Shown here: positions 1 to 64,000 of the stretch, piece after piece
Numbering within the stretch: position 1 is the first letter of the stretch
How the letters are laid out: each line of letters starts with the position of its first letter
Assembly (NCBI GenBank): GCA_009840445.1
Contig: VXNS01000021.1
Location: forward strand, 1 to 64,000
Direction: 5' to 3'
Source of the DNA: Synechococcus sp. SB0662_bin_14
GTDB taxonomy: Bacteria > Cyanobacteriota > Cyanobacteriia > PCC-6307 > Cyanobiaceae
Length of the DNA stretch: 64,000 bases
Notes under the pieces: generated by a model
The model's input: the letters and a program-made list of their open reading frames with translations, nothing else
Told to the model about the DNA's origin: nothing
Database searches by the model: none
Program-made: the position numbers and the translations under genes

Positions 1-256
1 CTGTGTTTGGTGTCGTTCACCACAGCTAGCAACATCGAGATCAATCCTTGCAAACTCTTAGGGATTGTTTACACTTTATTCCTCACGGCGCATATTCCTC
101 ACGCCACACGCCATTCCCGTGTCCCCGTCTTGTTTGATGCTTCAGAAGGTTCCAAGTGTGTGAAAAGAAGACGAGACTGACGCCATGGACTGACTTGCAT
201 GAACCCCAGGCTGGAGCGGCTTGGCCCAGTTCTTGTCCACGGGATGTCTCCGGTGC
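1..256. other. Intergenic stretch at window edge, no gene seen
   Basis: I see no convincing coding region here. It lies downstream of the pseudopilin operon, whose last gene ends at 257. An 11-base direct repeat (TATTCCTCACG) occurs at 77-87 and 93-103. Nothing ties it to a function. Confidence 0.5.
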
Positions 257-952
257 TTAATCGCCGGTCTTCCCCTGGACTGAGTCTGCCACCGTCAGGC
301 GATGGAGACCCACCACGGCGCTGGCGGTGGAATCCTCCTGGCCCTGACTGATGCGAACCGTCGCCAGTCCCGTGGCAGGCTCCATGCAGACGGACAGGGG
401 AAGGGCAAAAGAGTTGCCCACCTCCACGCCCCCGGCCATGGGGCATTGCCGCCATGGGGTTTCTGGAGGCTGGAGCCCGTCAACGAGCACACGGCTCAAG
501 AAAGACTTCCGGCTCCACACACCCGCCTTGGTGAAGGCTGGCCCACAGCGCATCAGCACGCGGCCGGCCCAGATGCTGGAAGGGGGAGGCCCAATGGCGT
601 AGGTGATCGGCCCGGCTTTGGTGGCAACGACCAATACCGGCTGGCGCTTGCTCATGGAGCAGCGATGCTCCGCCAAGCGCGGATCCGTCAACACGTCGTC
701 TCCCTGGACCAGGTCGTGGCGGATCAGATCCAAGGCCCGCTCCCGCTCTTGCCGCTGCCGCCAACGCTCCGCCATGCGCCCCACCAACTGCCCGTCCGCC
801 AGCAGGGCGTTGAAGCACACCAGGGCCAGCCCCGAGGCCACCAGCAACACGATGAGCAACTCCATCAAGGTGAAGCCGCTGGCGCCATCCTGACCAGCAC
901 ACCGCTGTCTGGCGCGGAGCGACCAGGCCCTGGACTTACTTGTCCTTTTCAT
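257..952 (-). CDS. Pseudopilin with type IV prepilin signal (GspJ/PilW-like)
   Basis: About 231 residues. The N-terminus has a basic leader, then the prepilin peptidase site G-FTLMELL and a hydrophobic alpha-1 helix of about 20 residues, the signature of type IV pilins and type II secretion pseudopilins. The remainder is a variable globular domain with several cysteines. It is the last gene of a minus-strand operon and its ATG lies 17 bases inside the end of the preceding pilin gene. Such minor pilins prime or cap pilus fibres in the inner membrane; in cyanobacteria they serve motility, adhesion or DNA uptake. Which of these applies cannot be read from sequence. A longer in-frame start at 1018 would bury the leader, so 952 is preferred. 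Confidence 0.8.
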   Translation of the reverse strand: MKRTSKSRAWSLRARQRCAGQDGASGFTLMELLIVLLVASGLALVCFNALLADGQLVGRMAERWRQRQERERALDLIRHDLVQGDDVLTDPRLAEHRCSMSKRQPVLVVATKAGPITYAIGPPPSSIWAGRVLMRCGPAFTKAGVWSRKSFLSRVLVDGLQPPETPWRQCPMAGGVEVGNSFALPLSVCMEPATGLATVRISQGQEDSTASAVVGLHRLTVADSVQGKTGD

Positions 953-1487
953 GCTTGATGCACTTCCTTTTGTCGTTGTCGTAGACGCCTGTGCGGACGG
1001 TGCCCAGGGGCAGGGCAATCACGAAGCAGCGTTCCATGGTCAGGTCCCTGTGACCCACCACCACGGTGCCGCCTGCGCCGCTGAGCAGTCCCGTGGGGCC
1101 AATCTCCAGATCCCGGGTCATGGTGGTCGTGATGCGCAGACCCGGCGCTGTGGCGGTGAGGTCGTTGATGCCGGAGCAGGTGGATGCGGAACTGGTGAGC
1201 GGCTCGGCCCAGCCGGAGGCGGTCAAAGCCATGGCACAGGCTTTGCCCTTGGCCACCGCCCCCGCCCTGGACACCTCCAGGCCGTGGAACAGGGACTGCA
1301 CGGCCCCGTCACGACGTTGCCGGGCCAACCAGTTCTGACTCCTGGGCAGCACAAGGCCCGCCAGCAAGCTCAGGAGAACGGCGGTGATCAGCAACTCCAC
1401 CAGGCTGAAGCCCGCCTCCTTCCGCGCCATGGCCTCCCGAATCTGGCCCGGTGGCCATGGCGGCGGCGTCACAAACGGCTTCGTCAC
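936..1487 (-). CDS. Pseudopilin, GspH/FimT-like
   Basis: 183 residues from a GTG start whose bases overlap the TGA stop of the upstream pilin gene (GTGA), implying translational coupling. An alternative ATG at 1430 gives the short leader MARKEAG directly before the cleavage site G-FSLVELLITAVLL, more typical of a prepilin. After the hydrophobic helix comes a basic stretch (LARQRR) and a beta-rich domain, the usual GspH/FimT layout. It sits between two other pseudopilins in the same operon and is probably a minor component of the same pilus or pseudopilus. Confidence 0.82.
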   Translation of the reverse strand: MTKPFVTPPPWPPGQIREAMARKEAGFSLVELLITAVLLSLLAGLVLPRSQNWLARQRRDGAVQSLFHGLEVSRAGAVAKGKACAMALTASGWAEPLTSSASTCSGINDLTATAPGLRITTTMTRDLEIGPTGLLSGAGGTVVVGHRDLTMERCFVIALPLGTVRTGVYDNDKRKCIKHEKDK

Positions 1488-1951
1488 AAGGCTTCATCAC
1501 AAATGGAACCTCTTCTCTCGAATGCCAGCAGGCGTTCCCGCGGCGCTGGCAGGTTGGGGGAGGAATAGCGGATGGCCAGAGCCGGTGGCGCATCGTCCAT
1601 GAACCACTGGCGCTCCACGGTTTCCGGCAGGTCGTGGGGGAGGGCCGCCAGCCCCTGCCGCAATTCAGCCAGGGGCATTTCACACGCCCAGGGCGCCTTT
1701 GCTTTCAACGTCTGAATCACGAAGCCCTGTTGCCGCTGCAGATCCTGCTCAACGGCATCCAGGAGCGCCTGTCGTTGGTTGGCTTGTCGCACCAGGGCCT
1801 GCCCCTGGCTCCAGCCCCTGAAGCTGCCGGCCAGGGCAAAGGCAAGAATGCTGCTGCTCACCACCACCTCCGCCAGGGTGAAGCCGGCGCTGCCCCTGGG
1901 GCGCTTGGCGCCGTGGGGCCGCAAGGGCTCTCTCTTCAGGACGGGCATCAT
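1484..1951 (-). CDS. Pseudopilin, GspI/PilV-like
   Basis: 155 residues. After a 22-residue basic leader it has the prepilin motif G-FTLAEVVVSSSILAFAL with the conserved Glu at +5, then a coiled segment and a small globular domain. The ATG overlaps the stop of the upstream small membrane-protein gene by four bases (ATGA), and the stop overlaps the next pilin gene by four. The three consecutive pilin genes recall the GspH-GspI-GspJ minor pseudopilins, which assemble as a tip complex; the subtype assignment is inference from N-terminal resemblance. Confidence 0.82.
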   Translation of the reverse strand: MMPVLKREPLRPHGAKRPRGSAGFTLAEVVVSSSILAFALAGSFRGWSQGQALVRQANQRQALLDAVEQDLQRQQGFVIQTLKAKAPWACEMPLAELRQGLAALPHDLPETVERQWFMDDAPPALAIRYSSPNLPAPRERLLAFERRGSICDEAL

Positions 1952-2139
1952 GAATTCTCCCGAGCCTGGGCCTCAGCCTCGGCATGAAGCTGGTCCATGC
2001 GTTGATTGTGGTGAGCATCAGCCTGCTGCTGGGCAATCTCCTGGCGCGCCACCCGCTGGTGGCGCAGTTGGGCCCAGGTCTGCACCGCCGCCGCGGTGCC
2101 CCAGAGCACGAGGGCGGTGATCAAAGCCAACGGGAGCAC
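1948..2139 (-). CDS. Small membrane protein in pilin operon
   Basis: 63 residues: one N-terminal hydrophobic helix (residues 1-20) followed by a Gln/Ala/Glu-rich, probably helical tail. I do not recognise a family. It lies 21 bases after the LCP gene and overlaps the next pilin gene by ATGA, so it is almost certainly co-transcribed. A single membrane anchor with a cytoplasmic or periplasmic coiled tail could serve as an assembly accessory, but this is only suggested by context. Confidence 0.6.
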   Translation of the reverse strand: MLPLALITALVLWGTAAAVQTWAQLRHQRVARQEIAQQQADAHHNQRMDQLHAEAEAQARENS

Positions 2140-2160
2140 GGCAAAGCCTGCAACTGCTCC

Positions 2161-3162
2161 TCAGGGTTCCCCGGTTTGGGTGTCGCTTTGCTCCATGGGC
2201 TGGAGCGATGGGGGAATTGCAGGAGGTGAGGCAATGCCCAACGGCAACCCGCCTTGTGGTATGGGGAGGGGTACAGGCCCGGGGGGGACAGCGCCTTGCG
2301 GCGGGGAGAAGGCAGGCCCGGATTGGGGGGACGTGTCTCGTCGAGGGGCGGCGGCAGGCTCAGGGGGGAGAGCCCCTTGCTCCGCAAACCAATAGCTCAA
2401 TCCCCTGTAGTAGCCCTCGCGACCCGGCAGGGTTTCCAGGGTGACGCCGCGGCTGGAAAAGGCCCTGGCAAGGGCGGGCAGGGCTTGCAGGTCTAGGTTG
2501 GTGACGAGACGCCCCGCCTTCGCCTCATCCTCCAGAACCTGCTTCAACATGGGCAAACGCGCCCAAATTCCAGGGTTCCGAAACACGTCGTCCAGGGCGT
2601 TGATCACCTGCTGACGCCGTTCCAGTCGACCGATGTCCCCGGAGAAGCCACGCCAGCGAATGAAGTGCTCCACCTGCTGACCGTCAAGCCGCTGCCGGCC
2701 CGGTTGCAGGTCGATGAGTAAGTTCTGGCTCCGATCACGGTAGACCATCCGCATGGGGACCACGACCGTCAGACCGCCGATGGCATCCACCAACTCAGCC
2801 ACAACCCCCTCGTGGACCACCACCAGATAGGGGAAATCGGCATCCACAAGGTCGGCAACCTGCTCTTGCACGGCCTCAGCACCGGCCAGGCCGTAAAGCT
2901 CGCCGATTTTCCAGGAGCCAAGGACCTTGTTGTTGGTAAAGGTGTCACGGGGGATCTGGATGATCCGCATCTGGTCCTGCTCCATGACAACAGCAGCAAC
3001 CACGTCGGCATTGGCGCCGATGGGGTCGATGCCCAGCAGCACCACGTTACCCGGCCGGTTAAAGCGGTTACGCGCTTCTGGCGAGAGGACCAACTGACCT
3101 CCCCAGAACACCAGCACCAGCAGCAGGGGCAGCAACAGCCATCGCCACCGGGAGTGCAGCAA
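2161..3162 (-). CDS. LytR-CpsA-Psr (LCP) family protein
   Basis: 333 residues. A membrane anchor (residues 8-28) precedes the LCP domain, with the conserved segments LLGIDPIGANAD (43-54), IPRDT (70-74), the region around DAIGGLTV, and the Arg-rich stretch before the end of the domain (IRWRG...IGRLERRQ). LCP enzymes transfer undecaprenyl-linked glycopolymers onto the cell wall; in cyanobacteria the substrate is unknown and polysaccharide attachment is the likely role. The last 60 residues are Pro/Gly-rich and low complexity. It is the first gene of an operon continuing into pseudopilins, linking an envelope glycopolymer enzyme to a pilus-like structure. The gene diverges from the secreted protein at 3296. 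Confidence 0.85.
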   Translation of the reverse strand: MLHSRWRWLLLPLLLVLVFWGGQLVLSPEARNRFNRPGNVVLLGIDPIGANADVVAAVVMEQDQMRIIQIPRDTFTNNKVLGSWKIGELYGLAGAEAVQEQVADLVDADFPYLVVVHEGVVAELVDAIGGLTVVVPMRMVYRDRSQNLLIDLQPGRQRLDGQQVEHFIRWRGFSGDIGRLERRQQVINALDDVFRNPGIWARLPMLKQVLEDEAKAGRLVTNLDLQALPALARAFSSRGVTLETLPGREGYYRGLSYWFAEQGALPPEPAAAPRRDTSPQSGPAFSPPQGAVPPGPVPLPIPQGGLPLGIASPPAIPPSLQPMEQSDTQTGEP

Positions 3163-3267
3163 GACGTGCTTCAGGTCGACCTTCAGTTGACGGGAGGCGG
3201 TTCACCATAGTTTGACGCAACAGGCGCCGAATATGAAGCGCCAAGGACCGGTTTCCCGCTCTCCGTT

Positions 3268-3284
3268 TTAGAATGCGTTAGAAT
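3268..3284 (+). promoter_or_regulatory. Duplicated TTAGAAT boxes before secreted-protein gene
   Basis: Two TTAGAAT boxes lie exactly 10 bases apart, just upstream of the ATG at 3296. Either could act as a -10 element. No good -35 is visible. They may be alternative start sites or a helically phased binding site. Confidence 0.3.
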
Positions 3285-3295
3285 AAGATCCTTGA

Positions 3296-3826
3296 ATGAG
3301 AATCCGTTCCATGCCGATGACCGGCAGATCCAGGCTCTGGCTTACGGTTGCTGTGTTGCTGGCGCCCCTGTCCCCGGCCCTGGCCCAAAGCACGGGGGAG
3401 TTCTCCATGGTGCTCAGTTCCACCTACAACACCACCAGCCTGAAACACGAGGGCACGGTTTTCACGGCGGGCAGCTTACAAGGCAGCGCGACCGTGACAA
3501 GTGGCAGTGGTTCCCTGTTCCAGCAGGGTGAAAACTTCTTGCGGTCTTGTATTGTGTCTTCAGAACGATCCGAAGACGGTCTCAATTTGAGGTCCCATTG
3601 CACACTCACAGAGGCGGGGGAGGATGGTGGAGATCAAGTCTGGATGTCGGTCTACAGAAATCAGGGGGACCCCATTGGCGTCGCCCAGGACGGGAGGGGC
3701 CGCACAGAGTTTGTTGGCGGCACGGGAAAGTATACGGGCATAACGGGTCACTGCGCCTATGACGTCCAATACCTCATCCCGAGCCTTGGTGTACTGATGG
3801 CGGACTGCAACTGGAGCAAGCCCTAG
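3296..3826 (+). CDS. Secreted protein, barrel-like fold, tandem copy 1
   Basis: 176 residues with a clear Sec signal peptide (hydrophobic core about 14-27, cleavage after PALA at 30). The mature part is a small beta-rich domain with four cysteines and the segment GGTGKYTGITGHCAYD near the end. GGTGK(Y/F)xxxTG is seen in allene-oxide-cyclase/dirigent-like eight-stranded barrels, so such a fold is plausible, but the function is unknown. The next gene (3926) is a paralog of the same length and cysteine pattern. There is no good Shine-Dalgarno sequence; an in-frame ATG at 3311 is an alternative start. Confidence 0.75.
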   Translation: MRIRSMPMTGRSRLWLTVAVLLAPLSPALAQSTGEFSMVLSSTYNTTSLKHEGTVFTAGSLQGSATVTSGSGSLFQQGENFLRSCIVSSERSEDGLNLRSHCTLTEAGEDGGDQVWMSVYRNQGDPIGVAQDGRGRTEFVGGTGKYTGITGHCAYDVQYLIPSLGVLMADCNWSKP

Positions 3827-3925
3827 ACAGACACCGGGGAAGGCCCAATTCCGTCATTCCCCCATGCCGCCGTTGGATTCCTTCGGTAATGCTACGCTGG
3901 GCACTGTTCTTTCTACGGAGTTTTC

Positions 3926-4441
3926 ATGGATTTCCTTCCCAAATCTACCATCTGGCTTATCGCGGCTGGCCTGGCGACGCCCCTGTCTCCTGCCCTCGCG
4001 CAAACTGGTGGTCAATTTACTCTGGCGGCAAGTTTCGCCTACTCCTATGAACAGATTCAACATGGCAGCACAACTTTTACGGGAGGCAACCTGGAGGGTG
4101 GCGCCACCATTGTCAGCGGTCAGGGCGCTCTCTTTCCAGCGGGCCAGAATTTTCTCCAATCCTGTGTGGTGTTCTCGGAAGAGTCCGCCGGTGGTCTCAG
4201 CCTGACGGCGCCTTGCACACTTACCGAAACGAAAGAGTATGGCGGAGATACGCTGTTTTTCGTCTCAATCAGGGACCAGGGAGGCGTGGCTGACCCTAGC
4301 AGTGGGGGAGCGGGCCGCATGAACCTGGTGGGGGGCACCGGCAAATACGCCGACGTTACTGGCCAGTGCTCCTACGAGACCCAATATCTCAATGCAAGCA
4401 CCCTCGTTACCACGGCGGAGTGTGCCTGGAGTCAGCCCTAG
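3926..4441 (+). CDS. Secreted protein, barrel-like fold, tandem copy 2
   Basis: 171 residues. The signal peptide ends at PALA-Q (cleavage after residue 25). The mature domain aligns end to end with the preceding gene: a TFTGGNLEGGATIVSG segment, a cysteine in QSCVV, CTLTE, GGTGKYADVTGQC and a terminal C-x-W-S-x-P. The GGTGK motif suggests an allene-oxide-cyclase-like barrel. The pair probably arose by tandem duplication followed by clear divergence in the N-terminal half. Export to the periplasm or outside is expected; the ligand or activity is unknown. Confidence 0.75.
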   Translation: MDFLPKSTIWLIAAGLATPLSPALAQTGGQFTLAASFAYSYEQIQHGSTTFTGGNLEGGATIVSGQGALFPAGQNFLQSCVVFSEESAGGLSLTAPCTLTETKEYGGDTLFFVSIRDQGGVADPSSGGAGRMNLVGGTGKYADVTGQCSYETQYLNASTLVTTAECAWSQP

Positions 4442-4549
4442 GCCAATGGCCCTGCTGCGGAGCGTCAGGTCAAGTTTTATGATCCGGAGGGAGAAAAGAG
4501 GGGATTTGCCGGTCGAGTCATGGGATCCTTGTCCCCATGTGTCGTGCCG

Positions 4550-4759
4550 ATGGCCATGTACCCCCACCAGCCCCTGAAAAGCACCCCGCGCCGCTCCTTT
4601 CATATCGATTACATCGACCCCCTGGGTGGCCCGGGAACCTTGCTCATGGAAGGGTTAAGCGTTGGGGGAACCTTGAAGGACGCGGAGCGGCGCTTCCCTG
4701 AGCTCACCATCACCAGGGTCTATCTGCAGGCCAAGGATCTCAAACGGGTTGGTTCCTAG
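4550..4759 (+). CDS. Small hypothetical protein
   Basis: About 69 residues from the ATG at 4550 (4520 and 4556 are in-frame alternatives). No signal peptide. The central part, FHIDYIDPLGGPGTLLMEG followed by DAERRFPELTITRVY, looks like a compact alpha/beta protein rather than random translation. I do not recognise the family. The frame ends ten bases before another open frame begins, inside the run-up to the exported protein at 4842. Confidence 0.5.
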   Translation: MAMYPHQPLKSTPRRSFHIDYIDPLGGPGTLLMEGLSVGGTLKDAERRFPELTITRVYLQAKDLKRVGS

Positions 4760-4841
4760 AACCTGGGGACAGGTGGAAGTCGTTACCCTGGACAAACCCT
4801 TCCCCAGGTGCTTCCCTAGGGCTTCCATCCCCACCATCACC

Positions 4842-5423
4842 ATGACGCGACCTGCTGTTGGTTGGTCTTTACTTCGCCAACAAGCCAGGCGCTTCCCGTC
4901 AGGCTTGATCCTTGTGTTGGCTTGGAGCGCATTTGCGCCATGGACCACACCCCTGTCGGCCCAAACTGAAGCTGGCGTCTGTGAGGAGCTCAGCGCAGTG
5001 GGCGGTGAAACCAGCGTCAGCAAAGCGATTCAACTCAATAACCCGCTGACGGTGGTCTTTGGCCGTACCAATTTCAATACGGACTTCACGGTCACAACCG
5101 TGTACCAAGCCTATTGGGTGAATTTCCAGAGCGACGAGGTCCATGAGCCTGAGCCCAATCAGGACGGGGACGAGGAGGGTGTCGTCATGGAGATGGAGAA
5201 AGACCTTTTTCCCGTGGTCTCCTACCTGAAATTCAGTGATCGCACCAATTTACAGATTTTTGGGGACAAGCTCTTGCTGGAGCCTGGCGAATACCGCCGC
5301 CTGGGACCTTTCTACCCTCCCCAGGGCAAGCTGGTGACAGAGGTGAACGTGAAAGTGGGCTCCAGTTCCCGACTTCAGGCATCGGGACTCCGTTACACCA
5401 TTTCCGTGGACGGCTGCTTCTAG
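4842..5423 (+). CDS. Exported hypothetical protein
   Basis: 193 residues from the ATG at 4842, chosen because it places a standard signal peptide at the N-terminus (hydrophobic residues 20-34, cleavage near PLSA-Q at 39). The mature region has two terminal cysteines (VCEEL near the start, DGCF at the end) that may pair, a run of acidic residues (EPNQDGDEEG) and otherwise beta-rich sequence. No family recognised. Together with the two preceding secreted genes it forms a cluster of exported proteins. It converges on pepA with a 25-base gap. Confidence 0.65.
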   Translation: MTRPAVGWSLLRQQARRFPSGLILVLAWSAFAPWTTPLSAQTEAGVCEELSAVGGETSVSKAIQLNNPLTVVFGRTNFNTDFTVTTVYQAYWVNFQSDEVHEPEPNQDGDEEGVVMEMEKDLFPVVSYLKFSDRTNLQIFGDKLLLEPGEYRRLGPFYPPQGKLVTEVNVKVGSSSRLQASGLRYTISVDGCF

Positions 5424-5425
5424 CA

Positions 5426-5442
5426 CCCGCCCCTGCTGCGGG
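5426..5442. terminator. Weak hairpin between convergent genes
   Basis: CCCGC and GCGGG pair around a 7-base loop in the 25-base gap between the exported-protein gene and pepA. There is no T-run on either side, so terminator function is only a guess from position. Confidence 0.25.
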
Positions 5443-5448
5443 CCTTCA

Positions 5449-6969
5449 TCAGTCGTTGGCGGCATGGGCGGAGACCCACTCCACCAGTGTGCGCACCCCG
5501 TAGCCAGTGGCGCCGGCAGGATTGTCCCCATGCCCCTTATCGGACCAGACGGTTCCCGCAATATCCATGTGGGCCCAGGCAACGCCTTGGCTCACGAACT
5601 CCTTGAGGAACAGAGCGGCAGTGATGGCGCCACCGGCACGGGGGCCGGTGTTTTTCAGATCGGCAAAGGGACTCTTCATGCGCTCCAGATAAGATGCCGG
5701 CAACGGCATCCGCCAGAGACCTTCACCGGAGCATTGGGCGGCCTCCAGCAGGTCCGCCGCCAGCTCATCATCGGGGCTCCACAGGCCGGCCAGCTCGTCC
5801 CCCAGGGAAATCAGGCAAGCACCGGTCAGCGTTGCCAGATCCACCACCGCGTCCGGTTTCAAGTTACAGGCATAGACCAAGGCATCGGCCAGCGTTAGAC
5901 GTCCCTCTGCGTCCGTGTTGTTCACCTCGATGGTAATGCCGTTGCTTGCCGTGATAATATCGCCAGGGCGAAGGCCCTCACCGCTGACCATATTTTCACA
6001 GGTTGCACTAATGAAATGCACCTCGACTCCTTTGGGCTTGAGTTGAGCAATGGCGCGGGCCGCACCCAATACTGCACCACAGCCCCCCATGTCGTATTTC
6101 ATCATTTCAATCTGGGCGGCGCCCACTTTCAAGTTATACCCTCCCGAATCAAAGGTGAGCCCCTTCCCCACCAGTGCCAGACACCGCTTGACCGGCTCTT
6201 CCGAGCGGTAGGTGAGGTGCAGAAACTTGGGGGGAAACCCGGAGGCCTGGGCCACGCCCAGGTAGGAGCCCATTCCCAGACGTTTGCAGTCTTCCCGCTC
6301 CAGGATCTTCAATCCCAAGCCGTGATCGTCCGCCAACTGCCGAGCGGTTGCGGCCAAGGACAGGGGGGTCACCACGTTGGGTGGAGCCGCAACCAGCTCC
6401 CTGGCCAACTCCACCCCGGCACAGACGGCCTCAACCCGCTCCAGAACGGCGGCTTGGGCGCCTGGACAGATGATCCGCACATCGTCCAAGGCAGTGGGGG
6501 CGCCTTCCTTGCCCTTGCCACTGGTCTTGTCCCCGTTCTTGCCTTTCCCCTTGAAGCGCAAGTCCTTAAACACCGCCAACCGCACCGCCATGGCCTGCTT
6601 CCGTAGCGCCGCAGTCGGCTCCAACTCCGCCAGGGGCAGGTCCAGCACCAAGGTCTTGATGAGTTGATCCTGGGTAGTCCGTGCCGCCCGAACCGCAGCT
6701 TTTTGCAACCCTTGCAGACTGTGGGCAGAGCGTTCCCCCAATCCCAGCAGCAGCACGGTTTGAGGGGACCCACCGAGGGGCTGGAGGACCAGCGCCTCAC
6801 CGGCATTGGCTTTGAATTTCCGTTGGCTGACCAGGTTGGCCAGAGAGACCCCAAGGCGTGCGTTCAGCCCTGTTACGCCGGCATCCAACTCATCGCTGAA
6901 CAGCCCCACTGCCAGAGCCGCCTCCTCCGGCAGGGGAGCATCCGCAGGAGTGAGATGCAACTCCACCAT
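5449..6969 (-). CDS. pepA: Leucyl aminopeptidase, M17 family
   Basis: 506 residues from the ATG at 6969. The C-terminal catalytic half has the M17 hallmarks: GKGLTFDSGGYNLK with the metal- and substrate-binding Lys and Asp, and the NTDAEGRL signature with metal-binding Asp and Glu. The N-terminal domain is variable and includes a Lys/Gly-rich insertion (KGKGKNGDKTSGKGKEG). The family forms cytosolic hexamers with two metal ions that release N-terminal residues from peptides. Length is normal. An in-frame start at 7023 would add an unusual 18-residue extension. Confidence 0.95.
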   Translation of the reverse strand: MVELHLTPADAPLPEEAALAVGLFSDELDAGVTGLNARLGVSLANLVSQRKFKANAGEALVLQPLGGSPQTVLLLGLGERSAHSLQGLQKAAVRAARTTQDQLIKTLVLDLPLAELEPTAALRKQAMAVRLAVFKDLRFKGKGKNGDKTSGKGKEGAPTALDDVRIICPGAQAAVLERVEAVCAGVELARELVAAPPNVVTPLSLAATARQLADDHGLGLKILEREDCKRLGMGSYLGVAQASGFPPKFLHLTYRSEEPVKRCLALVGKGLTFDSGGYNLKVGAAQIEMMKYDMGGCGAVLGAARAIAQLKPKGVEVHFISATCENMVSGEGLRPGDIITASNGITIEVNNTDAEGRLTLADALVYACNLKPDAVVDLATLTGACLISLGDELAGLWSPDDELAADLLEAAQCSGEGLWRMPLPASYLERMKSPFADLKNTGPRAGGAITAALFLKEFVSQGVAWAHMDIAGTVWSDKGHGDNPAGATGYGVRTLVEWVSAHAAND

Positions 6970-7033
6970 GGCGTTTGCCTGAAAATGTTTAGTTGTTGAG
7001 CCTAGCTTAGCAAACGGCATCAACAGCCCTGTC

Positions 7034-7609
7034 TCAATCCGCCAGCGCAGTGAACGGGGTTCGCCAACGACCTTGCATTTCCCGATTGAACGGGGGCTGC
7101 CAATAGTGGATCAGCCGGGTCTCCTGGGCTCGGCGTGCTGTCCGTTGTGACGGGGCGTCACACCAGAACCGCACCGAGACGGCTGCGGTGAGGTCCACCG
7201 TTTGTAGCACTTGCAGGTAACTGGACAGGTAGGCCTTGCAGTCATGGCTGCCCTTCCAGCGCCTTGCCGCTTGACCGGTTTCACCCACGTACAACAACAG
7301 GGAATGGGGCAGGTGGGAGGCGTCGTCAACGACGAAATAATGGGCAGCCCCCTGGTTGGGGGGCTCCGGCCAGCGCCAAAAGCTCAGCGGCTGGGGAAGC
7401 AGCGAGAAGGGGTCAATGCCGTAGGGGAGCAGGGAATCCTGGGCAGTGGCAAACAACTGCCCCTGGTGGCCGCTTTCCCCCAAGCGAGCAGCCTTCTGGT
7501 GGCTGGCCACACCAGCTTGCCAGCGCCGCAGTTGATCCTGGCGCAGATGCAGGTGACCACCAACCAGGTGGCTGTCGTCTCCTGTGGGAAACAGGCTGGG
7601 TTGGATCAT
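7034..7609 (-). CDS. GIY-YIG nuclease-like protein
   Basis: 191 residues from the ATG at 7609, which overlaps the TGA of the HhH gene (ATGA). The GIY-YIG fold is seen as LLLYVGETG (104-112), the Arg/His stretch RRWKGSHDC (116-124) and a C-terminal E-T-R-L-I-x-x-W-x-P-P-F-N block (163-175) carrying the family's catalytic Glu and the Asn. The first strand is LLLYVGE rather than a textbook GIY. Family members cut DNA with a single metal ion (UvrC, homing and structure-specific nucleases). Coupling to a double-HhH protein suggests a two-subunit DNA-processing unit resembling UvrC split in two; that is inference. Confidence 0.75.
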   Translation of the reverse strand: MIQPSLFPTGDDSHLVGGHLHLRQDQLRRWQAGVASHQKAARLGESGHQGQLFATAQDSLLPYGIDPFSLLPQPLSFWRWPEPPNQGAAHYFVVDDASHLPHSLLLYVGETGQAARRWKGSHDCKAYLSSYLQVLQTVDLTAAVSVRFWCDAPSQRTARRAQETRLIHYWQPPFNREMQGRWRTPFTALAD

Positions 7610-8367
7610 GTCCCGGCGGAGAAGAAGGGGGGACTGGACGGGTCCGGTTTGAACGCTCGCCCGGGAAGGTCCGGTGGGACCGGGCCACGGCCACAGTGGA
7701 TTCGCCCCACCAGGGCCGCCATCACCGGGTCCGGAAGCCGCAAACGGGTTTGCAGGTCTGCCAACCCACGAAACCGCCCCCGCTGGCGCTCCCGCAGCAG
7801 CAAGGCCACTCGGCCCGTATCCAGGCCAGGCAAGTTGCACAACTGGTGTCCACTGGCCCCGTTCACGTCCACCAACGGGGGCAGGCGTGGGGGGATCCCA
7901 TGGGAACGGAACACCAACACAGGCTGCCAGAGCCGGAGTAAGGCCGGAGATGCCCCCAGGTGTTGCCCCAACTCCGCCAAATCATGGAGGTGGATGCCAC
8001 GGCGCTGGAGTTGCAGCAACCGCTCAATCCACTGCCAATGCATGCCGGGCAGCCGTTGCCACTGGGCTGCGGGGGCCCGATTCACGTCCAACTGGACACC
8101 CAACCGGGCAGCACGTTGCACACTGACCGCGTCCGGCAAGGGCAACCATGGATTTTGGTGAAGTTTTAACGACAACAGTTCCAGCTCCACGGCCTCGTCA
8201 TGGCCATCCCGCTCAGGCGCCGTTGGGGCCACCGGATCCCGTGGCAAATGACCCGTAGCCTGGAGGAGGCGACGGGCCAGGGGATCCAGCCAGTGCCCCT
8301 GTGCCGCCAAAGACCCGTCCCCAAGGAACCTCAAGTGTGGCAAATACGCCAACCACGGCAAGCCCAA
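7606..8367 (-). CDS. ComEA-like double helix-hairpin-helix protein
   Basis: 253 residues. Two ComEA-type HhH repeats are visible: DVNRAPAAQWQRLPGM (94-109 onward) and VDVNGASGHQLCNLPGLDTG (166-185) followed by RERQRGRFRGLADL. Each has the (V/L)DVNxA...LPG core that binds the DNA backbone without sequence specificity. There is no signal peptide or membrane anchor, so it should act in the cytoplasm, unlike ComEA of competence systems. The N-terminal 85 residues are unassigned. It is translationally coupled to the downstream GIY-YIG gene and divergent from the DUF1825 gene (57 bases apart). Confidence 0.75.
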   Translation of the reverse strand: MGLPWLAYLPHLRFLGDGSLAAQGHWLDPLARRLLQATGHLPRDPVAPTAPERDGHDEAVELELLSLKLHQNPWLPLPDAVSVQRAARLGVQLDVNRAPAAQWQRLPGMHWQWIERLLQLQRRGIHLHDLAELGQHLGASPALLRLWQPVLVFRSHGIPPRLPPLVDVNGASGHQLCNLPGLDTGRVALLLRERQRGRFRGLADLQTRLRLPDPVMAALVGRIHCGRGPVPPDLPGRAFKPDPSSPPFFSAGT

Positions 8368-8424
8368 AGGCGGTGGTTCATGGTGACAATTAAAGGCATC
8401 AGGGTTCCTTCACACAGTCAAGCC

Positions 8425-8742
8425 ATGGGCTTCTTCGAGTCGGAGATTGTTCAGCAGGAGTCAAAACGCCTCTTTGAGGACTACCAGCAGCTCATGCACC
8501 TTGGTAGTGACTACGGCAAATTTGACCGGGAAGGCAAAAAGCTTTTCATTGCCCAGATGGAGGCCCTCATGGAGCGTTATCGGATCTTCATGAAGCGCTT
8601 TGAGCTGTCCGACGACTTCCAGGCCCGCATGACGGTGGAACAGCTCAGGACCCAGCTTGGCCAGCTTGGCATCACCCCGGATCAAATGTTTGACCAGGCA
8701 AAGCGCACCTTGGAGCAGATGCGCCGCCAAACAAGCAGTTGA
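8425..8742 (+). CDS. DUF1825 family protein
   Basis: 105 residues from MGFFESEIVQQE, the start found throughout cyanobacterial DUF1825 proteins; an upstream frame to 8200 reads through the divergent gene and is ignored. The sequence is mostly helical and charged (RYRIFMKRFELSDDFQARMT, QMFDQAKRTLEQMR). The function is not established; the family is near-universal in cyanobacteria. tyrS follows after 39 bases and may be co-transcribed. Confidence 0.9.
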   Translation: MGFFESEIVQQESKRLFEDYQQLMHLGSDYGKFDREGKKLFIAQMEALMERYRIFMKRFELSDDFQARMTVEQLRTQLGQLGITPDQMFDQAKRTLEQMRRQTSS

Positions 8743-8781
8743 GGCAGCGGTCTACCATCCACCCTGGCCACACCGCACTGG

Positions 8782-10014
8782 ATGACACTCCCCAGTTGGT
8801 TGGAACGGGGTCTGGCGGACCTGTTCCCCAATGCCGCTGATCACCACAACCAGACCCTCTCCACCCGGCTGGCTGCTGCCCAGAAGGCCCATCGTCCCCT
8901 GCGGGTGAAACTGGGCATTGATCCCACCGCCAGCTCCATTCACCTGGGGCACACCATCCTCTATCGCAAGCTGCGGGCCTTTCAGGATGCCGGCCACACT
9001 GCTGTTGTGATCATCGGAGATTTTACCGCCCGGATCGGGGACCCCACCGGCAAATCAGCGACCCGACCTCAACTCAGCGTCCAGGAGGTGGAGGAGAACG
9101 CCGGCACTTATCTGGAGCAGTTGCGCTCAATTCTGGATTTCGTCACGCCAGGACGGTTGGAAATTCAGCACAACAGCACATGGCTGGCCAAGCTGGACCT
9201 CACCCAGGTGATCGGGTTGCTGGGCACCACAACCGTGGGGCAGGTGCTGGCCAAGGAGGACTTTGCCCAGCGTTATGGGCAGGGGAGTCCCATTGCCCTC
9301 CACGAGTTTCTCTATCCCCTCCTCCAGGGCTACGACTCCGTGATGGTCAAGGCGGACGTGGAGCTGGGGGGCACAGACCAGAAGTTCAACGTGGCCATGG
9401 GACGGGATCTACAGCGTCATTTTGGCCAACCGCCCCAGTTCGGGCTGCTGATGCCCATTCTCACAGGGACGGACGGGGTGCAGAAAATGAGCAAGAGCCT
9501 GGGCAACACCATCGGTCTCCAGGAGGATCCCCTCACCACCTACTCCAAGCTGGAGAAGGTGGCGGATGTCGTGGTGGACGACTACACCACCCTGCTCACG
9601 GACCTGGATCCAGCCGCCCTGCCCAAGGATCCCCGCCAGCGCCAAAAGGCCATGGCCCTGGAGGTCACCGCCTGCCTCCATGGAAGGGAAGCCGCACAGC
9701 GGGCGCAAGCCGCCGCCGCATCCTTGGTGATGACGCCCCAATCAAGCGCCGCCGCAGCCCAGGTGCCCGAAACTCGCCTGGGGCCTATCTGGAACTGGGC
9801 AACCCCCATCCCAGCCTATCAACTGCTGCATGGGGTCTTTCAAGCCAAGGCAGGCGTCAACAGCGCCAGCGAAGCCCGCCGCCGCATCCAGGGGGGCGCC
9901 CTGCGCCTTGACGGCGAAAAGATCACGGACCCCAAAAGAGCTTTTGCTAAAGACGAGTTGGTGGGGAAGGTGCTCCAGCTTGGGAAAAAGACCTTCTGCC
10001 GTCTGATCGCCTGA
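8782..10014 (+). CDS. tyrS: Tyrosyl-tRNA synthetase
   Basis: 410 residues. Class I synthetase: the HIGH-type motif is HLGH (54-57) and the KMSKS loop is intact (235-239). [11 protein letters not shown] matches the ATP site region and [18 protein letters not shown] the tyrosine/ATP pocket of the long TyrRS type. The C-terminal 65 residues form an S4 RNA-binding domain ([17 protein letters not shown]). It charges tRNA-Tyr in the cytoplasm. Length and motifs are normal. pyrF begins nine bases after its stop, suggesting one transcript. Confidence 0.97.
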
Positions 10015-10023
10015 CGGACCAGC

Positions 10024-10806
10024 ATGGACAACATGAACGGCAACACTGTTGATCTTCAGACCCTCTTGCCCGCCTCCCCCGAGGAGCGGCTCATCCTGGC
10101 GCTGGATGGGTGTGACGGGGAGGGGGCCATGGCGCTGGTGGAGGGGATCTCCGGCTTGTGCTGGGTGAAGGTGGGCCTCGAACTGTTCATCAGCGCAGGG
10201 CCGGGCATTGTGACCCAACTGCGCAGCCGGGGCCTTCGGGTGTTTCTGGATCTGAAGTTTCACGACATTCCCGCCACCATGGCTGCCGCCTGCTGCCGTG
10301 CCGCCCGGCTTGGGGCCAGTCTGCTGACGGTCCATGCCAGCGCCGGCACGGAGGCCATGGCCATGGCCCAGCACGCTGCCGCCGAGGCCGCCACCACTGC
10401 CAGCCTGCCGCCACCACTGTTGTTGGCGGTCACCGTCCTCACCAGTTGGCGACCTCAATCCTTCCGCCAGCAACTGGCCGTTGCGGATCCCCTGCCGGCC
10501 CATGTGGAACACTTGGCGCGATTGGCTGCCCAGGCCGGTCTCCGTGGCTGCGTCTGCTCTCCCCGGGATGCCGCCCGGCTCCACCGCCAGCAGCCCGCCA
10601 TGGCCCTGGTCACCCCCGGCATCCGCCCCCACCCCGTCCAGGGAGACGACCAGGCCCGCACCATGACGCCCGCCGAGGCCATGACCTCGGGCGCCACATG
10701 GCTGGTGGTGGGGCGGCCCGTGACCCAGGCGGTGAATCCTGGCTTGGCGTTTGCCCAACTCTGCCAGCAGGTTGCCGCCACTGCTCCCCCTTGCCCCGCG
10801 CCCTAG
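10024..10806 (+). CDS. pyrF: Orotidine 5'-phosphate decarboxylase
   Basis: 260 residues. The TIM-barrel enzyme makes UMP from OMP in pyrimidine synthesis. The catalytic Asp-x-Lys-x-x-x-Asp array appears as DLKFHDIP (76-83), preceded by ILALDG and WVKVGLELF, the other conserved strand ends; phosphate binding is near VVGRPVT at the C-terminus. An in-frame ATG at 10033 is an alternative start. Its TAG stop is convergent with the autotransporter stop and both are read from the same CTAG, a four-base overlap. Confidence 0.95.
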   Translation: MDNMNGNTVDLQTLLPASPEERLILALDGCDGEGAMALVEGISGLCWVKVGLELFISAGPGIVTQLRSRGLRVFLDLKFHDIPATMAAACCRAARLGASLLTVHASAGTEAMAMAQHAAAEAATTASLPPPLLLAVTVLTSWRPQSFRQQLAVADPLPAHVEHLARLAAQAGLRGCVCSPRDAARLHRQQPAMALVTPGIRPHPVQGDDQARTMTPAEAMTSGATWLVVGRPVTQAVNPGLAFAQLCQQVAATAPPCPAP

Positions 10807-13670
10807 AACTGCGTTCCGAGGCGCAGGCTGGCAGTGTAGTGGTTATCGGCGGAGCCCAGGGCGGACGCGGCAACCTCTCCACCCAGCGACCACCGGTTCC
10901 AGTGGTAGGTTGCACCCAGGCCCAGCACCAGCCTGGTGCGGTCAGCTTCCGAGCCAAGGCGCTCACCCGAGACCTCCACGACTGTTTCCGGGTCCCCCAA
11001 TACCTGTTCGACCCCCAGCCGCCCCCGCAGGTTGAGGCTCCGTTGCCCGTCGTCCCACACGTGTGTGGTTTCCGTGACGACGCCGAGGCCAGCGATGGAC
11101 TGCGCTGCCTCCCGGAGCGAGAACCGTGACCCAACGGTGTCCTGGAAGTTGTCCATGGAAACGTCCGAGTGGGTCAACCAGGCCTGGGGCGTGATCGACA
11201 GACGGTCAGCCAGCAGGAAACGCCGTCCCGCTTCAATGCCGAAGGTGCGGACTGTTGCATCCACGTCATCTTTCAGTATGCCCCGGACATCCGCCCGCAA
11301 GTCCGTTTCGTAGCGGGTCAGCGAGATGCTGCCGCTGGCATAGTAGCCGTCGGTGTTGTCCCAGGAGATCCCGGCCGACCCACCGAAGCCCGAAGCGTCG
11401 ATTGTGCCGCCGCCCGTCGGCGCGGACACGTCCGCCGAACCTTGCACATGGCGCAGCGAGGCCCAACCGGCCATGTTCCCCTCTCGGGGAAGGGCAAACT
11501 CCACCCCCGCCTCAGTCTCGAAGTGGCTGAAATCGTAACCCGCGCCCACGTGGGAGTGATCCGGTTCGTAGGAGCCCTGGCCGCCCGCAACCTTGATCCA
11601 TAGGGGCGAATCGGGAATGCGCAGCCGCGTCCCGGCTGCTTCCCTCTGATCCAGTCGCAGCATGAATCCAGACAACGCCTCGTAGACCGCTGCACGGGGT
11701 GCGTAGGAAGCCACGAAATCCTCCCGCCGGAATACCCGTCCCGCAACGGTCTCCGAAGCCGTAAGGGATACGTCGCGGGCGCCGAATGGCGCCACCGCAC
11801 CGGTGGCGCCCGTATCGTCATGCAGGGTCACATCGTTGACCGCGATCCTTGTCCTGCCGTCGTCGTTTCTGATCTCGCCCATGATCACCTCGCTCGGCAG
11901 GCGTCCGTCCAGCACCACTTCAACACGCAGTGCGGCTCCCTCTCCCTCGGCCGACACGGCAACACCGGAGTCTGCTCCAACGCTACCGTGGGGGCCAATC
12001 TCGACCAGGCCTCCACCGTACATCCGGACGCCCGCCGCCACCACAGGTGCGTCTGAGCCTGGGCAGGAATCACAGATGCCGCCGCCCCGCACCCGCCCGT
12101 TCACAACCACACGCTGCGGGCGGATGCCCGTCCGCAAGGGGTCACCCGAACCGTCCCCATCTATCGTGGGGATCTGCACACCGGCGGGCGCCTCGACCGG
12201 CCTCGTCCTGCTGCCGACTCTCCGGCCGGTGAGGCCCACAAGGATGCCGGAGCTACCCGGTCCCTGGGCTGTAATCGTCCCGCCGTCCACGTTCACGCCA
12301 ATTGTGCCTTCGCCCGAGAAGTTGAACGACCGAATGCCGGCCACTTGTTCTCCCGTGACCGTAATCATCGAATCGTGAACGCTAATGGCGATATCACCCG
12401 TGCCCTCGTAGCGTTGGCCGCCGCCAATCCCTACGGAACGGTCGCCCTCCACCTTGATATCCACCTCTCGAGCGCCTATGTCGATATTGCCGTCGCCGTC
12501 ATGCACGAAGGCCATCCCGCCTGAGTCTGCACCGGTCACCATAATATCGGCGCGGTGTACATCAACGTCAATGGCTCCTGTACCCCTGTGGGTACCAAAA
12601 ATGCCATCCAGGCGTCCTTTACCGCTGACCTGAATGTTCACGTCTCGGGCATCAATGGAGAGGTCACCTGTCGAGTCTTTTCTCCAATAGGCATAAATTA
12701 TACCGTTCGAGAAGAATTCATCTCCACGAACTTGAATATCTGCATCTCGCACGTTGATGGTGGAGTTGCCGTGGCCAAGATGAAAGCCGTAAATTCCCTC
12801 TATTCTGATTTTGCTGCTGACATCTATGGTGACGTCTTGGACATTGACGTCAACGTCTCCGTTGCCACCATGCCCACCGAAAACGCCAGCGGTCCAAGAG
12901 GAGGAATTGATCGTGATTTCGGAGTCCTGCACAGCCACGTCAAAGTCGCCCTCGCCGCCATGGAATCCAACAATGCCGCCACCGGCCCACGCCCCGTCAT
13001 CATCCTCGTCAATGGAAAGACTGCTATCAATGGAAACGTTGCGAATAAAAAGATTGTGGTCGCCTCTGAACTCTTCGTTGGCGCCATAACCATCACCAGT
13101 GTAGCTATCAATTGCATGAGGTTGCGACCATCCACTCTTGATCGAGAAGGATCCACCCGAGATTTCCGTGTGCAATGTACCCGACTTTCCATGATGACCA
13201 ACTGAAATACCTCTCCCGTCCGAAATCACGTTTGCGGAAGAAAACACCGAAATATCGCTCCCATACTCTGCATCCGTCTCGATCCTGACGGCGCTGTAGA
13301 GAGACCTCTCGCTGTCGAGCGGGCTGAAAAACAGACGGTCGTCGTTGGGGTCCTCAAGGGTGTAGGCTATCGAGAGGTCGTCGACAAATCGAATGACAAA
13401 TCCCCCTCCGTCCCCGTTGGCGAGGCGGTATACGATGTTGCCCTCTGTGGCCGCATCGTAGTTGGAGGGTGAGCAAATGACCGACGCTCCAGCACTTTGG
13501 GGCCGACCACATTCCTCCTCTGCCCGCACCGCACCACAGACATCGAGCACGAGGATCGCGACGATGACAGCGATACCGAATGATGGGCGCCTTGAGCAAC
13601 ATCTCCCCCCAGCCCTCCACTGGCCAGGAAGGGCTGGCACTTCATGGTCGTCAGCCTTGTACCTGTCCAT
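10803..13670 (-). CDS. Autotransporter with beta-helix passenger, copy 1
   Basis: About 955 residues from the ATG at 13670, which gives a long (about 50-residue) signal sequence ending VRA-EEEC, a type common in autotransporters; an in-frame ATG at 13733 is possible. The passenger is a series of loosely repeated units of about 35 residues with the pattern G-x-I-x-V-x(4)-I-x-V-x-G-x(4)-GI, consistent with a right-handed beta-helix. The last 270 residues are an autotransporter barrel, ending in LRLGTQF with the terminal Phe needed for BAM recognition. Expected to sit in the outer membrane with the passenger at the surface; adhesion or host contact is a guess. A paralog of the same layout lies directly upstream (13871-16777). 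Confidence 0.85.
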   Translation of the reverse strand: MDRYKADDHEVPALPGQWRAGGRCCSRRPSFGIAVIVAILVLDVCGAVRAEEECGRPQSAGASVICSPSNYDAATEGNIVYRLANGDGGGFVIRFVDDLSIAYTLEDPNDDRLFFSPLDSERSLYSAVRIETDAEYGSDISVFSSANVISDGRGISVGHHGKSGTLHTEISGGSFSIKSGWSQPHAIDSYTGDGYGANEEFRGDHNLFIRNVSIDSSLSIDEDDDGAWAGGGIVGFHGGEGDFDVAVQDSEITINSSSWTAGVFGGHGGNGDVDVNVQDVTIDVSSKIRIEGIYGFHLGHGNSTINVRDADIQVRGDEFFSNGIIYAYWRKDSTGDLSIDARDVNIQVSGKGRLDGIFGTHRGTGAIDVDVHRADIMVTGADSGGMAFVHDGDGNIDIGAREVDIKVEGDRSVGIGGGQRYEGTGDIAISVHDSMITVTGEQVAGIRSFNFSGEGTIGVNVDGGTITAQGPGSSGILVGLTGRRVGSRTRPVEAPAGVQIPTIDGDGSGDPLRTGIRPQRVVVNGRVRGGGICDSCPGSDAPVVAAGVRMYGGGLVEIGPHGSVGADSGVAVSAEGEGAALRVEVVLDGRLPSEVIMGEIRNDDGRTRIAVNDVTLHDDTGATGAVAPFGARDVSLTASETVAGRVFRREDFVASYAPRAAVYEALSGFMLRLDQREAAGTRLRIPDSPLWIKVAGGQGSYEPDHSHVGAGYDFSHFETEAGVEFALPREGNMAGWASLRHVQGSADVSAPTGGGTIDASGFGGSAGISWDNTDGYYASGSISLTRYETDLRADVRGILKDDVDATVRTFGIEAGRRFLLADRLSITPQAWLTHSDVSMDNFQDTVGSRFSLREAAQSIAGLGVVTETTHVWDDGQRSLNLRGRLGVEQVLGDPETVVEVSGERLGSEADRTRLVLGLGATYHWNRWSLGGEVAASALGSADNHYTASLRLGTQF
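12301..12481. repeat. 181-bp identical tract, copy in autotransporter 1
   Basis: Identical base for base to 15372-15552 in the neighbouring paralog, while flanking sequence differs every few bases. It encodes passenger repeat units around the VKVEGDRSVGIGGGQR and VTGEQVAGIRSF segments. Direct repeats of this length in tandem are likely substrates for recombination. Confidence 0.95.
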
Positions 13671-13710
13671 ACCTGTAACCGGCTTTCTGATGGTGCAAGA
13701 AGGTTGTGGA

Positions 13711-13716
13711 ATTCTA
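13711..13716 (-). promoter_or_regulatory. Possible -10 box for autotransporter copy 1
   Basis: TAGAAT on the minus strand, 40 bases before the ATG at 13670. No strong -35 is seen. If used, it would exclude the longer start at 13733 and support the start chosen for the gene. Confidence 0.25.
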
Positions 13717-13870
13717 GCAGGGTCAGGACTCATCACCTGACCAGCCAGACGGGGCCAGCCACAAGAGAGTCCGTTACAGCAAGAGGCTCTACAGAGTATC
13801 CATAGGGATAGGGACCGGCATCCCGTTACAACACGCTACGACCATCGTGCATCCATATTTTGGTTACAGG

Positions 13871-16777
13871 CTAGAACTGGGTTCCGAGGCGAAGGCTGGC
13901 GGTGTAGTGGTTATCGGCGGAGCCCAGGGCGGAGGCGGCAACCTCTCCATCCAGCGACCACCGACTCCAGAGATAGCTTGCACCCAGGCCCAGCACCGCC
14001 CGTGTCTGCGCTGGTTCCGAGCCAAGGCGCTCGCCCGAGACTTCCACGACTGTCTCCCCATCTCCCAACCCCTGCTCGACCCCCAGCCAGCCACGCAGGT
14101 GGAGCGTCCGTTGCTCCTGGTCCTGGTTCCAGACATGTGTGGTTTCCGTGAGGACGCCGATTCCAGCCATGGATTGCGCTGCGTCTCCGAGGGAAACGCG
14201 GGAGCCAACGTCGTCCTGGAAGTTGTCCATGGAAAGATCCGCGTGGGTCCACCATGCCTGGGGGGTGATGAATAGACGATCAGACAGGGAGAAACGCCGG
14301 CCCGCTTCGATCCCGAAGGAGCGAACGGTTGCATCCACGTCGTCTTTGAGCGTGCCCCGCCCGTTCGAGTGCAGATCCATCTCGTAGCGGGTCAGGGAGA
14401 CGCTTCCGGTGGCGTAATAGCCGGCGGTGTTTTCCCACGAGAGACCGGCTGAGGCGCCGAGGCCGGAGGCCTCGATTGTCCCGCCTCCCGTCGGCGCAGA
14501 CACGTCTGCCGAGCCTTTCACGTGACGCAGCCCAGCCCAACCGGTGATGTTCCCCTGTTGGGACAGGGCAAACTCCAGACCGGCTTCGGCGCCGAAGTGG
14601 TTGAAATCGTACGTTCCACCCACCTGGGAGCGGTCCGGTTTGTAGGCACCCTGTCCGCCGGAAACCTTGACCCATACGGGGGAACCGGATAGGGGCAGCC
14701 GTGGCCCGGTTGTTTCTGCTCCCTGGTGGAGCCGCAGCATGAATCCGGGCAACGTCTCGTAGACCGCTGCACGCGGCGCGTAGGCGCTGCTCTTAAAGTC
14801 TGTCAGCTTGAACGTACGCCCCTTCACGTTCTGCGAGGACTCAAGGGATACATCCCGTGCCCCGTTCGGCGCCAGAGCGCCGGTTGCGCCCGTCATGCCG
14901 TCATGGAGAACCACCCCGTTGACCGTGATGGTGGTCCTGCCGTCATCATTTCTGATCTCGCCCGTGATCCCCTCACTGGGACGGCGACCGTTAAACGCCA
15001 CATGTAGAGCTGCACCCTCTCCCTCAGCCGACACGGCCACACCGGAGTCCGCACCGACGCTGCCGCGGGGGCCAATCTCAACCCGGCCCCCACCGTACAT
15101 CCGGACGCCGGCCCCCGCCACAGGTGCGTCTGAGCCTGGGCAGGAATCACAGATGCCGCCGCCCCGCACCCGCCCGTTCACAACCACACGCTGCGGGCGA
15201 TTGCCGCCCAAGGCGTTGTTACCGGATCTGTCCGCCGGCGAGACCTGCACACCGACGGGTGCTACAATCGGCCCCATCCTGTCGCCGAATATCCGGCCGG
15301 TGAGGCCCACAAGGATGCCGGAACTACCCGGTCCCTGGGCTGTAACCGTCCCACCGTCCACGTTCACGTCGATTGTGCCTTCGCCCGAGAAGTTGAACGA
15401 CCGAATGCCGGCCACTTGTTCTCCCGTGACCGTAATCATCGAATCGTGAACGCTAATGGCGATATCACCCGTGCCCTCGTAGCGTTGGCCGCCGCCAATC
15501 CCTACGGAACGGTCGCCCTCCACCTTGATATCCACCTCTCGAGCGCCTATGTTGATATTGCCCGTGCTGTCATGCACGAAGGCTATCCCGCCTGAGTCTG
15601 CACCGGTCACCACAATATCGGCGCGGTGTACATCAACGTCAATGGCTCCTGTATTCCCATTGTATCGACCAAAAATCCCATCGAGATATCTTTCGCCGCT
15701 GACCTGGATGTTCACGTCTTGGGCATCAATGGAGAGGTCACCTGCTGCATCCTCCCCCCAATAGGAATAGGCAATACCATTCGAGTATTGTGTTCCGCGA
15801 ATTTCAATATCGGTATCTCGCACGTTGATGGTGGAGTTGCCGCGGCCAAGGTGAAAGCCGTAAATCCCATCGATCGTGTCGCCTTCGTCGCTGAGGCTTA
15901 TGGTGACATCTTGGACATTGACGTCAACGTCTCCTTCACTACCGGCGTGGGCAGCGACAACGCCAGTGGCCCAACGGGAGTTGACCTTGATTGCGGAATC
16001 CTGTACAGTGATGCTCAAGTCGCCCTCGGCGTTCTGGACTCCACCGATGCCGGTACTCCATCCGCCACTCTCGTCATCCATGGAAACGTTGCTGTCAATG
16101 ACAACGTTGCGGACGACGAGATTGTGGTCGCCGCTGAACTCCTCACCTGTTCGACGACCGTCGCCGCGGTAGCTATAGATTGCATGAGGGTAGTACCATT
16201 CACTCTCAATCGAGAAGGATCCACCCGAGATTTCCGTGTTCAATGCACCCGATTTCCCGTGGTGGAAGACCGAAATACCTCTCCCGTCCGAAATCACGTT
16301 TGCGGAAGAAAACACCGAAATATCGCCCGCGTAATCAGCATCCGTCTCGATCCTGACGGCGCTGTAGAGAGGTCGCCTCCCGCTGTCGGCGGTGGGATGG
16401 TAGAAAAGAGAGTCGTCGTCTGGGTCGTCGCTACTATAGCTTATCGAGAGATCCTCAACGAATCGGATGACAAAATCCCCGTCCCCGTTGGCAAGGTGGT
16501 ACACGATGTTGCCTTCCGTGACCGCATCATAGTTGGAGGATGAACAAATGATCGACCTTCCGGGGCTTGGAGGCGGACCGCATTCCTCCTCTGCCCGCGC
16601 CGCGCCACAGACGCCGAGGAGGGCGGTCAAGGCGATGGCGGCGGCGCCCAACGGAGACACATGAAAATGTACCTTTTCCCCAACCGGAAAGGCGGCTGGT
16701 TCATATAACTTATAACTCTCCTCGGCTAGAGCTCTTGACAAGTCGTGGAGAGCTGGATTGGAGCAAGGAGAGTCCAT
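13871..16777 (-). CDS. Autotransporter with beta-helix passenger, copy 2
   Basis: 968 residues from the ATG at 16777 (a GTG precedes it at 16780). A signal region with hydrophobic core PLGAAAIALTALLGVCGAARA is followed by EEECG, then a repeat-rich beta-helix passenger and a C-terminal barrel ending LRLGTQF. Domain order, cysteines (VICS/IICS, GGGICDSCPGSD) and barrel match copy 1 throughout. Divergence is greatest in the first third of the passenger; a block in the middle is identical at DNA level. A promoter with 17-base spacing lies just upstream. It is outer-membrane anchored; the passenger's target is unknown. Confidence 0.85.
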   Translation of the reverse strand: MDSPCSNPALHDLSRALAEESYKLYEPAAFPVGEKVHFHVSPLGAAAIALTALLGVCGAARAEEECGPPPSPGRSIICSSSNYDAVTEGNIVYHLANGDGDFVIRFVEDLSISYSSDDPDDDSLFYHPTADSGRRPLYSAVRIETDADYAGDISVFSSANVISDGRGISVFHHGKSGALNTEISGGSFSIESEWYYPHAIYSYRGDGRRTGEEFSGDHNLVVRNVVIDSNVSMDDESGGWSTGIGGVQNAEGDLSITVQDSAIKVNSRWATGVVAAHAGSEGDVDVNVQDVTISLSDEGDTIDGIYGFHLGRGNSTINVRDTDIEIRGTQYSNGIAYSYWGEDAAGDLSIDAQDVNIQVSGERYLDGIFGRYNGNTGAIDVDVHRADIVVTGADSGGIAFVHDSTGNINIGAREVDIKVEGDRSVGIGGGQRYEGTGDIAISVHDSMITVTGEQVAGIRSFNFSGEGTIDVNVDGGTVTAQGPGSSGILVGLTGRIFGDRMGPIVAPVGVQVSPADRSGNNALGGNRPQRVVVNGRVRGGGICDSCPGSDAPVAGAGVRMYGGGRVEIGPRGSVGADSGVAVSAEGEGAALHVAFNGRRPSEGITGEIRNDDGRTTITVNGVVLHDGMTGATGALAPNGARDVSLESSQNVKGRTFKLTDFKSSAYAPRAAVYETLPGFMLRLHQGAETTGPRLPLSGSPVWVKVSGGQGAYKPDRSQVGGTYDFNHFGAEAGLEFALSQQGNITGWAGLRHVKGSADVSAPTGGGTIEASGLGASAGLSWENTAGYYATGSVSLTRYEMDLHSNGRGTLKDDVDATVRSFGIEAGRRFSLSDRLFITPQAWWTHADLSMDNFQDDVGSRVSLGDAAQSMAGIGVLTETTHVWNQDQEQRTLHLRGWLGVEQGLGDGETVVEVSGERLGSEPAQTRAVLGLGASYLWSRWSLDGEVAASALGSADNHYTASLRLGTQF
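15372..15552. repeat. 181-bp identical tract, copy in autotransporter 2
   Basis: Partner of 12301-12481, 3,071 bases apart in direct orientation. A second shorter near-identical block covers the GGGICDSCPGSD region (about 12043-12121 and 15118-15196). Confidence 0.95.
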
Positions 16778-16804
16778 CACAAAAATTTGAATAGAGGAAG
16801 CCCT

Positions 16805-16833
16805 AGAATAGCTTCATTTTGACCTAGGCACAA
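16805..16833 (-). promoter_or_regulatory. Sigma-70-type promoter for autotransporter copy 2
   Basis: On the minus strand: -35 TTGTGC (16833-16828), a 17-base spacer, then -10 TATTCT (16810-16805). The start codon at 16777 follows 27 bases later. No Shine-Dalgarno sequence is evident in the short leader. Confidence 0.5.
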
Positions 16834-16883
16834 GACTTCTGGAATTGACAAGGGAAATGCTGGGAAACCGGAATTGCTGCTAA

Positions 16884-17432
16884 TCATTCTGGCAGGCTGC
16901 GCCGGGTGGCAGACGCGACTTTGGCAATGGCTTGGCGCTGGGCAGCGTCGTAGTTCCAGCGCTTCAGAAACGCCACGTCCGCACCGTGGCCCCCGGTTGC
17001 CGCCAGCAGTTGATCAAGGCGTTGCCGGACGGCCAGGGGATCCAGTTGCGCGAGGAGGGCCTGGGCGCGCCGTTGCACCTGCAGGGACCCTTGGGCCTGC
17101 TCCCCATGCCCCTGTCGTTGATGGGCAAGGGCCATGGCGGTTCCCATGGCCAGATTGCGCACCACCAGATCCACCACCACTTTCCCGCCACGGTGAAGCT
17201 GCTCCACGACGGGGGCGGGGGGCTCATCCAGCAAGGGGCTGGGTCCTGCCAGGGCCACCACAAAAAAGCCGCGTCGGCCATCGGCGCTGGGCAGCAGCCC
17301 TTCCAGTTGCTGGGCCAACGCCTCAGTGGTCATGGAGCCCGCTTGCCACTGCCCCAGCCAGCGCTCTGTGCGGTTGATGGCCTCGGTAAAGGACAGGGGG
17401 TGGTCCTGATGCACATCTCTCACGGCGCCCAT
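16884..17432 (-). CDS. Conserved-looking hypothetical protein next to era
   Basis: 182 residues from the ATG at 17432 (MGAVRDVHQDH). Helical and soluble, with no signal peptide: it opens with SFTEAINRTERWLGQWQAG, then a block RGFFVVALAG and a helical C-terminal half rich in Gln, Arg and Leu (LLAQLDPLAVRQRLDQLL, FLKRWNYDAAQRQ). I recognise no catalytic motif; it resembles short conserved proteins of marine Synechococcus, but I cannot name a family. It diverges from era, with the 108-base gap likely holding both promoters. Confidence 0.65.
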   Translation of the reverse strand: MGAVRDVHQDHPLSFTEAINRTERWLGQWQAGSMTTEALAQQLEGLLPSADGRRGFFVVALAGPSPLLDEPPAPVVEQLHRGGKVVVDLVVRNLAMGTAMALAHQRQGHGEQAQGSLQVQRRAQALLAQLDPLAVRQRLDQLLAATGGHGADVAFLKRWNYDAAQRQAIAKVASATRRSLPE

Positions 17433-17540
17433 GGACGCAGGTTTGGCACTCTGCCACAAGATGCCACAAGGTGGGTACCCCGCAGCCCACTTCCTGGCAG
17501 GCGCGGCCAAGCTTGGACCTGGGAGATCCATGCGCTGCTC

Positions 17541-18491
17541 TTGTCCCAGTCCCAAGCCCCAGCCCCGACGGTCAAGGGTGACCACGGCGTCGCCCCACCT
17601 CCTCCGGGATATCGCTCCGGTTTTGTGGCCCTGATCGGGCGCCCCAACGTGGGCAAGTCCACGCTGCTCAACCAACTGGTGGGCCATAAGGTGGCCATCA
17701 CCTCCCCTGTGGCCCAGACAACCCGCAACCGCCTGCGGGGCATTCTGACCCGCGCCACGGCCCAGTTGGTGCTGCTGGACACCCCCGGTATTCACAAGCC
17801 CCACCACCTGCTGGGGGAGCACTTGGTGAAGGTGGCGCGTTCAACCCTTGGTGAGGTGGATCTGGTGTTGCTGCTCATGGACGGCAGCACGCCACCAGGC
17901 CGTGGAGATGCCTACATCGTCCAACTGCTGCGCCACTGTGCTGCGCCGTTGGCGGTGGGTCTCAACAAGCAGGACCTGGTCACCCCCAAGCGGGCCGCAG
18001 AGTTGCAGCGCAGCTACCGCAGCCTGGTGGGTGGTTGTCCGTTCTTTGGTTTCAGCGCCTTGAGTGGCGTTGGCTGTGAACAGTTGGTGGAGGGCCTGAG
18101 CCAACGTCTACCGGAGGGACCTCACCTTTACCCGCCCCATGCCGTCAGTGATCAGCCGGAACGTCTGCTGCTCGCGGAGCAGATTCGGGAACAGGTGTTG
18201 CACCTGACCCGGGAAGAGGTGCCCCACAGTGTGGCTGTGCGCATTGACGACATCCGGGAAGAGCGCCACTGCACCCGCGTCACCGCCGTGGTGCTTGTGG
18301 AGCGCAGTAGCCAGAAGGGGATTCTCATCGGCAAGGGGGGGGGCATGCTGAAAGCCATCGGCACCGCTGCACGGTTGCAGATGCAGACCTTGATTGCCGG
18401 TCCCGTGCATCTGGAGTTGTTTGTCAAGGTGTCTCCCCACTGGCGCCGTCACCCGGGACGCCTGGCGGAGCTGGGCTATGGCAATGGGTGA
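17541..18491 (+). CDS. era: GTPase Era
   Basis: About 316 residues if translation starts at the TTG at 17541. No ATG lies in frame between 17409 and the G1 motif, so the start is uncertain. G1 GRPNVGKST, G3 DTPG, G4 NKQD and the C-terminal KH domain with ILIGKGGGMLK are all present. Era binds the 3' end of 16S rRNA and aids 30S assembly at the membrane periphery. The final eight bases overlap the phycobilin lyase gene, beginning a run of overlapping genes that continues through trmD, ispF and larB. Confidence 0.93.
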   Translation: MSQSQAPAPTVKGDHGVAPPPPGYRSGFVALIGRPNVGKSTLLNQLVGHKVAITSPVAQTTRNRLRGILTRATAQLVLLDTPGIHKPHHLLGEHLVKVARSTLGEVDLVLLLMDGSTPPGRGDAYIVQLLRHCAAPLAVGLNKQDLVTPKRAAELQRSYRSLVGGCPFFGFSALSGVGCEQLVEGLSQRLPEGPHLYPPHAVSDQPERLLLAEQIREQVLHLTREEVPHSVAVRIDDIREERHCTRVTAVVLVERSSQKGILIGKGGGMLKAIGTAARLQMQTLIAGPVHLELFVKVSPHWRRHPGRLAELGYGNG

Positions 18492-18999
18492 GGATGGGGG
18501 ATCAATGCCGCCAAACAGTGTTGTGACCCACCCACTCTTCCAACCGCCCGCTACGGCGCAGGAGTTTCTGGAGCGTTGTGCGGGCCGCTGGCTGAGTTTG
18601 CGCACCCTGGTGACCGTCAGCCATGAGGAAGAAGGTTGGGAGCAGAGCGAATCCGCCCAGTTGGAATTCGATTGGCAGCCGGCGGTGGACAATTCCGAAC
18701 TGGGGGTGTTGAGCCTCCACGGGACCCTGCAGCCGGACTTTCAACTGCGCGTGGCGGGCGCAGTCCAGGATCGGGAGGGCTGCTTTGAGGGCAGCGACGG
18801 CCGCCGTGGGCGCTGGCGGTTTGATGCGGACCACGTGCTGCAGCTCACTTGGCACAGCGGTGATCAGCAGTTTTCCGAGCGCATCTGGTTCAGCAAGGCG
18901 AATCTGCGCCTCCGCAGCCGCACGGTCTCCTGCAGAAACGACCCATCGGCGGTGCAGGCCTGCGCCTTCTACTCTGAAATCCGCCGTCTGCAGAGATGA
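18484..18999 (+). CDS. CpcS/CpeS-family phycobiliprotein lyase
   Basis: 171 residues from the ATG at 18484 (18505 is an alternative). Family features: FLERCAGRWLSLRT near the N-terminus, a ten-stranded lipocalin-like middle, the hallmark ERIWFSKANLRLR and a C-terminal FYSEIRRL. These lyases attach phycobilins to cysteines of phycocyanin, phycoerythrin or allophycocyanin subunits. Sequence alone does not say whether this is CpcS, CpcU, CpeS or CpeU; the position between era and trmD, away from a phycobilisome cluster, does not help. Its stop overlaps the trmD start (ATGA). Confidence 0.8.
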   Translation: MGEDGGSMPPNSVVTHPLFQPPATAQEFLERCAGRWLSLRTLVTVSHEEEGWEQSESAQLEFDWQPAVDNSELGVLSLHGTLQPDFQLRVAGAVQDREGCFEGSDGRRGRWRFDADHVLQLTWHSGDQQFSERIWFSKANLRLRSRTVSCRNDPSAVQACAFYSEIRRLQR

Positions 19000-19733
19000 T
19001 GGATGAGCGGCACCAGCCACCCTTGCGGCTGGACGTGGTCAGCCTGTTCCCCCGAACCTTCCAGGCACTCCACGGCCTGGGCGTCATCGGTCGGGCCTTC
19101 AAGGCGGGTTTGGCGGAGCTTTACACCCACAATCCTCGGGACTTTGCGCCGGGCCCACACCACAAGGTGGATGATAGCCCTTACGGCGGTGGAGCGGGCA
19201 TGGTGCTCAAGCCTGAACCTGTCTTTGCTGCGGTGGAGGCCATTCCCGTGGGCCGTCGCTGCCGGGTTCTGCTCATGTGCCCCCAAGGGCGTCCCTTTTG
19301 CCAAGCCGATGCACAGCGGCTCGCCACCGACCACGACCAACTGGTGATGATCTGTGGCCACTACGAGGGCATTGATGAACGGATTCGCTGCCTGGCGGAC
19401 GAGGAGTTATGCGTGGGGGACGTGGTGCTCACCGGTGGGGAAATCCCGGCCATGGCCGTGATCAACGGGGTGCTGCGCCTACGACACGGCACCGTGGGAC
19501 AGGCTGAATCCTTGCAGCAGGAAAGTTTTTGCCAGGGCTTGCTGGAGTACCCCCACTACACCCGGCCCCGGGTATTTCGGGGGATGGAGGTGCCCGCGGT
19601 GTTGTGTAGCGGCGACCATGGGGCCGTTTCCCGTTGGCGTCAAACCCAGCGAGAGCAGCGCACTCGCCAGCGTCGGCCGGAGTTGCTGCCCTGCCCATCT
19701 GGGACCATAACCACGTCCGATGACAGCCCATGA
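18996..19733 (+). CDS. trmD: tRNA (guanine37-N1)-methyltransferase
   Basis: 245 residues. SPOUT-class knotted methyltransferase: LDVVSLFP at the start, [17 protein letters not shown], the AdoMet loops [11 protein letters not shown] and [10 protein letters not shown], and the C-terminal [10 protein letters not shown] helix region. It makes m1G37 in tRNAs reading CNN codons and so limits +1 frameshifting. It overlaps the preceding lyase and the following ispF by four bases each, so expression is probably coupled. Length is typical. Confidence 0.96.
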
Positions 19734-20230
19734 ACCTTCGCATCGGCCATGGTTACGACATTCATCGTCTGGTGGAAGGGCGCCCCCTGATCCTGGGGGG
19801 CGTGACCATCGACCATTCCCTGGGCCTGGATGGCCATAGTGACGCGGACGTGCTGGTCCATACCGTGATGGATGCCCTGTTGGGCGCCCTGGCCCTTGGG
19901 GACATCGGCCACTATTTCCCCCCTGACGACCCCCGCTGGCGGGGCGCCAACAGCCTGGTGTTGCTCCAGCAGGTGGCGGCGATGGTGCGGGAGAGGGGCT
20001 GGCGGGTGGTGAACGTGGACACCGTGCTGGTGGCTGAGCGGCCCCGCTTGCGGCCCCATGTTGCGGCCATGGCCGTCAACATGGCCACCCGGTTGGGCAT
20101 CAGTCCGGACCGTGTGGGCGTGAAAGCCACCACCAATGAAAAGCTTGGCCCGGAGGGTCGCGAGGAGGGGATTTCCTGCTCTGCCGTGGCGCTGCTGGTC
20201 CATGACCCGGACCGCCGCCATGGCCCGTGA
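19730..20230 (+). CDS. ispF: 2-C-methyl-D-erythritol 2,4-cyclodiphosphate synthase
   Basis: 166 residues. Fifth enzyme of the MEP pathway, making isoprenoid precursors for carotenoids and the chlorophyll tail. Conserved elements: [11 protein letters not shown] (metal-binding Asp and His), [18 protein letters not shown] and the [17 protein letters not shown] block near the C-terminus. It starts inside the trmD stop (ATGA) and its end is overlapped by larB. Length and motifs are normal. Confidence 0.96.
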
Positions 20231-20924
20231 GGACAGGGGCCTGAATCTGGACCTGGACCGCCGCCGCCGCCTGGGCATGGTGGAGGCCGTCTGGGGGGCA
20301 GACAAGACGGTTGATCAAATTGTCGCGGCTGCCCAACGCTTGCGTGCCGCCGGGGAAACCCTGTTGGTGACCCGGGTGGACGAAGCCAAAGCCAGGGTCG
20401 TGCGCCAGCAACTCCCCGGTCTGTGTTACCACCCCCAAGCCCGCTGCATCACCATGGGGGAGACCATGACAGGCGCCCCATGGCAGCGCTTGGCCCTTCT
20501 GACGGGGGGCAGCAGTGATCTGCCCGTGGCCGCAGAGGCCTCCGTCGCCCTGGCCTGTCACGGGGTGGAGGCGGAGTTGATCGCTGATGTGGGCGTGGCG
20601 GGGCTTCATCGCCTCATGGCCCGGTTGGACCACCTGACCAGGTTTCCGGTCCTGATTGTCTGTGCCGGGATGGAGGGCTCTTTGCCCACGGTGGTGGCTG
20701 GTCTCCTGCCCCAACCCGTCATTGCCGTTCCTGTGTCCGTGGGCTATGGCGTGAGTACTGGCGGCCAAGTGGCCTGTATGGGGATGCTGGCCAGTTGTGC
20801 CCCTGGTCTCTGTGTGGTGAACATCGACAACGGCTATGGCGCCGCCATGGCGGCCCTGCGCATCTTGCGGATGAAGGCGGATTTACCCATTGCCGAATCC
20901 CGTGGATCCGGTAGCCCCAATTGA
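20220..20924 (+). CDS. larB: LarB-type pyridinium-3,5-biscarboxylate mononucleotide synthase
   Basis: 234 residues from the ATG at 20220, overlapping the ispF end by 11 bases. The C-terminal half is PurE-like ([63 protein letters not shown]), the layout of LarB/AIR-carboxylase-related proteins. LarB carboxylates and hydrolyses nicotinic acid adenine dinucleotide in the first step of the nickel-pincer cofactor of lactate racemase. No larA, larC or larE is in the window, so the cofactor's client cannot be judged here. Confidence 0.88.
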
Positions 20925-20958
20925 CGGAGAACACCAAGGACTCTGGCCGACGGGGCTT

Positions 20959-21606
20959 TCAGGTCTCCCAGTCCAAAGCATCCAACACAGCTCCACAGGT
21001 GGGAAATACTGTCCGGAAAATCCCCTGGGCTTCCAGGGCAACAGCCCGGTGCTCCGCCTGGGTGCCGGGCTGACTCCGCAGAACAATGTAGTGAATCCAG
21101 CTTCGGCAGTTGCCGGTCATGTAGAGGGTGGTGGTGGTGGCCTGTGGCAGCACCGCACGGGCGCACTCCTTGGCAATGCCTGCGGCCAGCAGTTGACGGT
21201 AAAGCTGGTGGGCGGCATCAAGCTGGGCCTGGATTTTGCCCTGCCAATGGCGCACCACCTCGGGGGGCAACGTATCCAGGGAGGCCTGACGATCCTTGGG
21301 GTGGGGGCTGCGAAGCTGGGGCATGGCCCATGCCACGGGCGCTTGCTCCTCACCTGCATAACGGCGTGAAAGCTGTTGGAAGCAGAAGCTGCGATGCCGG
21401 AGAATCTGGGTGGCGATGTCCAGGGTGGTGACAATCTCCAACGTCATTGAGGCGTGCTCGAACACGCTCCAGTGGCCATGGTGGATGCAATAGCCCAGCA
21501 GGCGGCCGTGATCCGGGTTGGACTGGTTGGCCGGATTGCTGACCCTGGCCACATAGGCCATGAAGGCTTCGGGATCGGGGGTGTGGCCCTGGAGCTTGAC
21601 GTTCAT
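20959..21606 (-). CDS. thyX: Flavin-dependent thymidylate synthase
   Basis: 215 residues from the ATG at 21606 (21615 also possible). The ThyX signature RHRSFCFQQLSRRY is intact, with the upstream HWSVFEHASMT block and the C-terminal segment around IVLRSQPGTQAEHR, which carries the substrate-positioning Arg. It methylates dUMP using CH2-THF, FAD and NADPH, replacing ThyA. Fifteen bases separate it from an upstream 53-aa membrane protein on the same strand, so the two probably share a transcript. Confidence 0.95.
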   Translation of the reverse strand: MNVKLQGHTPDPEAFMAYVARVSNPANQSNPDHGRLLGYCIHHGHWSVFEHASMTLEIVTTLDIATQILRHRSFCFQQLSRRYAGEEQAPVAWAMPQLRSPHPKDRQASLDTLPPEVVRHWQGKIQAQLDAAHQLYRQLLAAGIAKECARAVLPQATTTTLYMTGNCRSWIHYIVLRSQPGTQAEHRAVALEAQGIFRTVFPTCGAVLDALDWET

Positions 21607-21621
21607 GCTGGCCAAGGCGCG

Positions 21622-21783
21622 TTACCGCAAGATGCCCATCACCACCACCAGGACAGCAGTCCCGATGCCCAGAGCAACAAAAATTCGTTCCCTGGGCTGA
21701 AGACGGACACGGCGACCCGGAGGCGCTTGCCCCCGACGGGTCCAAAAGTCCCGACTCAACTGCCGCTCTCTGTCTGTGACCAC
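21622..21783 (-). CDS. Small single-span membrane protein upstream of thyX
   Basis: 53 residues from a GTG start. The N-terminal 35 residues are strongly basic (DRERQLSRDFWTRRG, GRRVRLQPRER), followed by one hydrophobic helix (IFVALGIGTAVLVVVMGIL) and a terminal Arg. This is the layout of a tail-anchored small membrane protein with a basic cytoplasmic domain. I recognise no named family. The frame is clean, ends 15 bases before thyX and reads on the same strand. The protein could contact nucleic acid or acidic lipids at the membrane, a guess from charge alone. Confidence 0.6.
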   Translation of the reverse strand: MVTDRERQLSRDFWTRRGQAPPGRRVRLQPRERIFVALGIGTAVLVVVMGILR

Positions 21784-22297
21784 AATCGGACTGCCTGAGA
21801 AAGGGAAACGTGAGCGCTCAGCTTAAACGGTTGAGGACTGTGACTTTTGCGACTTTTTGAGTCACCAGGGTGACCAGGACCGGTTTCACGGATCGATGTT
21901 CTGCCCTGTGTTCGGGTTCACCTCAGCTTGCACCACCGCGCCCCATGTGTTACGGTTCTTGCTTGTGCATCTGAGAACTGTGCCTGAGCGCTAGCCAGGC
22001 CGCCAGCCTCGCTGCACAGGCTCATCCGTGGGGATGGGCCTTCGGGTTGATCCATCCGGCCTGGGTCGGGGTTGATCACGGGAAACTGACGCCTTGCGGC
22101 AGGTCTCTGCTGCAGTGCTCAAGTCCCAGCCCTCTGTTGTTGCTGCATCGTCGGGTTGACCGCCGTCAAGGCCGTCAATCTGCCCTCGGACTAGCCCTGC
22201 TGCCCACACCGGCAACGGTCACTTTCGATCACGGTTCAGTATTGCCCCGGGCTTCCCATGGCCCGGCACGGCCCTGCTGACGTACAGCCCTTCGCCC
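21784..22297. other. Divergent intergenic region and S10-operon leader
   Basis: 514 bases without a supported gene. A GTCACC-AG-GGTGAC palindrome lies at 21861-21874 and a promoter-like pair at 21928-21956. Downstream of it about 335 bases form a leader before rplC, with several potential stems: GCCTG/CAGGC (from 21982), AGCCT/AGGCT (from 22005) and GGATGG/CCATCC (22032-22056). Such a leader could carry ribosomal-protein autoregulation, but no known motif is recognised. Confidence 0.45.
21928..21956 (+). promoter_or_regulatory. Candidate promoter for ribosomal superoperon
   Basis: -35 TTGCAC (21928-21933), a 17-base spacer and -10 TACGGT (21951-21956). It is the best promoter-like pair I find between thyX and rplC. 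It implies a leader of about 335 bases. Confidence 0.35.
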
Positions 22298-22939
22298 ATG
22301 TCCATTGGCATCCTCGGCACCAAGCTGGGCATGTCCCAGTTCTTTAGTCCGGACGGCAAAGCCGTGCCGGTGACGCTCATTCAGGCCGGTCCTTGCCGGG
22401 TCACCCAGCGTAAAAGCACGGCCCGGGACGGCTACAGCGCCGTCCAGATCGGCTATGGCGAGATTCGCGAGAAACTGGTCAGCCTGCCTGCCAAAGGCCA
22501 TCTGGCCAAAAGCGGTGACACCCTGCTCCGCCATCTTCGCGAATACCGTGTTCCTGCCGATGAGGCCGTGGAGACGGGCGCCGTCCTCACGGTGGCCCAG
22601 TTTGAGCCGGGCCAAGTGGTTGACGTGAGTGGGGACACGGTGGGGCGTGGGTTTACGGGCTATCAGAAGCGCCACGGGTTTCGTCGTGGTCCCATGAGCC
22701 ATGGCTCCAAGAACCACCGCCAGCCAGGTTCCACCGGCGCCGGCACCACGCCGGGCCGGATTTATCCGGGCAAGCGCATGGCCGGTCGCTACGGGGGCAA
22801 AGCCACCACCATGCGCAAGCTGGTGGTGATCAAGGTGGACCCTGACCAACATCTGTTGGTGGTGAAAGGTTCGGTTCCGGGCAAGCCCGGATCCCTCCTG
22901 AGCATCCGTCCCAGTCACAAGGTGGGCGGCCGCCAATGA
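22298..22939 (+). CDS. rplC: 50S ribosomal protein L3
   Basis: 213 residues. Starts [16 protein letters not shown], the usual L3 opening, and has the conserved central loop ([25 protein letters not shown]) that reaches the peptidyl-transferase centre and holds the Gln methylated by PrmB in other bacteria. First gene of the cluster: as in cyanobacteria generally, rpsJ is not upstream. It follows a long leader. Confidence 0.97.
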
Positions 22940-22966
22940 TCTGCCTGATGTTCACACTGGAGAGTC

Positions 22967-23602
22967 ATGGTTGATTGCGTTGTTCAAAACTGGGAGGGTG
23001 AGCAGGTGGGTGAGGCCCATCTTGACCTGAAGGCTGCCCGTGAGGGCACGGCGGTTCACCTGCTCCATGCCGCCCTGGTGCGGCAGCAGGCCAACCAGCG
23101 CCAAGGCACCGCCAGCACCAAGACCCGCTCCGAAGTGCGCGGCGGTGGCCGCAAGCCCTTCAAGCAAAAGGGCACGGGGCGGGCGCGCCAGGGTTCCATC
23201 CGCACCCCGCTGCGCCCCGGTGGCGGCATCATCTTTGGTCCCAAGCCTCGCTCCTACGCCAAGGCCATGAACCGCAAGGAGCGGCGCTTGGCCCTGCGTA
23301 CGGCTCTGATGAGTCGGGCAGAGGATTGGGTGGTGGTGCAGGAGTTCAATGCTTCCATCAGCACACCCAGGACCAGGGACCTGTTGGCGGCCCTGGAACG
23401 TTGGGGCGTTGCCCCTGACGCACGGGTCCTTCTTGTGCTCAAGACACCAAGTGAGGCTGTCGTCAAGTCGGCCCGTAACCTGCCCCGGGTTCAACTGATC
23501 CGGGCAGATCAGTTGAACGTCTTCGATCTGCTCCACGCGGACAAGCTGGTGCTCAGTGAAGACGCCGTCACCACTATCCAGGAGATCTACAGCGATGGCT
23601 AA
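22967..23602 (+). CDS. rplD: 50S ribosomal protein L4
   Basis: 211 residues. The extended exit-tunnel loop is present ([22 protein letters not shown]... [13 protein letters not shown]). In Escherichia coli L4 also represses its own operon through the S10 leader; whether this one does is unknown. Its last eight bases overlap rplW. Confidence 0.96.
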
Positions 23603-23900
23603 ATCCTTTGCCGGACGCCTTGCGGACGTGGTGCGGGCGCCTTTGATCACCGAAAAGGCCACCCGGGGCATGGATCAGAACCAGTACACCTTTGCGGTGG
23701 ACCCACGGGCGGCCAAGCCGGACATCAAAGCTGCCGTTGAGCAGATGTTTGACGTGAAAGTCATTGGCGTCAGCACCATGAATCCACCGCGCCGCAAACG
23801 GCGGGTGGGCCGCTTTGCCGGCGAGCGGGCCCAAATCAAGAAAGCTGTGGTGCGCCTTGCCGAAGGCGACAGCATCCAGCTCTTCCCCGAATCCTCCTGA
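23595..23900 (+). CDS. rplW: 50S ribosomal protein L23
   Basis: 101 residues from [24 protein letters not shown]; the ATG lies within the end of rplD. Typical L23 features include PLITEKA near the N-terminus, [22 protein letters not shown] and [17 protein letters not shown]23 lies at the tunnel exit and docks trigger factor and SRP. Confidence 0.96.
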
Positions 23901-23911
23901 GGCGCTGTTCC

Positions 23912-24775
23912 ATGGCTGTTCGTAAACTCAAGCCCTATAGCCCTGGCACCCGCACTCGGGTGGCCGGGGACTACAGCGAGATCACCCGCCGGGAACCTGA
24001 GCGCTCCCTGGTGGGCGCCAAGCACCGCGCCAAGGGGCGTAACAACCGCGGCGTGATCACCTGCCGCCATCGGGGTGGCGGCCACAAGCGCCGCTACCGC
24101 CTGGTGGATTTCCGCCGTGACAAGCACGGCGTCAAGGCTCGGGTGGCTGAAATTCAGTACGATCCCAACCGCAATGCCCGCTTGGCGCTCCTCTTCTACG
24201 AAGACGGTGAAAAGCGCTACATCCTCCAACCCCAGGGTGTTGCCGTGGGCAGTGAGGTGATGGCCGGACCGGATGCTCCCATCGCCCCTGGCAACGCCCT
24301 GCCGTTGTTTGCCTTGCCCCTGGGCACGACGGTCCACAACGTGGAGCTCTATGCCGGGCGGGGCGGCCAGATGGTGCGCACCGCAGGCGCCAGTGCCCAG
24401 GTGGTGGCCAAGGACGGGGACTACGTGGCCGTCAAGTTGCCCTCCACCGAGGTGCGGCTTGTCCGCAAGGAGTGCTACGCCACTGTTGGCGAAGTGGCCT
24501 ATGGGGAAGTGCGCAACACCAGCTTGGGCAAGGCTGGTCGGCGCCGTTGGCTGGGACGCCGCCCCCAGGTGCGCGGCAGTGTCATGAACCCTTGCGATCA
24601 CCCCCATGGGGGTGGCGAAGGCCGGGCGCCCATTGGCCGCTCCGGCCCCGTGACACCGTGGGGCAAACCGGCCCTGGGTCTCAAAACCCGCAAGCGCAAC
24701 AAGCCCAGCAACCAATACGTGTTGCGCCGTCGCCGTCGTGTGTCCAAGCGCAGCCGCGGTGGTCGCGACGCCTGA
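23912..24775 (+). CDS. rplB: 50S ribosomal protein L2
   Basis: 287 residues. Conserved blocks include [19 protein letters not shown], the KEGDYV-like [13 protein letters not shown] and the C-terminal [18 protein letters not shown] with the histidine implicated in peptidyl-transferase activity. The C-terminus is Arg-rich, as usual. Eleven bases after rplW. Confidence 0.97.
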
Positions 24776-24801
24776 TGCCTTTCCCCTCTGCCTGACCTCC
24801 C

Positions 24802-25077
24802 ATGGGACGCTCCCTCAAAAAAGGCCCCTTCGTGGCTGCAAGCCTGATGAAGAAGGTGGAGAAGCAAAACGCTTCTGACGACAGGTCCGTGATCAAGACC
24901 TGGTCACGGGCCTCAACCATCCTTCCGGACATGATTGGCCACACCATCGCTGTTCACAACGGCAAGACCCACATCCCCGTCTACATCACCGAGCAGATGG
25001 TGGGCCACAAGCTGGGTGAATTTGCCCTGACCCGCACCTACCGGGGCCATGGCAAAGACAGCAAAGGTTCACGCTAA
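24802..25077 (+). CDS. rpsS: 30S ribosomal protein S19
   Basis: 91 residues, starting [12 protein letters not shown] and containing [22 protein letters not shown] and [14 protein letters not shown], both S19 signatures. It contacts S13 and 16S rRNA in the head of the small subunit. Full length. Confidence 0.97.
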
Positions 25078-25089
25078 GGACGTAAGACC

Positions 25090-25446
25090 ATGACCGATCT
25101 CACCAGGACCCCAGCCCGGGCCACGGCCAAGTTTGTGCGGGGATCCGCCAGCAAGGTGCGGCGTGTGCTCACCCAGATCCGTGGTCGCAGCTACCGGGAC
25201 GCCCTGATCATGCTTGAGTTCATGCCCTACCGGTCCACGGCAATGGTCACCCAGGTGCTCCGCTCTGCCGTGGCCAATGCCGAGCACAACCTGGGTCTGG
25301 ATCCCGCCACCTTGGTGATCACCCAAGCCACGGCTGATATGGGGCCCTCCATGCGGCGGTATCGCCCCCGCGCCCAAGGCCGGGCCTATCAGATCAAAAA
25401 ACAAACCTGCCACATCAGCATTGCTGTGGCTCCACAAGACACCTGA
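25090..25446 (+). CDS. rplV: 50S ribosomal protein L22
   Basis: 118 residues. Recognised from [22 protein letters not shown] and the C-terminal hairpin [23 protein letters not shown] that lines the exit tunnel and is the classic site of macrolide resistance changes; nothing unusual is seen in it. Confidence 0.96.
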
Positions 25447-25460
25447 TTGCCATCCGAGCC

Positions 25461-26195
25461 ATGGGCAACAAAATTCACCCGACAGGTCTGCGACTGGGGG
25501 TCATCCGGCCCCACCTCTCCAGTTGGTTTGCAGACAAGAAGACCTACCCGCTCCTCCTGCAGGAGGACGACACCATTCGCCGCCACATCACCAGGAAATA
25601 CGCCTCTGCCGGGATCAGTGACGTGCGCATTCAGCGCAAGGCGGATCAGTTGGAGGTGGAGTTGAGAACAGCGCGGCCCGGGGTGCTGGTGGGCCGCCAA
25701 GGCAGCGGTATTGAAGAGTTGCGCAGTGGCATCCAAGCCGCCATTCGGGACCGTAGCCGCCAGGTGCGCATCAACGTGGTGGAGGTGGAGCGTGCTGATG
25801 CTGATGCCTCCCTGATGGCGGAGTACATCACCCAGCAGTTGGAGAAGCGGGTGGCCTTCCGTCGCACCATCCGCATGGCCGTCCAGCGGGCCCAACGGGC
25901 TGGTGTCATCGGCCTCAAGCTGCAGATCAGCGGCCGCCTCAACGGGGCTGAAATTGCCCGCAGCGAGTGGACCCGCGAAGGGCGTGTGCCCCTCCACACC
26001 CTGCGGGCGGACATTGACTATGCCAGCAAGACCGCCCGCACCACCTATGGTGTGTTGGGCATCAAGGTGTGGGTGTTCAAGGGGGAGGTGCTTCCGGACG
26101 AGAAGCAGCCCGCAGCCCCCATGGGGGCGACGCCACGGCGCCGGGGGGCTGGTCGGGCCCGCCAGAATTTTGAAGACCGCTCCAACGAGGAGTGA
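25461..26195 (+). CDS. rpsC: 30S ribosomal protein S3
   Basis: 244 residues. [13 protein letters not shown] at the N-terminus, a KH domain with [14 protein letters not shown], and the C-terminal domain ([20 protein letters not shown]). The final 40 residues are basic and low complexity ([16 protein letters not shown]). It forms part of the mRNA entry helicase with S4 and S5. Confidence 0.97.
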
Positions 26196-26210
26196 CGGGG
26201 GATCTGAACC

Positions 26211-26687
26211 ATGCTGAGTCCAAAACGGGTCAAGTTCCGCAAGATGCAGCGGGGTCGCATGCGAGGTATTGCCACCAGAGGCAACACCATCGCCTTTGGC
26301 GACTTCGCCATTCAGGCCCAGGAATGCGGCTGGGTCACTTCGCGGCAGATTGAGGCCAGTCGCCGCGCCATGACCCGCGCCATTCGGCGGGGAGGCAAGG
26401 TGTGGATCCGCATCTTCCCTGACAAATCCATCACCATGCGCGCCGCGGAGACCCGCATGGGATCAGGCAAGGGCAACCCGGAATTCTGGGTTGCCGTGGT
26501 GAAGCCCGGACGGATCCTCTTCGAGATGGGCGGTGAGGAGATCAACGAAGAGTTGGCCCGCACCGCCATGCGGCTGGCCCAATACAAGCTGCCGGTCAAG
26601 ACAAAGTTCCTGGTGCGTGAGGGCATGGGCCATACCCCCATGCCTGCCGTTGCCAATGCCAACTTCACGCCCCCTGAAGAGGCCTAG
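26211..26687 (+). CDS. rplP: 50S ribosomal protein L16
   Basis: 158 residues. Starts [19 protein letters not shown], with [20 protein letters not shown] and [19 protein letters not shown], all L16 signatures. About 20 residues longer than the usual 137-140 because of a C-terminal tail ([18 protein letters not shown]) that is common in cyanobacteria. Confidence 0.96.
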
Positions 26688-26699
26688 GGCGACTTCCCC

Positions 26700-26933
26700 A
26701 TGGATTCCATGACCAACCCTGCATACACCGACCTTCTTCAGTTGGACGACAGCGCCCTCAAGGAGCAGGTTGCGGCGGCCCGCAAAACCCTGTTGGAGTT
26801 GCGCTTCAAACGGGCCACCCGTCAACTGGACAAATCCCACCTGTTCCGGCAGACCCGAGTCAAGCTGGCCCGACTGCTCACCATCCAGCGGCAGCGCCGC
26901 CAAGTCAATCCTTCCACCTCTCCATCCACCTGA
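26700..26933 (+). CDS. rpmC: 50S ribosomal protein L29
   Basis: 77 residues, or 74 if translation begins at the ATG at 26709. The two-helix L29 pattern is clear: LKEQVAAARKTLLELRFKRATRQLDKSHLFRQTRVKLARLLTIQRQR (in overlapping segments). It sits beside L23 at the tunnel exit. Twelve bases follow rplP and seven precede rpsQ. Confidence 0.93.
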   Translation: MDSMTNPAYTDLLQLDDSALKEQVAAARKTLLELRFKRATRQLDKSHLFRQTRVKLARLLTIQRQRRQVNPSTSPST

Positions 26934-26940
26934 TTAACCC

Positions 26941-27189
26941 ATGGCCACCAAAGAACGACTTGGCGTCGTCGTCAGCGACAAGATGGACAAAACCGTCGTG
27001 GTCGCAGTCGAAAACCGCTTCCCCCATCCCGTCTATAAAAAGACGGTGACCCGCACCAAGCGCTACAAGGTGCATGACGAAACAAATCGCTGCCATGTGG
27101 GCGACCGGGTCCTGATCTCGGAAACCCGTCCCGTCAGCCGCCACAAAACCTGGACGGTGGCAGAGATCGTCAGTTCCACAAAGCGCTGA
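26941..27189 (+). CDS. rpsQ: 30S ribosomal protein S17
   Basis: 82 residues. [36 protein letters not shown] and [19 protein letters not shown] are the usual S17 blocks of its OB fold. Full length; normal spacing to neighbours. Confidence 0.97.
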
Positions 27190-27202
27190 GGGGAGACCAG
27201 CC

Positions 27203-27568
27203 ATGATTCAGCAGGAAACCTATCTCAACGTGGCCGACAACAGCGGTGCCCGCAGAATCCAGTGCATTCGGGTTCTGGGCAACAGAGGGCGCTATGCCCA
27301 TGTGGGGGACGTGATTGTTGCCGCGGTGAAGGATGCCACCCCCAACATGGGGGTGAAAAAGTCCGACGTGGTCAAGGCGGTGGTGGTGCGCACCCGGGCC
27401 ACCCTGCGGCGGGATACCGGCAACGCCATCCGGTTTGATGACAACGCCGCCGTGATCATTAACGACGACAAAAATCCCCGGGGTACCCGTGTCTTTGGAC
27501 CCGTGGCCCGGGAGCTGCGGGAGCGCAGCTTCACCAAAATTGTTTCCCTTGCCCCGGAGGTGATCTGA
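27203..27568 (+). CDS. rplN: 50S ribosomal protein L14
   Basis: 121 residues. [26 protein letters not shown] opens the protein and [15 protein letters not shown] closes it, the standard L14 sequence. It binds at the intersubunit face and is the docking site for silencing factor RsfS. Its stop shares one base with the rplX start. Confidence 0.97.
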
Positions 27569-27906
27569 TGGCAAAGCCGACACAGACACGCAAGCTGCGC
27601 ATCAAAACCGGTGACACCGTTCAGGTGATCGCAGGGAAAGATCGGGGCAAGACAGGCAAGGTGCTGCGCACCCTGTTGGCGGACAATCGGGTGGTGGTGG
27701 AGGGCATCAACATGCGGACACGCCACGTCAAGCCCAAGCAGGAGGGGGAGCAGGGTCGCATTGCCAACGAAGAGGCCCCGATCCACGCCTCCAACGTCAT
27801 GCTCTATTCCGTGGATCAGAAGGTGGCAAGCCGCATCGAGATGGTCCTTCAGAAGGATGGCAGCAAAAAGCGGCGGCTCAAAAAAACCGGAGAGATCCTG
27901 GATTGA
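27568..27906 (+). CDS. rplX: 50S ribosomal protein L24
   Basis: 112 residues. The KOW motif is evident ([21 protein letters not shown]), followed by [23 protein letters not shown]24 is one of the first proteins to bind 23S rRNA. The start is embedded in the rplN stop (TGATG), so the two are probably coupled. Confidence 0.96.
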
Positions 27907-27954
27907 CGGTCTTCTTCCCCCCATGTTTCTTTCCCCGTTCCGCACCTGCCCCAG

Positions 27955-28506
27955 ATGACCACCTTCGTTCCCCTCAAACAGCGCTACAAAACAACCATTC
28001 AGCCCAGGCTACAAAAAGAACTACGGCTGGACAACATCCACCAGGCGCCCAAGCTCGTCAAGGTCACCGTAAACCGTGGCTTGGGCGAGGCGGCGCAGAA
28101 CTCCAAAGCTCTGGAAGGATCCACTGCCGAGATTGCCAAAATTACCGGGCAAAAACCGGTCATTACCCGAGCCAAGAAGGCCATTTCCAGCTTCAAGATC
28201 CGTGCGGGAATGCCCATTGGCGTCATGGTGACGCTGCGGGGTGACCGCATGTACGCCTTCCTGGATCGCCTCATCAATCTGGCCTTGCCCCGCATCCGTG
28301 ATTTTCGCGGCGTCAATCCCAAGAGCTTTGACGGCCGCGGCAACTACACCTTGGGGGTGAAGGAGCAACTGATTTTTCCAGAAATCAGTTTTGACGAGAT
28401 TGATGCCGTCCGCGGCATGGACGTCACCATTGTCACCACTGCCCGAAGCGATGACGAGGGCCGTGCATTGCTCCAGGCAATGGGCATGCCGTTTAGCAAG
28501 ACCTGA
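27955..28506 (+). CDS. rplE: 50S ribosomal protein L5
   Basis: 183 residues. Signature segments: [53 protein letters not shown] and [19 protein letters not shown]5 binds 5S rRNA in the central protuberance. Forty-eight bases follow rplX, one of the wider gaps in the cluster. Confidence 0.97.
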
Positions 28507-28526
28507 GCCCCCAGCAAAAATTCACC

Positions 28527-28928
28527 ATGGCCAGCCACGACTCCATTTCTGACATGCTGACCCGCATTCGTAATGCGAGTGAGAAACGTCACGCCACCAC
28601 CAGCATCCCTGCTTCACGCATGTGCTGCAGCATCGCCAAGGTGCTGCGGGAAGAAGGCTTCATCCATGCTTTTAACGAAGAGGGCGAAGGCTTCCGCAAG
28701 CAGTTGGTGCTTGAATTAAGGTACACCGGAAAGCATAAGCAACCGTTGATTCGTGTCCTGCAGCGGGTCAGTCGGCCCGGCTTGCGCATCTATTCCAATC
28801 ATCGCCACTTGCCCAAGGTGCTAGGTGGCATTGGTGTAGCGATTATTTCCACATCCAGAGGCGTCATGAGCGACCGCACTGCCCGTAAGCAGGGCATTGG
28901 CGGCGAGGTGCTCTGTTACGTTTACTGA
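28527..28928 (+). CDS. rpsH: 30S ribosomal protein S8
   Basis: 133 residues. [13 protein letters not shown] at the start and the conserved C-terminal [26 protein letters not shown] with the RNA-binding STS(R)G loop. S8 organises the central domain of 16S rRNA and in Escherichia coli represses the spc operon. Full length. Confidence 0.97.
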
Positions 28929-28959
28929 CCCCCAGACCACACCTCCTGAAGACGAAACC

Positions 28960-29499
28960 ATGTCACGGATCGGCAAGCAACCAGTTCCCATTCCTGCCAA
29001 TGTCCAGGTTCAGCTTGAGGGGCGCACGGTTCAGGTGAAAGGCCCCAATGGGGAGTTGCGGCGCATCCTGCCCGAGGGCGTCGCCATTGCCCGTCATGAA
29101 CAAACCTTGGTGGTCACCCCCACCAATGCCAGCCGCACCAACCGAATGCGCCATGGCCTGTCCCGCACCCTTGTGGCCAACATGGTAGAGGGAGTGACCA
29201 AGGGCTACAGCAAAACCCTGGAGATGGTGGGTGTGGGCTACCGGGCTCAGGTCAAGGGCAAAACTCTTGTGCTGAGTGCCGGCTACAGCCATCCCGTGGA
29301 GTTGGTGCCTCCCCAGGGCATCACCTATAAGGTGGAGAACAACACCAGGATCACGGTCAGTGGTGCCGAGAAAGAGGTGGTGGGCAACGAGGCGGCCAAG
29401 GTTCGCGCAGTGTCTCCACCGGAGCCCTACAAAGGCAAAGGCATCAAATACGTGGCTGAGACCATCCTGCGCAAGGCCGGCAAGGCTGGCAAGAAGTAA
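28960..29499 (+). CDS. rplF: 50S ribosomal protein L6
   Basis: 179 residues from [16 protein letters not shown]. The L6 signature [26 protein letters not shown] is at the C-terminus. Two similar domains arise from an ancient internal duplication. L6 lies near the GTPase centre. Confidence 0.97.
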
Positions 29500-29536
29500 A
29501 CCTCGGCGCCCAACGGCCTTTTCTCCATTCGTGACC

Positions 29537-29902
29537 ATGCTTGCCTCCCGCACAGCCCAGACCCAGCGCCGCCACCGGCGTGTTCGCCGCCGCATTGAGG
29601 GCACCGCGCAGCGGCCCCGCCTTGCGGTCTTCCGCTCCAATAACCACATCTATGCTCAGGTGATTGACGACGGGGCACGGAATACCTTGGCTGCGGCATC
29701 CAGCCTCGACAAGGACCTGCGCCAAGACCTGACGGGATTGGGCGCCAACTGCCAGGCCTCCCAGGCGGTGGGTAAGTTGGTGGCCGAGCGGGCCCTGGCC
29801 AGAGGCATCCGCTCCGTTGTCTTTGACCGGGGCGGCAACCTCTATCACGGTCGGGTCAAGGCCCTGGCCGCTGCTGCCCGGGATGCGGGCCTTATCTTTT
29901 AG
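29537..29902 (+). CDS. rplR: 50S ribosomal protein L18
   Basis: 121 residues from the ATG at 29537 (a GTG six bases earlier is also in frame). The C-terminal [30 protein letters not shown] is diagnostic for L18, which carries 5S rRNA with L5. The N-terminus is very basic ([14 protein letters not shown]), as is usual. Confidence 0.96.
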
Positions 29903-29910
29903 TGCTGACC

Positions 29911-30534
29911 ATGACCGACTCCAACAACAAAACCCAAGTCCCCGCCGCTGCGGACGTTCCCCCCGCTGCCGAAGGGCAGCAGGATCAGCAGCAGGGCCAG
30001 CGCCGTGAGCGTCGGGAACGCCGGGAACGCCGCACCCGCCGTGAGGAGCGGGATTCCGAGTGGCAGGAACGGGTGGTACAGATTCGCCGCGTGTCCAAGA
30101 CCGTGAAAGGCGGCAAGAAAATGAGCTTCCGCGCCATCCTGGTGGTGGGCAACGAGAAGGGTCAGGTGGGTGTGGGTGTAGGCAAGGCCAGCGACGTCAT
30201 TGGCGCTGTCCGCAAAGGCGTGGCTGACGGCAAGAAGCATCTGGTGAAGGTGCCCCTCACCTCCAGCAACTCCATTCCCACCGTCGCCCTGGGCCGTGAT
30301 GGCGCCGCCAGTGTGCTGATGCGTCCTGCCGCCCCCGGTACCGGCGTGATTGCCGGCGGATCCATCCGCACTGTTCTGGAGTTGGCGGGTGTCAAGAACG
30401 TGTTGGCCAAGCGCCTCGGCTCCAAAACCCCCCTCAACAATGCCCGTGCCGCCATGATGGCCCTTAGTGCTCTGCGTACCCATAAGGCCGCCGCCAAGGA
30501 GCGTGGCATCCCTCTCCAGCAAATGTATTCCTGA
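29911..30534 (+). CDS. rpsE: 30S ribosomal protein S5
   Basis: 207 residues from [10 protein letters not shown]. The S5 core starts near residue 50 ([30 protein letters not shown]) and includes [16 protein letters not shown] and [14 protein letters not shown]. The first 48 residues are an extension of Pro/Ala/Gln followed by a repeated R-R-E-R unit ([17 protein letters not shown]), longer than in Escherichia coli but of a kind seen in cyanobacteria. Confidence 0.96.
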
Positions 30535-30550
30535 CCCCCCACTACTGGCC

Positions 30551-31051
30551 ATGACCGCCCATCTCCACACCCTTCAGCCCCAACCTGGATCCCGCCGACC
30601 CCGCAACCGCAAGGGGCGCGGCATTGCCGCTGGCCAAGGGGCCAGTTGCGGCTTTGGCATGCGTGGCCAGAAATCCCGCTCAGGGCGTCCCACCCGCCCC
30701 GGTTTTGAAGGGGGACAAATGCCCCTCTACCGGCGGATCCCCAAGCTGAAGCACTTCACCGTGGTGAATCCCAAGCTGTTCACGGTGGTGAACGTGGGGG
30801 ATTTGTCCGCCTTGCCGGACGAGAGTGAGGTCACCCTCGCCTCCCTGAGAACGGCAGGGATCGTGGGCAAGAACTCTGCTCCGCTAAAAGTTCTTGGGGA
30901 CGGGGATCTCAAGGTCAAGCTCCATTGCAAGGCCCATGGATTCAGCAAGACTGCCCGTGAAAAAATCCTGGCGGCTGGCGGCACCTGTGACGTTCTGCCC
31001 GGTCGCAGCAAGTGGGTGCGTCCCGGCAAGATCTCTGGGGATCAGCCTTAG
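30551..31051 (+). CDS. rplO: 50S ribosomal protein L15
   Basis: 166 residues. The N-terminal glycine/arginine-rich extension ([28 protein letters not shown] in overlapping segments) and [14 protein letters not shown] are characteristic. It precedes secY, the universal order; rpmD, normally between rpsE and rplO in proteobacteria, is absent, as expected for cyanobacteria. Confidence 0.96.
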
Positions 31052-31114
31052 GGCAGCTCCCCTGCTCCTCTAACGCAAGACTTATCTCGTCAGTTCCACT
31101 ACTCCTCCCAGCGG

Positions 31115-32437
31115 ATGACCCTTAGCCAGGGCAGAGCCCCAACTACCGGCGAAACATTAACCCAGATTGTGACGGCTCCGGATTTGAGGAGGCGCGTCCT
31201 GATCACCCTTGGTCTGCTGCTGCTGATCCGGGTGGGGGCCTACATCTGGATCCCTGGCCTTGACGTGTCCCAACTGCAGAATCAGTTGGGGGGTGGCCAG
31301 TTGATCGGACTGCTCAGCATCTTTACTGGCGGCGCGCCCGGTGGGGTGTTTTCCCTGGGGATTTTGCCCTTCATCAATGCCTCCATCATCATGCAGTTGT
31401 TGACGGCGGCTCTCCCCTCCCTGGAAACCCTGCAAAAGGACGAAGGGGAAGCAGGCCGACGTAAACTGGCTCAGATCACCCGCTATGTGGCCCTGGGATG
31501 GGGCGCTCTCCAGGCGCTGGTCTTTTCCCTTTACCTCAGGGGCTTTGCCAACGGGGACCTGGAAGGGGCCGTTTTTATTGTCTCCACCAGTCTGGCTTTG
31601 ACCACGGGAGCCATGGTGGTCATGTGGATCAGCGAGATCATTACGGAGAAGGGCATTGGCAACGGGGCGTCTCTGGTGATTTTCGTGAATATCACCGCCT
31701 CCTTGCCCACCACTCTGCAGAACATCATTCGCGAGGCCCAAACCGGCAAGACCTTCCCCATCGTGGTGACGGTGGCGGTGGCGCTCTCCATGGTGGTGGC
31801 CATCGTGGCCGTACAAGAGGGCAGCCGGCGCATCCCCATTGTCTCGGCCCGTCGCCAGGTTGGCGTTGTGGCAGTCTTGCCGGAGCGGCAAAGCTACTTG
31901 CCACTCAAGCTCATCTCCGGCGGTGTGATGCCCATCATCTTCGCCTCGGCCATGTTGTTCCTGCCAGCCACTCTGGCCAATTTCACGGGCAATGCGGTAC
32001 TGGTGAACCTGGCCACATGGTTGAGCCCCACCTACACGGTTCCGGGCCTTCCTCTGTCGACGGGCTGGGTCTATGGGCTTACTTACTTCTTCCTGATTTT
32101 CGGGTTTTCGTTTTTCTACGCCTCCCTGGTGGTGAACCCCACGGACATGGCCTTGAACCTGAAGCGGCAGGGTGTGGCCATTCCCGGCGTCCGACCAGGT
32201 TCTTCAACCGCAAGCTACCTCTCTGGCGTGATCAATCGACTCACCCTGATTGGCGGCTCCTTTCTGGGCCTGATTGCCATCATCCCCAACGTGGTCTACT
32301 CCTTTACGGGTACCGGTGTGTTGCAGGGCTTGGGCGCCACCTCCCTGCTGATTCTGGTGGGTGTGGCCATTGAAACAGCCAAGCAACTGCAAACCAGCGT
32401 GATTTCCCAGCGTTACGAAGGCATGGTCAGACAATGA
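31115..32437 (+). CDS. secY: Preprotein translocase subunit SecY
   Basis: 440 residues with ten hydrophobic segments. Conserved features include the opening TLTQIVTAPDLRRRVLITLGLLLLIRVG, FTGGAPGGVFSLGILPFINASIIMQLL (plug and TM2 region), and the cytoplasmic loop PGVRPGSSTASYL. SecY forms the channel with SecE and SecG; in cyanobacteria it serves both plasma and thylakoid membranes. The adk start overlaps its stop by four bases. Confidence 0.97.
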   Translation: MTLSQGRAPTTGETLTQIVTAPDLRRRVLITLGLLLLIRVGAYIWIPGLDVSQLQNQLGGGQLIGLLSIFTGGAPGGVFSLGILPFINASIIMQLLTAALPSLETLQKDEGEAGRRKLAQITRYVALGWGALQALVFSLYLRGFANGDLEGAVFIVSTSLALTTGAMVVMWISEIITEKGIGNGASLVIFVNITASLPTTLQNIIREAQTGKTFPIVVTVAVALSMVVAIVAVQEGSRRIPIVSARRQVGVVAVLPERQSYLPLKLISGGVMPIIFASAMLFLPATLANFTGNAVLVNLATWLSPTYTVPGLPLSTGWVYGLTYFFLIFGFSFFYASLVVNPTDMALNLKRQGVAIPGVRPGSSTASYLSGVINRLTLIGGSFLGLIAIIPNVVYSFTGTGVLQGLGATSLLILVGVAIETAKQLQTSVISQRYEGMVRQ

Positions 32438-33012
32438 GAGAAAGAGTCCTTGTTCTTGGCCCTCCCGGCGCCGGGAAGGGCACCCAATGCAAGCTGCTGG
32501 CGGTAGCCAGGGGTCTGCTGCATCTCTCCACCGGGGATCTGTTGCGGGCCGAAGTGGCCGCTGAGACCACCTTGGGACAACAGGTGAAGGCTGTGCTCGA
32601 CAGGGGAGACCTGGTGAGCGACCACTTGGTGTTGGCCATCGTGCGCAACCGCCTCGCCCTGCATCGGAAAGGCTGGTTGCTGGACGGATTTCCCCGCAAC
32701 TCGACCCAGGCCGCCACACTGGACGACCTCCTGGCTGATCTGGGACAACCGCTACAGGTTGCCCTGCAACTGCAAGTTCCACAGGAGGAACTGGTGGCGC
32801 GGCTTCTCGGTCGTGGGCGCTCCGACGACAGTGAAGCGGTGGTGCGCAAGCGACTACAGATCTATGTCCAGCAAACGGAGCCCATCAACGCCCATTACCA
32901 GGCGCGGGGACTGCTCAAGTGTGTCGACGGGCTGGGCAGTGTCCAGGAGGTGGCCACCCGCATCGCCAACAGCCTGGATGAGTGCCAACGGGGTGAGGGT
33001 ACAATATGCTAG
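32434..33012 (+). CDS. adk: Adenylate kinase
   Basis: 192 residues. P-loop GPPGAGKGTQ (9-18), the AMP-binding STGDLLRAEV and GWLLDGFPRN, and a short LID without the zinc-binding cysteines (LLGRGRSDDSEAVVRKRLQIY). The short-LID type is usual in cyanobacteria. It interconverts AMP, ADP and ATP. Translationally coupled to secY by ATGA. Confidence 0.96.
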   Translation: MRERVLVLGPPGAGKGTQCKLLAVARGLLHLSTGDLLRAEVAAETTLGQQVKAVLDRGDLVSDHLVLAIVRNRLALHRKGWLLDGFPRNSTQAATLDDLLADLGQPLQVALQLQVPQEELVARLLGRGRSDDSEAVVRKRLQIYVQQTEPINAHYQARGLLKCVDGLGSVQEVATRIANSLDECQRGEGTIC

Positions 33013-33015
33013 AAT
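33000..33015 (+). promoter_or_regulatory. Possible internal promoter before rpmJ
   Basis: TACAAT and TAGAAT boxes occur back to back at the end of adk, unusually AT-rich for this cluster. No clear -35 accompanies either. It could add transcription for the alpha-operon part (rpmJ, rpsM, rpsK, rpoA, rplQ). Confidence 0.3.
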
Positions 33016-33050
33016 TTTTGTTTGGCTTTGGTCACGTTTGAGGGCAACCC

Positions 33051-33164
33051 ATGAAGGTTCGCGCTTCTGTCAAGAAGATGTGCGAGAGGTGTCGGGTCAT
33101 CCGCCGCCATGGGCGGGTCATGGTGATTTGCGTCAACCCCAAACACAAGCAAAGACAAGGCTGA
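33051..33164 (+). CDS. rpmJ: 50S ribosomal protein L36
   Basis: 37 residues: [21 protein letters not shown] followed by [15 protein letters not shown] (two adjoining segments with one Arg between). The zinc-binding C-x2-C...C...H set is complete, so this is the zinc-containing form. It sits between adk and rpsM, its normal cyanobacterial place. An AT-rich TACAATATGCTAGAAT stretch 35-50 bases upstream could be a promoter internal to the cluster. Confidence 0.95.
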
Positions 33165-33249
33165 TGGACTCCATGCTCCGCATCGTGCCCACCAGGGCCT
33201 TGTTGTCTCTGTCCCATCAACCACGCTCTTTTTAGAGGAGAACTTCGTC

Positions 33250-33615
33250 TTGGCAAGGATTTCTGGTGTCGACATTCCCCGGGATAAGCGGGTGGAAGTC
33301 GCCCTGACCTACATCTACGGCATCGGCCTTGTTCGGTCCCAGCAAATCCTGGCCACCACCGGGATCAACCCTGATACACGGGCAAAGGATCTGACGGACG
33401 ACGATGTTCAGAAGCTGCGCACCGCAGTGGAGGACTACACCGTTGAGGGAGACCTGCGGCGGCAGGAGGGCATTGCCCTCAAGCGACTTCAAGACATTGG
33501 TTGTCTTCGAGGTCGCCGCCATCGCATGAACCTGCCCGTCCGAGGTCAGCGCACCCGCACCAATGCCCGGACACGGCGTGGGGCGCGCAAGACCGTTGCT
33601 GGCAAGAAGAAGTAA
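33250..33615 (+). CDS. rpsM: 30S ribosomal protein S13, TTG start
   Basis: 121 residues. [25 protein letters not shown] is the canonical S13 N-terminus, and the only start codon fitting it is TTG at 33250, preceded by GAGGAGAA as a strong Shine-Dalgarno. The C-terminal tail [23 protein letters not shown] contacts tRNA and 16S rRNA. A TTG start on a ribosomal protein implies compensation by the strong ribosome site. Confidence 0.96.
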
Positions 33616-33660
33616 ATGCCTAGATCCAACGTCCTTTCATCCTCAGCAGTCTCCTAAGCC

Positions 33661-34053
33661 ATGGCCAAGCCTGCCAAGAAAAGCGGTAGTAAAAAGGTGA
33701 AGCGGAACGTCCCCAACGGCGTTGCCCACATCCAGAGCACCTTTAACAACACCATCGTATCCATTACCGATACGTCTGGTGCAGTCATTGCCTGGTCCTC
33801 CGCTGGCGCCAGTGGTTTCAAGGGGGCCCGCAAAGGCACGCCTTTTGCTGCTCAGACCGCTGCGGAAGCAGCGGCCCGCCGCGCTGTTGATCAAGGCATG
33901 CGCCAAATTGAAGTGCAAGTGCGCGGCCCTGGATCAGGCCGTGAGACTGCTATCCGCGCCTTAAGCACAGTGGGGCTGGAAATCACGTTGATCAAAGACG
34001 TGACCCCTCTGCCCCACAACGGTTGCCGCCGTTCCAAGCGGCGCCGCGTCTGA
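33661..34053 (+). CDS. rpsK: 30S ribosomal protein S11
   Basis: 130 residues. [36 protein letters not shown] and the C-terminal [18 protein letters not shown] are S11 hallmarks, including the Asn-Gly that forms isoaspartate in some species. It lies in the platform near the E site. Confidence 0.97.
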
Positions 34054-34086
34054 ATTTTGTTCCTCTCCCCCATCCGGACACGGACC

Positions 34087-35031
34087 GTGCTCCAATTCCA
34101 GATTGAACCGGCCCCTGACATCACCATTGGAGACGACAAGTCCCAAACCCAGGAATTTGTGATCGGCCCCCTTGAGCGGGGTCAGGGCATCACCCTTGGC
34201 AATGCTCTACGAAGGACCCTTCTCGGGAGTCTGGAAGGCAGCGCCGTCACAACCGTACGTATTGCAGGCGCCAACCACGAATATGCCATCATCCCTGGTG
34301 TTCGCGAGGACGTGCTCGACATCCTTCTCAACGCCAAGGAACTTGTGGTCAGCAGTCGTAGCCCTGAAGTCGTGGAAATCGGCCGGGTGCTGGTGACAGG
34401 TCCGGCGAAGGTGACCGCTGGTCAGATTCACTTCTCTCCCCAGGTGACCGTGGTGAATCCCGACCAGCACATTGCCACGGTGGCTGAAGGTCACAGTCTG
34501 GAGATGGAGCTCCATGTGGAGCGTGGTGTGGGCTACCGTCCAGCGGATCGTCTCAACGAAGGCGTGGACTCCATTGACACCCTGCAAATCGACGCGGTCT
34601 TCATGCCTGTGCGTCGGGTGATCTACTCGGTCGACGAGAGTGCCGTGGGGGAAGGGGGCTCCGCCAGCGAGAAGCTGCGCCTGGAGATCACCACCAACGG
34701 CGCCATCAGTCCTGACGACGCCATTGCCCAGGCTGCCAATCAACTGATCCTCCTGTTCCAACCTCTGGCCAGCCTGGGCCTTCCTGAGCAGGAGGTGGCG
34801 GAGCCTGAAACCTCTGCAGAAAGCCAGGTTCCCCTTGAAGAGATCAACCTTTCCGTGCGGGCTTACAACTGTCTGAAGCGCGCTCAGGTCAACACCGTAT
34901 CGGACCTGACCACCTTCAGCTACGAAGACCTGTTGGAGATCAAGAACTTTGGGGCCAAGTCCGCCGACGAGGTGATTGAAGCCCTGGAGCGCATTGGCGT
35001 CTCCCTCCCCAAAAGCCGCGCCAAGGCTTGA
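34087..35031 (+). CDS. rpoA: RNA polymerase alpha subunit
   Basis: 314 residues from the GTG at 34087 ([10 protein letters not shown]), matching the usual cyanobacterial start; an upstream TTG at 34057 is less likely. The N-terminal domain has [22 protein letters not shown] for dimerisation and beta contact; the alpha-CTD has [19 protein letters not shown] and [19 protein letters not shown], with the DNA- and activator-binding helices. The linker (residues 225-250) is acidic. Confidence 0.97.
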
Positions 35032-35075
35032 TGGCACGGCGTCCTTGCCCTTCTTAACCCACTGGACCAGCAGCC

Positions 35076-35426
35076 ATGCGACACCAATGCCGCGTTCCCC
35101 AACTTGGCCGACCTGCCGATCAGCGCAAGGCTCTGCTGCGGGGCTTGACCACGGAGTTGCTCCGCAGTGGACGCATCACCACAACCAAGGCGCGGGCCAA
35201 GGCACTGCGCCAGGAAGCTGATCGCATGATTACCTTGGCCAAGGATGGTCGCCTGGCCGCACGGCGGCAAGCCCTGGGCTACATGTACGACAAAGATCTT
35301 GTCCACAAGCTCTTTGAGAAGGTGGCTGAGCGGTACGCCGAACGCAACGGCGGCTACACCCGCATCACCCGCACCGTGCGGCGGCGTGGCGACAACGCCG
35401 AGATGGCCATCATCGAGTTGGTCTGA
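35076..35426 (+). CDS. rplQ: 50S ribosomal protein L17
   Basis: 116 residues. [24 protein letters not shown] opens it, with [19 protein letters not shown] and [25 protein letters not shown], all standard. The truA reading frame overlaps or abuts its end. Confidence 0.97.
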
Positions 35427-36228
35427 AGCCATTCGGACGCGCCGTCTGGCCCTGCTGCTTCAGTATGCGGGCACCGCCTACCACGGCTGGCAGCGTCAGC
35501 GCCACGGCCCCACCATCCAGGCCACGCTGGAGGCAGCGGTGGGCAAGCTGCAGCCCGATTTCCAGGGGGCGGCAATTGCCGCCGGGCGTACGGATGCGGG
35601 CGTTCACGCCGCCGGCCAGGTGGTGCATGTGGACGTGACCAGCCCCATTCCCGATCACCGCTGGCCTAAAGCGCTGAACGGCTGTCTACCGCCGGATATC
35701 CGTGTTCTGGCAGCCCGCGCCGTCTCCAGCCAGTGGCACGCCTGCTTCAGTGCCTGCTGGCGCCGTTACCGCTACGTCTTGTACAACAACCCGGTCCCCA
35801 ACCTGTTCCTGCGGACCACCAGTTGGCACCGTTACAACGCCACGTTGAATGAGCAGCGGATGGCTACCGCCTTGCAGTCCCTGCTTGGGCACCATGATCT
35901 TCGTGCGTTCCAGCGGACCGGCAGTTCCCGCCGCCACGCCCGCACCACGGTTCAAGCTGTGAACGTACAACGCCGGGGCGACGTGGTGACCGTTGATGTG
36001 CAGTGCAGTGGCTTCCTCTACGGCATGATGAGATTGCTGGTGGGCCAGTTGGTGGCTGTGGGGGACGGCCGTCTTCCCGTGCCTGTGTTCGAGCAGCGCT
36101 GGCGGCTGGGCAAACGGGAGGAGGTGCAGGAGGCGGCACCGCCCCAGGGCCTCTGCTTCATAGGCGTTGGCTATGAACCGGCCCTGTTTCCCGTCCCCGT
36201 TTCCTGGCCATGGGCCGTCTTGGGGTAG
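35386..36228 (+). CDS. truA: tRNA pseudouridine synthase A
   Basis: About 280 residues. The catalytic Asp lies in GRTDAGVHA, with the family opening [16 protein letters not shown] and the [15 protein letters not shown] and [11 protein letters not shown] blocks. It converts U38-40 of many tRNAs to pseudouridine. The start is uncertain: no ATG is in frame near the domain, the closest conventional codon is GTG at 35386 (overlapping rplQ by 41 bases), and CTG at 35446 or ATT at 35431 would give a tighter N-terminus. Confidence 0.9.
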
Positions 36229-36259
36229 GATAAATCGTTTGTGGTCTTCCTTAGGTGCG

Positions 36260-36703
36260 ATGAACAAGACGGTCGTTCCCTCAGTGGACGCCTTGCAGCG
36301 GGACTGGTACGTGGTGGATGCTGCCGGTCAGACCCTGGGACGTCTGGCCAGTGAAATCGCCAAGATCCTGCGGGGCAAGCACAAGCCCACCTTCACGCCC
36401 CACATGGACGTGGGTGACTTTATCGTGGTGGTCAATGCGGAGAAGGTGACCGTGGGGGGCAGGAAAGCCCATCAAAAGCTTTACCGCCGCCACTCCGGTC
36501 GCCCCGGGGGCATGAAGGTGGAAACCTTCAGCCACCTGCAAGCCCGTTTGCCGGAGCGGATCATTGAAACTGCCGTGCGGGGGATGCTGCCCCGCAATGC
36601 CCTGGGCCGCCAGTTGTTCCGCAAGCTCAAGGTGTACCGCGGTCCTGCTCATCCCCATGGGGCGCAGCGTCCAACCACGCTCCCCCTCTCCACCGCCAGT
36701 TGA
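36260..36703 (+). CDS. rplM: 50S ribosomal protein L13
   Basis: 147 residues from [61 protein letters not shown] and the region ending [25 protein letters not shown] are the L13 pattern. A GGATAAAT stretch 20-30 bases upstream may be a weak -10. Coupled to rpsI. Confidence 0.96.
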
Positions 36704-37113
36704 TGATGTCAAACACTGAAAACACCGTCTCCTATTGGGGCACGGGCCGCCGTAAGACTGCCATTGCCCGGGTTCGCCTGGTGCCTGGCAATGGCCAGGT
36801 CACCATTAACGGCCGTTCCGCAACGGACTACCTCAACCACAACCTGGCCTTCATGTCTGCGGTCACCGCCGCGTTGGAGACCCTTGGCCTGGAAAAGGAG
36901 TATGACCTGTTGGTGAATTCCAAGGGGGGTGGTCTGAGTGGCCAGGCGGATGCCATCAAGCAGGGGGTTGCCCGGGCGCTGTGCAAGCTCTCCCCTGACA
37001 ACCGCAAGCCCCTCAAGGCGGAAGGCCACCTCAGCCGTGACCCCCGCGCCAAGGAGCGCCGCAAGTACGGCCTCAAAAAAGCCCGCAAGGCTCCCCAATT
37101 CTCCAAGCGCTGA
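36703..37113 (+). CDS. rpsI: 30S ribosomal protein S9
   Basis: 136 residues from the ATG at 36703, overlapping the rplM stop by one base (TGATG); a second ATG follows directly. [20 protein letters not shown] and the C-terminal [25 protein letters not shown], whose tail reaches the P-site tRNA, are diagnostic. Confidence 0.96.
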
Positions 37114-37121
37114 GTTACGCC

Positions 37122-37355
37122 ATGCCCAAACAGGACATTCACCCCGCCTGGTACCCGGATGCCAAGGTGATCTGCAACGGTCAGGAGATCATGACCGTTG
37201 GCTCCACCCAACCCGAGATCAACGTGGAAGTGTGGAGCGGTAACCACCCCTTCTTTACCGGCACCCAGAAGATCCTGGACACGGAAGGGCGCGTGGACCG
37301 TTTCATGAAGAAGTACGGCATCCGCTCCAATCGGGTGGACGGGAAAAAGCGTTAA
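37122..37355 (+). CDS. rpmE: 50S ribosomal protein L31
   Basis: 77 residues. MPKQDIHPAWYPDAKVICNGQ and GSTQPEINVEVWSGNHPFFTG are L31 sequence. Only one cysteine remains, so it is the zinc-free form. Eight bases after rpsI. Confidence 0.95.
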   Translation: MPKQDIHPAWYPDAKVICNGQEIMTVGSTQPEINVEVWSGNHPFFTGTQKILDTEGRVDRFMKKYGIRSNRVDGKKR

Positions 37356-37374
37356 AGCTTCCACTACAACTGTG

Positions 37375-37392
37375 GTGGCCCGCTGGGGCCAC
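37375..37392 (+). terminator. GC-rich hairpin after rpmE
   Basis: GTGGCCC pairs with GGGCCAC across a GCTG loop (7-bp perfect stem) in the 81-base gap between rpmE and prfA. There is no U-run directly after it, so it may attenuate rather than fully terminate transcription. Confidence 0.35.
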
Positions 37393-37436
37393 GGTTGCAG
37401 GAAAGGCTCCTCTGTTTTCTAGGAAAGGCTTTGCTG

Positions 37437-38540
<1,104 letters not shown>

Positions 38541-38589
38541 GACCACCGGGGAAGTCCCCCCGTTCCCCCATGCATGCCCGCCTCAGCGC

Positions 38590-39087
38590 TCAAACACCGA
38601 TGACGTACTTCTGCCACTCCTGCCGTTGGCCGTTGCGAATCTGTCGGGAGGCTTCAAAGTAAAGAGAACTGACGGGGCGGCGCGGCCGGCAGGCAATGGT
38701 CATGCCAGCTTCCCGAGGGGTTCGACTCCCCTTATGCACATTGCAGCGGAGGCAAGCCGTCACCACGTTGTCCCAGGTGTGCTGGCCTCCCCGGCTGCGG
38801 GGGCGCACATGGTCCACGGAGAGTTGCTCTCCCCTGTAGCCGCAATACTGGCAGGTGTGCAGATCCCGTTGTAGGACGTTGCGGCGGGTGAGGGGAATTT
38901 CCTTGAAGGGAATGCAGACGTACTGGCGCAGGCGAATCACGGTGGGGACCAGCAGGTCCTTGTGGACAACAACCGTGTCCTGCTCCAGGCTTTCCGCCTT
39001 GCCCTTGAGCATCATGACCACGGCCCGCTTCCAGCTTGTGATGTTGAGGGGTTCGTAGGAGGCATTCAGGACCAGAACCTGCCCCAT
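38590..39087 (-). CDS. HNH endonuclease domain protein
   Basis: 165 residues from MGQVLVLNASYEPLNI, a start shared by a conserved cyanobacterial HNH family. The HNH core is CQYCGYRGEQLSVDHVRPRSRGG followed by the NVVTACLRCNVHKG stretch: two CxxC-type zinc pairs and the catalytic DH. The family is widespread in cyanobacteria and its role is unknown; it is not part of the adjacent restriction system by any evidence seen. Its ATG overlaps the ATG of the divergent methyltransferase gene. Confidence 0.85.
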   Translation of the reverse strand: MGQVLVLNASYEPLNITSWKRAVVMMLKGKAESLEQDTVVVHKDLLVPTVIRLRQYVCIPFKEIPLTRRNVLQRDLHTCQYCGYRGEQLSVDHVRPRSRGGQHTWDNVVTACLRCNVHKGSRTPREAGMTIACRPRRPVSSLYFEASRQIRNGQRQEWQKYVIGV

Positions 39088-40027
39088 GCAGACCATGGCT
39101 GATGTTCAGCAGCATAATAGGACAGGACAAGACAGGTACGGTTTCCGGGGGTGTTCATTGACCATTGGGGATCTCACGCAGGCAACGCTGGCCGGCAACA
39201 ACGTTCGGATCCTGGTGGGTGACAGCCGTCACGTGCTGGGACAGATTGGGCCGGGGATCGCCCAGTGCTGCGTCACCTCACCGCCGTACTGGGGGCTTCG
39301 CGACTACGACCATGGGGACCAGATTGGCGCTGAGTCTTCCCCCGAAGCGTACGTGTCGAACCTGGTGGCGGTCTTCCGGGGGGTGCGTCGGGTGCTACGG
39401 GACAACGGGACCCTGTGGCTCAATGTTGGTGACGGCTACGCCCGTAACGGTGGTACGGGACGCAGTGGTCCCAATGCCTTGGTGGGCAATACGAAGAAGC
39501 TGATTCAGCAGCGCAACTGCAAGGTGCCCAACTGCTGGGGACTCAAGGATCGGGACCTGATGGGCCTGCCATGGCGGGTTGCGTTCGCGCTGCAAGAAGA
39601 TGGCTGGCTGCTGCGGTCAAAGATCACCTGGATCAAGAAGGCCCCCATGCCGGAAAGTGTCAAGAATCGACCCTCCAACGCCACTGAGGACATATTTCTA
39701 TTTGCGAAGAATCCAAGCTATTACTACGATAACCAGGCAGCGCGGGAAGAGAGCGGCGCCAACCTGAGAAACTACTGGGTGCTGGGTCCCGATTCCAGTG
39801 GTGTACACCATCCAGCGGTTTTTCCCAGAGAATTGGCCAGACGGTGCATCCTGCTGGGCAGTCGGCCGGGTGACGTTATCCTTGATCCATTTTCCGGATC
39901 CGGGACCAGCGGTGTTGTGGCGGCTCAGTCGAATCGCAGGGCAATTCTTGTCGAATTGAATCCAGTCTACGCTCAGCAGTCGCGGTCGAGGATCAATCAA
40001 GATCTTCAACTGACAATGATTCCATAG
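39086..40027 (+). CDS. Type II DNA methyltransferase, N4-cytosine type (SPPY)
   Basis: 313 residues. The catalytic motif TSPPYWGLRDY (SPPY at 65-68) comes first and the AdoMet motif LDPFSGSGTSG (267-274) last, the beta-class order of amino-methyltransferases; SPPY usually means N4-methylcytosine. The start is uncertain: the ATG at 39086 overlaps the divergent HNH start, and 39095 or a later codon may be used. It is immediately followed by an NgoMIV-like endonuclease and should protect its site. Base composition is lower in GC than the ribosomal genes. Confidence 0.87.
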   Translation: MQTMADVQQHNRTGQDRYGFRGCSLTIGDLTQATLAGNNVRILVGDSRHVLGQIGPGIAQCCVTSPPYWGLRDYDHGDQIGAESSPEAYVSNLVAVFRGVRRVLRDNGTLWLNVGDGYARNGGTGRSGPNALVGNTKKLIQQRNCKVPNCWGLKDRDLMGLPWRVAFALQEDGWLLRSKITWIKKAPMPESVKNRPSNATEDIFLFAKNPSYYYDNQAAREESGANLRNYWVLGPDSSGVHHPAVFPRELARRCILLGSRPGDVILDPFSGSGTSGVVAAQSNRRAILVELNPVYAQQSRSRINQDLQLTMIP

Positions 40028-40033
40028 GAGACC

Positions 40034-40900
40034 ATGACCACCCTCAGAAAGCTACGAAGTGATTACCATGTCAAGCTGGGGCAACAGGTGATCCGTTTTT
40101 CTACTCGAGCAGGCATAAGTTATCCGAATTTTGCGGATTGCAGCAGTCGTTCCAGTGTTCTGATTGCTAACGGCATTGCAGAGGCGTTGGGTGTTCCCCG
40201 ACAGACTTCTATACAGATCCCAGCGCAGAGCGCTGGTGCTCTATTTGAGAACCTCACTTGTGAGTTCATTGAACACACGTTCACAGCGATCAGTCGCATG
40301 AGACCAGGCAAATGGAAGTACTTGACCTCGCAGACCCAGATTTCCAGATTTGCACAGTATCGCCACCTGAAAGTGCTCGATGATCTCGTCAGAGATAACA
40401 GAGACCTATCAACAGCACTCGGACAAGATTATCTTGTGACACCAGATATTGTCGTCGCCCGTAACACCGTATCCCATAACGACATCAATGGGCAGACAAC
40501 GTTTCTGGATCATCCAGGCATCGCAACCCTGACACCGTTCTTAGAATCGAACCGTTCTCCTGCACTGCCTTTTTTACATGCCAGTGTGTCCTGTAAATGG
40601 ACAATTCGGAGTGATCGCTCACAGAATACCAGGACCGAGGCCCTCAATCTGATCCGCAATAGAAAAGGCCGATTGCCTCATATTGTTGCTGTGACCGCAG
40701 AACCTCTGCCGATGCGCATCGCCTCTCTAGCACTGGGCACTGGAGACTTGGATTGCGTCTATCACATTGCCTTGGACGAATTGAAGACGGTTTGTAGGGC
40801 ATTGCCAAGTTGCGAAGATCAGGCGGAGATGCTATTGACCATGATTGATGGGGATCGACTACGAGACATCAGTGATCTGCCTTTTGATCTCGCTGTCTGA
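40034..40900 (+). CDS. NgoMIV-like type II restriction endonuclease
   Basis: 288 residues. Sequence from about 185 onward (SCKWTIRSDRSQNTRTEALN, RNRKGRLPHIVAVTAEPLP, ALGTGDLDCVYHIAL and the terminal DISDLPFDLAV) closely follows NgoMIV as I remember it. The active site is complete: E72, P137-D138, and S-C-K at 186-188; the recognition stretch RSDR (192-195) is kept. NgoMIV cuts G^CCGGC as a tetramer. GC content is visibly lower than in neighbours, suggesting transfer. It starts six bases after the methyltransferase. Confidence 0.87.
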   Translation: MTTLRKLRSDYHVKLGQQVIRFSTRAGISYPNFADCSSRSSVLIANGIAEALGVPRQTSIQIPAQSAGALFENLTCEFIEHTFTAISRMRPGKWKYLTSQTQISRFAQYRHLKVLDDLVRDNRDLSTALGQDYLVTPDIVVARNTVSHNDINGQTTFLDHPGIATLTPFLESNRSPALPFLHASVSCKWTIRSDRSQNTRTEALNLIRNRKGRLPHIVAVTAEPLPMRIASLALGTGDLDCVYHIALDELKTVCRALPSCEDQAEMLLTMIDGDRLRDISDLPFDLAV

Positions 40901-41394
40901 ACAGTTTGGACAACATTGCCTACCGCCCGCACATTCACCGCGCCTCGGAGAGGGCCATTCTGGCAGGCAGGAAACTCGAGTACGACGCGACAGTAACGGA
41001 TCGGTTTCAACCTTTGGAGGGTGCGCTTGCCTGTCTGGTGGAAGACTTTAATGTCTGTGGATTGAACCCCGCTGTCGTTCCAATTGTCCACCCCTTTGCA
41101 ACAGCATGGGATTAAAAATTCGGAATCATGAATGTTAATGACAACAATCCCTGATGCTCCGTCTCCCCACAAGGACAAAATTGATCCCCCTCAGGAGGCT
41201 TTTCAACAAGCTCTTACGGCATTGCACATCGCATCCCCCCAGGCGGAACCGCAACAAGCAAGTTGTTTTAGGAGTTAACACTACGTAGTAGGGGCTGTCC
41301 AGAGGGGAGAACACTCCCGACCTCGCTAGCGGCAATCATGAAGTCCACCTCTTCCTTCAGCTCCGTTCGGATCTCCAGTCCAGCAGGGCGCCCA
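40901..41394. other. Gap between restriction gene and lepA
   Basis: 494 bases without a supported gene. A frame opening with TTG at 40906 (69 codons to 41115) has no recognisable features. An 8-base palindrome CTACGTAG sits near 41283-41290. Composition is lower in GC than on either side, as in the restriction gene, so the transferred segment may extend through here. Confidence 0.4.
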
Positions 41395-43203
41395 TCAGCT
41401 ATTAAGTTTGAGAACCGCCATAAACGCCTCCTGGGGCACCTCCACCTTGCCCATGGCTTTCATGCGTTTTTTCCCCTTGGCTTGTTTCTTGAGCAGTTTC
41501 TTCTTGCGGGAAATGTCACCGCCGTAGCACTTAGCCAGCACGTCCTTGCGCATGGCGGAAATGGAGGTGGCGGCAATCACCCGGGAACCAATGGCCGCCT
41601 GGATGGGAATTTTGAATTGTTGCCGTGGCACCAGCTCTTTGAGTTTGTCCACCAGGGCCCTGCCAATTCCGTAGGCCTTATCCCGATGCACAATGGTGGT
41701 GAGGGGATCGGCCCGTTCGCTGTTGATCAAAATATCCAGCCGCACCAACTGATTTTCGCGATAGCCAATGAATGCGTAGTCCATGGAGGCATATCCCTTG
41801 GTGCGGGATTTGAGTTGGTCAAAGAAGTCATTGACCACTTCAGCCAAGGGCAGTTCGTAAATCAGCATGACCCTTTCCTTGGTGATGTATTTCATGTCTG
41901 TGAATTCACCCCGCCGTTCCTGGCACAGCTCCATCAAGGCGCCGTTGTAACTGTTGGGGGCGTAGATTTCCAGGCGCACGTAGGGTTCCTCAATGGACAG
42001 GCGCTGTTGAAGATCCGGCAGGGTGGCCGGGTTATCCACAAGCTGGGTGGCGCCGTCCAGACGGATCACGCGATAAATCACCGATGGCGCCGTGACAATC
42101 AAATCCAGGCCGTATTCCCGCTCCAGCCGCTCCTGCACCACGTCCATGTGGAGCAGCCCCAGAAAGCCACACCGAAAGCCGAAGCCCATGGCGCTGCTGG
42201 TTTCCGGTTCATGGTGCAAGGCGGCATCGGACAGCTTGAGCTTTTCCAAGGCATCCCGTAGATCGGGGTATTGGTCCGCTTCCGTTGGAAACAACCCACA
42301 GAACACCATGGGTTTGGCTTCGCTATAGCCAGGCAGGGGGTGATCCGTGGGGGCTGCCGCCGTGGTGATGGTGTCCCCTACCCGGGCATCGGCCACCGCC
42401 TTGATGGAGGCCGCCAGGTAGCCCACCTCCCCGGCATGCAACTGGTCCACCTGTTGCTGATTGGGAGCCATCACCCCCACCTCGTCCAGGGCGTAGCGTT
42501 TGCCGGAGGCCATGAGCAGGATGGCGTCCTTGGCGCCAATGGCGCCAGCCATCACGCGGAAGTACACCACCACACCCCGGTAAGGGTCGTAGTAGGAGTC
42601 AAAGATGAGGGCGGCAAGGGGTTCGGCGGTGCGCTCGCTGGGTGCGGGGATGCGCTCCACAACGGCTTGCAGAATCTCACCAATGCCCAGGCCCGTCTTG
42701 GCGGAGCAGGTGATGGCCGTGCTGGCGTCCAGCCCGATGATCTCCTCGATTTCTGTTTTGACCCGCTCGGGCTCGGCGCCGGGGAGATCCACCTTATTGA
42801 GCACCGGGATGATTTCCAGGTCGTTCTCAAGGGCCAGGTAGACGTTGGAGAGAGTTTGGGCCTCCACCCCCTGGCTGGCGTCCACCACCAGCAACGCCCC
42901 TTCACAGGCCTGCAAGCTGCGGCTCACCTCGTAGGAAAAGTCCACATGGCCAGGGGTATCAATCAGGTTCAGGCAATAGGCCTGCCCATCCCCCGCCTGG
43001 TGCATCATGCGGGCCGCCTGGAGCTTGATGGTGATGCCCCGCTCCCGCTCCAGGTCCATGGTGTCCAGGAACTGGTCCTGCATGTCCCGCTGGGCCACGG
43101 TGCCCGTATCTTGCAGGAGCCGGTCCGCCAGGGTGGACTTGCCGTGGTCGATGTGGGCAATGATGCAGAAATTACGGATGTGGGAGGTGGGAACGTCCGT
43201 CAT
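41395..43203 (-). CDS. lepA: Elongation factor 4 (LepA)
   Basis: 602 residues from [21 protein letters not shown]. GTPase motifs: [29 protein letters not shown]. The EF4-specific C-terminal domain is present with [19 protein letters not shown]. It back-translocates or rescues ribosomes under ionic or cold stress. Full length. It forms a minus-strand block with fmt, tldE and tldD upstream. Confidence 0.97.
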
Positions 43204-43250
43204 CAGAGGCAATTCACACGATCAACTTTATTCTTTGGACCAGCCCCTGC

Positions 43251-44243
43251 CTACCCCAGCCGCTGCCCCACTTCAGCCTTGAGCACCTGGTACAGGCGTG
43301 GCCCCCGGCAGGGTGTCTTGCCGGCCAACTGGGCCTCCTGCAGGAGCAGGTGTCCCTCACCCGTGAACACCACCAATCCTTCACCGGGGGCCACAGCCAC
43401 CACCTGGCCCGGCTGGCCCGACGGCCATGACGTTTGCGCCAGTGCCATCATCGGGGCGCCAGCCATGGCTCCCAGTTCCTCAGCCCGCTCCGGCAGCAAG
43501 GGTACTGTGGCCATCACCTTGAGCCGCTGCCCTTGCCACCGGGTCACGGCACGGGGATAGAAGGCCATCACCCGGCGGTGCAGTTGCAGGGCAGGCTCAT
43601 GCCAGGGCAGCCAGAGTTCTTCCTTGCTCAGCTTGGCGGCCATGGTGACACCCGCGGTGGGCTGAGGGGTGGGCTGGACTGGACCGGCAGCCAGCAGGGC
43701 CATGGCCTCCACCATCAACTGGGCGGTGAGTTGGCTGAGGCACTGGGCCATGGTGGCGGCAGTGTCGCAGAGACCAATAGGTAGGCCGCGCTCCAGCAGC
43801 ACCGGCCCCGTATCCAGGCCCGCTTCCATGGCCATGATGGTGACACCGGTCAGCGCGTCACCAGCCAGCACGGCCCGCTGAATCGGCGCCGCGCCACGCC
43901 AGCGGGGCAGCAGTGAGCCATGGCCGTTCCAGCACCCCAGCCTGGGCTGGGCCAGCATCTCCGGCGGCAAGATCTGTCCAAACGCCACCACCACAAACAC
44001 GTCAGCCGCCAACTCCGCCAGTTGTTGCTGCAGGGCAGTGTCCTGGCGCAAGGATTGGGTGGTCCACACCGGCAACCCCAAGTCCGCGGCCCGGCGTTTG
44101 ACGGGGGAAGGCTGAAGCCGGCCGCCACGGCCCCGGCGGCGATCCGGCTGGCTCACCACCCCCACCAGCCCATGGCCCGCTGCCACCAGGGCATCAAGGC
44201 AGGGGACGGCATAGGCGGGGGTGCCCCAGAAGAGAATGCGCAC
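43251..44243 (-). CDS. fmt: Methionyl-tRNA formyltransferase
   Basis: 330 residues. MRILFWGTPAYAVPCLDALV and the catalytic block GCWNGHGSLLPRWRGAAPIQRA: the Asn and His are kept, although the usual INxHxS reads WNGHGS. The downstream AGLDTGPVLLE carries the catalytic Asp. The C-terminal OB domain binds initiator tRNA. It formylates Met-tRNA for initiation. Its start is 12 bases after the tldE stop. Confidence 0.95.
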   Translation of the reverse strand: MRILFWGTPAYAVPCLDALVAAGHGLVGVVSQPDRRRGRGGRLQPSPVKRRAADLGLPVWTTQSLRQDTALQQQLAELAADVFVVVAFGQILPPEMLAQPRLGCWNGHGSLLPRWRGAAPIQRAVLAGDALTGVTIMAMEAGLDTGPVLLERGLPIGLCDTAATMAQCLSQLTAQLMVEAMALLAAGPVQPTPQPTAGVTMAAKLSKEELWLPWHEPALQLHRRVMAFYPRAVTRWQGQRLKVMATVPLLPERAEELGAMAGAPMMALAQTSWPSGQPGQVVAVAPGEGLVVFTGEGHLLLQEAQLAGKTPCRGPRLYQVLKAEVGQRLG

Positions 44244-44254
44244 GGGGCAAGCCC

Positions 44255-45622
44255 TCAGGCTTCACCGGTGATGGTAAGTCCCTCCACCCAGACGTGGGGG
44301 GAGCGACCACTGGGGGTGCATTGGGGCTCCCCTTCACAGGCGACGATGTGTTGCAGTGCGGAGCGGATGTCCCCGGCCACTGTGGCCGCCTCGATGGAGC
44401 GTCGTTCCCCGCCGGAGAGCAGCCAACCGTCAAACGGCAGGGAAAAGGACCCCTGACTGGCCTTGACGCCGGCATGGAGGGCGGAGAGGGAGTCAATGAG
44501 GACCACCCCGCTGCTGCTGTCGCGACTGAGGGATGAATCCCCCCGCTGGCCCTCCACGTCCAGCCATTGGGGACTCAGGGTGACTTTCGCCCCCAGGTTG
44601 GCGTGGCCGGTGGCCACCGAGCCGTCCGCAAAGGCCCTGGCGGTGCCTTCGCTGTGGAGGAAATGGCGAAGACGGCCACCTTCAATGAGGGGCAGCCGCC
44701 GGGTGGGGGTGCCTTCCCCGTCAAACTCCGGCGCGGCCACATGACCAGGATGGCGGGCATCATCCGCCACCGTGAGCAGGTGGCTGGCCACCTGGGCGCC
44801 CAGGCTGCTGCGCCGGGAGAGGCTGATGCCGTCCAGCACCGCCTGGGCATTCACCATGCTGCCAAAGGCCCACAGCAGATCCAGAAAGGCTTCAGGGCCA
44901 AAGCAGACCGTGTAGACACCGGTGTCGATGGGGGCGTAGTCCAGGTGGCTGATGGTGCGTTCCGTGGCTTCGGCAATGCAGCCCTCCAGATCCAGGTCAT
45001 CCACACCGGTCGCCAACCGCACCGCCCCGGCACTGCGGGGTTTGCGGCCGGCTTCTTCGGCCCGTGGATAGAGCCACAGGCTGGCGCTGGTGGTGCTCTG
45101 ACGGCGCACCGCCCCGGCACTGTTGATATACAGCCGCTCCCGCTGGGACTGGGCCAGGCCGTTGTAGGGCACGGTGGAGATGGCCTGATGGCTGCTCAAC
45201 ACTTGCCGCTCCGCATCCAGGAGTCGCTCCAGAAGCGTCTGCATGGGAAGCGTTGGCTGCGGGGGCTGATGGAGAGGCGTGAGGGGATCCCGGGCCTGGG
45301 GGGACAGGCGGGGTGGGCTCTGGGCATCACCGAAGGCGCTGGCTTGGTGGGCACCTGCCAAGGCCGCCGTCAGCCCTGGTGGGGACAGATCGTTGGTGCT
45401 GGTGACGCCCACCAGACCCTGGTCATTCCAGACCCGCACCATGGCGGTGGTGCTCTGGCGAGCCTTGCGCTGCTTGGGCTCACCACGGTCCACTTGCACG
45501 GACGTGTCGTTGCCGCAGGTGATCCCCAGATCCCAGGTGGCAATGCCCATGCGGGAGGCGTCCTCCGTCATGTGTTGCCGCAACACTGCGGGATCCGGAG
45601 CCAGAAGAGATGATGCCGTCAT
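44255..45622 (-). CDS. pmbA: TldE/PmbA family protein
   Basis: 455 residues from the ATG at 45622, four bases after the tldD stop. The C-terminal domain shows the TldE pattern (TRRLPLIEGGRLRHFLHSEGTAR, FADGSVATGHANLG, DSLSALHAGVKASQGSFSLPFDGWLL) and lacks the zinc-binding HEACGH that marks TldD, as expected. TldD and TldE form a heterodimeric metalloprotease that matures or degrades small peptides such as microcin B17 in enterobacteria. No precursor peptide is evident nearby. Confidence 0.9.
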   Translation of the reverse strand: MTASSLLAPDPAVLRQHMTEDASRMGIATWDLGITCGNDTSVQVDRGEPKQRKARQSTTAMVRVWNDQGLVGVTSTNDLSPPGLTAALAGAHQASAFGDAQSPPRLSPQARDPLTPLHQPPQPTLPMQTLLERLLDAERQVLSSHQAISTVPYNGLAQSQRERLYINSAGAVRRQSTTSASLWLYPRAEEAGRKPRSAGAVRLATGVDDLDLEGCIAEATERTISHLDYAPIDTGVYTVCFGPEAFLDLLWAFGSMVNAQAVLDGISLSRRSSLGAQVASHLLTVADDARHPGHVAAPEFDGEGTPTRRLPLIEGGRLRHFLHSEGTARAFADGSVATGHANLGAKVTLSPQWLDVEGQRGDSSLSRDSSSGVVLIDSLSALHAGVKASQGSFSLPFDGWLLSGGERRSIEAATVAGDIRSALQHIVACEGEPQCTPSGRSPHVWVEGLTITGEA

Positions 45623-45626
45623 GGAT

Positions 45627-47072
45627 TCAGCGGCCTCCAACGGTGATGCGGTCCACCTTGACGTGGGGTTGGCCAACGGTGACGTAGACACTGCCGCTCA
45701 CGGAACCACAGAAGCCGGCAGCAAGGGCGGTGTCGTCGGCGCACATGGAAATTCTGGGCAGGACCGTCACGGCATCGCCAATCAGGGTGGCCCCCTTCAC
45801 CGGCTTGTCCTCCCGCAGGCAGCCGTTCTCGATCCAATAGGCCTCCTCCACCGCAAAGTTGAACTGGCCGGTGGGTCCCACACTGCCGCCCCCCATCTGT
45901 TTGCAATAGAGGCCGTGGTCAATGGAGTCGATCAGGTCCCCGGGCTTGTGGGGGCCGGAGGCAATGAAGGTGTTGCGCATCCGACTGGCCGCCGCAAAAC
46001 CATGGCTCTGGCGCCGACCACTGCCCGTGCGGGGGTGCCCCGTGCGCATCTCGCCGGCGCGATCACTCAGGAAGCACTGCAAAACACCGTCCTTAATCAA
46101 GACCGTGCGCTGGGGCGCCATGCCCTCGTCGTCCATGGTCAGGGAGCCAAAGCTGTTGGGGCTGAGCCCCTCGTCAACGGCGGTGACCGCAGGATGGGCA
46201 ATGGCTTGGCCAATTTTGTCGGCAAAGGGGGTGGAGCCCCGCTCCACCTGGGTGGTCTCCAGCAAATGGCCACAGGCCTCATGGAAAATGACGCCCCCGA
46301 AACGATTGGCCAGCACCACGGGGTAGTCGCCAGCCTTTACGACATCGGCATAAAGCATCTTGCCGGCGCTCCGGCAGGCGGAAACGGCCACGTCCTCCAC
46401 AGGCCAGTTGGCCAGAAAGTCGGGATCGTCCGCACGCCCGTCACGGCGGCTGATGGTGGCGCGATGGTCCCCGTCGGCGGCCAGCAGGGTGAGGCCCGTG
46501 GTTTGATGGAGGCGCAGGTCACGGGCAAAGGTGCCGTCGCTGGCGGCCACCAGCACCTCCTGCCAGTCCCGGGCGAAGCTGGCCCGGCGGGCCTGGAGGT
46601 GGCGGCCATGGCGATCCAGAGCAGCCGTGGCCTGCCGCAAACGCTCGGCGGCATCCGGCACCGTAGGGCAGGCCTTGAGCCATTGCTCCTTGACGCTGCC
46701 GTAGTCTCGCAACGCCGCCAAGCCCTGCCACCTGCTGGCGCTGGCGCTCCGGCAGAGACCCAACATGCCGAGGGCCTGCTCCAGAGCCGTCATCAGGGCA
46801 GGGCCGCTGAGGTCGTTGGTGGCGGCAAAGCCGTCGCAGTTTCCTTTGAAGACACGGATGCCGGCGCCACAACCCAGGGCGGGACTCACGCTGGTGATGC
46901 GCTCCTGCTCCGCCAACACACTGAGTTGGTCGTTGCGTTCCACGAAAATCTCCACCAGGTCCGCACCGGCCCCCATCCCCGCCGCCAGCAACTCTTCCAG
47001 GCGAGACCGCCACCTTTCATCCAGGGGATCCAGACGGGAGGTGACAGGTGGATCAAGGCAGAGGGAAGGCAT
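45627..47072 (-). CDS. tldD: Zinc metalloprotease TldD
   Basis: 481 residues from the ATG at 47072 (47087 is an alternative). The active site FHEACGHLLE (HExxxH) is intact, with downstream zinc ligands near YCKQMGGGSVGPTGQFNFAVEEAYWIENG. It is the catalytic partner of the following TldE. Cyanobacteria keep the pair widely with unknown substrates. Confidence 0.94.
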   Translation of the reverse strand: MPSLCLDPPVTSRLDPLDERWRSRLEELLAAGMGAGADLVEIFVERNDQLSVLAEQERITSVSPALGCGAGIRVFKGNCDGFAATNDLSGPALMTALEQALGMLGLCRSASASRWQGLAALRDYGSVKEQWLKACPTVPDAAERLRQATAALDRHGRHLQARRASFARDWQEVLVAASDGTFARDLRLHQTTGLTLLAADGDHRATISRRDGRADDPDFLANWPVEDVAVSACRSAGKMLYADVVKAGDYPVVLANRFGGVIFHEACGHLLETTQVERGSTPFADKIGQAIAHPAVTAVDEGLSPNSFGSLTMDDEGMAPQRTVLIKDGVLQCFLSDRAGEMRTGHPRTGSGRRQSHGFAAASRMRNTFIASGPHKPGDLIDSIDHGLYCKQMGGGSVGPTGQFNFAVEEAYWIENGCLREDKPVKGATLIGDAVTVLPRISMCADDTALAAGFCGSVSGSVYVTVGQPHVKVDRITVGGR

Positions 47073-47223
47073 AACGCTGAGCAGCAAAACAACAGAGACG
47101 CCTCCCGACGAGACAGGATGACGTCTCCAAAACGCTGTGAATAGTTTAGGGAGTCTTACCGCTTGTGGTGAAGGGTCGCTTGTGGCAGTAGGCTAGCGAA
47201 TGAATGATGTTGACGTTAATCAA

Positions 47224-47356
47224 GGGCACCACGAAAAATTGGACAAAGCCCTCCAGTGGGCTGCCGTCTCACCATGAGAAAGTCAGTTGTAGAGGGGTTT
47301 TTCATAGAGCAGCAAGCTTCCCCATGCAGGGGGAACGGCAATTTTTCGTGGTGCCC
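47224..47356. mobile_element. Miniature inverted-repeat element, copy A (133 bp)
   Basis: Perfect 18-bp terminal inverted repeats (GGGCACCACGAAAAATTG and its complement). The outer A/T pair extends them by one. There is no coding capacity. The interior matches copy B (48463-48593) in the same orientation, including CCAGTG and the ATGAGAA-GTCAGT segment. A clear target duplication is not visible. Probably a non-autonomous derivative of an insertion sequence located elsewhere in the genome. Confidence 0.8.
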
Positions 47357-47434
47357 TCAGGTTCGCATATCATTTTTGTTGCAGAACTGCCTTTGATATG
47401 ACAAAATGTTTACGTTTTCTTTTTTGTGCTTCCC

Positions 47435-47578
47435 GTGTCTGCTGCATCCTCAAAATGCCTGGTGTTCCACCTTCTCCGTTTCACCAAGACACTGGTCGCC
47501 ACCATCCTCACCGTTGCTATGGCCATAGCCATGTCCCTCAAGTGGCCAAGGGATAGGGCCAACAGCAGGGACCGCTAG
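47435..47578 (+). CDS. Possible 47-aa membrane peptide
   Basis: GTG-initiated frame with one hydrophobic segment (LVATILTVAMAIAMSL, about 20-35) and a basic tail (KWPRDRANSRDR). The composition is that of a real small membrane protein, but only the frame supports it. It lies between inverted-repeat copies A and B. A perfect 12-bp palindrome, CTATGGCCATAG (47517-47528), falls within it. Confidence 0.3.
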   Translation: MSAASSKCLVFHLLRFTKTLVATILTVAMAIAMSLKWPRDRANSRDR

Positions 47579-47897
47579 GGATCAACAAGATAGGGAGTAA
47601 GCCCATCAAGGGAGTCCTTTCCCGGTTGGCGGCCAGTTGCCTCCTTGGGGCCGCGCCTGTGCCATAAGACCTGATGGCCGTGGGGCCAAACTGGGGAGCC
47701 TTCCCCGGATTGATCCCAAACCGACAATCTTCCCCCTATGCATCTTCCCTATTAAGGCAAGGGAAGACATGGGGCCATTGACCCTTCTCTGACGGCCTGC
47801 TAAGTTGGGCCTGGGCTGGCGTAGCCTGCACATCGCCCCCAAGCCCTTGGCTACCCCTTCCTTAATTTATTTCAATGCTTTCCTTTGCCCTTTTCTC
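47579..47897. other. Non-coding stretch inside the repeat-bounded island
   Basis: About 320 bases with no supported gene or clear element. It lies between the small peptide frame and the AT-rich pseudogene, and composition falls from GC-rich to AT-rich within it. Confidence 0.4.
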
Positions 47898-48399
47898 ATG
47901 CCTAATTCCCTTCCTTCAGGAAAATCCACAGCCTCTAAAACAGTAATACAATTTACCGATAATTTAGGATTATTTTTATTCAGCGTCCTTGTTAGTTCTT
48001 TGCTCTCTCCAGCATTTTTATTTTATCCTATGGCAATGGCTTATGTTCATGGGAAATATCCTTCTGTTAAAGATTTTCAAGCTCTAGTATTTACAGGTAG
48101 ATATATTAAAGGCGCTTTAGTTGGTTGGTTGCTGACTTTAATTCCAATAGTTAGGTATTTCTGCTTTACCTTTTTATTCTCATTTTATTTTCACTACAGA
48201 CAAAGAATCGTTTGAGATTATCGGAGAATCAATATCTAAATCTCTTGAAGAACCCATGTTTATTGTTAAATCTATAGTGTTCCAGACAGTAAGCTTATTT
48301 GGAGTCTGTTTATGTTTTATAGGTCAATTCGCAACAGTCCCTTTAGCTTGTATCTCCTTATATGGTAAAGCTGTTAAGATAATGGAAGAATCTACTTAA
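47898..48399 (+). pseudogene. AT-rich multi-span membrane-protein gene, frameshifted
   Basis: From the ATG at 47898 the frame encodes a membrane protein (hydrophobic runs LGLFLFSVLVSSLLSPAFLF, GALVGWLLTLIPIV) that stops at 48215. The next frame over continues with TDKESFEIIGESISKSLEEP, then two more hydrophobic runs (SIVFQTVSLFGVCLCFIG, FATVPLACISLY) to a TAA at 48397-48399. A single-base indel around 48180-48200 explains the break. G+C is about one third by eye against over 60% around it, a strong sign of foreign origin. It lies between two copies of an inverted-repeat element. Confidence 0.6.
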
Positions 48400-48462
48400 A
48401 GATTTAAAGAACCTCACAGCACTGAGCAGCTACCCCCAACACTGATAAGCCAACACTCTTAA

Positions 48463-48593
48463 GGGCACCTCGAAAAATTGGGCAAAGCTCTCCAGTGTAC
48501 CGTCCCATCATGAGAAGGTCAGTCCTGGATTGGGTTTCGTCTGGACTAGCCAGCTTTGCCAGGGCGAGGGGACGGTAATTTTTCGAGGTGCCC
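48463..48593. mobile_element. Miniature inverted-repeat element, copy B (131 bp)
   Basis: Perfect 17-bp terminal inverted repeats (GGGCACCTCGAAAAATT and complement), plus a second internal pair, GGCAAAGCT (48481-48489) with AGCTTTGCC (48552-48560). Same family as copy A, in direct orientation, but with a T-for-A change in the repeats. No coding capacity. Confidence 0.8.
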
Positions 48594-48644
48594 ATGAGAT
48601 AAAAGTCAACTTTAACATGGACAGACCATCTCAACTCTTTCTTG

Positions 48645-48896
48645 TTACAGAATGTCAGGATTTCCTTCCCAAGTTCCTAGAACTTTTTGAAGAAGGACAG
48701 AATTACTAAGGAGGGTCAGACCCAACAAGAAGATGCCCACCGTATTGCCTATGGTCTGACCTATGATGTATCCGCCCATGGTGGGGCCAAAGGTAAAAAC
48801 CCCATGAAGGGAGCGCAGAACCCCAATCAGCAGGTTACCGACGGCGGCAACCAGGAACAGCAGGGCAACGCCTTTACTTAACGGGGATTGGAGCAT
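48645..48896 (-). CDS. Small membrane protein, unknown
   Basis: 83 residues. Two hydrophobic helices (VALLFLVAAVGNLLIGVL, about 9-26, and TVGIFLLGLTLLSNSVLL, about 52-69) joined by a Gly-rich loop with FGPTMGGYIIGQTIGN. Composition is close to that of host genes, unlike the neighbouring AT-rich pseudogene. No family recognised. It ends 52 bases from element copy B. Confidence 0.5.
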   Translation of the reverse strand: MLQSPLSKGVALLFLVAAVGNLLIGVLRSLHGVFTFGPTMGGYIIGQTIGNTVGIFLLGLTLLSNSVLLQKVLGTWEGNPDIL

Positions 48897-49371
48897 GGAA
48901 AGGGGTAAAGGGCCAAGCGTGGATTGTAACAGAGACCATCAAGGCGTTCTGCCTGGCGGGTTGCTCTGAACCATGGGATTCCCTGCCAATCCTTGCTCCA
49001 CAACAAGGAGTTGTAAAAATTAATGTTTCTGGTTGTTACGACTTCCCAGTGGGCCTACCCTGTTCCTGGATTCTTCAGAATCCCCACAACCAGAAAGGAG
49101 GAGAGCCAGCGCATGGTAAAATGGTAAAAACGAAGTGCAACGCAGTGGCAAGGTAGCAGCATCAATTATGTCAAGGAAGGTATGTCATAATTCACAAAAC
49201 TTGATTGCTTCAGAATGTTATAATCCTGGAGTCTCAAGCCGCGCTGCTGGATTTCCTCCAAGGAAACCCTGGCACCCCTCACCCCCAGGCCCACCCCTTT
49301 CAACTGTGCGGCAACGACACAGGGAGCCCGGGGAAAAAGCGGGGTGGGGTGTACATGGATGAGGAGGGAGG
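48897..49371. other. Intergenic stretch with nested inverted repeats
   Basis: 475 bases with no supported gene. An 11-bp perfect inverted repeat, TTTCTGGTTGT (49026-49036) and ACAACCAGAAA (49086-49096), encloses a hairpin GGATTC-TTCA-GAATCC (49068-49083). It might be an RNA structure or the remnant of another small repeat element. Confidence 0.45.
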
Positions 49372-50457
49372 CTAGCGAATGGCGGGTTGCAGAACCTGTG
49401 AGGCAACAGGCTTGAGGAAAAACAACCGGGCCATTTCCCAGGCGTTGGCCACCCAGAAGGGGAGTTTGCGCAACGTCTTCACCACTACGGGAGTCTGATG
49501 GGCATCGGCAGCGGCGAGACGTTTGTTGTTGCCCACAATCCGCTCCAGGCGGGTGTAGAAATCCGGGTGATCCACGTCCAGAACCACTGGAAAGATCCGT
49601 GCGGAGGTTTCGTTGGTTTTGGCAATCACGTGCTTATCGTAATCCCGGGCATCCAGGCCAAGGGCTTCGTAAAACTCCTTGCGGGCCACGTCCCGCACAT
49701 ACATGGTGGCAAAGACCGTCAACAGGAAGAAACGACACCAGAGACGGGCCACGGGACCCCGCACCGTGTCCGGCTGAGACTTCATCAGGGCGTCGAAGAA
49801 GTCCCCATGGCGGTTCTCGTCCTGGCACCATCTTTCAAAGAAGTTGAAGATGGGGAAAATTTTGCTCTCCGGATGCTTTTCAAGATGGCGGAAGATCGTG
49901 ATATAGCGCCAGTAGCCAATTTTTTCCGAGAGATAGGTGGCATAAAAGATGAATTTTGGCTGGAAGAACGTATAGTCTTTGTTGGCGGTGAGGAAGCCCA
50001 GGTCAAGCTGCATCCCAAAGTCCGCCATGGACTTGTTCAGAAATCCGGCATGACGGGCCTCGTCACGGGACATATACTGGAAGCACTCCGCCAGCAGGGG
50101 GTTTTTCTGTTTGATGCGGCGGCTTAACTCCTTATAGAGAAGAAAGCCGGAAAATTCCGACGTGCAACTCTGCTCCAGAAATTCCACAAACACCCGCCGG
50201 GTCTCGGGATCCAGCTTGTCTGCGGCCCCTTCAAATTCCTGGTCGCGGACGAAATGGTGGCGGTTGTAATCCTTACGAAACTCCTCGCAGACCGCTTCGA
50301 GTTCCGCCTCATTGGGCCGCAGGTCCATGGCGGCCATGGCGTCAAAGTCCGTGGTGTAGAAGCGGGGGGTGAGGATGGTGTCCTTGACCGGCGCCTTCAC
50401 CCCTGGGCGAAGCTCGTCAAAGCCGGAGGTGGTGGGTGCTGGGGCAGTGCTAACCAT
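49372..50457 (-). CDS. acsF: Mg-protoporphyrin IX monomethyl ester oxidative cyclase
   Basis: 361 residues from the ATG at 50457. Di-iron carboxylate protein: the ligand motifs are E-x-S-C-T-S-E...DEARHAGF and DENRHGDF, each with the Glu and the ExxH His. It forms the isocyclic E ring of chlorophyll using O2. The opening [16 protein letters not shown] and the [11 protein letters not shown] segment are diagnostic for the cyanobacterial/plant CHL27 type. Full length. It is the only chlorophyll gene in the window. Confidence 0.97.
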
Positions 50458-50606
50458 GTGAAGACGGGCGGACGAAACAAGATGGCGCACCGACAATGGG
50501 CGCCGTTTGCAGCCCAGTGTACTGGCGTGGCGCCATGGAGTTCGGCTCTGTTACAGAGTCGGGCAGCGCCGATGAGCTGAAGATGAGATGAGCTGGAACC
50601 GAAGGC

Positions 50607-51086
50607 TCAGTTGGGGCCGAGCCACTTCTGCCCGTTGAGGCGCTGCACCAGGCGCGCCACCAGCAGGGCCAGGGACATGCGCTTCTCGTCGACGAGAAAA
50701 GGCTCCAGAAGGGATGCTTCCTGCCCGGACTCCGCCAGGGCAAAGGTTTTACGGCTGTTGATGTCCGGTTTCTCGAAGCAGAGCCAGAACCGGCGCGGTC
50801 CCGGCAGTTCCCCCTGAATCTGCCAGCACTGCCCCCCCACAACGGGCATGGGACCTTCCTGCCATTGGAGTGTTGGCGCAGGTCTCCCATGGGCGGCGCA
50901 GGCCTGGGCCATGGCTGGCAGCAGCAGATTGGGGACAAACTCGGCAAAGGGTTGGTCCTCCGGTTGGGGCTTTTTCCTGGCCGCCGGCTTGCTGCCCGGC
51001 TTGGCTGCTGCCTTGGCCTTGACCGGCGCCGCTCCACGAGGCGCTGGCGAGGCTGTTGCGTCTCCGGTCACAGGCCTTGTGGTCAT
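50607..51086 (-). CDS. DUF2996 family protein
   Basis: 159 residues from the ATG at 51086. The N-terminal 40 residues are Ala/Lys/Pro-rich and probably disordered; the DUF2996 core follows (LLLPAMAQACAAHG...GPRRFWLCFEKPDI...LEPFLVDEKRMSLALLVARLVQRLNGQKWLG, in separate segments). The family is widespread in cyanobacteria and plastids; no biochemical role is given by the sequence. It follows the membrane-protein gene by 22 bases on the same strand. Confidence 0.87.
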   Translation of the reverse strand: MTTRPVTGDATASPAPRGAAPVKAKAAAKPGSKPAARKKPQPEDQPFAEFVPNLLLPAMAQACAAHGRPAPTLQWQEGPMPVVGGQCWQIQGELPGPRRFWLCFEKPDINSRKTFALAESGQEASLLEPFLVDEKRMSLALLVARLVQRLNGQKWLGPN

Positions 51087-51108
51087 GGTTTGTTTCTCAC
51101 CATAGCGC

Positions 51109-51591
51109 TCACCAGGTTTCAGCCTGTGGCGGCTGCCAGTCATCGTCGTCGTTGTAGGCGGGATCGCTATAGGCGGGAGACGGGGACCCGTCAGGGGCGG
51201 GACCGGGTGTCCGCCCCGGTCGCACCACACGGAACGGCACGTCCATGATGGGGGGTGGTCCCCCCAGGCTGGATTCCGTGTCTCGCCACGGCCCCGGGTC
51301 GGGATTGGGCTCGTCCCCCACGTCCTCGTCGCCGGCCCCCTCATGGTGGGTGTTCTCTTCCCGGCGCCGGCCCGGGGCGCTTCCCGTCTGCAGCAGCACG
51401 CCGGCGGCGCCGGCCCCCAGCGTGACACCAAGGCTGGAACTCAGCAGCAGCCAGCCCCCAATGGGGAGTGCAGGGGTGGTTCCAGTGAGCAGTTGCAGGT
51501 GGCGCTGCGGCTGACGCAAATTGTGGAACCCCACCCACACCGCCGCCAGCCACGGGCTGAGCAGCAGGAGAACCAGTAGGCCGCGCTTCAT
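51109..51591 (-). CDS. Two-span membrane protein, unknown
   Basis: 160 residues from the ATG at 51591, which overlaps the ubiX stop (ATGA). Two hydrophobic helices (LLVLLLLSPWLAAVWVGF and GGWLLLSSSLGVTLGAGAAGVLL) are separated by a short loop, then a long acidic, proline-rich soluble tail (THHEGAGDEDVGDEPNPDPG, SDPAYNDDDDWQPP). The layout recalls LapA-like membrane proteins, but I cannot assign it. It is translationally coupled to ubiX. Confidence 0.65.
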   Translation of the reverse strand: MKRGLLVLLLLSPWLAAVWVGFHNLRQPQRHLQLLTGTTPALPIGGWLLLSSSLGVTLGAGAAGVLLQTGSAPGRRREENTHHEGAGDEDVGDEPNPDPGPWRDTESSLGGPPPIMDVPFRVVRPGRTPGPAPDGSPSPAYSDPAYNDDDDWQPPQAETW

Positions 51592-52225
51592 GGTCCAGGC
51601 TCCCCGGTCGGAGGCCTGGGACCTTGCCAACGGGGTAGCTGCTGCCCCACGTCACAGCCCAGACTGTCCAAGATGCGGATCACCAGAAAATCCACCATGT
51701 CCTCCAGGGACTCCGGGCGCTGATACCAGGCGGGAATGGGCGGCGCGATGTGGGCCCCGGCCTCCGCGAGCCGCGTGAGGTTGCGCAGGTGGATCAGTGT
51801 CCAGGGCATCTCCCGGGGCGCAATCACCAGGGGGCGGCGCTCCTTGAGTTGCACGTCCGCAGCCCGCTCCAGCAACTCCAAAGACACCCCGGCCGCCAGG
51901 CGGGCGACGGTCCCCATGGTGCAGGGCAGGATCACCATGCCCCGAACCGGATAGCTGCCACTGGCGATGGCGGCCCCAAGGGCGTTCCAGGGGTGACAGC
52001 GCAGTTGGCCGTCCTGGCAACCACACTGCCGACGCCAAAACGCCTCCTGGGCATCAGACTCCCTGGGCAGGATCAGCCCCTGCTCGTCCCGCCACACGTT
52101 GGCACAACCCCGGCTGGCCACCAACTCCACCTGCTGGCCACCACGGAGCAGAAGCTGGAGAGCACGGACAGCCAACTGTTGTGCCGATGCGCCGGTCACC
52201 CCCATCACCAGTGGCCCCAGGTTGC

Positions 52226-52229
<4 letters not shown>
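51588..52229 (-). CDS. ubiX: Flavin prenyltransferase UbiX
   Basis: 213 residues. [20 protein letters not shown] is the FMN-binding N-terminal loop; [16 protein letters not shown] and [24 protein letters not shown] are the active-site segments. It attaches a dimethylallyl group to FMN to make the cofactor of UbiD decarboxylases, used in plastoquinone synthesis in cyanobacteria. It overlaps the gyrA stop by four bases. Confidence 0.93.
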
Positions 52230-54823
<2,594 letters not shown>

Positions 54824-54941
54824 GCCGTAGAAGCTGGAGCAGACGGTTCACCGGCAGCAGAGAAGCAGGATGACAGCCACCATGGGATAAGTCTAGCGAA
54901 GTGCTGCCGACGCTCCCGTGTCCCCATTGCACCACCGCACC

Positions 54942-56069
54942 ATGGAGCAGTTGCAGCGCCGTCAGGCTGCAGGTGAGTTGCGGGTGCGCACCAGTGCGGA
55001 ATTTCGTGCGGACGTGGCCACGGTGGGCTTGCAGAAGGCGTTTTCCAGAACCGATGTTCTGGCTGCGGGTGGCTGCAGCGTCAGTACCCAGGCCAGCCTC
55101 AACATTGGTCCGGGTCCCTGCGACCCCCCGATTCGGATCCAGCGGGCTGAACTGGGAGGGGTTCGCCTGCAATGCCATGGCAGCAACAACAGCCTGACCA
55201 TGCCCCTTGGCGGGGGAGACCGCCCGGAACACAGCGGTGCAACTGTGTTGAATGCCTTGCTCAAGGGGGCTTCCGTTCCTTTTGTCGCGTCCGGGGAGAA
55301 GCAGCCTCAGTTTCCGCGGCAAGAATTGGTGACCCAGGTGGATTTGGCCGGCCTGGGCATGACCCGTCTTCTGCTGCCACGGGCCATCAGCGAAAACGGC
55401 ATTGTGGCGGTCAACAGTGGCGAGACAAGAATCTGGTCTTTCCATGGACCTCTGCTGGAGCGGCTGGGTAATGCGGTGTTCACAGCCCCTGGGGGACGCG
55501 GCATTGGCTTGAGCAGCCCTCGCCTGCACTGCCTGGGTGCCGGTTCCCCTGTCTTTGTGGCTGGCGCCGTTGGGGTGGTGACAGGTGCGGGGATTGGCCA
55601 TCAACCCCGCTGCAAACGGCTGCCCGGCGACCATGCCCTGGCGCCGGGAGCCGTTGCGGCGGTCAGTGCCGATGCGGAACACATGAATCCAGCCTGGCTG
55701 CGTCCCTGTTGGTTTGGGGAGTTGGGAGCAGGCGTGATGGTGGCCTTGGCCGCCCCTGTTCCTCTCCTGACCGTGGAGACGGCAGCACCAGCAGGCTGTG
55801 GGGATCACCAACTCCAAGCGCCTGTGCTGGATTTTTCCATTCCACGACGGGTACGTCCCGTATTGGGTTGTGTCTCTTACAAAGACCTTCTCGGTGGACG
55901 GATCACTGTCAAGGGACATGCCGTCCCCACGGCATCCGCCACAAGCCTGCGTCTCACCGACCACGTCACGGCCGCTCTGGCAGAGAAGCTGCGGGACGGA
56001 TCTTTCCCTTTGGTTGCCCCCTTCCAGCCCCTTCCGGAAAAACCGACTTTGACGCCCGTCAACAGCTAG
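54942..56069 (+). CDS. DUF39 (homocysteine biosynthesis-like) protein
   Basis: 375 residues from the ATG at 54942 (a GTG at 54918 adds eight residues). DVLAAGGCSVSTQASLNIGPGPCDPPIRI matches the family opening, with the conserved Cys in GGCS. Later blocks include GGRGIGLSSPRLHCLGAGSPVFVAGAVG and LGCVSYKDLLGG. In methanogens DUF39 proteins take part in making homocysteine from aspartate semialdehyde and sulfide; its role in cyanobacteria, which have other routes, is unclear. Divergent from gyrA. Confidence 0.82.
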   Translation: MEQLQRRQAAGELRVRTSAEFRADVATVGLQKAFSRTDVLAAGGCSVSTQASLNIGPGPCDPPIRIQRAELGGVRLQCHGSNNSLTMPLGGGDRPEHSGATVLNALLKGASVPFVASGEKQPQFPRQELVTQVDLAGLGMTRLLLPRAISENGIVAVNSGETRIWSFHGPLLERLGNAVFTAPGGRGIGLSSPRLHCLGAGSPVFVAGAVGVVTGAGIGHQPRCKRLPGDHALAPGAVAAVSADAEHMNPAWLRPCWFGELGAGVMVALAAPVPLLTVETAAPAGCGDHQLQAPVLDFSIPRRVRPVLGCVSYKDLLGGRITVKGHAVPTASATSLRLTDHVTAALAEKLRDGSFPLVAPFQPLPEKPTLTPVNS

Positions 56070-56080
56070 TCTGAATTGAC

Positions 56081-56524
56081 ATGCAACGTCCAGCAACAGC
56101 GATGCAGGACACGAAGGATATGCCTGAGCAAGCAAAGGCCACCCGTCAGTCGTCTGACGCCACGTCAGCCACTCCAGCACAACAGGCCTCCCGGCAGGCT
56201 GAGGGCAGTGGTGAGGGGGGAGAATTCCAGCTTCTGCTTGACCTGGTGCAGCGTTGGGTCGACAAGCAGGGCTGGAACCTGTCCTTAAAAAGCCTTGGAC
56301 GGCCCATTCGCAACCTGTTCCTGTTGATCGCTGCTCTGGCGGTGCTCCAGTTGGTCAGTGGTGTTGCCGAAGCATTGAACAGTATTCCCCTCCTGGGGAA
56401 TACCTTGATGCTGGTGGCCTTGGTGCAGATTGCCGTTTTCACCCGTCACAACCTGCTTCGCCAAGCGGACAGACAGAACCTGCGCAAGCGCATCAATACA
56501 TTGCTGGACGATACCTTTGGCTGA
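56081..56524 (+). CDS. CAAD-like thylakoid membrane protein
   Basis: 147 residues. The first 70 are polar and low complexity; then two hydrophobic stretches (NLFLLIAALAVLQLVSGVAEAL and GNTLMLVALVQIAVFTRHNLL) and an amphipathic C-terminal helix (RQADRQNLRKRINTLLDD). This order matches the CAAD/CURT1 family, found on aminoacyl-tRNA synthetases and in thylakoid-curvature proteins. It starts 11 bases after the DUF39 gene. A stand-alone thylakoid role is likely but not proven. Confidence 0.6.
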   Translation: MQRPATAMQDTKDMPEQAKATRQSSDATSATPAQQASRQAEGSGEGGEFQLLLDLVQRWVDKQGWNLSLKSLGRPIRNLFLLIAALAVLQLVSGVAEALNSIPLLGNTLMLVALVQIAVFTRHNLLRQADRQNLRKRINTLLDDTFG

Positions 56525-56565
56525 GACGTCAGGCTCCCCGCGGTCGTCTCCCTTTCCATCCGCCC

Positions 56566-56835
56566 ATGTCTGCTGCATTTCTTCTGATCGAGAGCGTCAG
56601 CCGACTGGTTGCGCTCTATGGATTTCTCCTGATTCTCTACATCCTCAGCAGTTGGATTCCCCAGCTCAGACATTCCCGCGTGGGGGAAATTTTAGCCCAG
56701 GTGAGTGAGCCGTATCTGAGGTTGTTCCGGGGGATCATCCCCCTTTTGGGGGGCATTGACTTTTCCCCCATCCTGGCGTTCATTGTGCTGCGCTTGGTTC
56801 AGGGCATCCTGAACCAAGCGCAGGGAGCGCTGTAG
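56566..56835 (+). CDS. YggT family membrane protein
   Basis: 89 residues from MSAAFLLIESVSRLVALYG. Two hydrophobic helices flank SSWIPQLRHSRVGEILAQVSEPYLRLFRGIIP, the YggT/YlmG core. In plastids and cyanobacteria YlmG homologs affect nucleoid and thylakoid distribution; the bacterial role is linked to division-site membranes. It follows the CAAD-like gene by 41 bases. Confidence 0.88.
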   Translation: MSAAFLLIESVSRLVALYGFLLILYILSSWIPQLRHSRVGEILAQVSEPYLRLFRGIIPLLGGIDFSPILAFIVLRLVQGILNQAQGAL

Positions 56836-56878
56836 GGATCCCACTGCCCTGGACGGGGCGGCAGAGGGGCGGAGCGTC

Positions 56879-57079
56879 TCAACCGATGTGCAGTTGACCG
56901 AGGATGCCGTAACCGCTGAGGGCTTCGGTGAGAACAGCCAGGAGGAAACCCAGCATGGCCACCCGTCCATTGAGCTTCTCGGCTTTGGCCAAGCGCTCCT
57001 GGCGGATTTGGGCTGATGCGGTTTCCTGGAACCACTGCTGATCAGCGTTGGTCGGGAAAGAAAAGGAAGTCGAGGTCAT
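56879..57079 (-). CDS. High-light-inducible protein (HLIP)
   Basis: 66 residues from MTSTSFSF. One chlorophyll-binding helix with the LHC motif, AEKLNGRVAMLGFLLAVLTEAL: ExxNGRxAM carries the ligand residues. These single-helix proteins bind chlorophyll and carotenoid under high light and during photosystem II assembly. The N-terminal tail is long and polar. It converges with the YggT gene and diverges from the RRM gene. Confidence 0.92.
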   Translation of the reverse strand: MTSTSFSFPTNADQQWFQETASAQIRQERLAKAEKLNGRVAMLGFLLAVLTEALSGYGILGQLHIG

Positions 57080-57271
57080 GGGACATCCGCATGTGCAACA
57101 AAACTTTACATCATGATGAAGTGAACGGGAGGTTCGGGTGCCCCCACCTCCCGCAGCCCCTGTTTGTGCCCCGAGGATGGGTTTGTGGGCTGCCATGGTC
57201 TTAAGGTGGGGATGGTTGTTGCTCGTTCCGGGCTGCAGCCTTCTCTTCTGCGGTTTCAGCCCGCCCGTTTC

Positions 57272-57610
57272 ATGAGCATTTACGTCGGCAACGTTCCCTT
57301 CACGGCCGAGAAGGAGGACATCCAGGAGCTCTTTGCCTACTACGGCGCAGTGGCCCGTGTGAGCCTTCCCCTCGACCGGGAAACAGGCCGAAAGCGCGGG
57401 TTCGCTTTTGTGGACATGGTCAACGAGGTTGACGAGCAGTCAGCCATTGACGACCTCCAGGACGTGGAGTGGATGGGACGCGCCATCCGTGTCCGCAAGG
57501 CGGAGCCCCGCGGGGGCGGTGCTTCGGACCGCCCCCGGCGCGGCGAGCGTCCTACCCCGACGGGGGAGCGTCGCGCCTCGGACGATCCGGAGAACGACGG
57601 ACAGGGCTGA
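57272..57610 (+). CDS. RNA-binding protein, single RRM
   Basis: 112 residues from MSIYVGNVPFT. RNP2 (IYVGNV, 3-8) and RNP1 (RKRGFAFVDM, 41-50) are intact. The last 25 residues are Arg/Gly/Pro-rich (RGGGASDRPRRGERPTPTGERR). Cyanobacterial Rbp proteins of this type are often cold-induced and some aid mRNA localisation to thylakoids. About 190 bases separate it from the divergent HLIP. Confidence 0.9.
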   Translation: MSIYVGNVPFTAEKEDIQELFAYYGAVARVSLPLDRETGRKRGFAFVDMVNEVDEQSAIDDLQDVEWMGRAIRVRKAEPRGGGASDRPRRGERPTPTGERRASDDPENDGQG

Positions 57611-57866
57611 CGTCACAGCGATCACGCTTGGGATGTTGGGGCGGTGGCGGCTTCCTGTTCTCCTTGATGCACCACGGCTGGGAGACACGAATCAGTTCAA
57701 TCTGGTTTGCGGCTTGAGATTCCGCTTCCAGAAGGCGTTGAACCATTTGGCAACGGGGAGCCGCGGCAAGTTCTCCTTCTTCTGTCCACTCCAAGGCAGC
57801 CAACTCCGGTTTGAAGGAATGGGAGGGGATAGCGGATCTTGGCGGTGTTTGTGATCTTTTCATCAT
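57552..57866 (-). CDS. Hypothetical protein antiparallel to RRM gene end
   Basis: 104 residues. It overlaps the end of the RRM gene by 59 bases, convergently. The central part QMVQRLLEAESQAANQIELI and RVSQPWCIKENRKPPPP looks like a real helical protein rather than a random frame; the last third is Arg/Pro-rich, mirrors the RRM gene's low-complexity tail and may be dispensable. No family recognised. Divergent from the NTRC gene. Confidence 0.45.
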   Translation of the reverse strand: MMKRSQTPPRSAIPSHSFKPELAALEWTEEGELAAAPRCQMVQRLLEAESQAANQIELIRVSQPWCIKENRKPPPPQHPKRDRCDVSPVRRSPDRPRRDAPPSG

Positions 57867-57916
57867 CTCTACACCTCTGTCAGGGTTTCTTAACTCTCTC
57901 GCCAGGCTTCCTCTTT

Positions 57917-57953
57917 CCTTAAGAATTTAAGGTTTTCTTTTCCTTTCCGGAAA
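57917..57953. promoter_or_regulatory. Two palindromes upstream of NTRC
   Basis: CCTTAA-GAAT-TTAAGG (57917-57932) and the perfect 10-bp TTTCCGGAAA (57944-57953), the latter within CTTTT...AAAAG (57937-57959). They lie 40-80 bases before the NTRC start in an AT-rich stretch. They could be operators or, for the first, a hairpin followed by TTTTCTTTT acting as a terminator. Confidence 0.35.
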
Positions 57954-57993
57954 CAAAAGAAATCCTCCCCTCCCTTTTCGCTTGCCTGGTCCC

Positions 57994-59382
57994 ATGGCCT
58001 CCTTGTCCACAACCGAAAACCTTGTTGTCATCGGCTCGGGGCCGGCGGGATACACCGCAGCCCTCTATGCCGCTCGCGCCAACCTGGCTCCCCTGCTCGT
58101 CACCGGTTTTCAGGAGGGGGGCATCCCCGGCGGTCAACTGATGACCACCACCCATGTGGAGAACTTCCCCGGTTTTCCCCAGGGCATCCTGGGTCCTGAT
58201 CTCATGGACCGCATGAAGGCCCAGGCCGTGCGCTGGGGAACCCGTCTGCTGGAGGCCGACGCCGATCAACTGGACCTGAGCCAACAACCGTTCACCATCC
58301 AGGCCCAGGGGCAGACCCTGCGCACCCACTCCGTGGTCCTGGCCACAGGGGCCCGGGCCAACCGCCTTCACCTGCCCCGGGAAGAGCGGTTCTGGAGTCG
58401 CGGCATCAGCGCCTGTGCCGTGTGCGACGGGGCCACACCCCAATTCCGCAACGAACCCCTGGCCGTGGTTGGGGGTGGGGACTCGGCCTGTGAAGAAGCC
58501 CATGCCCTGACCAAATACGGCTCCCACGTGCATCTGATTGTGCGCAGAAACAAGCTGCGGGCCTCCAAGGCCATGGCGGACCGGGTGCTGGCCAACGATC
58601 AAATCACCATCCACTGGGAGCACGAGATTGTGGCCCTGCAGGGGGATGACTGGCTCGCGGCCGTTGAGCTGCGTCACCGCCGTGACGGCAGCTCAACAAC
58701 TCTTCCCGTGCGCGGACTCTTCTATGCCATTGGCCACACCCCCAACACGGGGTTGGTCCAAGGGCAGCTTCCCCTGGATGGAGAGGGCTATCTGGCGCCT
58801 CAACGGCCAGGACAGCCGGACACCGTCATCCCCGGTGTCTTCTGGGCCGGGGACGTGGCGGACCGCCGCTGGCGGCAGGCCGTCACGGCAGCGGCCACGG
58901 GTTGCCAAGCAGCGCTTGCTGCCGAGACATGGCTGACGGAGCAGAACCTGGCGGTGACCGTATCCCGCAAGACGCCGGAGCCGGAATCGGCCCCAATGCC
59001 CCAAAAGGTGAGCCTCGCCACGGAAGAGACCTATTCCCCCACAGCCCTCTGGCAGCAAGGCAGCTATGCTCTGCGGCGTCTTTACCACGAGACTACGGAG
59101 CCTCTAGTGGTGGTTTACACCGCACCAGGGTGTGGCCCTTGCCATGTGCTCAAGCCGCAACTGAGGCGGGTAGTGGAAGAGCTGGCGCCTCAGGTCCATG
59201 CCGTCGAGATCAACATTGAGGCGGAACCCGACATTGCCCAGCAGGCTGGCGTGTCAGGGACACCCACCACCCAGGTGTTTTACAAAAAGGAACTGCGCTG
59301 CCAGTGGCGTGGTGTCAAACAGCGGCGCATGATCCGCGCTGAACTGGAGAAGGTGCTGTCCCCTGTCGATTCACGGACGTGA
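57994..59382 (+). CDS. trxB: NADPH-thioredoxin reductase with fused thioredoxin (NTRC)
   Basis: 462 residues from the ATG at 57994. FAD site GSGPAGYTAALYAAR; redox pair C141-x-x-C144 (CAVCDG); NADPH site VVGGGDSACEEA; then a linker and a thioredoxin domain with CGPC (380-383) and the cis-Pro in SGTPTTQVF. The fused enzyme reduces 2-Cys peroxiredoxins and regulates chloroplast/cyanobacterial targets with NADPH in the dark. Both halves are complete. Its end lies directly against infA, convergent. Confidence 0.95.
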   Translation: MASLSTTENLVVIGSGPAGYTAALYAARANLAPLLVTGFQEGGIPGGQLMTTTHVENFPGFPQGILGPDLMDRMKAQAVRWGTRLLEADADQLDLSQQPFTIQAQGQTLRTHSVVLATGARANRLHLPREERFWSRGISACAVCDGATPQFRNEPLAVVGGGDSACEEAHALTKYGSHVHLIVRRNKLRASKAMADRVLANDQITIHWEHEIVALQGDDWLAAVELRHRRDGSSTTLPVRGLFYAIGHTPNTGLVQGQLPLDGEGYLAPQRPGQPDTVIPGVFWAGDVADRRWRQAVTAAATGCQAALAAETWLTEQNLAVTVSRKTPEPESAPMPQKVSLATEETYSPTALWQQGSYALRRLYHETTEPLVVVYTAPGCGPCHVLKPQLRRVVEELAPQVHAVEINIEAEPDIAQQAGVSGTPTTQVFYKKELRCQWRGVKQRRMIRAELEKVLSPVDSRT

Positions 59383-59646
59383 TTACCGGCGCCGGCCGCC
59401 AGGTCGGTGGCCTCCACCAGAGCGTGGAGCCCCCATGTTGCGCTCCCGATAGGTAATGCGGCCACGGGTGAGGTCATAGGGGCTGATCTCCACGGTCACC
59501 TTGTCCCCCGCCAGAAGCTTGATGCGGAACTTGGTGAGCTTGCCGGCAGCGCGGCACAGGCATTGGTGTCCTTCTGGCTTATCAAGGGTGACCATGTAAA
59601 AGCCGTTGCCTTGTTCCCGTTCAATCACGCCAGAGGTTTCAATCAT
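59383..59646 (-). CDS. infA: Translation initiation factor IF-1
   Basis: 87 residues from MIETSGVIEREQGNGFYMVTL. The OB fold shows AAGKLTKFRIKLLAGDKVTVEISPYDLTRGRITYR, typical of IF-1. A C-terminal Gly/Arg-rich extension (RNMGAPRSGGGHRPGGRRR) is longer than in Escherichia coli. In most cyanobacteria infA sits in the spc operon between adk and rpmJ; here rpmJ follows adk directly and this is the infA gene seen. Confidence 0.93.
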   Translation of the reverse strand: MIETSGVIEREQGNGFYMVTLDKPEGHQCLCRAAGKLTKFRIKLLAGDKVTVEISPYDLTRGRITYRERNMGAPRSGGGHRPGGRRR

Positions 59647-59713
59647 GGTTGAGCCATGGGGAGAGACAACATCATGGGCAAGCCCAATCCAGACAGAGCC
59701 AAACATCAGCTTA

Positions 59714-62700
59714 TCAGGCTCGCACAGGGGCATCGGCGATGTCTGCGCCAGCCTGGACAGGAGATGGGGACAGCCCCAGGATTTCCTCCTCGGCGGGGGG
59801 GACCAGAGCGATGAAACGGGATTGCTGCTCATCCCAGTGCGCCAGAATTTCCCCTGCCCTGGGGCTTCCTGTGGCCACCAGATGGGCTTCCAGCAGGGCC
59901 TTGAGCTGACTCGCCAGCGCCGCGGACTCCGTCAAGCTGCGCAGCTTGACGGAGTCCCTGTTAATGCGCACGACTGTGGTGTCGTCCTGTTGAAGCAAGT
60001 AGGCCACCCCGCCCGTCATCCCGGCGGCCACGTTGCGGCCCGTGGGTCCCAGCACCACGACTACCCCACCGGTCATGTATTCGCAGCAGTGATCGCCGGC
60101 CCCCTCCACCACGGCCTGGGCGCCACTGTTGCGCACCCCAAAGCGCTCGCCGGCCCGGCCATGGGCAAAAAGCTGGCCCCCCGTGGCCCCGTACAGGCAG
60201 GTGTTGCCCAGAATCACGTGATTGCCCGCTTGCAAGCTGGAGGTTCTGGGGGGCACGATCACCAGGCGTCCCCCATTCATGCCCTTGCCCACGTAGTCGT
60301 TGGCTTCGCCATGGAGAACCATATCCAGGCCCTGGATACAGAAGGCCCCGAAGCTCTGCCCCGCACAGCCGCGGAAGCGCAACTGCAACTGACCGCCAAA
60401 CCCCCGGTTGCCGTGCCGCGCCGCAATCAACCCGGCCAGGCGCGCCCCCACGCTGCGGTCCGTATTGGCAATCTCCAGATCCACCGTCATGGAACCGTGG
60501 TGTTCCACGGCCTGCTGCAGGGCCGGGTCCGTCAACAGCTCATCCAACAGGATCGGCCCGTTGTCATGGGCCCGGGCATCATGCTTGCGCCAGTTGTGGT
60601 CATGGGCTTGGGGCATGGGCCTCAGCAGGCTGCCCATGTCCACCCCGCTGGTTTTGTGCAGGGCGACGTTGCGGGTGACCAGCAGATCCACGCGGCCAAT
60701 CAGGTCATCCATGGACCGCAGGCCCAGGCGGCTGATGAGCTGGCGCACCTCTTCGGCCACGTAGATGAAGAAGTTGACCACGTGTTCGGGCAACCCCACG
60801 AACCGGCGCCGCAGGTCTTCCTTCTGGGTGGCCACGCCAACGGGGCACTTGTTGGTATGGCAGACCCGGGCCATGATGCAGCCCTCGGCGATCATGGCCA
60901 CCGAGCCGAATCCAAACTCCTCAGCCCCCAGCAGGGCGGCAACCACCACGTCCCAACCGGTCTTCAGGCCACCGTCAGTCCGCAGAATCACCCGCTGGCG
61001 CAAACCATTCTCCAACAGGCAGCGATGCACCTCCGCCAGACCCAGTTCCCAAGGAACACCGGCATGCTTGATGGAACTGAGGGGTGAGGCGCCGGTGCCA
61101 CCGTCATGGCCGGAGATCTGAATCACGTCGGCGTTGGCCTTGGCAACCCCGGCGGCAATGGTGCCAATGCCAATTTCCGCCACCAGCTTGACCGACACCT
61201 TGGCGGCGGGATGAACCTGGTGGAGGTCATGAATGAGTTGGGCCAGGTCCTCAATGGAATAGATGTCGTGGTGGGGCGGGGGTGAGATGAGGGGCACCCC
61301 GGGCTTGCTGTTGCGCAGCCCGGCAATGTAGGCATCCACTTTGGTTCCAGGTAGCTGGCCCCCTTCCCCGGGTTTTGCCCCCTGCGCCACCTTGATTTCC
61401 AGTTGTTGGCCGGAGCGCAGATAGGCGGGAGTGACGCCAAAGCGCCCGGAAGCCACCTGTTTGATGGCGGAGCAGGCCGTATCGCCGGGGCGCAGACCCC
61501 GCAGGTGGGGCAGGGTGGGAGAGTGGCCTGCATCGTCCACGTCGGTGAGCACCCCATAGCGCACCGGATCTTCCCCACCTTCCCCGCTGTTGCTCTTGCC
61601 GCCAATGCGGTTGAGGGCAACGGCCAGGGTTTCATGGGCCTCGCGGGAGAGGGCCCCCAAGCTCATGCCACCGGTGCAGAAGCGCCGGCAGATGTCGGCA
61701 ACGCTTTCCACCTCCTCCAGGGGGGTTGGGGATTGGGCGACACGGAACTCCAGAAGATCCCGCAAGGTGGTGGGAGGACGCTGCTCCAGCAGTTGCTGGT
61801 ACGTGGTGAAGTGGTCATAGCCCGGTCCCTGGGCAAGGGCCCTGTGGAGCACCTTGGCCATCTCCGGACTGTTGAGGTGATATTCGGCCCCGGTGCGGTG
61901 TTGCACAAAGCCCATGAACTCCAACTTGCTGCAGCTCAACTCCGGGAACGCCTTGCTGTGGAAGGCCAGGGTCTCACTCGCCAGTTCTGCAAAGGTGAGG
62001 CCTGCCACACGGCTGGTGGTGCCCCGGAAGGCCGCAGCAATCAGGTCAGCCCCAATGCCCACGGCTTCAAAGATTTGGGCGCCGTGGTAACTGGACAACA
62101 AGGAGATGCCGATTTTCGAGAGGATTTTCCGCAGGCCCGCCTCCAGGGCGTGGCGCACGTTGGCTTGGGCCTGGGCGGCATCCATGGCGGGCAGCTTGCC
62201 GCGCTCAATGAGCTTGACGGTGCGGGGATGGTTGCGCCAGTGGCGTGTGGTCTCCCACGTGAGCCACGGGCAAACGGCGCTGGCGCCATAGCCAATGAGA
62301 CAAGCCAGATGATGAGTGGTCCAGCATTGTGCCGTCTCCACCACCAGGGAAGCCCGCAGCCGCAAGCCTGCACGAATCAGGTGGTGGTGGACGGCGCCCG
62401 TGGCCAGCAACGGCGGAATGATGCTGCGCATGGGGCTGAGGCCACCATCCCGACGGTCCGAGAAGACGAGAATTTCCGCGCCGCGGCGCACCGCTTGCTC
62501 GGCTTGACGGCAAAGCTGCTGCACCGCCTCTTGCAGGCCGTCCGGGCCGGCGGCAACAGGAAACAGGGTGCTGAGATGGTGGCAGTTCCAGCCTGATGCA
62601 CTCAACCGGCTCAGTTCCGCTTCATTGAGCAACGGCGAGGGCAGATCCAGGCGGCGGGCCCCCTCGGCAGACGGCTCCAGTGCCGATCCACGGCGCCCCA

Positions 62701-64000
62701 AGTGAACCGCAAGGCTCATCACCAACTCTTCCCGCAGGGGGTCGATGGGGGGATTGGTGACCTGGGCAAACCGCTGCTTGAAGTAGTCGTACAGCAGGTG
62801 AGGCTTGTTGGAGAGGACGGCCAGGGGGATGTCGTCTCCCATGCAGAAGGTGGGCTCCTTCCTCTTGCCGGCCATGTCCTCGATGATGAGGTCCAGGTCC
62901 TCGGCGGTGAAGCCAACCGCGGTCTGCAATTGCAACAACTCCAGATTGCCGAACCGGGGCTCCGTACGCCACGCTTCCGGAGCAAGCTGTTGACGCAGTT
63001 GCAGCCATTGGCCGTAGGGATAGCGGCTGGCTTCTTCCTCCTTCACCTGCCAGTTGCGCAGCAGGCGGCCCTTCTCCAGATCAACGGCCAACATCTGACC
63101 AGGACCCAGGCGGCCCTTCTCCACAATGGCGGCTTCGTCCAACTCCACCACACCGGTCTCGGTCCCCATGACCACCAGGCCGTCCCGGGTGACGCAGTAG
63201 CGGGCCGGACGCAGGCCGTTGCGGTCAAGGCAGGCCCCAATCCAGCGCCCGTCGGTGAACGCCAGCAAGGCGGGTCCATCCCAGGCTTCCTGAATGCCGG
63301 CCCAATAGGCATAGAAGTCCTGCAGTTGCCGGCGATTTTCCAGTTCCGGTTGCTGCTGAAACGCTTCCGGCACCAGGGTCATCAGGCTTTCGATGACGGG
63401 GCGACCGCTGCGCACCATCAACTCCAACATGCCGTCCAGGTTGGCGGAATCACTGAAGGCTGGATTCACCACGGGGTGCAAGTCCGCCGCAGCGTCCCCC
63501 CAGGCTTGCTTGAGGCCGTCCTGGGCTGCCAGGGCCCAGTTGATGTTGCCCAGCAGGGTGTTGATTTCACCGTTGTGGCCCAACAGGCGCATGGGCTGGG
63601 CCAGGGGCCAACGGGGCAAGGTGTTGGTGCTGAACCGTCGGTGGTAGACCGCGTAAGGAACGGCAAAGCGCTCGTCTTGCAGGTCCCTGTAGAAGGCCGG
63701 CAGCACCGCGGAGCGCACCATGCCCTTGTAGACCACTGTGCGGGTGCTCAAGGAGGCAAAGGAGACATGGCGACTCAACGCCGTCCCCAACACCTGGCCA
63801 AGCTGGGCGCCAATGCGGCGGCGGCAACGGAACAGCAAGCGCTCCAACGCTTCCTGATCCCCATGGCCCTCGTCCATGGAGAGGAGCCACTGCTCAATCA
63901 CCGGACAGCTTGCGGCTGCCATGGGACCCAGAACATCCCGGTCAACGGGCACCACGCGCCAGCCATGGCTGCGGAGCCCCAACTGGGCCGCCTGCTGCTC
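59714..64000 (-). CDS. glsF: Ferredoxin-dependent glutamate synthase, 5' end missing
   Basis: At least 1,428 residues, running off the window's right edge; about the first 100, including the catalytic Cys1 of the amidotransferase, lie outside. Visible parts: the amidotransferase domain (HRRFSTNTLPRWPLAQPMRLLGHNGEINT), the FMN domain, the 3Fe-4S ligands C-x5-C-x4-C in GCIMARVCHTNKCPVGVATQ (about 60,840-60,900) and the C-terminal beta-helix with GGQLFAHGRAGERFGVRNSGAQAVVEG. It makes two glutamates from glutamine and 2-oxoglutarate, taking electrons from photosystem I via ferredoxin. Confidence 0.95.
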   Translation of the reverse strand, partial: EQQAAQLGLRSHGWRVVPVDRDVLGPMAAASCPVIEQWLLSMDEGHGDQEALERLLFRCRRRIGAQLGQVLGTALSRHVSFASLSTRTVVYKGMVRSAVLPAFYRDLQDERFAVPYAVYHRRFSTNTLPRWPLAQPMRLLGHNGEINTLLGNINWALAAQDGLKQAWGDAAADLHPVVNPAFSDSANLDGMLELMVRSGRPVIESLMTLVPEAFQQQPELENRRQLQDFYAYWAGIQEAWDGPALLAFTDGRWIGACLDRNGLRPARYCVTRDGLVVMGTETGVVELDEAAIVEKGRLGPGQMLAVDLEKGRLLRNWQVKEEEASRYPYGQWLQLRQQLAPEAWRTEPRFGNLELLQLQTAVGFTAEDLDLIIEDMAGKRKEPTFCMGDDIPLAVLSNKPHLLYDYFKQRFAQVTNPPIDPLREELVMSLAVHLGRRGSALEPSAEGARRLDLPSPLLNEAELSRLSASGWNCHHLSTLFPVAAGPDGLQEAVQQLCRQAEQAVRRGAEILVFSDRRDGGLSPMRSIIPPLLATGAVHHHLIRAGLRLRASLVVETAQCWTTHHLACLIGYGASAVCPWLTWETTRHWRNHPRTVKLIERGKLPAMDAAQAQANVRHALEAGLRKILSKIGISLLSSYHGAQIFEAVGIGADLIAAAFRGTTSRVAGLTFAELASETLAFHSKAFPELSCSKLEFMGFVQHRTGAEYHLNSPEMAKVLHRALAQGPGYDHFTTYQQLLEQRPPTTLRDLLEFRVAQSPTPLEEVESVADICRRFCTGGMSLGALSREAHETLAVALNRIGGKSNSGEGGEDPVRYGVLTDVDDAGHSPTLPHLRGLRPGDTACSAIKQVASGRFGVTPAYLRSGQQLEIKVAQGAKPGEGGQLPGTKVDAYIAGLRNSKPGVPLISPPPHHDIYSIEDLAQLIHDLHQVHPAAKVSVKLVAEIGIGTIAAGVAKANADVIQISGHDGGTGASPLSSIKHAGVPWELGLAEVHRCLLENGLRQRVILRTDGGLKTGWDVVVAALLGAEEFGFGSVAMIAEGCIMARVCHTNKCPVGVATQKEDLRRRFVGLPEHVVNFFIYVAEEVRQLISRLGLRSMDDLIGRVDLLVTRNVALHKTSGVDMGSLLRPMPQAHDHNWRKHDARAHDNGPILLDELLTDPALQQAVEHHGSMTVDLEIANTDRSVGARLAGLIAARHGNRGFGGQLQLRFRGCAGQSFGAFCIQGLDMVLHGEANDYVGKGMNGGRLVIVPPRTSSLQAGNHVILGNTCLYGATGGQLFAHGRAGERFGVRNSGAQAVVEGAGDHCCEYMTGGVVVVLGPTGRNVAAGMTGGVAYLLQQDDTTVVRINRDSVKLRSLTESAALASQLKALLEAHLVATGSPRAGEILAHWDEQQSRFIALVPPAEEEILGLSPSPVQAGADIADAPVRA

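Follow-up and report, generated by a model that had tools for sequence, protein, structure and literature searches.

We analysed a 64-kb stretch of DNA (the window) from contig C36. The draft genome to which it belongs comprises 2.16 Mb in 85 contigs and is 99.6% complete. This source genome lies within the 'Ca. Synechococcus spongiarum' genus of sponge-symbiotic cyanobacteria.

Two autotransporter genes between pyrF and era

The window contains two autotransporter genes flanked by pyrF (10024-10806, plus strand) and era (17556-18491, plus strand), which were named from their protein sequences and serve as synteny markers for the two sides of the locus. Gene A (10803-13736, 977 aa) adjoins pyrF, and gene B (13871-16780, 969 aa) lies on the era side of it. 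Both open reading frames are on the minus strand, and B is therefore the upstream copy and A the downstream one. This agrees with the original prediction of two autotransporter genes lying head to tail. Both proteins score above the cut-off for PF03797, the C-terminal autotransporter barrel (E=5e-28 for A, E=5.7e-23 for B), and match the profile over nearly its full length. The overall identity between the two proteins, which can be taken as the background, is 74%. A hydrophobic stretch coincides with a predicted helix at residues 56-76 of A, whose start codon is uncertain. A and B are best explained as type Va-like autotransporters that consist of a putative signal region, a predicted beta-solenoid passenger and a C-terminal PF03797 barrel.

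The source genome has only these two copies of the gene, and both are open reading frames. Three more, weaker PF03797 matches (C62:43810-44382, C12:129-476 and C47:14776-15186) sit in long open frames (831-1222 aa) and are beyond the reach of a search with protein B. Across the order, PF03797 is present in 66 of the 200 genomes sampled, and autotransporters are thus not peculiar to sponge symbionts.

Discrete blocks of identity between A and B

The 181-bp tract that had been noted in the two genes (tract 1 core; 12301-12481 in A, 15372-15552 in B, minus strand) is indeed shared without a single difference, and the bases at both of its edges differ. No exact direct repeat in the window is longer, and all eight direct repeats of at least 30 bp found there are between A and B. 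The second block, described as shorter and near-identical, is in fact an exact run of 82 bp (tract 2; 12041-12122 in A, 15118-15199 in B, minus strand). A possible third tract of 55 bp (13204-13258 in A, minus strand) is identical to 16272-16326 in B. The tracts of A and B have the same orientation and are 3.07 kb apart.

Silent changes are scarce beyond the tract 1 core: a wider, putatively converted stretch of 92 codons in A (12303-12578, minus strand) has ~0.5 silent changes in 68 sites. It includes five amino-acid differences between A and B at 12482-12542, and since all five are amino-acid-changing, the edge of tract 1 is uncertain. Post-conversion positive selection at 12482-12542 was considered and rejected: the wider tract holds ~6.5 amino-acid-changing versus 0.5 silent changes, for which chance under a 3:1 site ratio is enough.

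Synonymous divergence along the two genes is non-uniform, with silent identity in discrete blocks only. The proportion of differing silent sites (pS) between A and B is 0.41 in the N-terminal part of the passenger, which is strongly diverged as predicted, 0.44 at 11610-12040 and 0.39 in the barrel. By contrast, pS is 0.00 in both the 181-bp core and tract 2, and 0.007 over 12303-12578. Between the two tracts it is 0.25, and this region includes a variable loop in A (12123-12221, minus strand, amino acids 506-538) with a pS of 0.37, a pN of 0.38, so that dN is about equal to dS, and a two-codon indel. The last 28 codons, which offer few sites, have a pS of 0.17. When polymorphic sites were shuffled, a run as long as 181 bp was obtained in none of 20,000 replicates (p<=5e-5). 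Likewise, the longest run of codons lacking a silent change is 93, compared to a maximum of 73 in 20,000 shuffles (p<=5e-5). Tract 2 is equally significant in shuffles from which tract 1 was excluded (p<=5e-5), and, once both tracts are left out, the 55-bp block at 13204-13258 has a p-value of 0.002.

Orthologues diverge normally within the tracts

The related genome G008 has a single-copy orthologue that likewise lies between pyrF and era, and a broken one is found in 'Candidatus Synechococcus spongiarum' SP3 (genome G005). Compared to G008, A and B have a pS of 0.35 in the tract 1 core and of 0.42 in tract 2; for SP3 the corresponding values are 0.30 and 0.47. The two orthologues differ from each other to a similar degree in the tract 1 core (pS 0.31), and a pS of 0.30-0.35 is ordinary for these species. 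Because the orthologues diverge normally in the very blocks in which A and B are identical, the identity results from exchange, as had been proposed from the silent sites of the tract, and not from constraint on the protein or the DNA. The distances of the tracts to G008 and SP3 were also tried as a guide to the direction of copying; donor and recipient are indistinguishable by them.

Position of the tracts in the predicted structure

The structure of A was modelled by AlphaFold2 with three sequences; no relative of solved structure was retrieved by a sequence search. The model predicts regular strands in a beta-solenoid-like arrangement at approximately residues 160-500, with a pLDDT of mostly 70-94, and is of low confidence elsewhere. 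Its mean pLDDT is 49 over the whole protein, of which the barrel part was not modelled. Of the PDB entries, that of the autotransporter Vag8 with C1 inhibitor is the best fold match (E=0.007), followed by Ag43 and UpaB, and all of these matches are weak. Tract 1 corresponds to residues 387-478 of A, within the well-modelled part of the predicted solenoid, and tract 2 to residues 539-565. The variable loop (residues 506-538) is part of a stretch that the model leaves disordered, with a pLDDT below 50 (residues 504-538). Tract 1 has homogenised the conserved predicted solenoid, and the most variable loop at 12123-12221 has been left out.

History of the genes and variation of the locus

The relationship of A and B to their orthologues shifts along the gene. 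In a tree of the passenger from four sequences (A, B, G008 and SP3), A and B group together with a bootstrap of 100. For the barrel, third-position distances put A near G008 and SP3 (0.24 and 0.22) and B far away (0.39-0.41). Four sequences cannot decide whether the barrel of B is old or fast-evolving, or whether an earlier exchange brought the passengers together.

The pyrF-era interval contains two autotransporter genes in the source genome, one in G008 and none in G001, G003 and G007. In SP3 and G002 at least part of one such gene is present at the locus, on broken contigs. In G009, G006 and G004 the pyrF and era sides are on different contigs and, where readable, next to other genes. The genome contigs were also scanned with protein B, which matched in SP3 only. 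As assembled, the SP3 copy (L012:6299-8850, G005:C54) is interrupted by a frameshift and an in-frame TGA, and its contig ends inside the gene; either the gene is decaying or the assembly is wrong. Moreover, SP3 has a transposase-like ORF downstream of pyrF. Another of its contigs has, next to a trmB-like gene, a terminal stretch of 32 aa that resembles the C-terminus of A and B (L013:8702-8797, G005:C57) and that is perhaps part of a second SP3 autotransporter of this family.

Recombination genes in the genus

We searched for the recombination genes RecA, RecO, RuvB and RecC. Each of the ten genomes of the genus, including the source genome, encodes RecA, RecO and RuvB. RecC (PF04257), however, was found in none of the ten, whereas 13 of the 15 other family members searched have it, and it was probably lost at the base of the symbiont genus. 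The exchange between A and B therefore probably ran without RecBCD. With RecC and hence RecBCD missing, the machinery may have been RecA together with RecFOR and RuvAB. Template switching that needs no RecA is another possibility for direct repeats this close.

According to the legend of a figure in a previous study, none of the 'Ca. S. spongiarum' genomes is capable of homologous recombination. The text of that study is more careful, reporting that RecBCD and exonuclease VII are absent and that the ability to recombine with other cyanobacteria may have been lost (PMC6506613). Considering the tracts and the RecA, RecO and RuvB genes in ten of ten genomes, the wording of the legend looks wrong.

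Discussion

The blockwise silent identity between A and B, which is absent from the comparisons with G008 and SP3, argues for the proposed exchange between tandem paralogues. We consider it very likely that A and B are old tandem paralogues and that recent recombination between them has transferred at least two short segments of the passenger, ~280 bp and ~80 bp long, from one to the other. 'Recent' is here based on ~0.5 silent changes in 68 sites, in one draft genome of 85 contigs. The tandem arrangement of the genes, in the same orientation and 3.07 kb apart, favours recombination. The copying may have been non-reciprocal conversion, perhaps in several events, and its effect would be that the solenoid core remains similar in the two genes, whereas the variable loop and the N-terminal part continue to differ.

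The closest competitor is unequal crossing-over that produces a transient third or chimeric copy, whose later deletion leaves a shared tract. Such events are possible between direct repeats 3.07 kb apart, and the copy number of the locus does vary in the genus, from two genes here to one in G008 and none in G001, G003 and G007. The presence of at least two tracts around a diverged loop, however, would demand several precisely placed crossovers, for which conversion is the simpler route, and we regard crossing-over as unlikely, even though the end product of the two routes is identical. An assembly artefact, in which one consensus was built from two copies that differ slightly, is less probable still. 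It is true that the draft assembly consists of 85 contigs and that 181 bp exceeds many short reads. The flanks, however, are placed once each, and two direct repeats allow a single linear path through all the pieces, which makes swapped flanks impossible. Moreover, there are no runs of N in the window, and merging would hardly yield two separate tracts, or an adjoining 90 bp in which amino-acid changes occur almost without silent ones.

The two remaining explanations can be dismissed with near certainty. There are antisense ORFs of 191 and 213 aa that cover part of the tract, and strong constraint on the DNA, on RNA or on such an ORF might in principle preserve it; yet 30-35% of the silent sites in the tract core differ when G008 and SP3 are compared to A and B. 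A recent duplication of the whole gene, the remainder of which then diverged fast by selection, would fit the grouping of A and B in the passenger. It is contradicted by the pS of 0.39-0.44 outside the tracts, which is about the level between species, and by the barrel of A, which is nearer to that of other species than to that of B.

Exchange between the paralogues thus being the preferred explanation, the locus provides a case of recent paralogue recombination in a genus in which RecC is missing from all ten genomes. It also identifies the pyrF-era interval as a site of surface-protein genes whose number differs from one related symbiont species to another. Involvement of A and B in interaction with the host would be conjectural. 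A far-reaching and rather improbable extension would be that A and B together serve the sponge symbiont as a working device for diversification: RecBCD-independent conversion would keep the solenoid scaffold uniform, so that variable loops and N-terminal parts could be recombined within the host, resulting in surface variants that affect recognition by sponge cells. An antigenic-variation cassette was also looked for, and silent donor copies were not found in the source genome, whose two copies are both open.

Our literature search found no description of this A/B pair; comparable processes are known from other bacteria. In Anaplasma, Borrelia and others, segmental gene conversion of surface antigens copies short segments and generates mosaics (PMC4534519). 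Here too, short segments were copied between surface-protein genes, but those systems combine silent donors with one expression site, whereas A and B are both intact. Tandem autotransporter genes are shared with Bartonella, whose clusters expand and contract via duplication and deletion (PMC2697382). What is described there are pathogen clusters of five to seven genes undergoing duplication and deletion, in contrast to a pair with short tracts. In Helicobacter pylori, gene conversion among the paralogous outer-membrane adhesin genes babA, babB and babC produces chimeras (PMC4552749). The likeness consists in conversion between paralogous genes for outer-membrane or surface proteins. The bab genes, however, are at separate loci and have phase-variable CT repeats, whereas A and B are tandem PF03797 autotransporter genes seen in one genome. 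Conversion between paralogues is a known bacterial route to reshuffled surface proteins, and the A/B pair is a new case of this known process.
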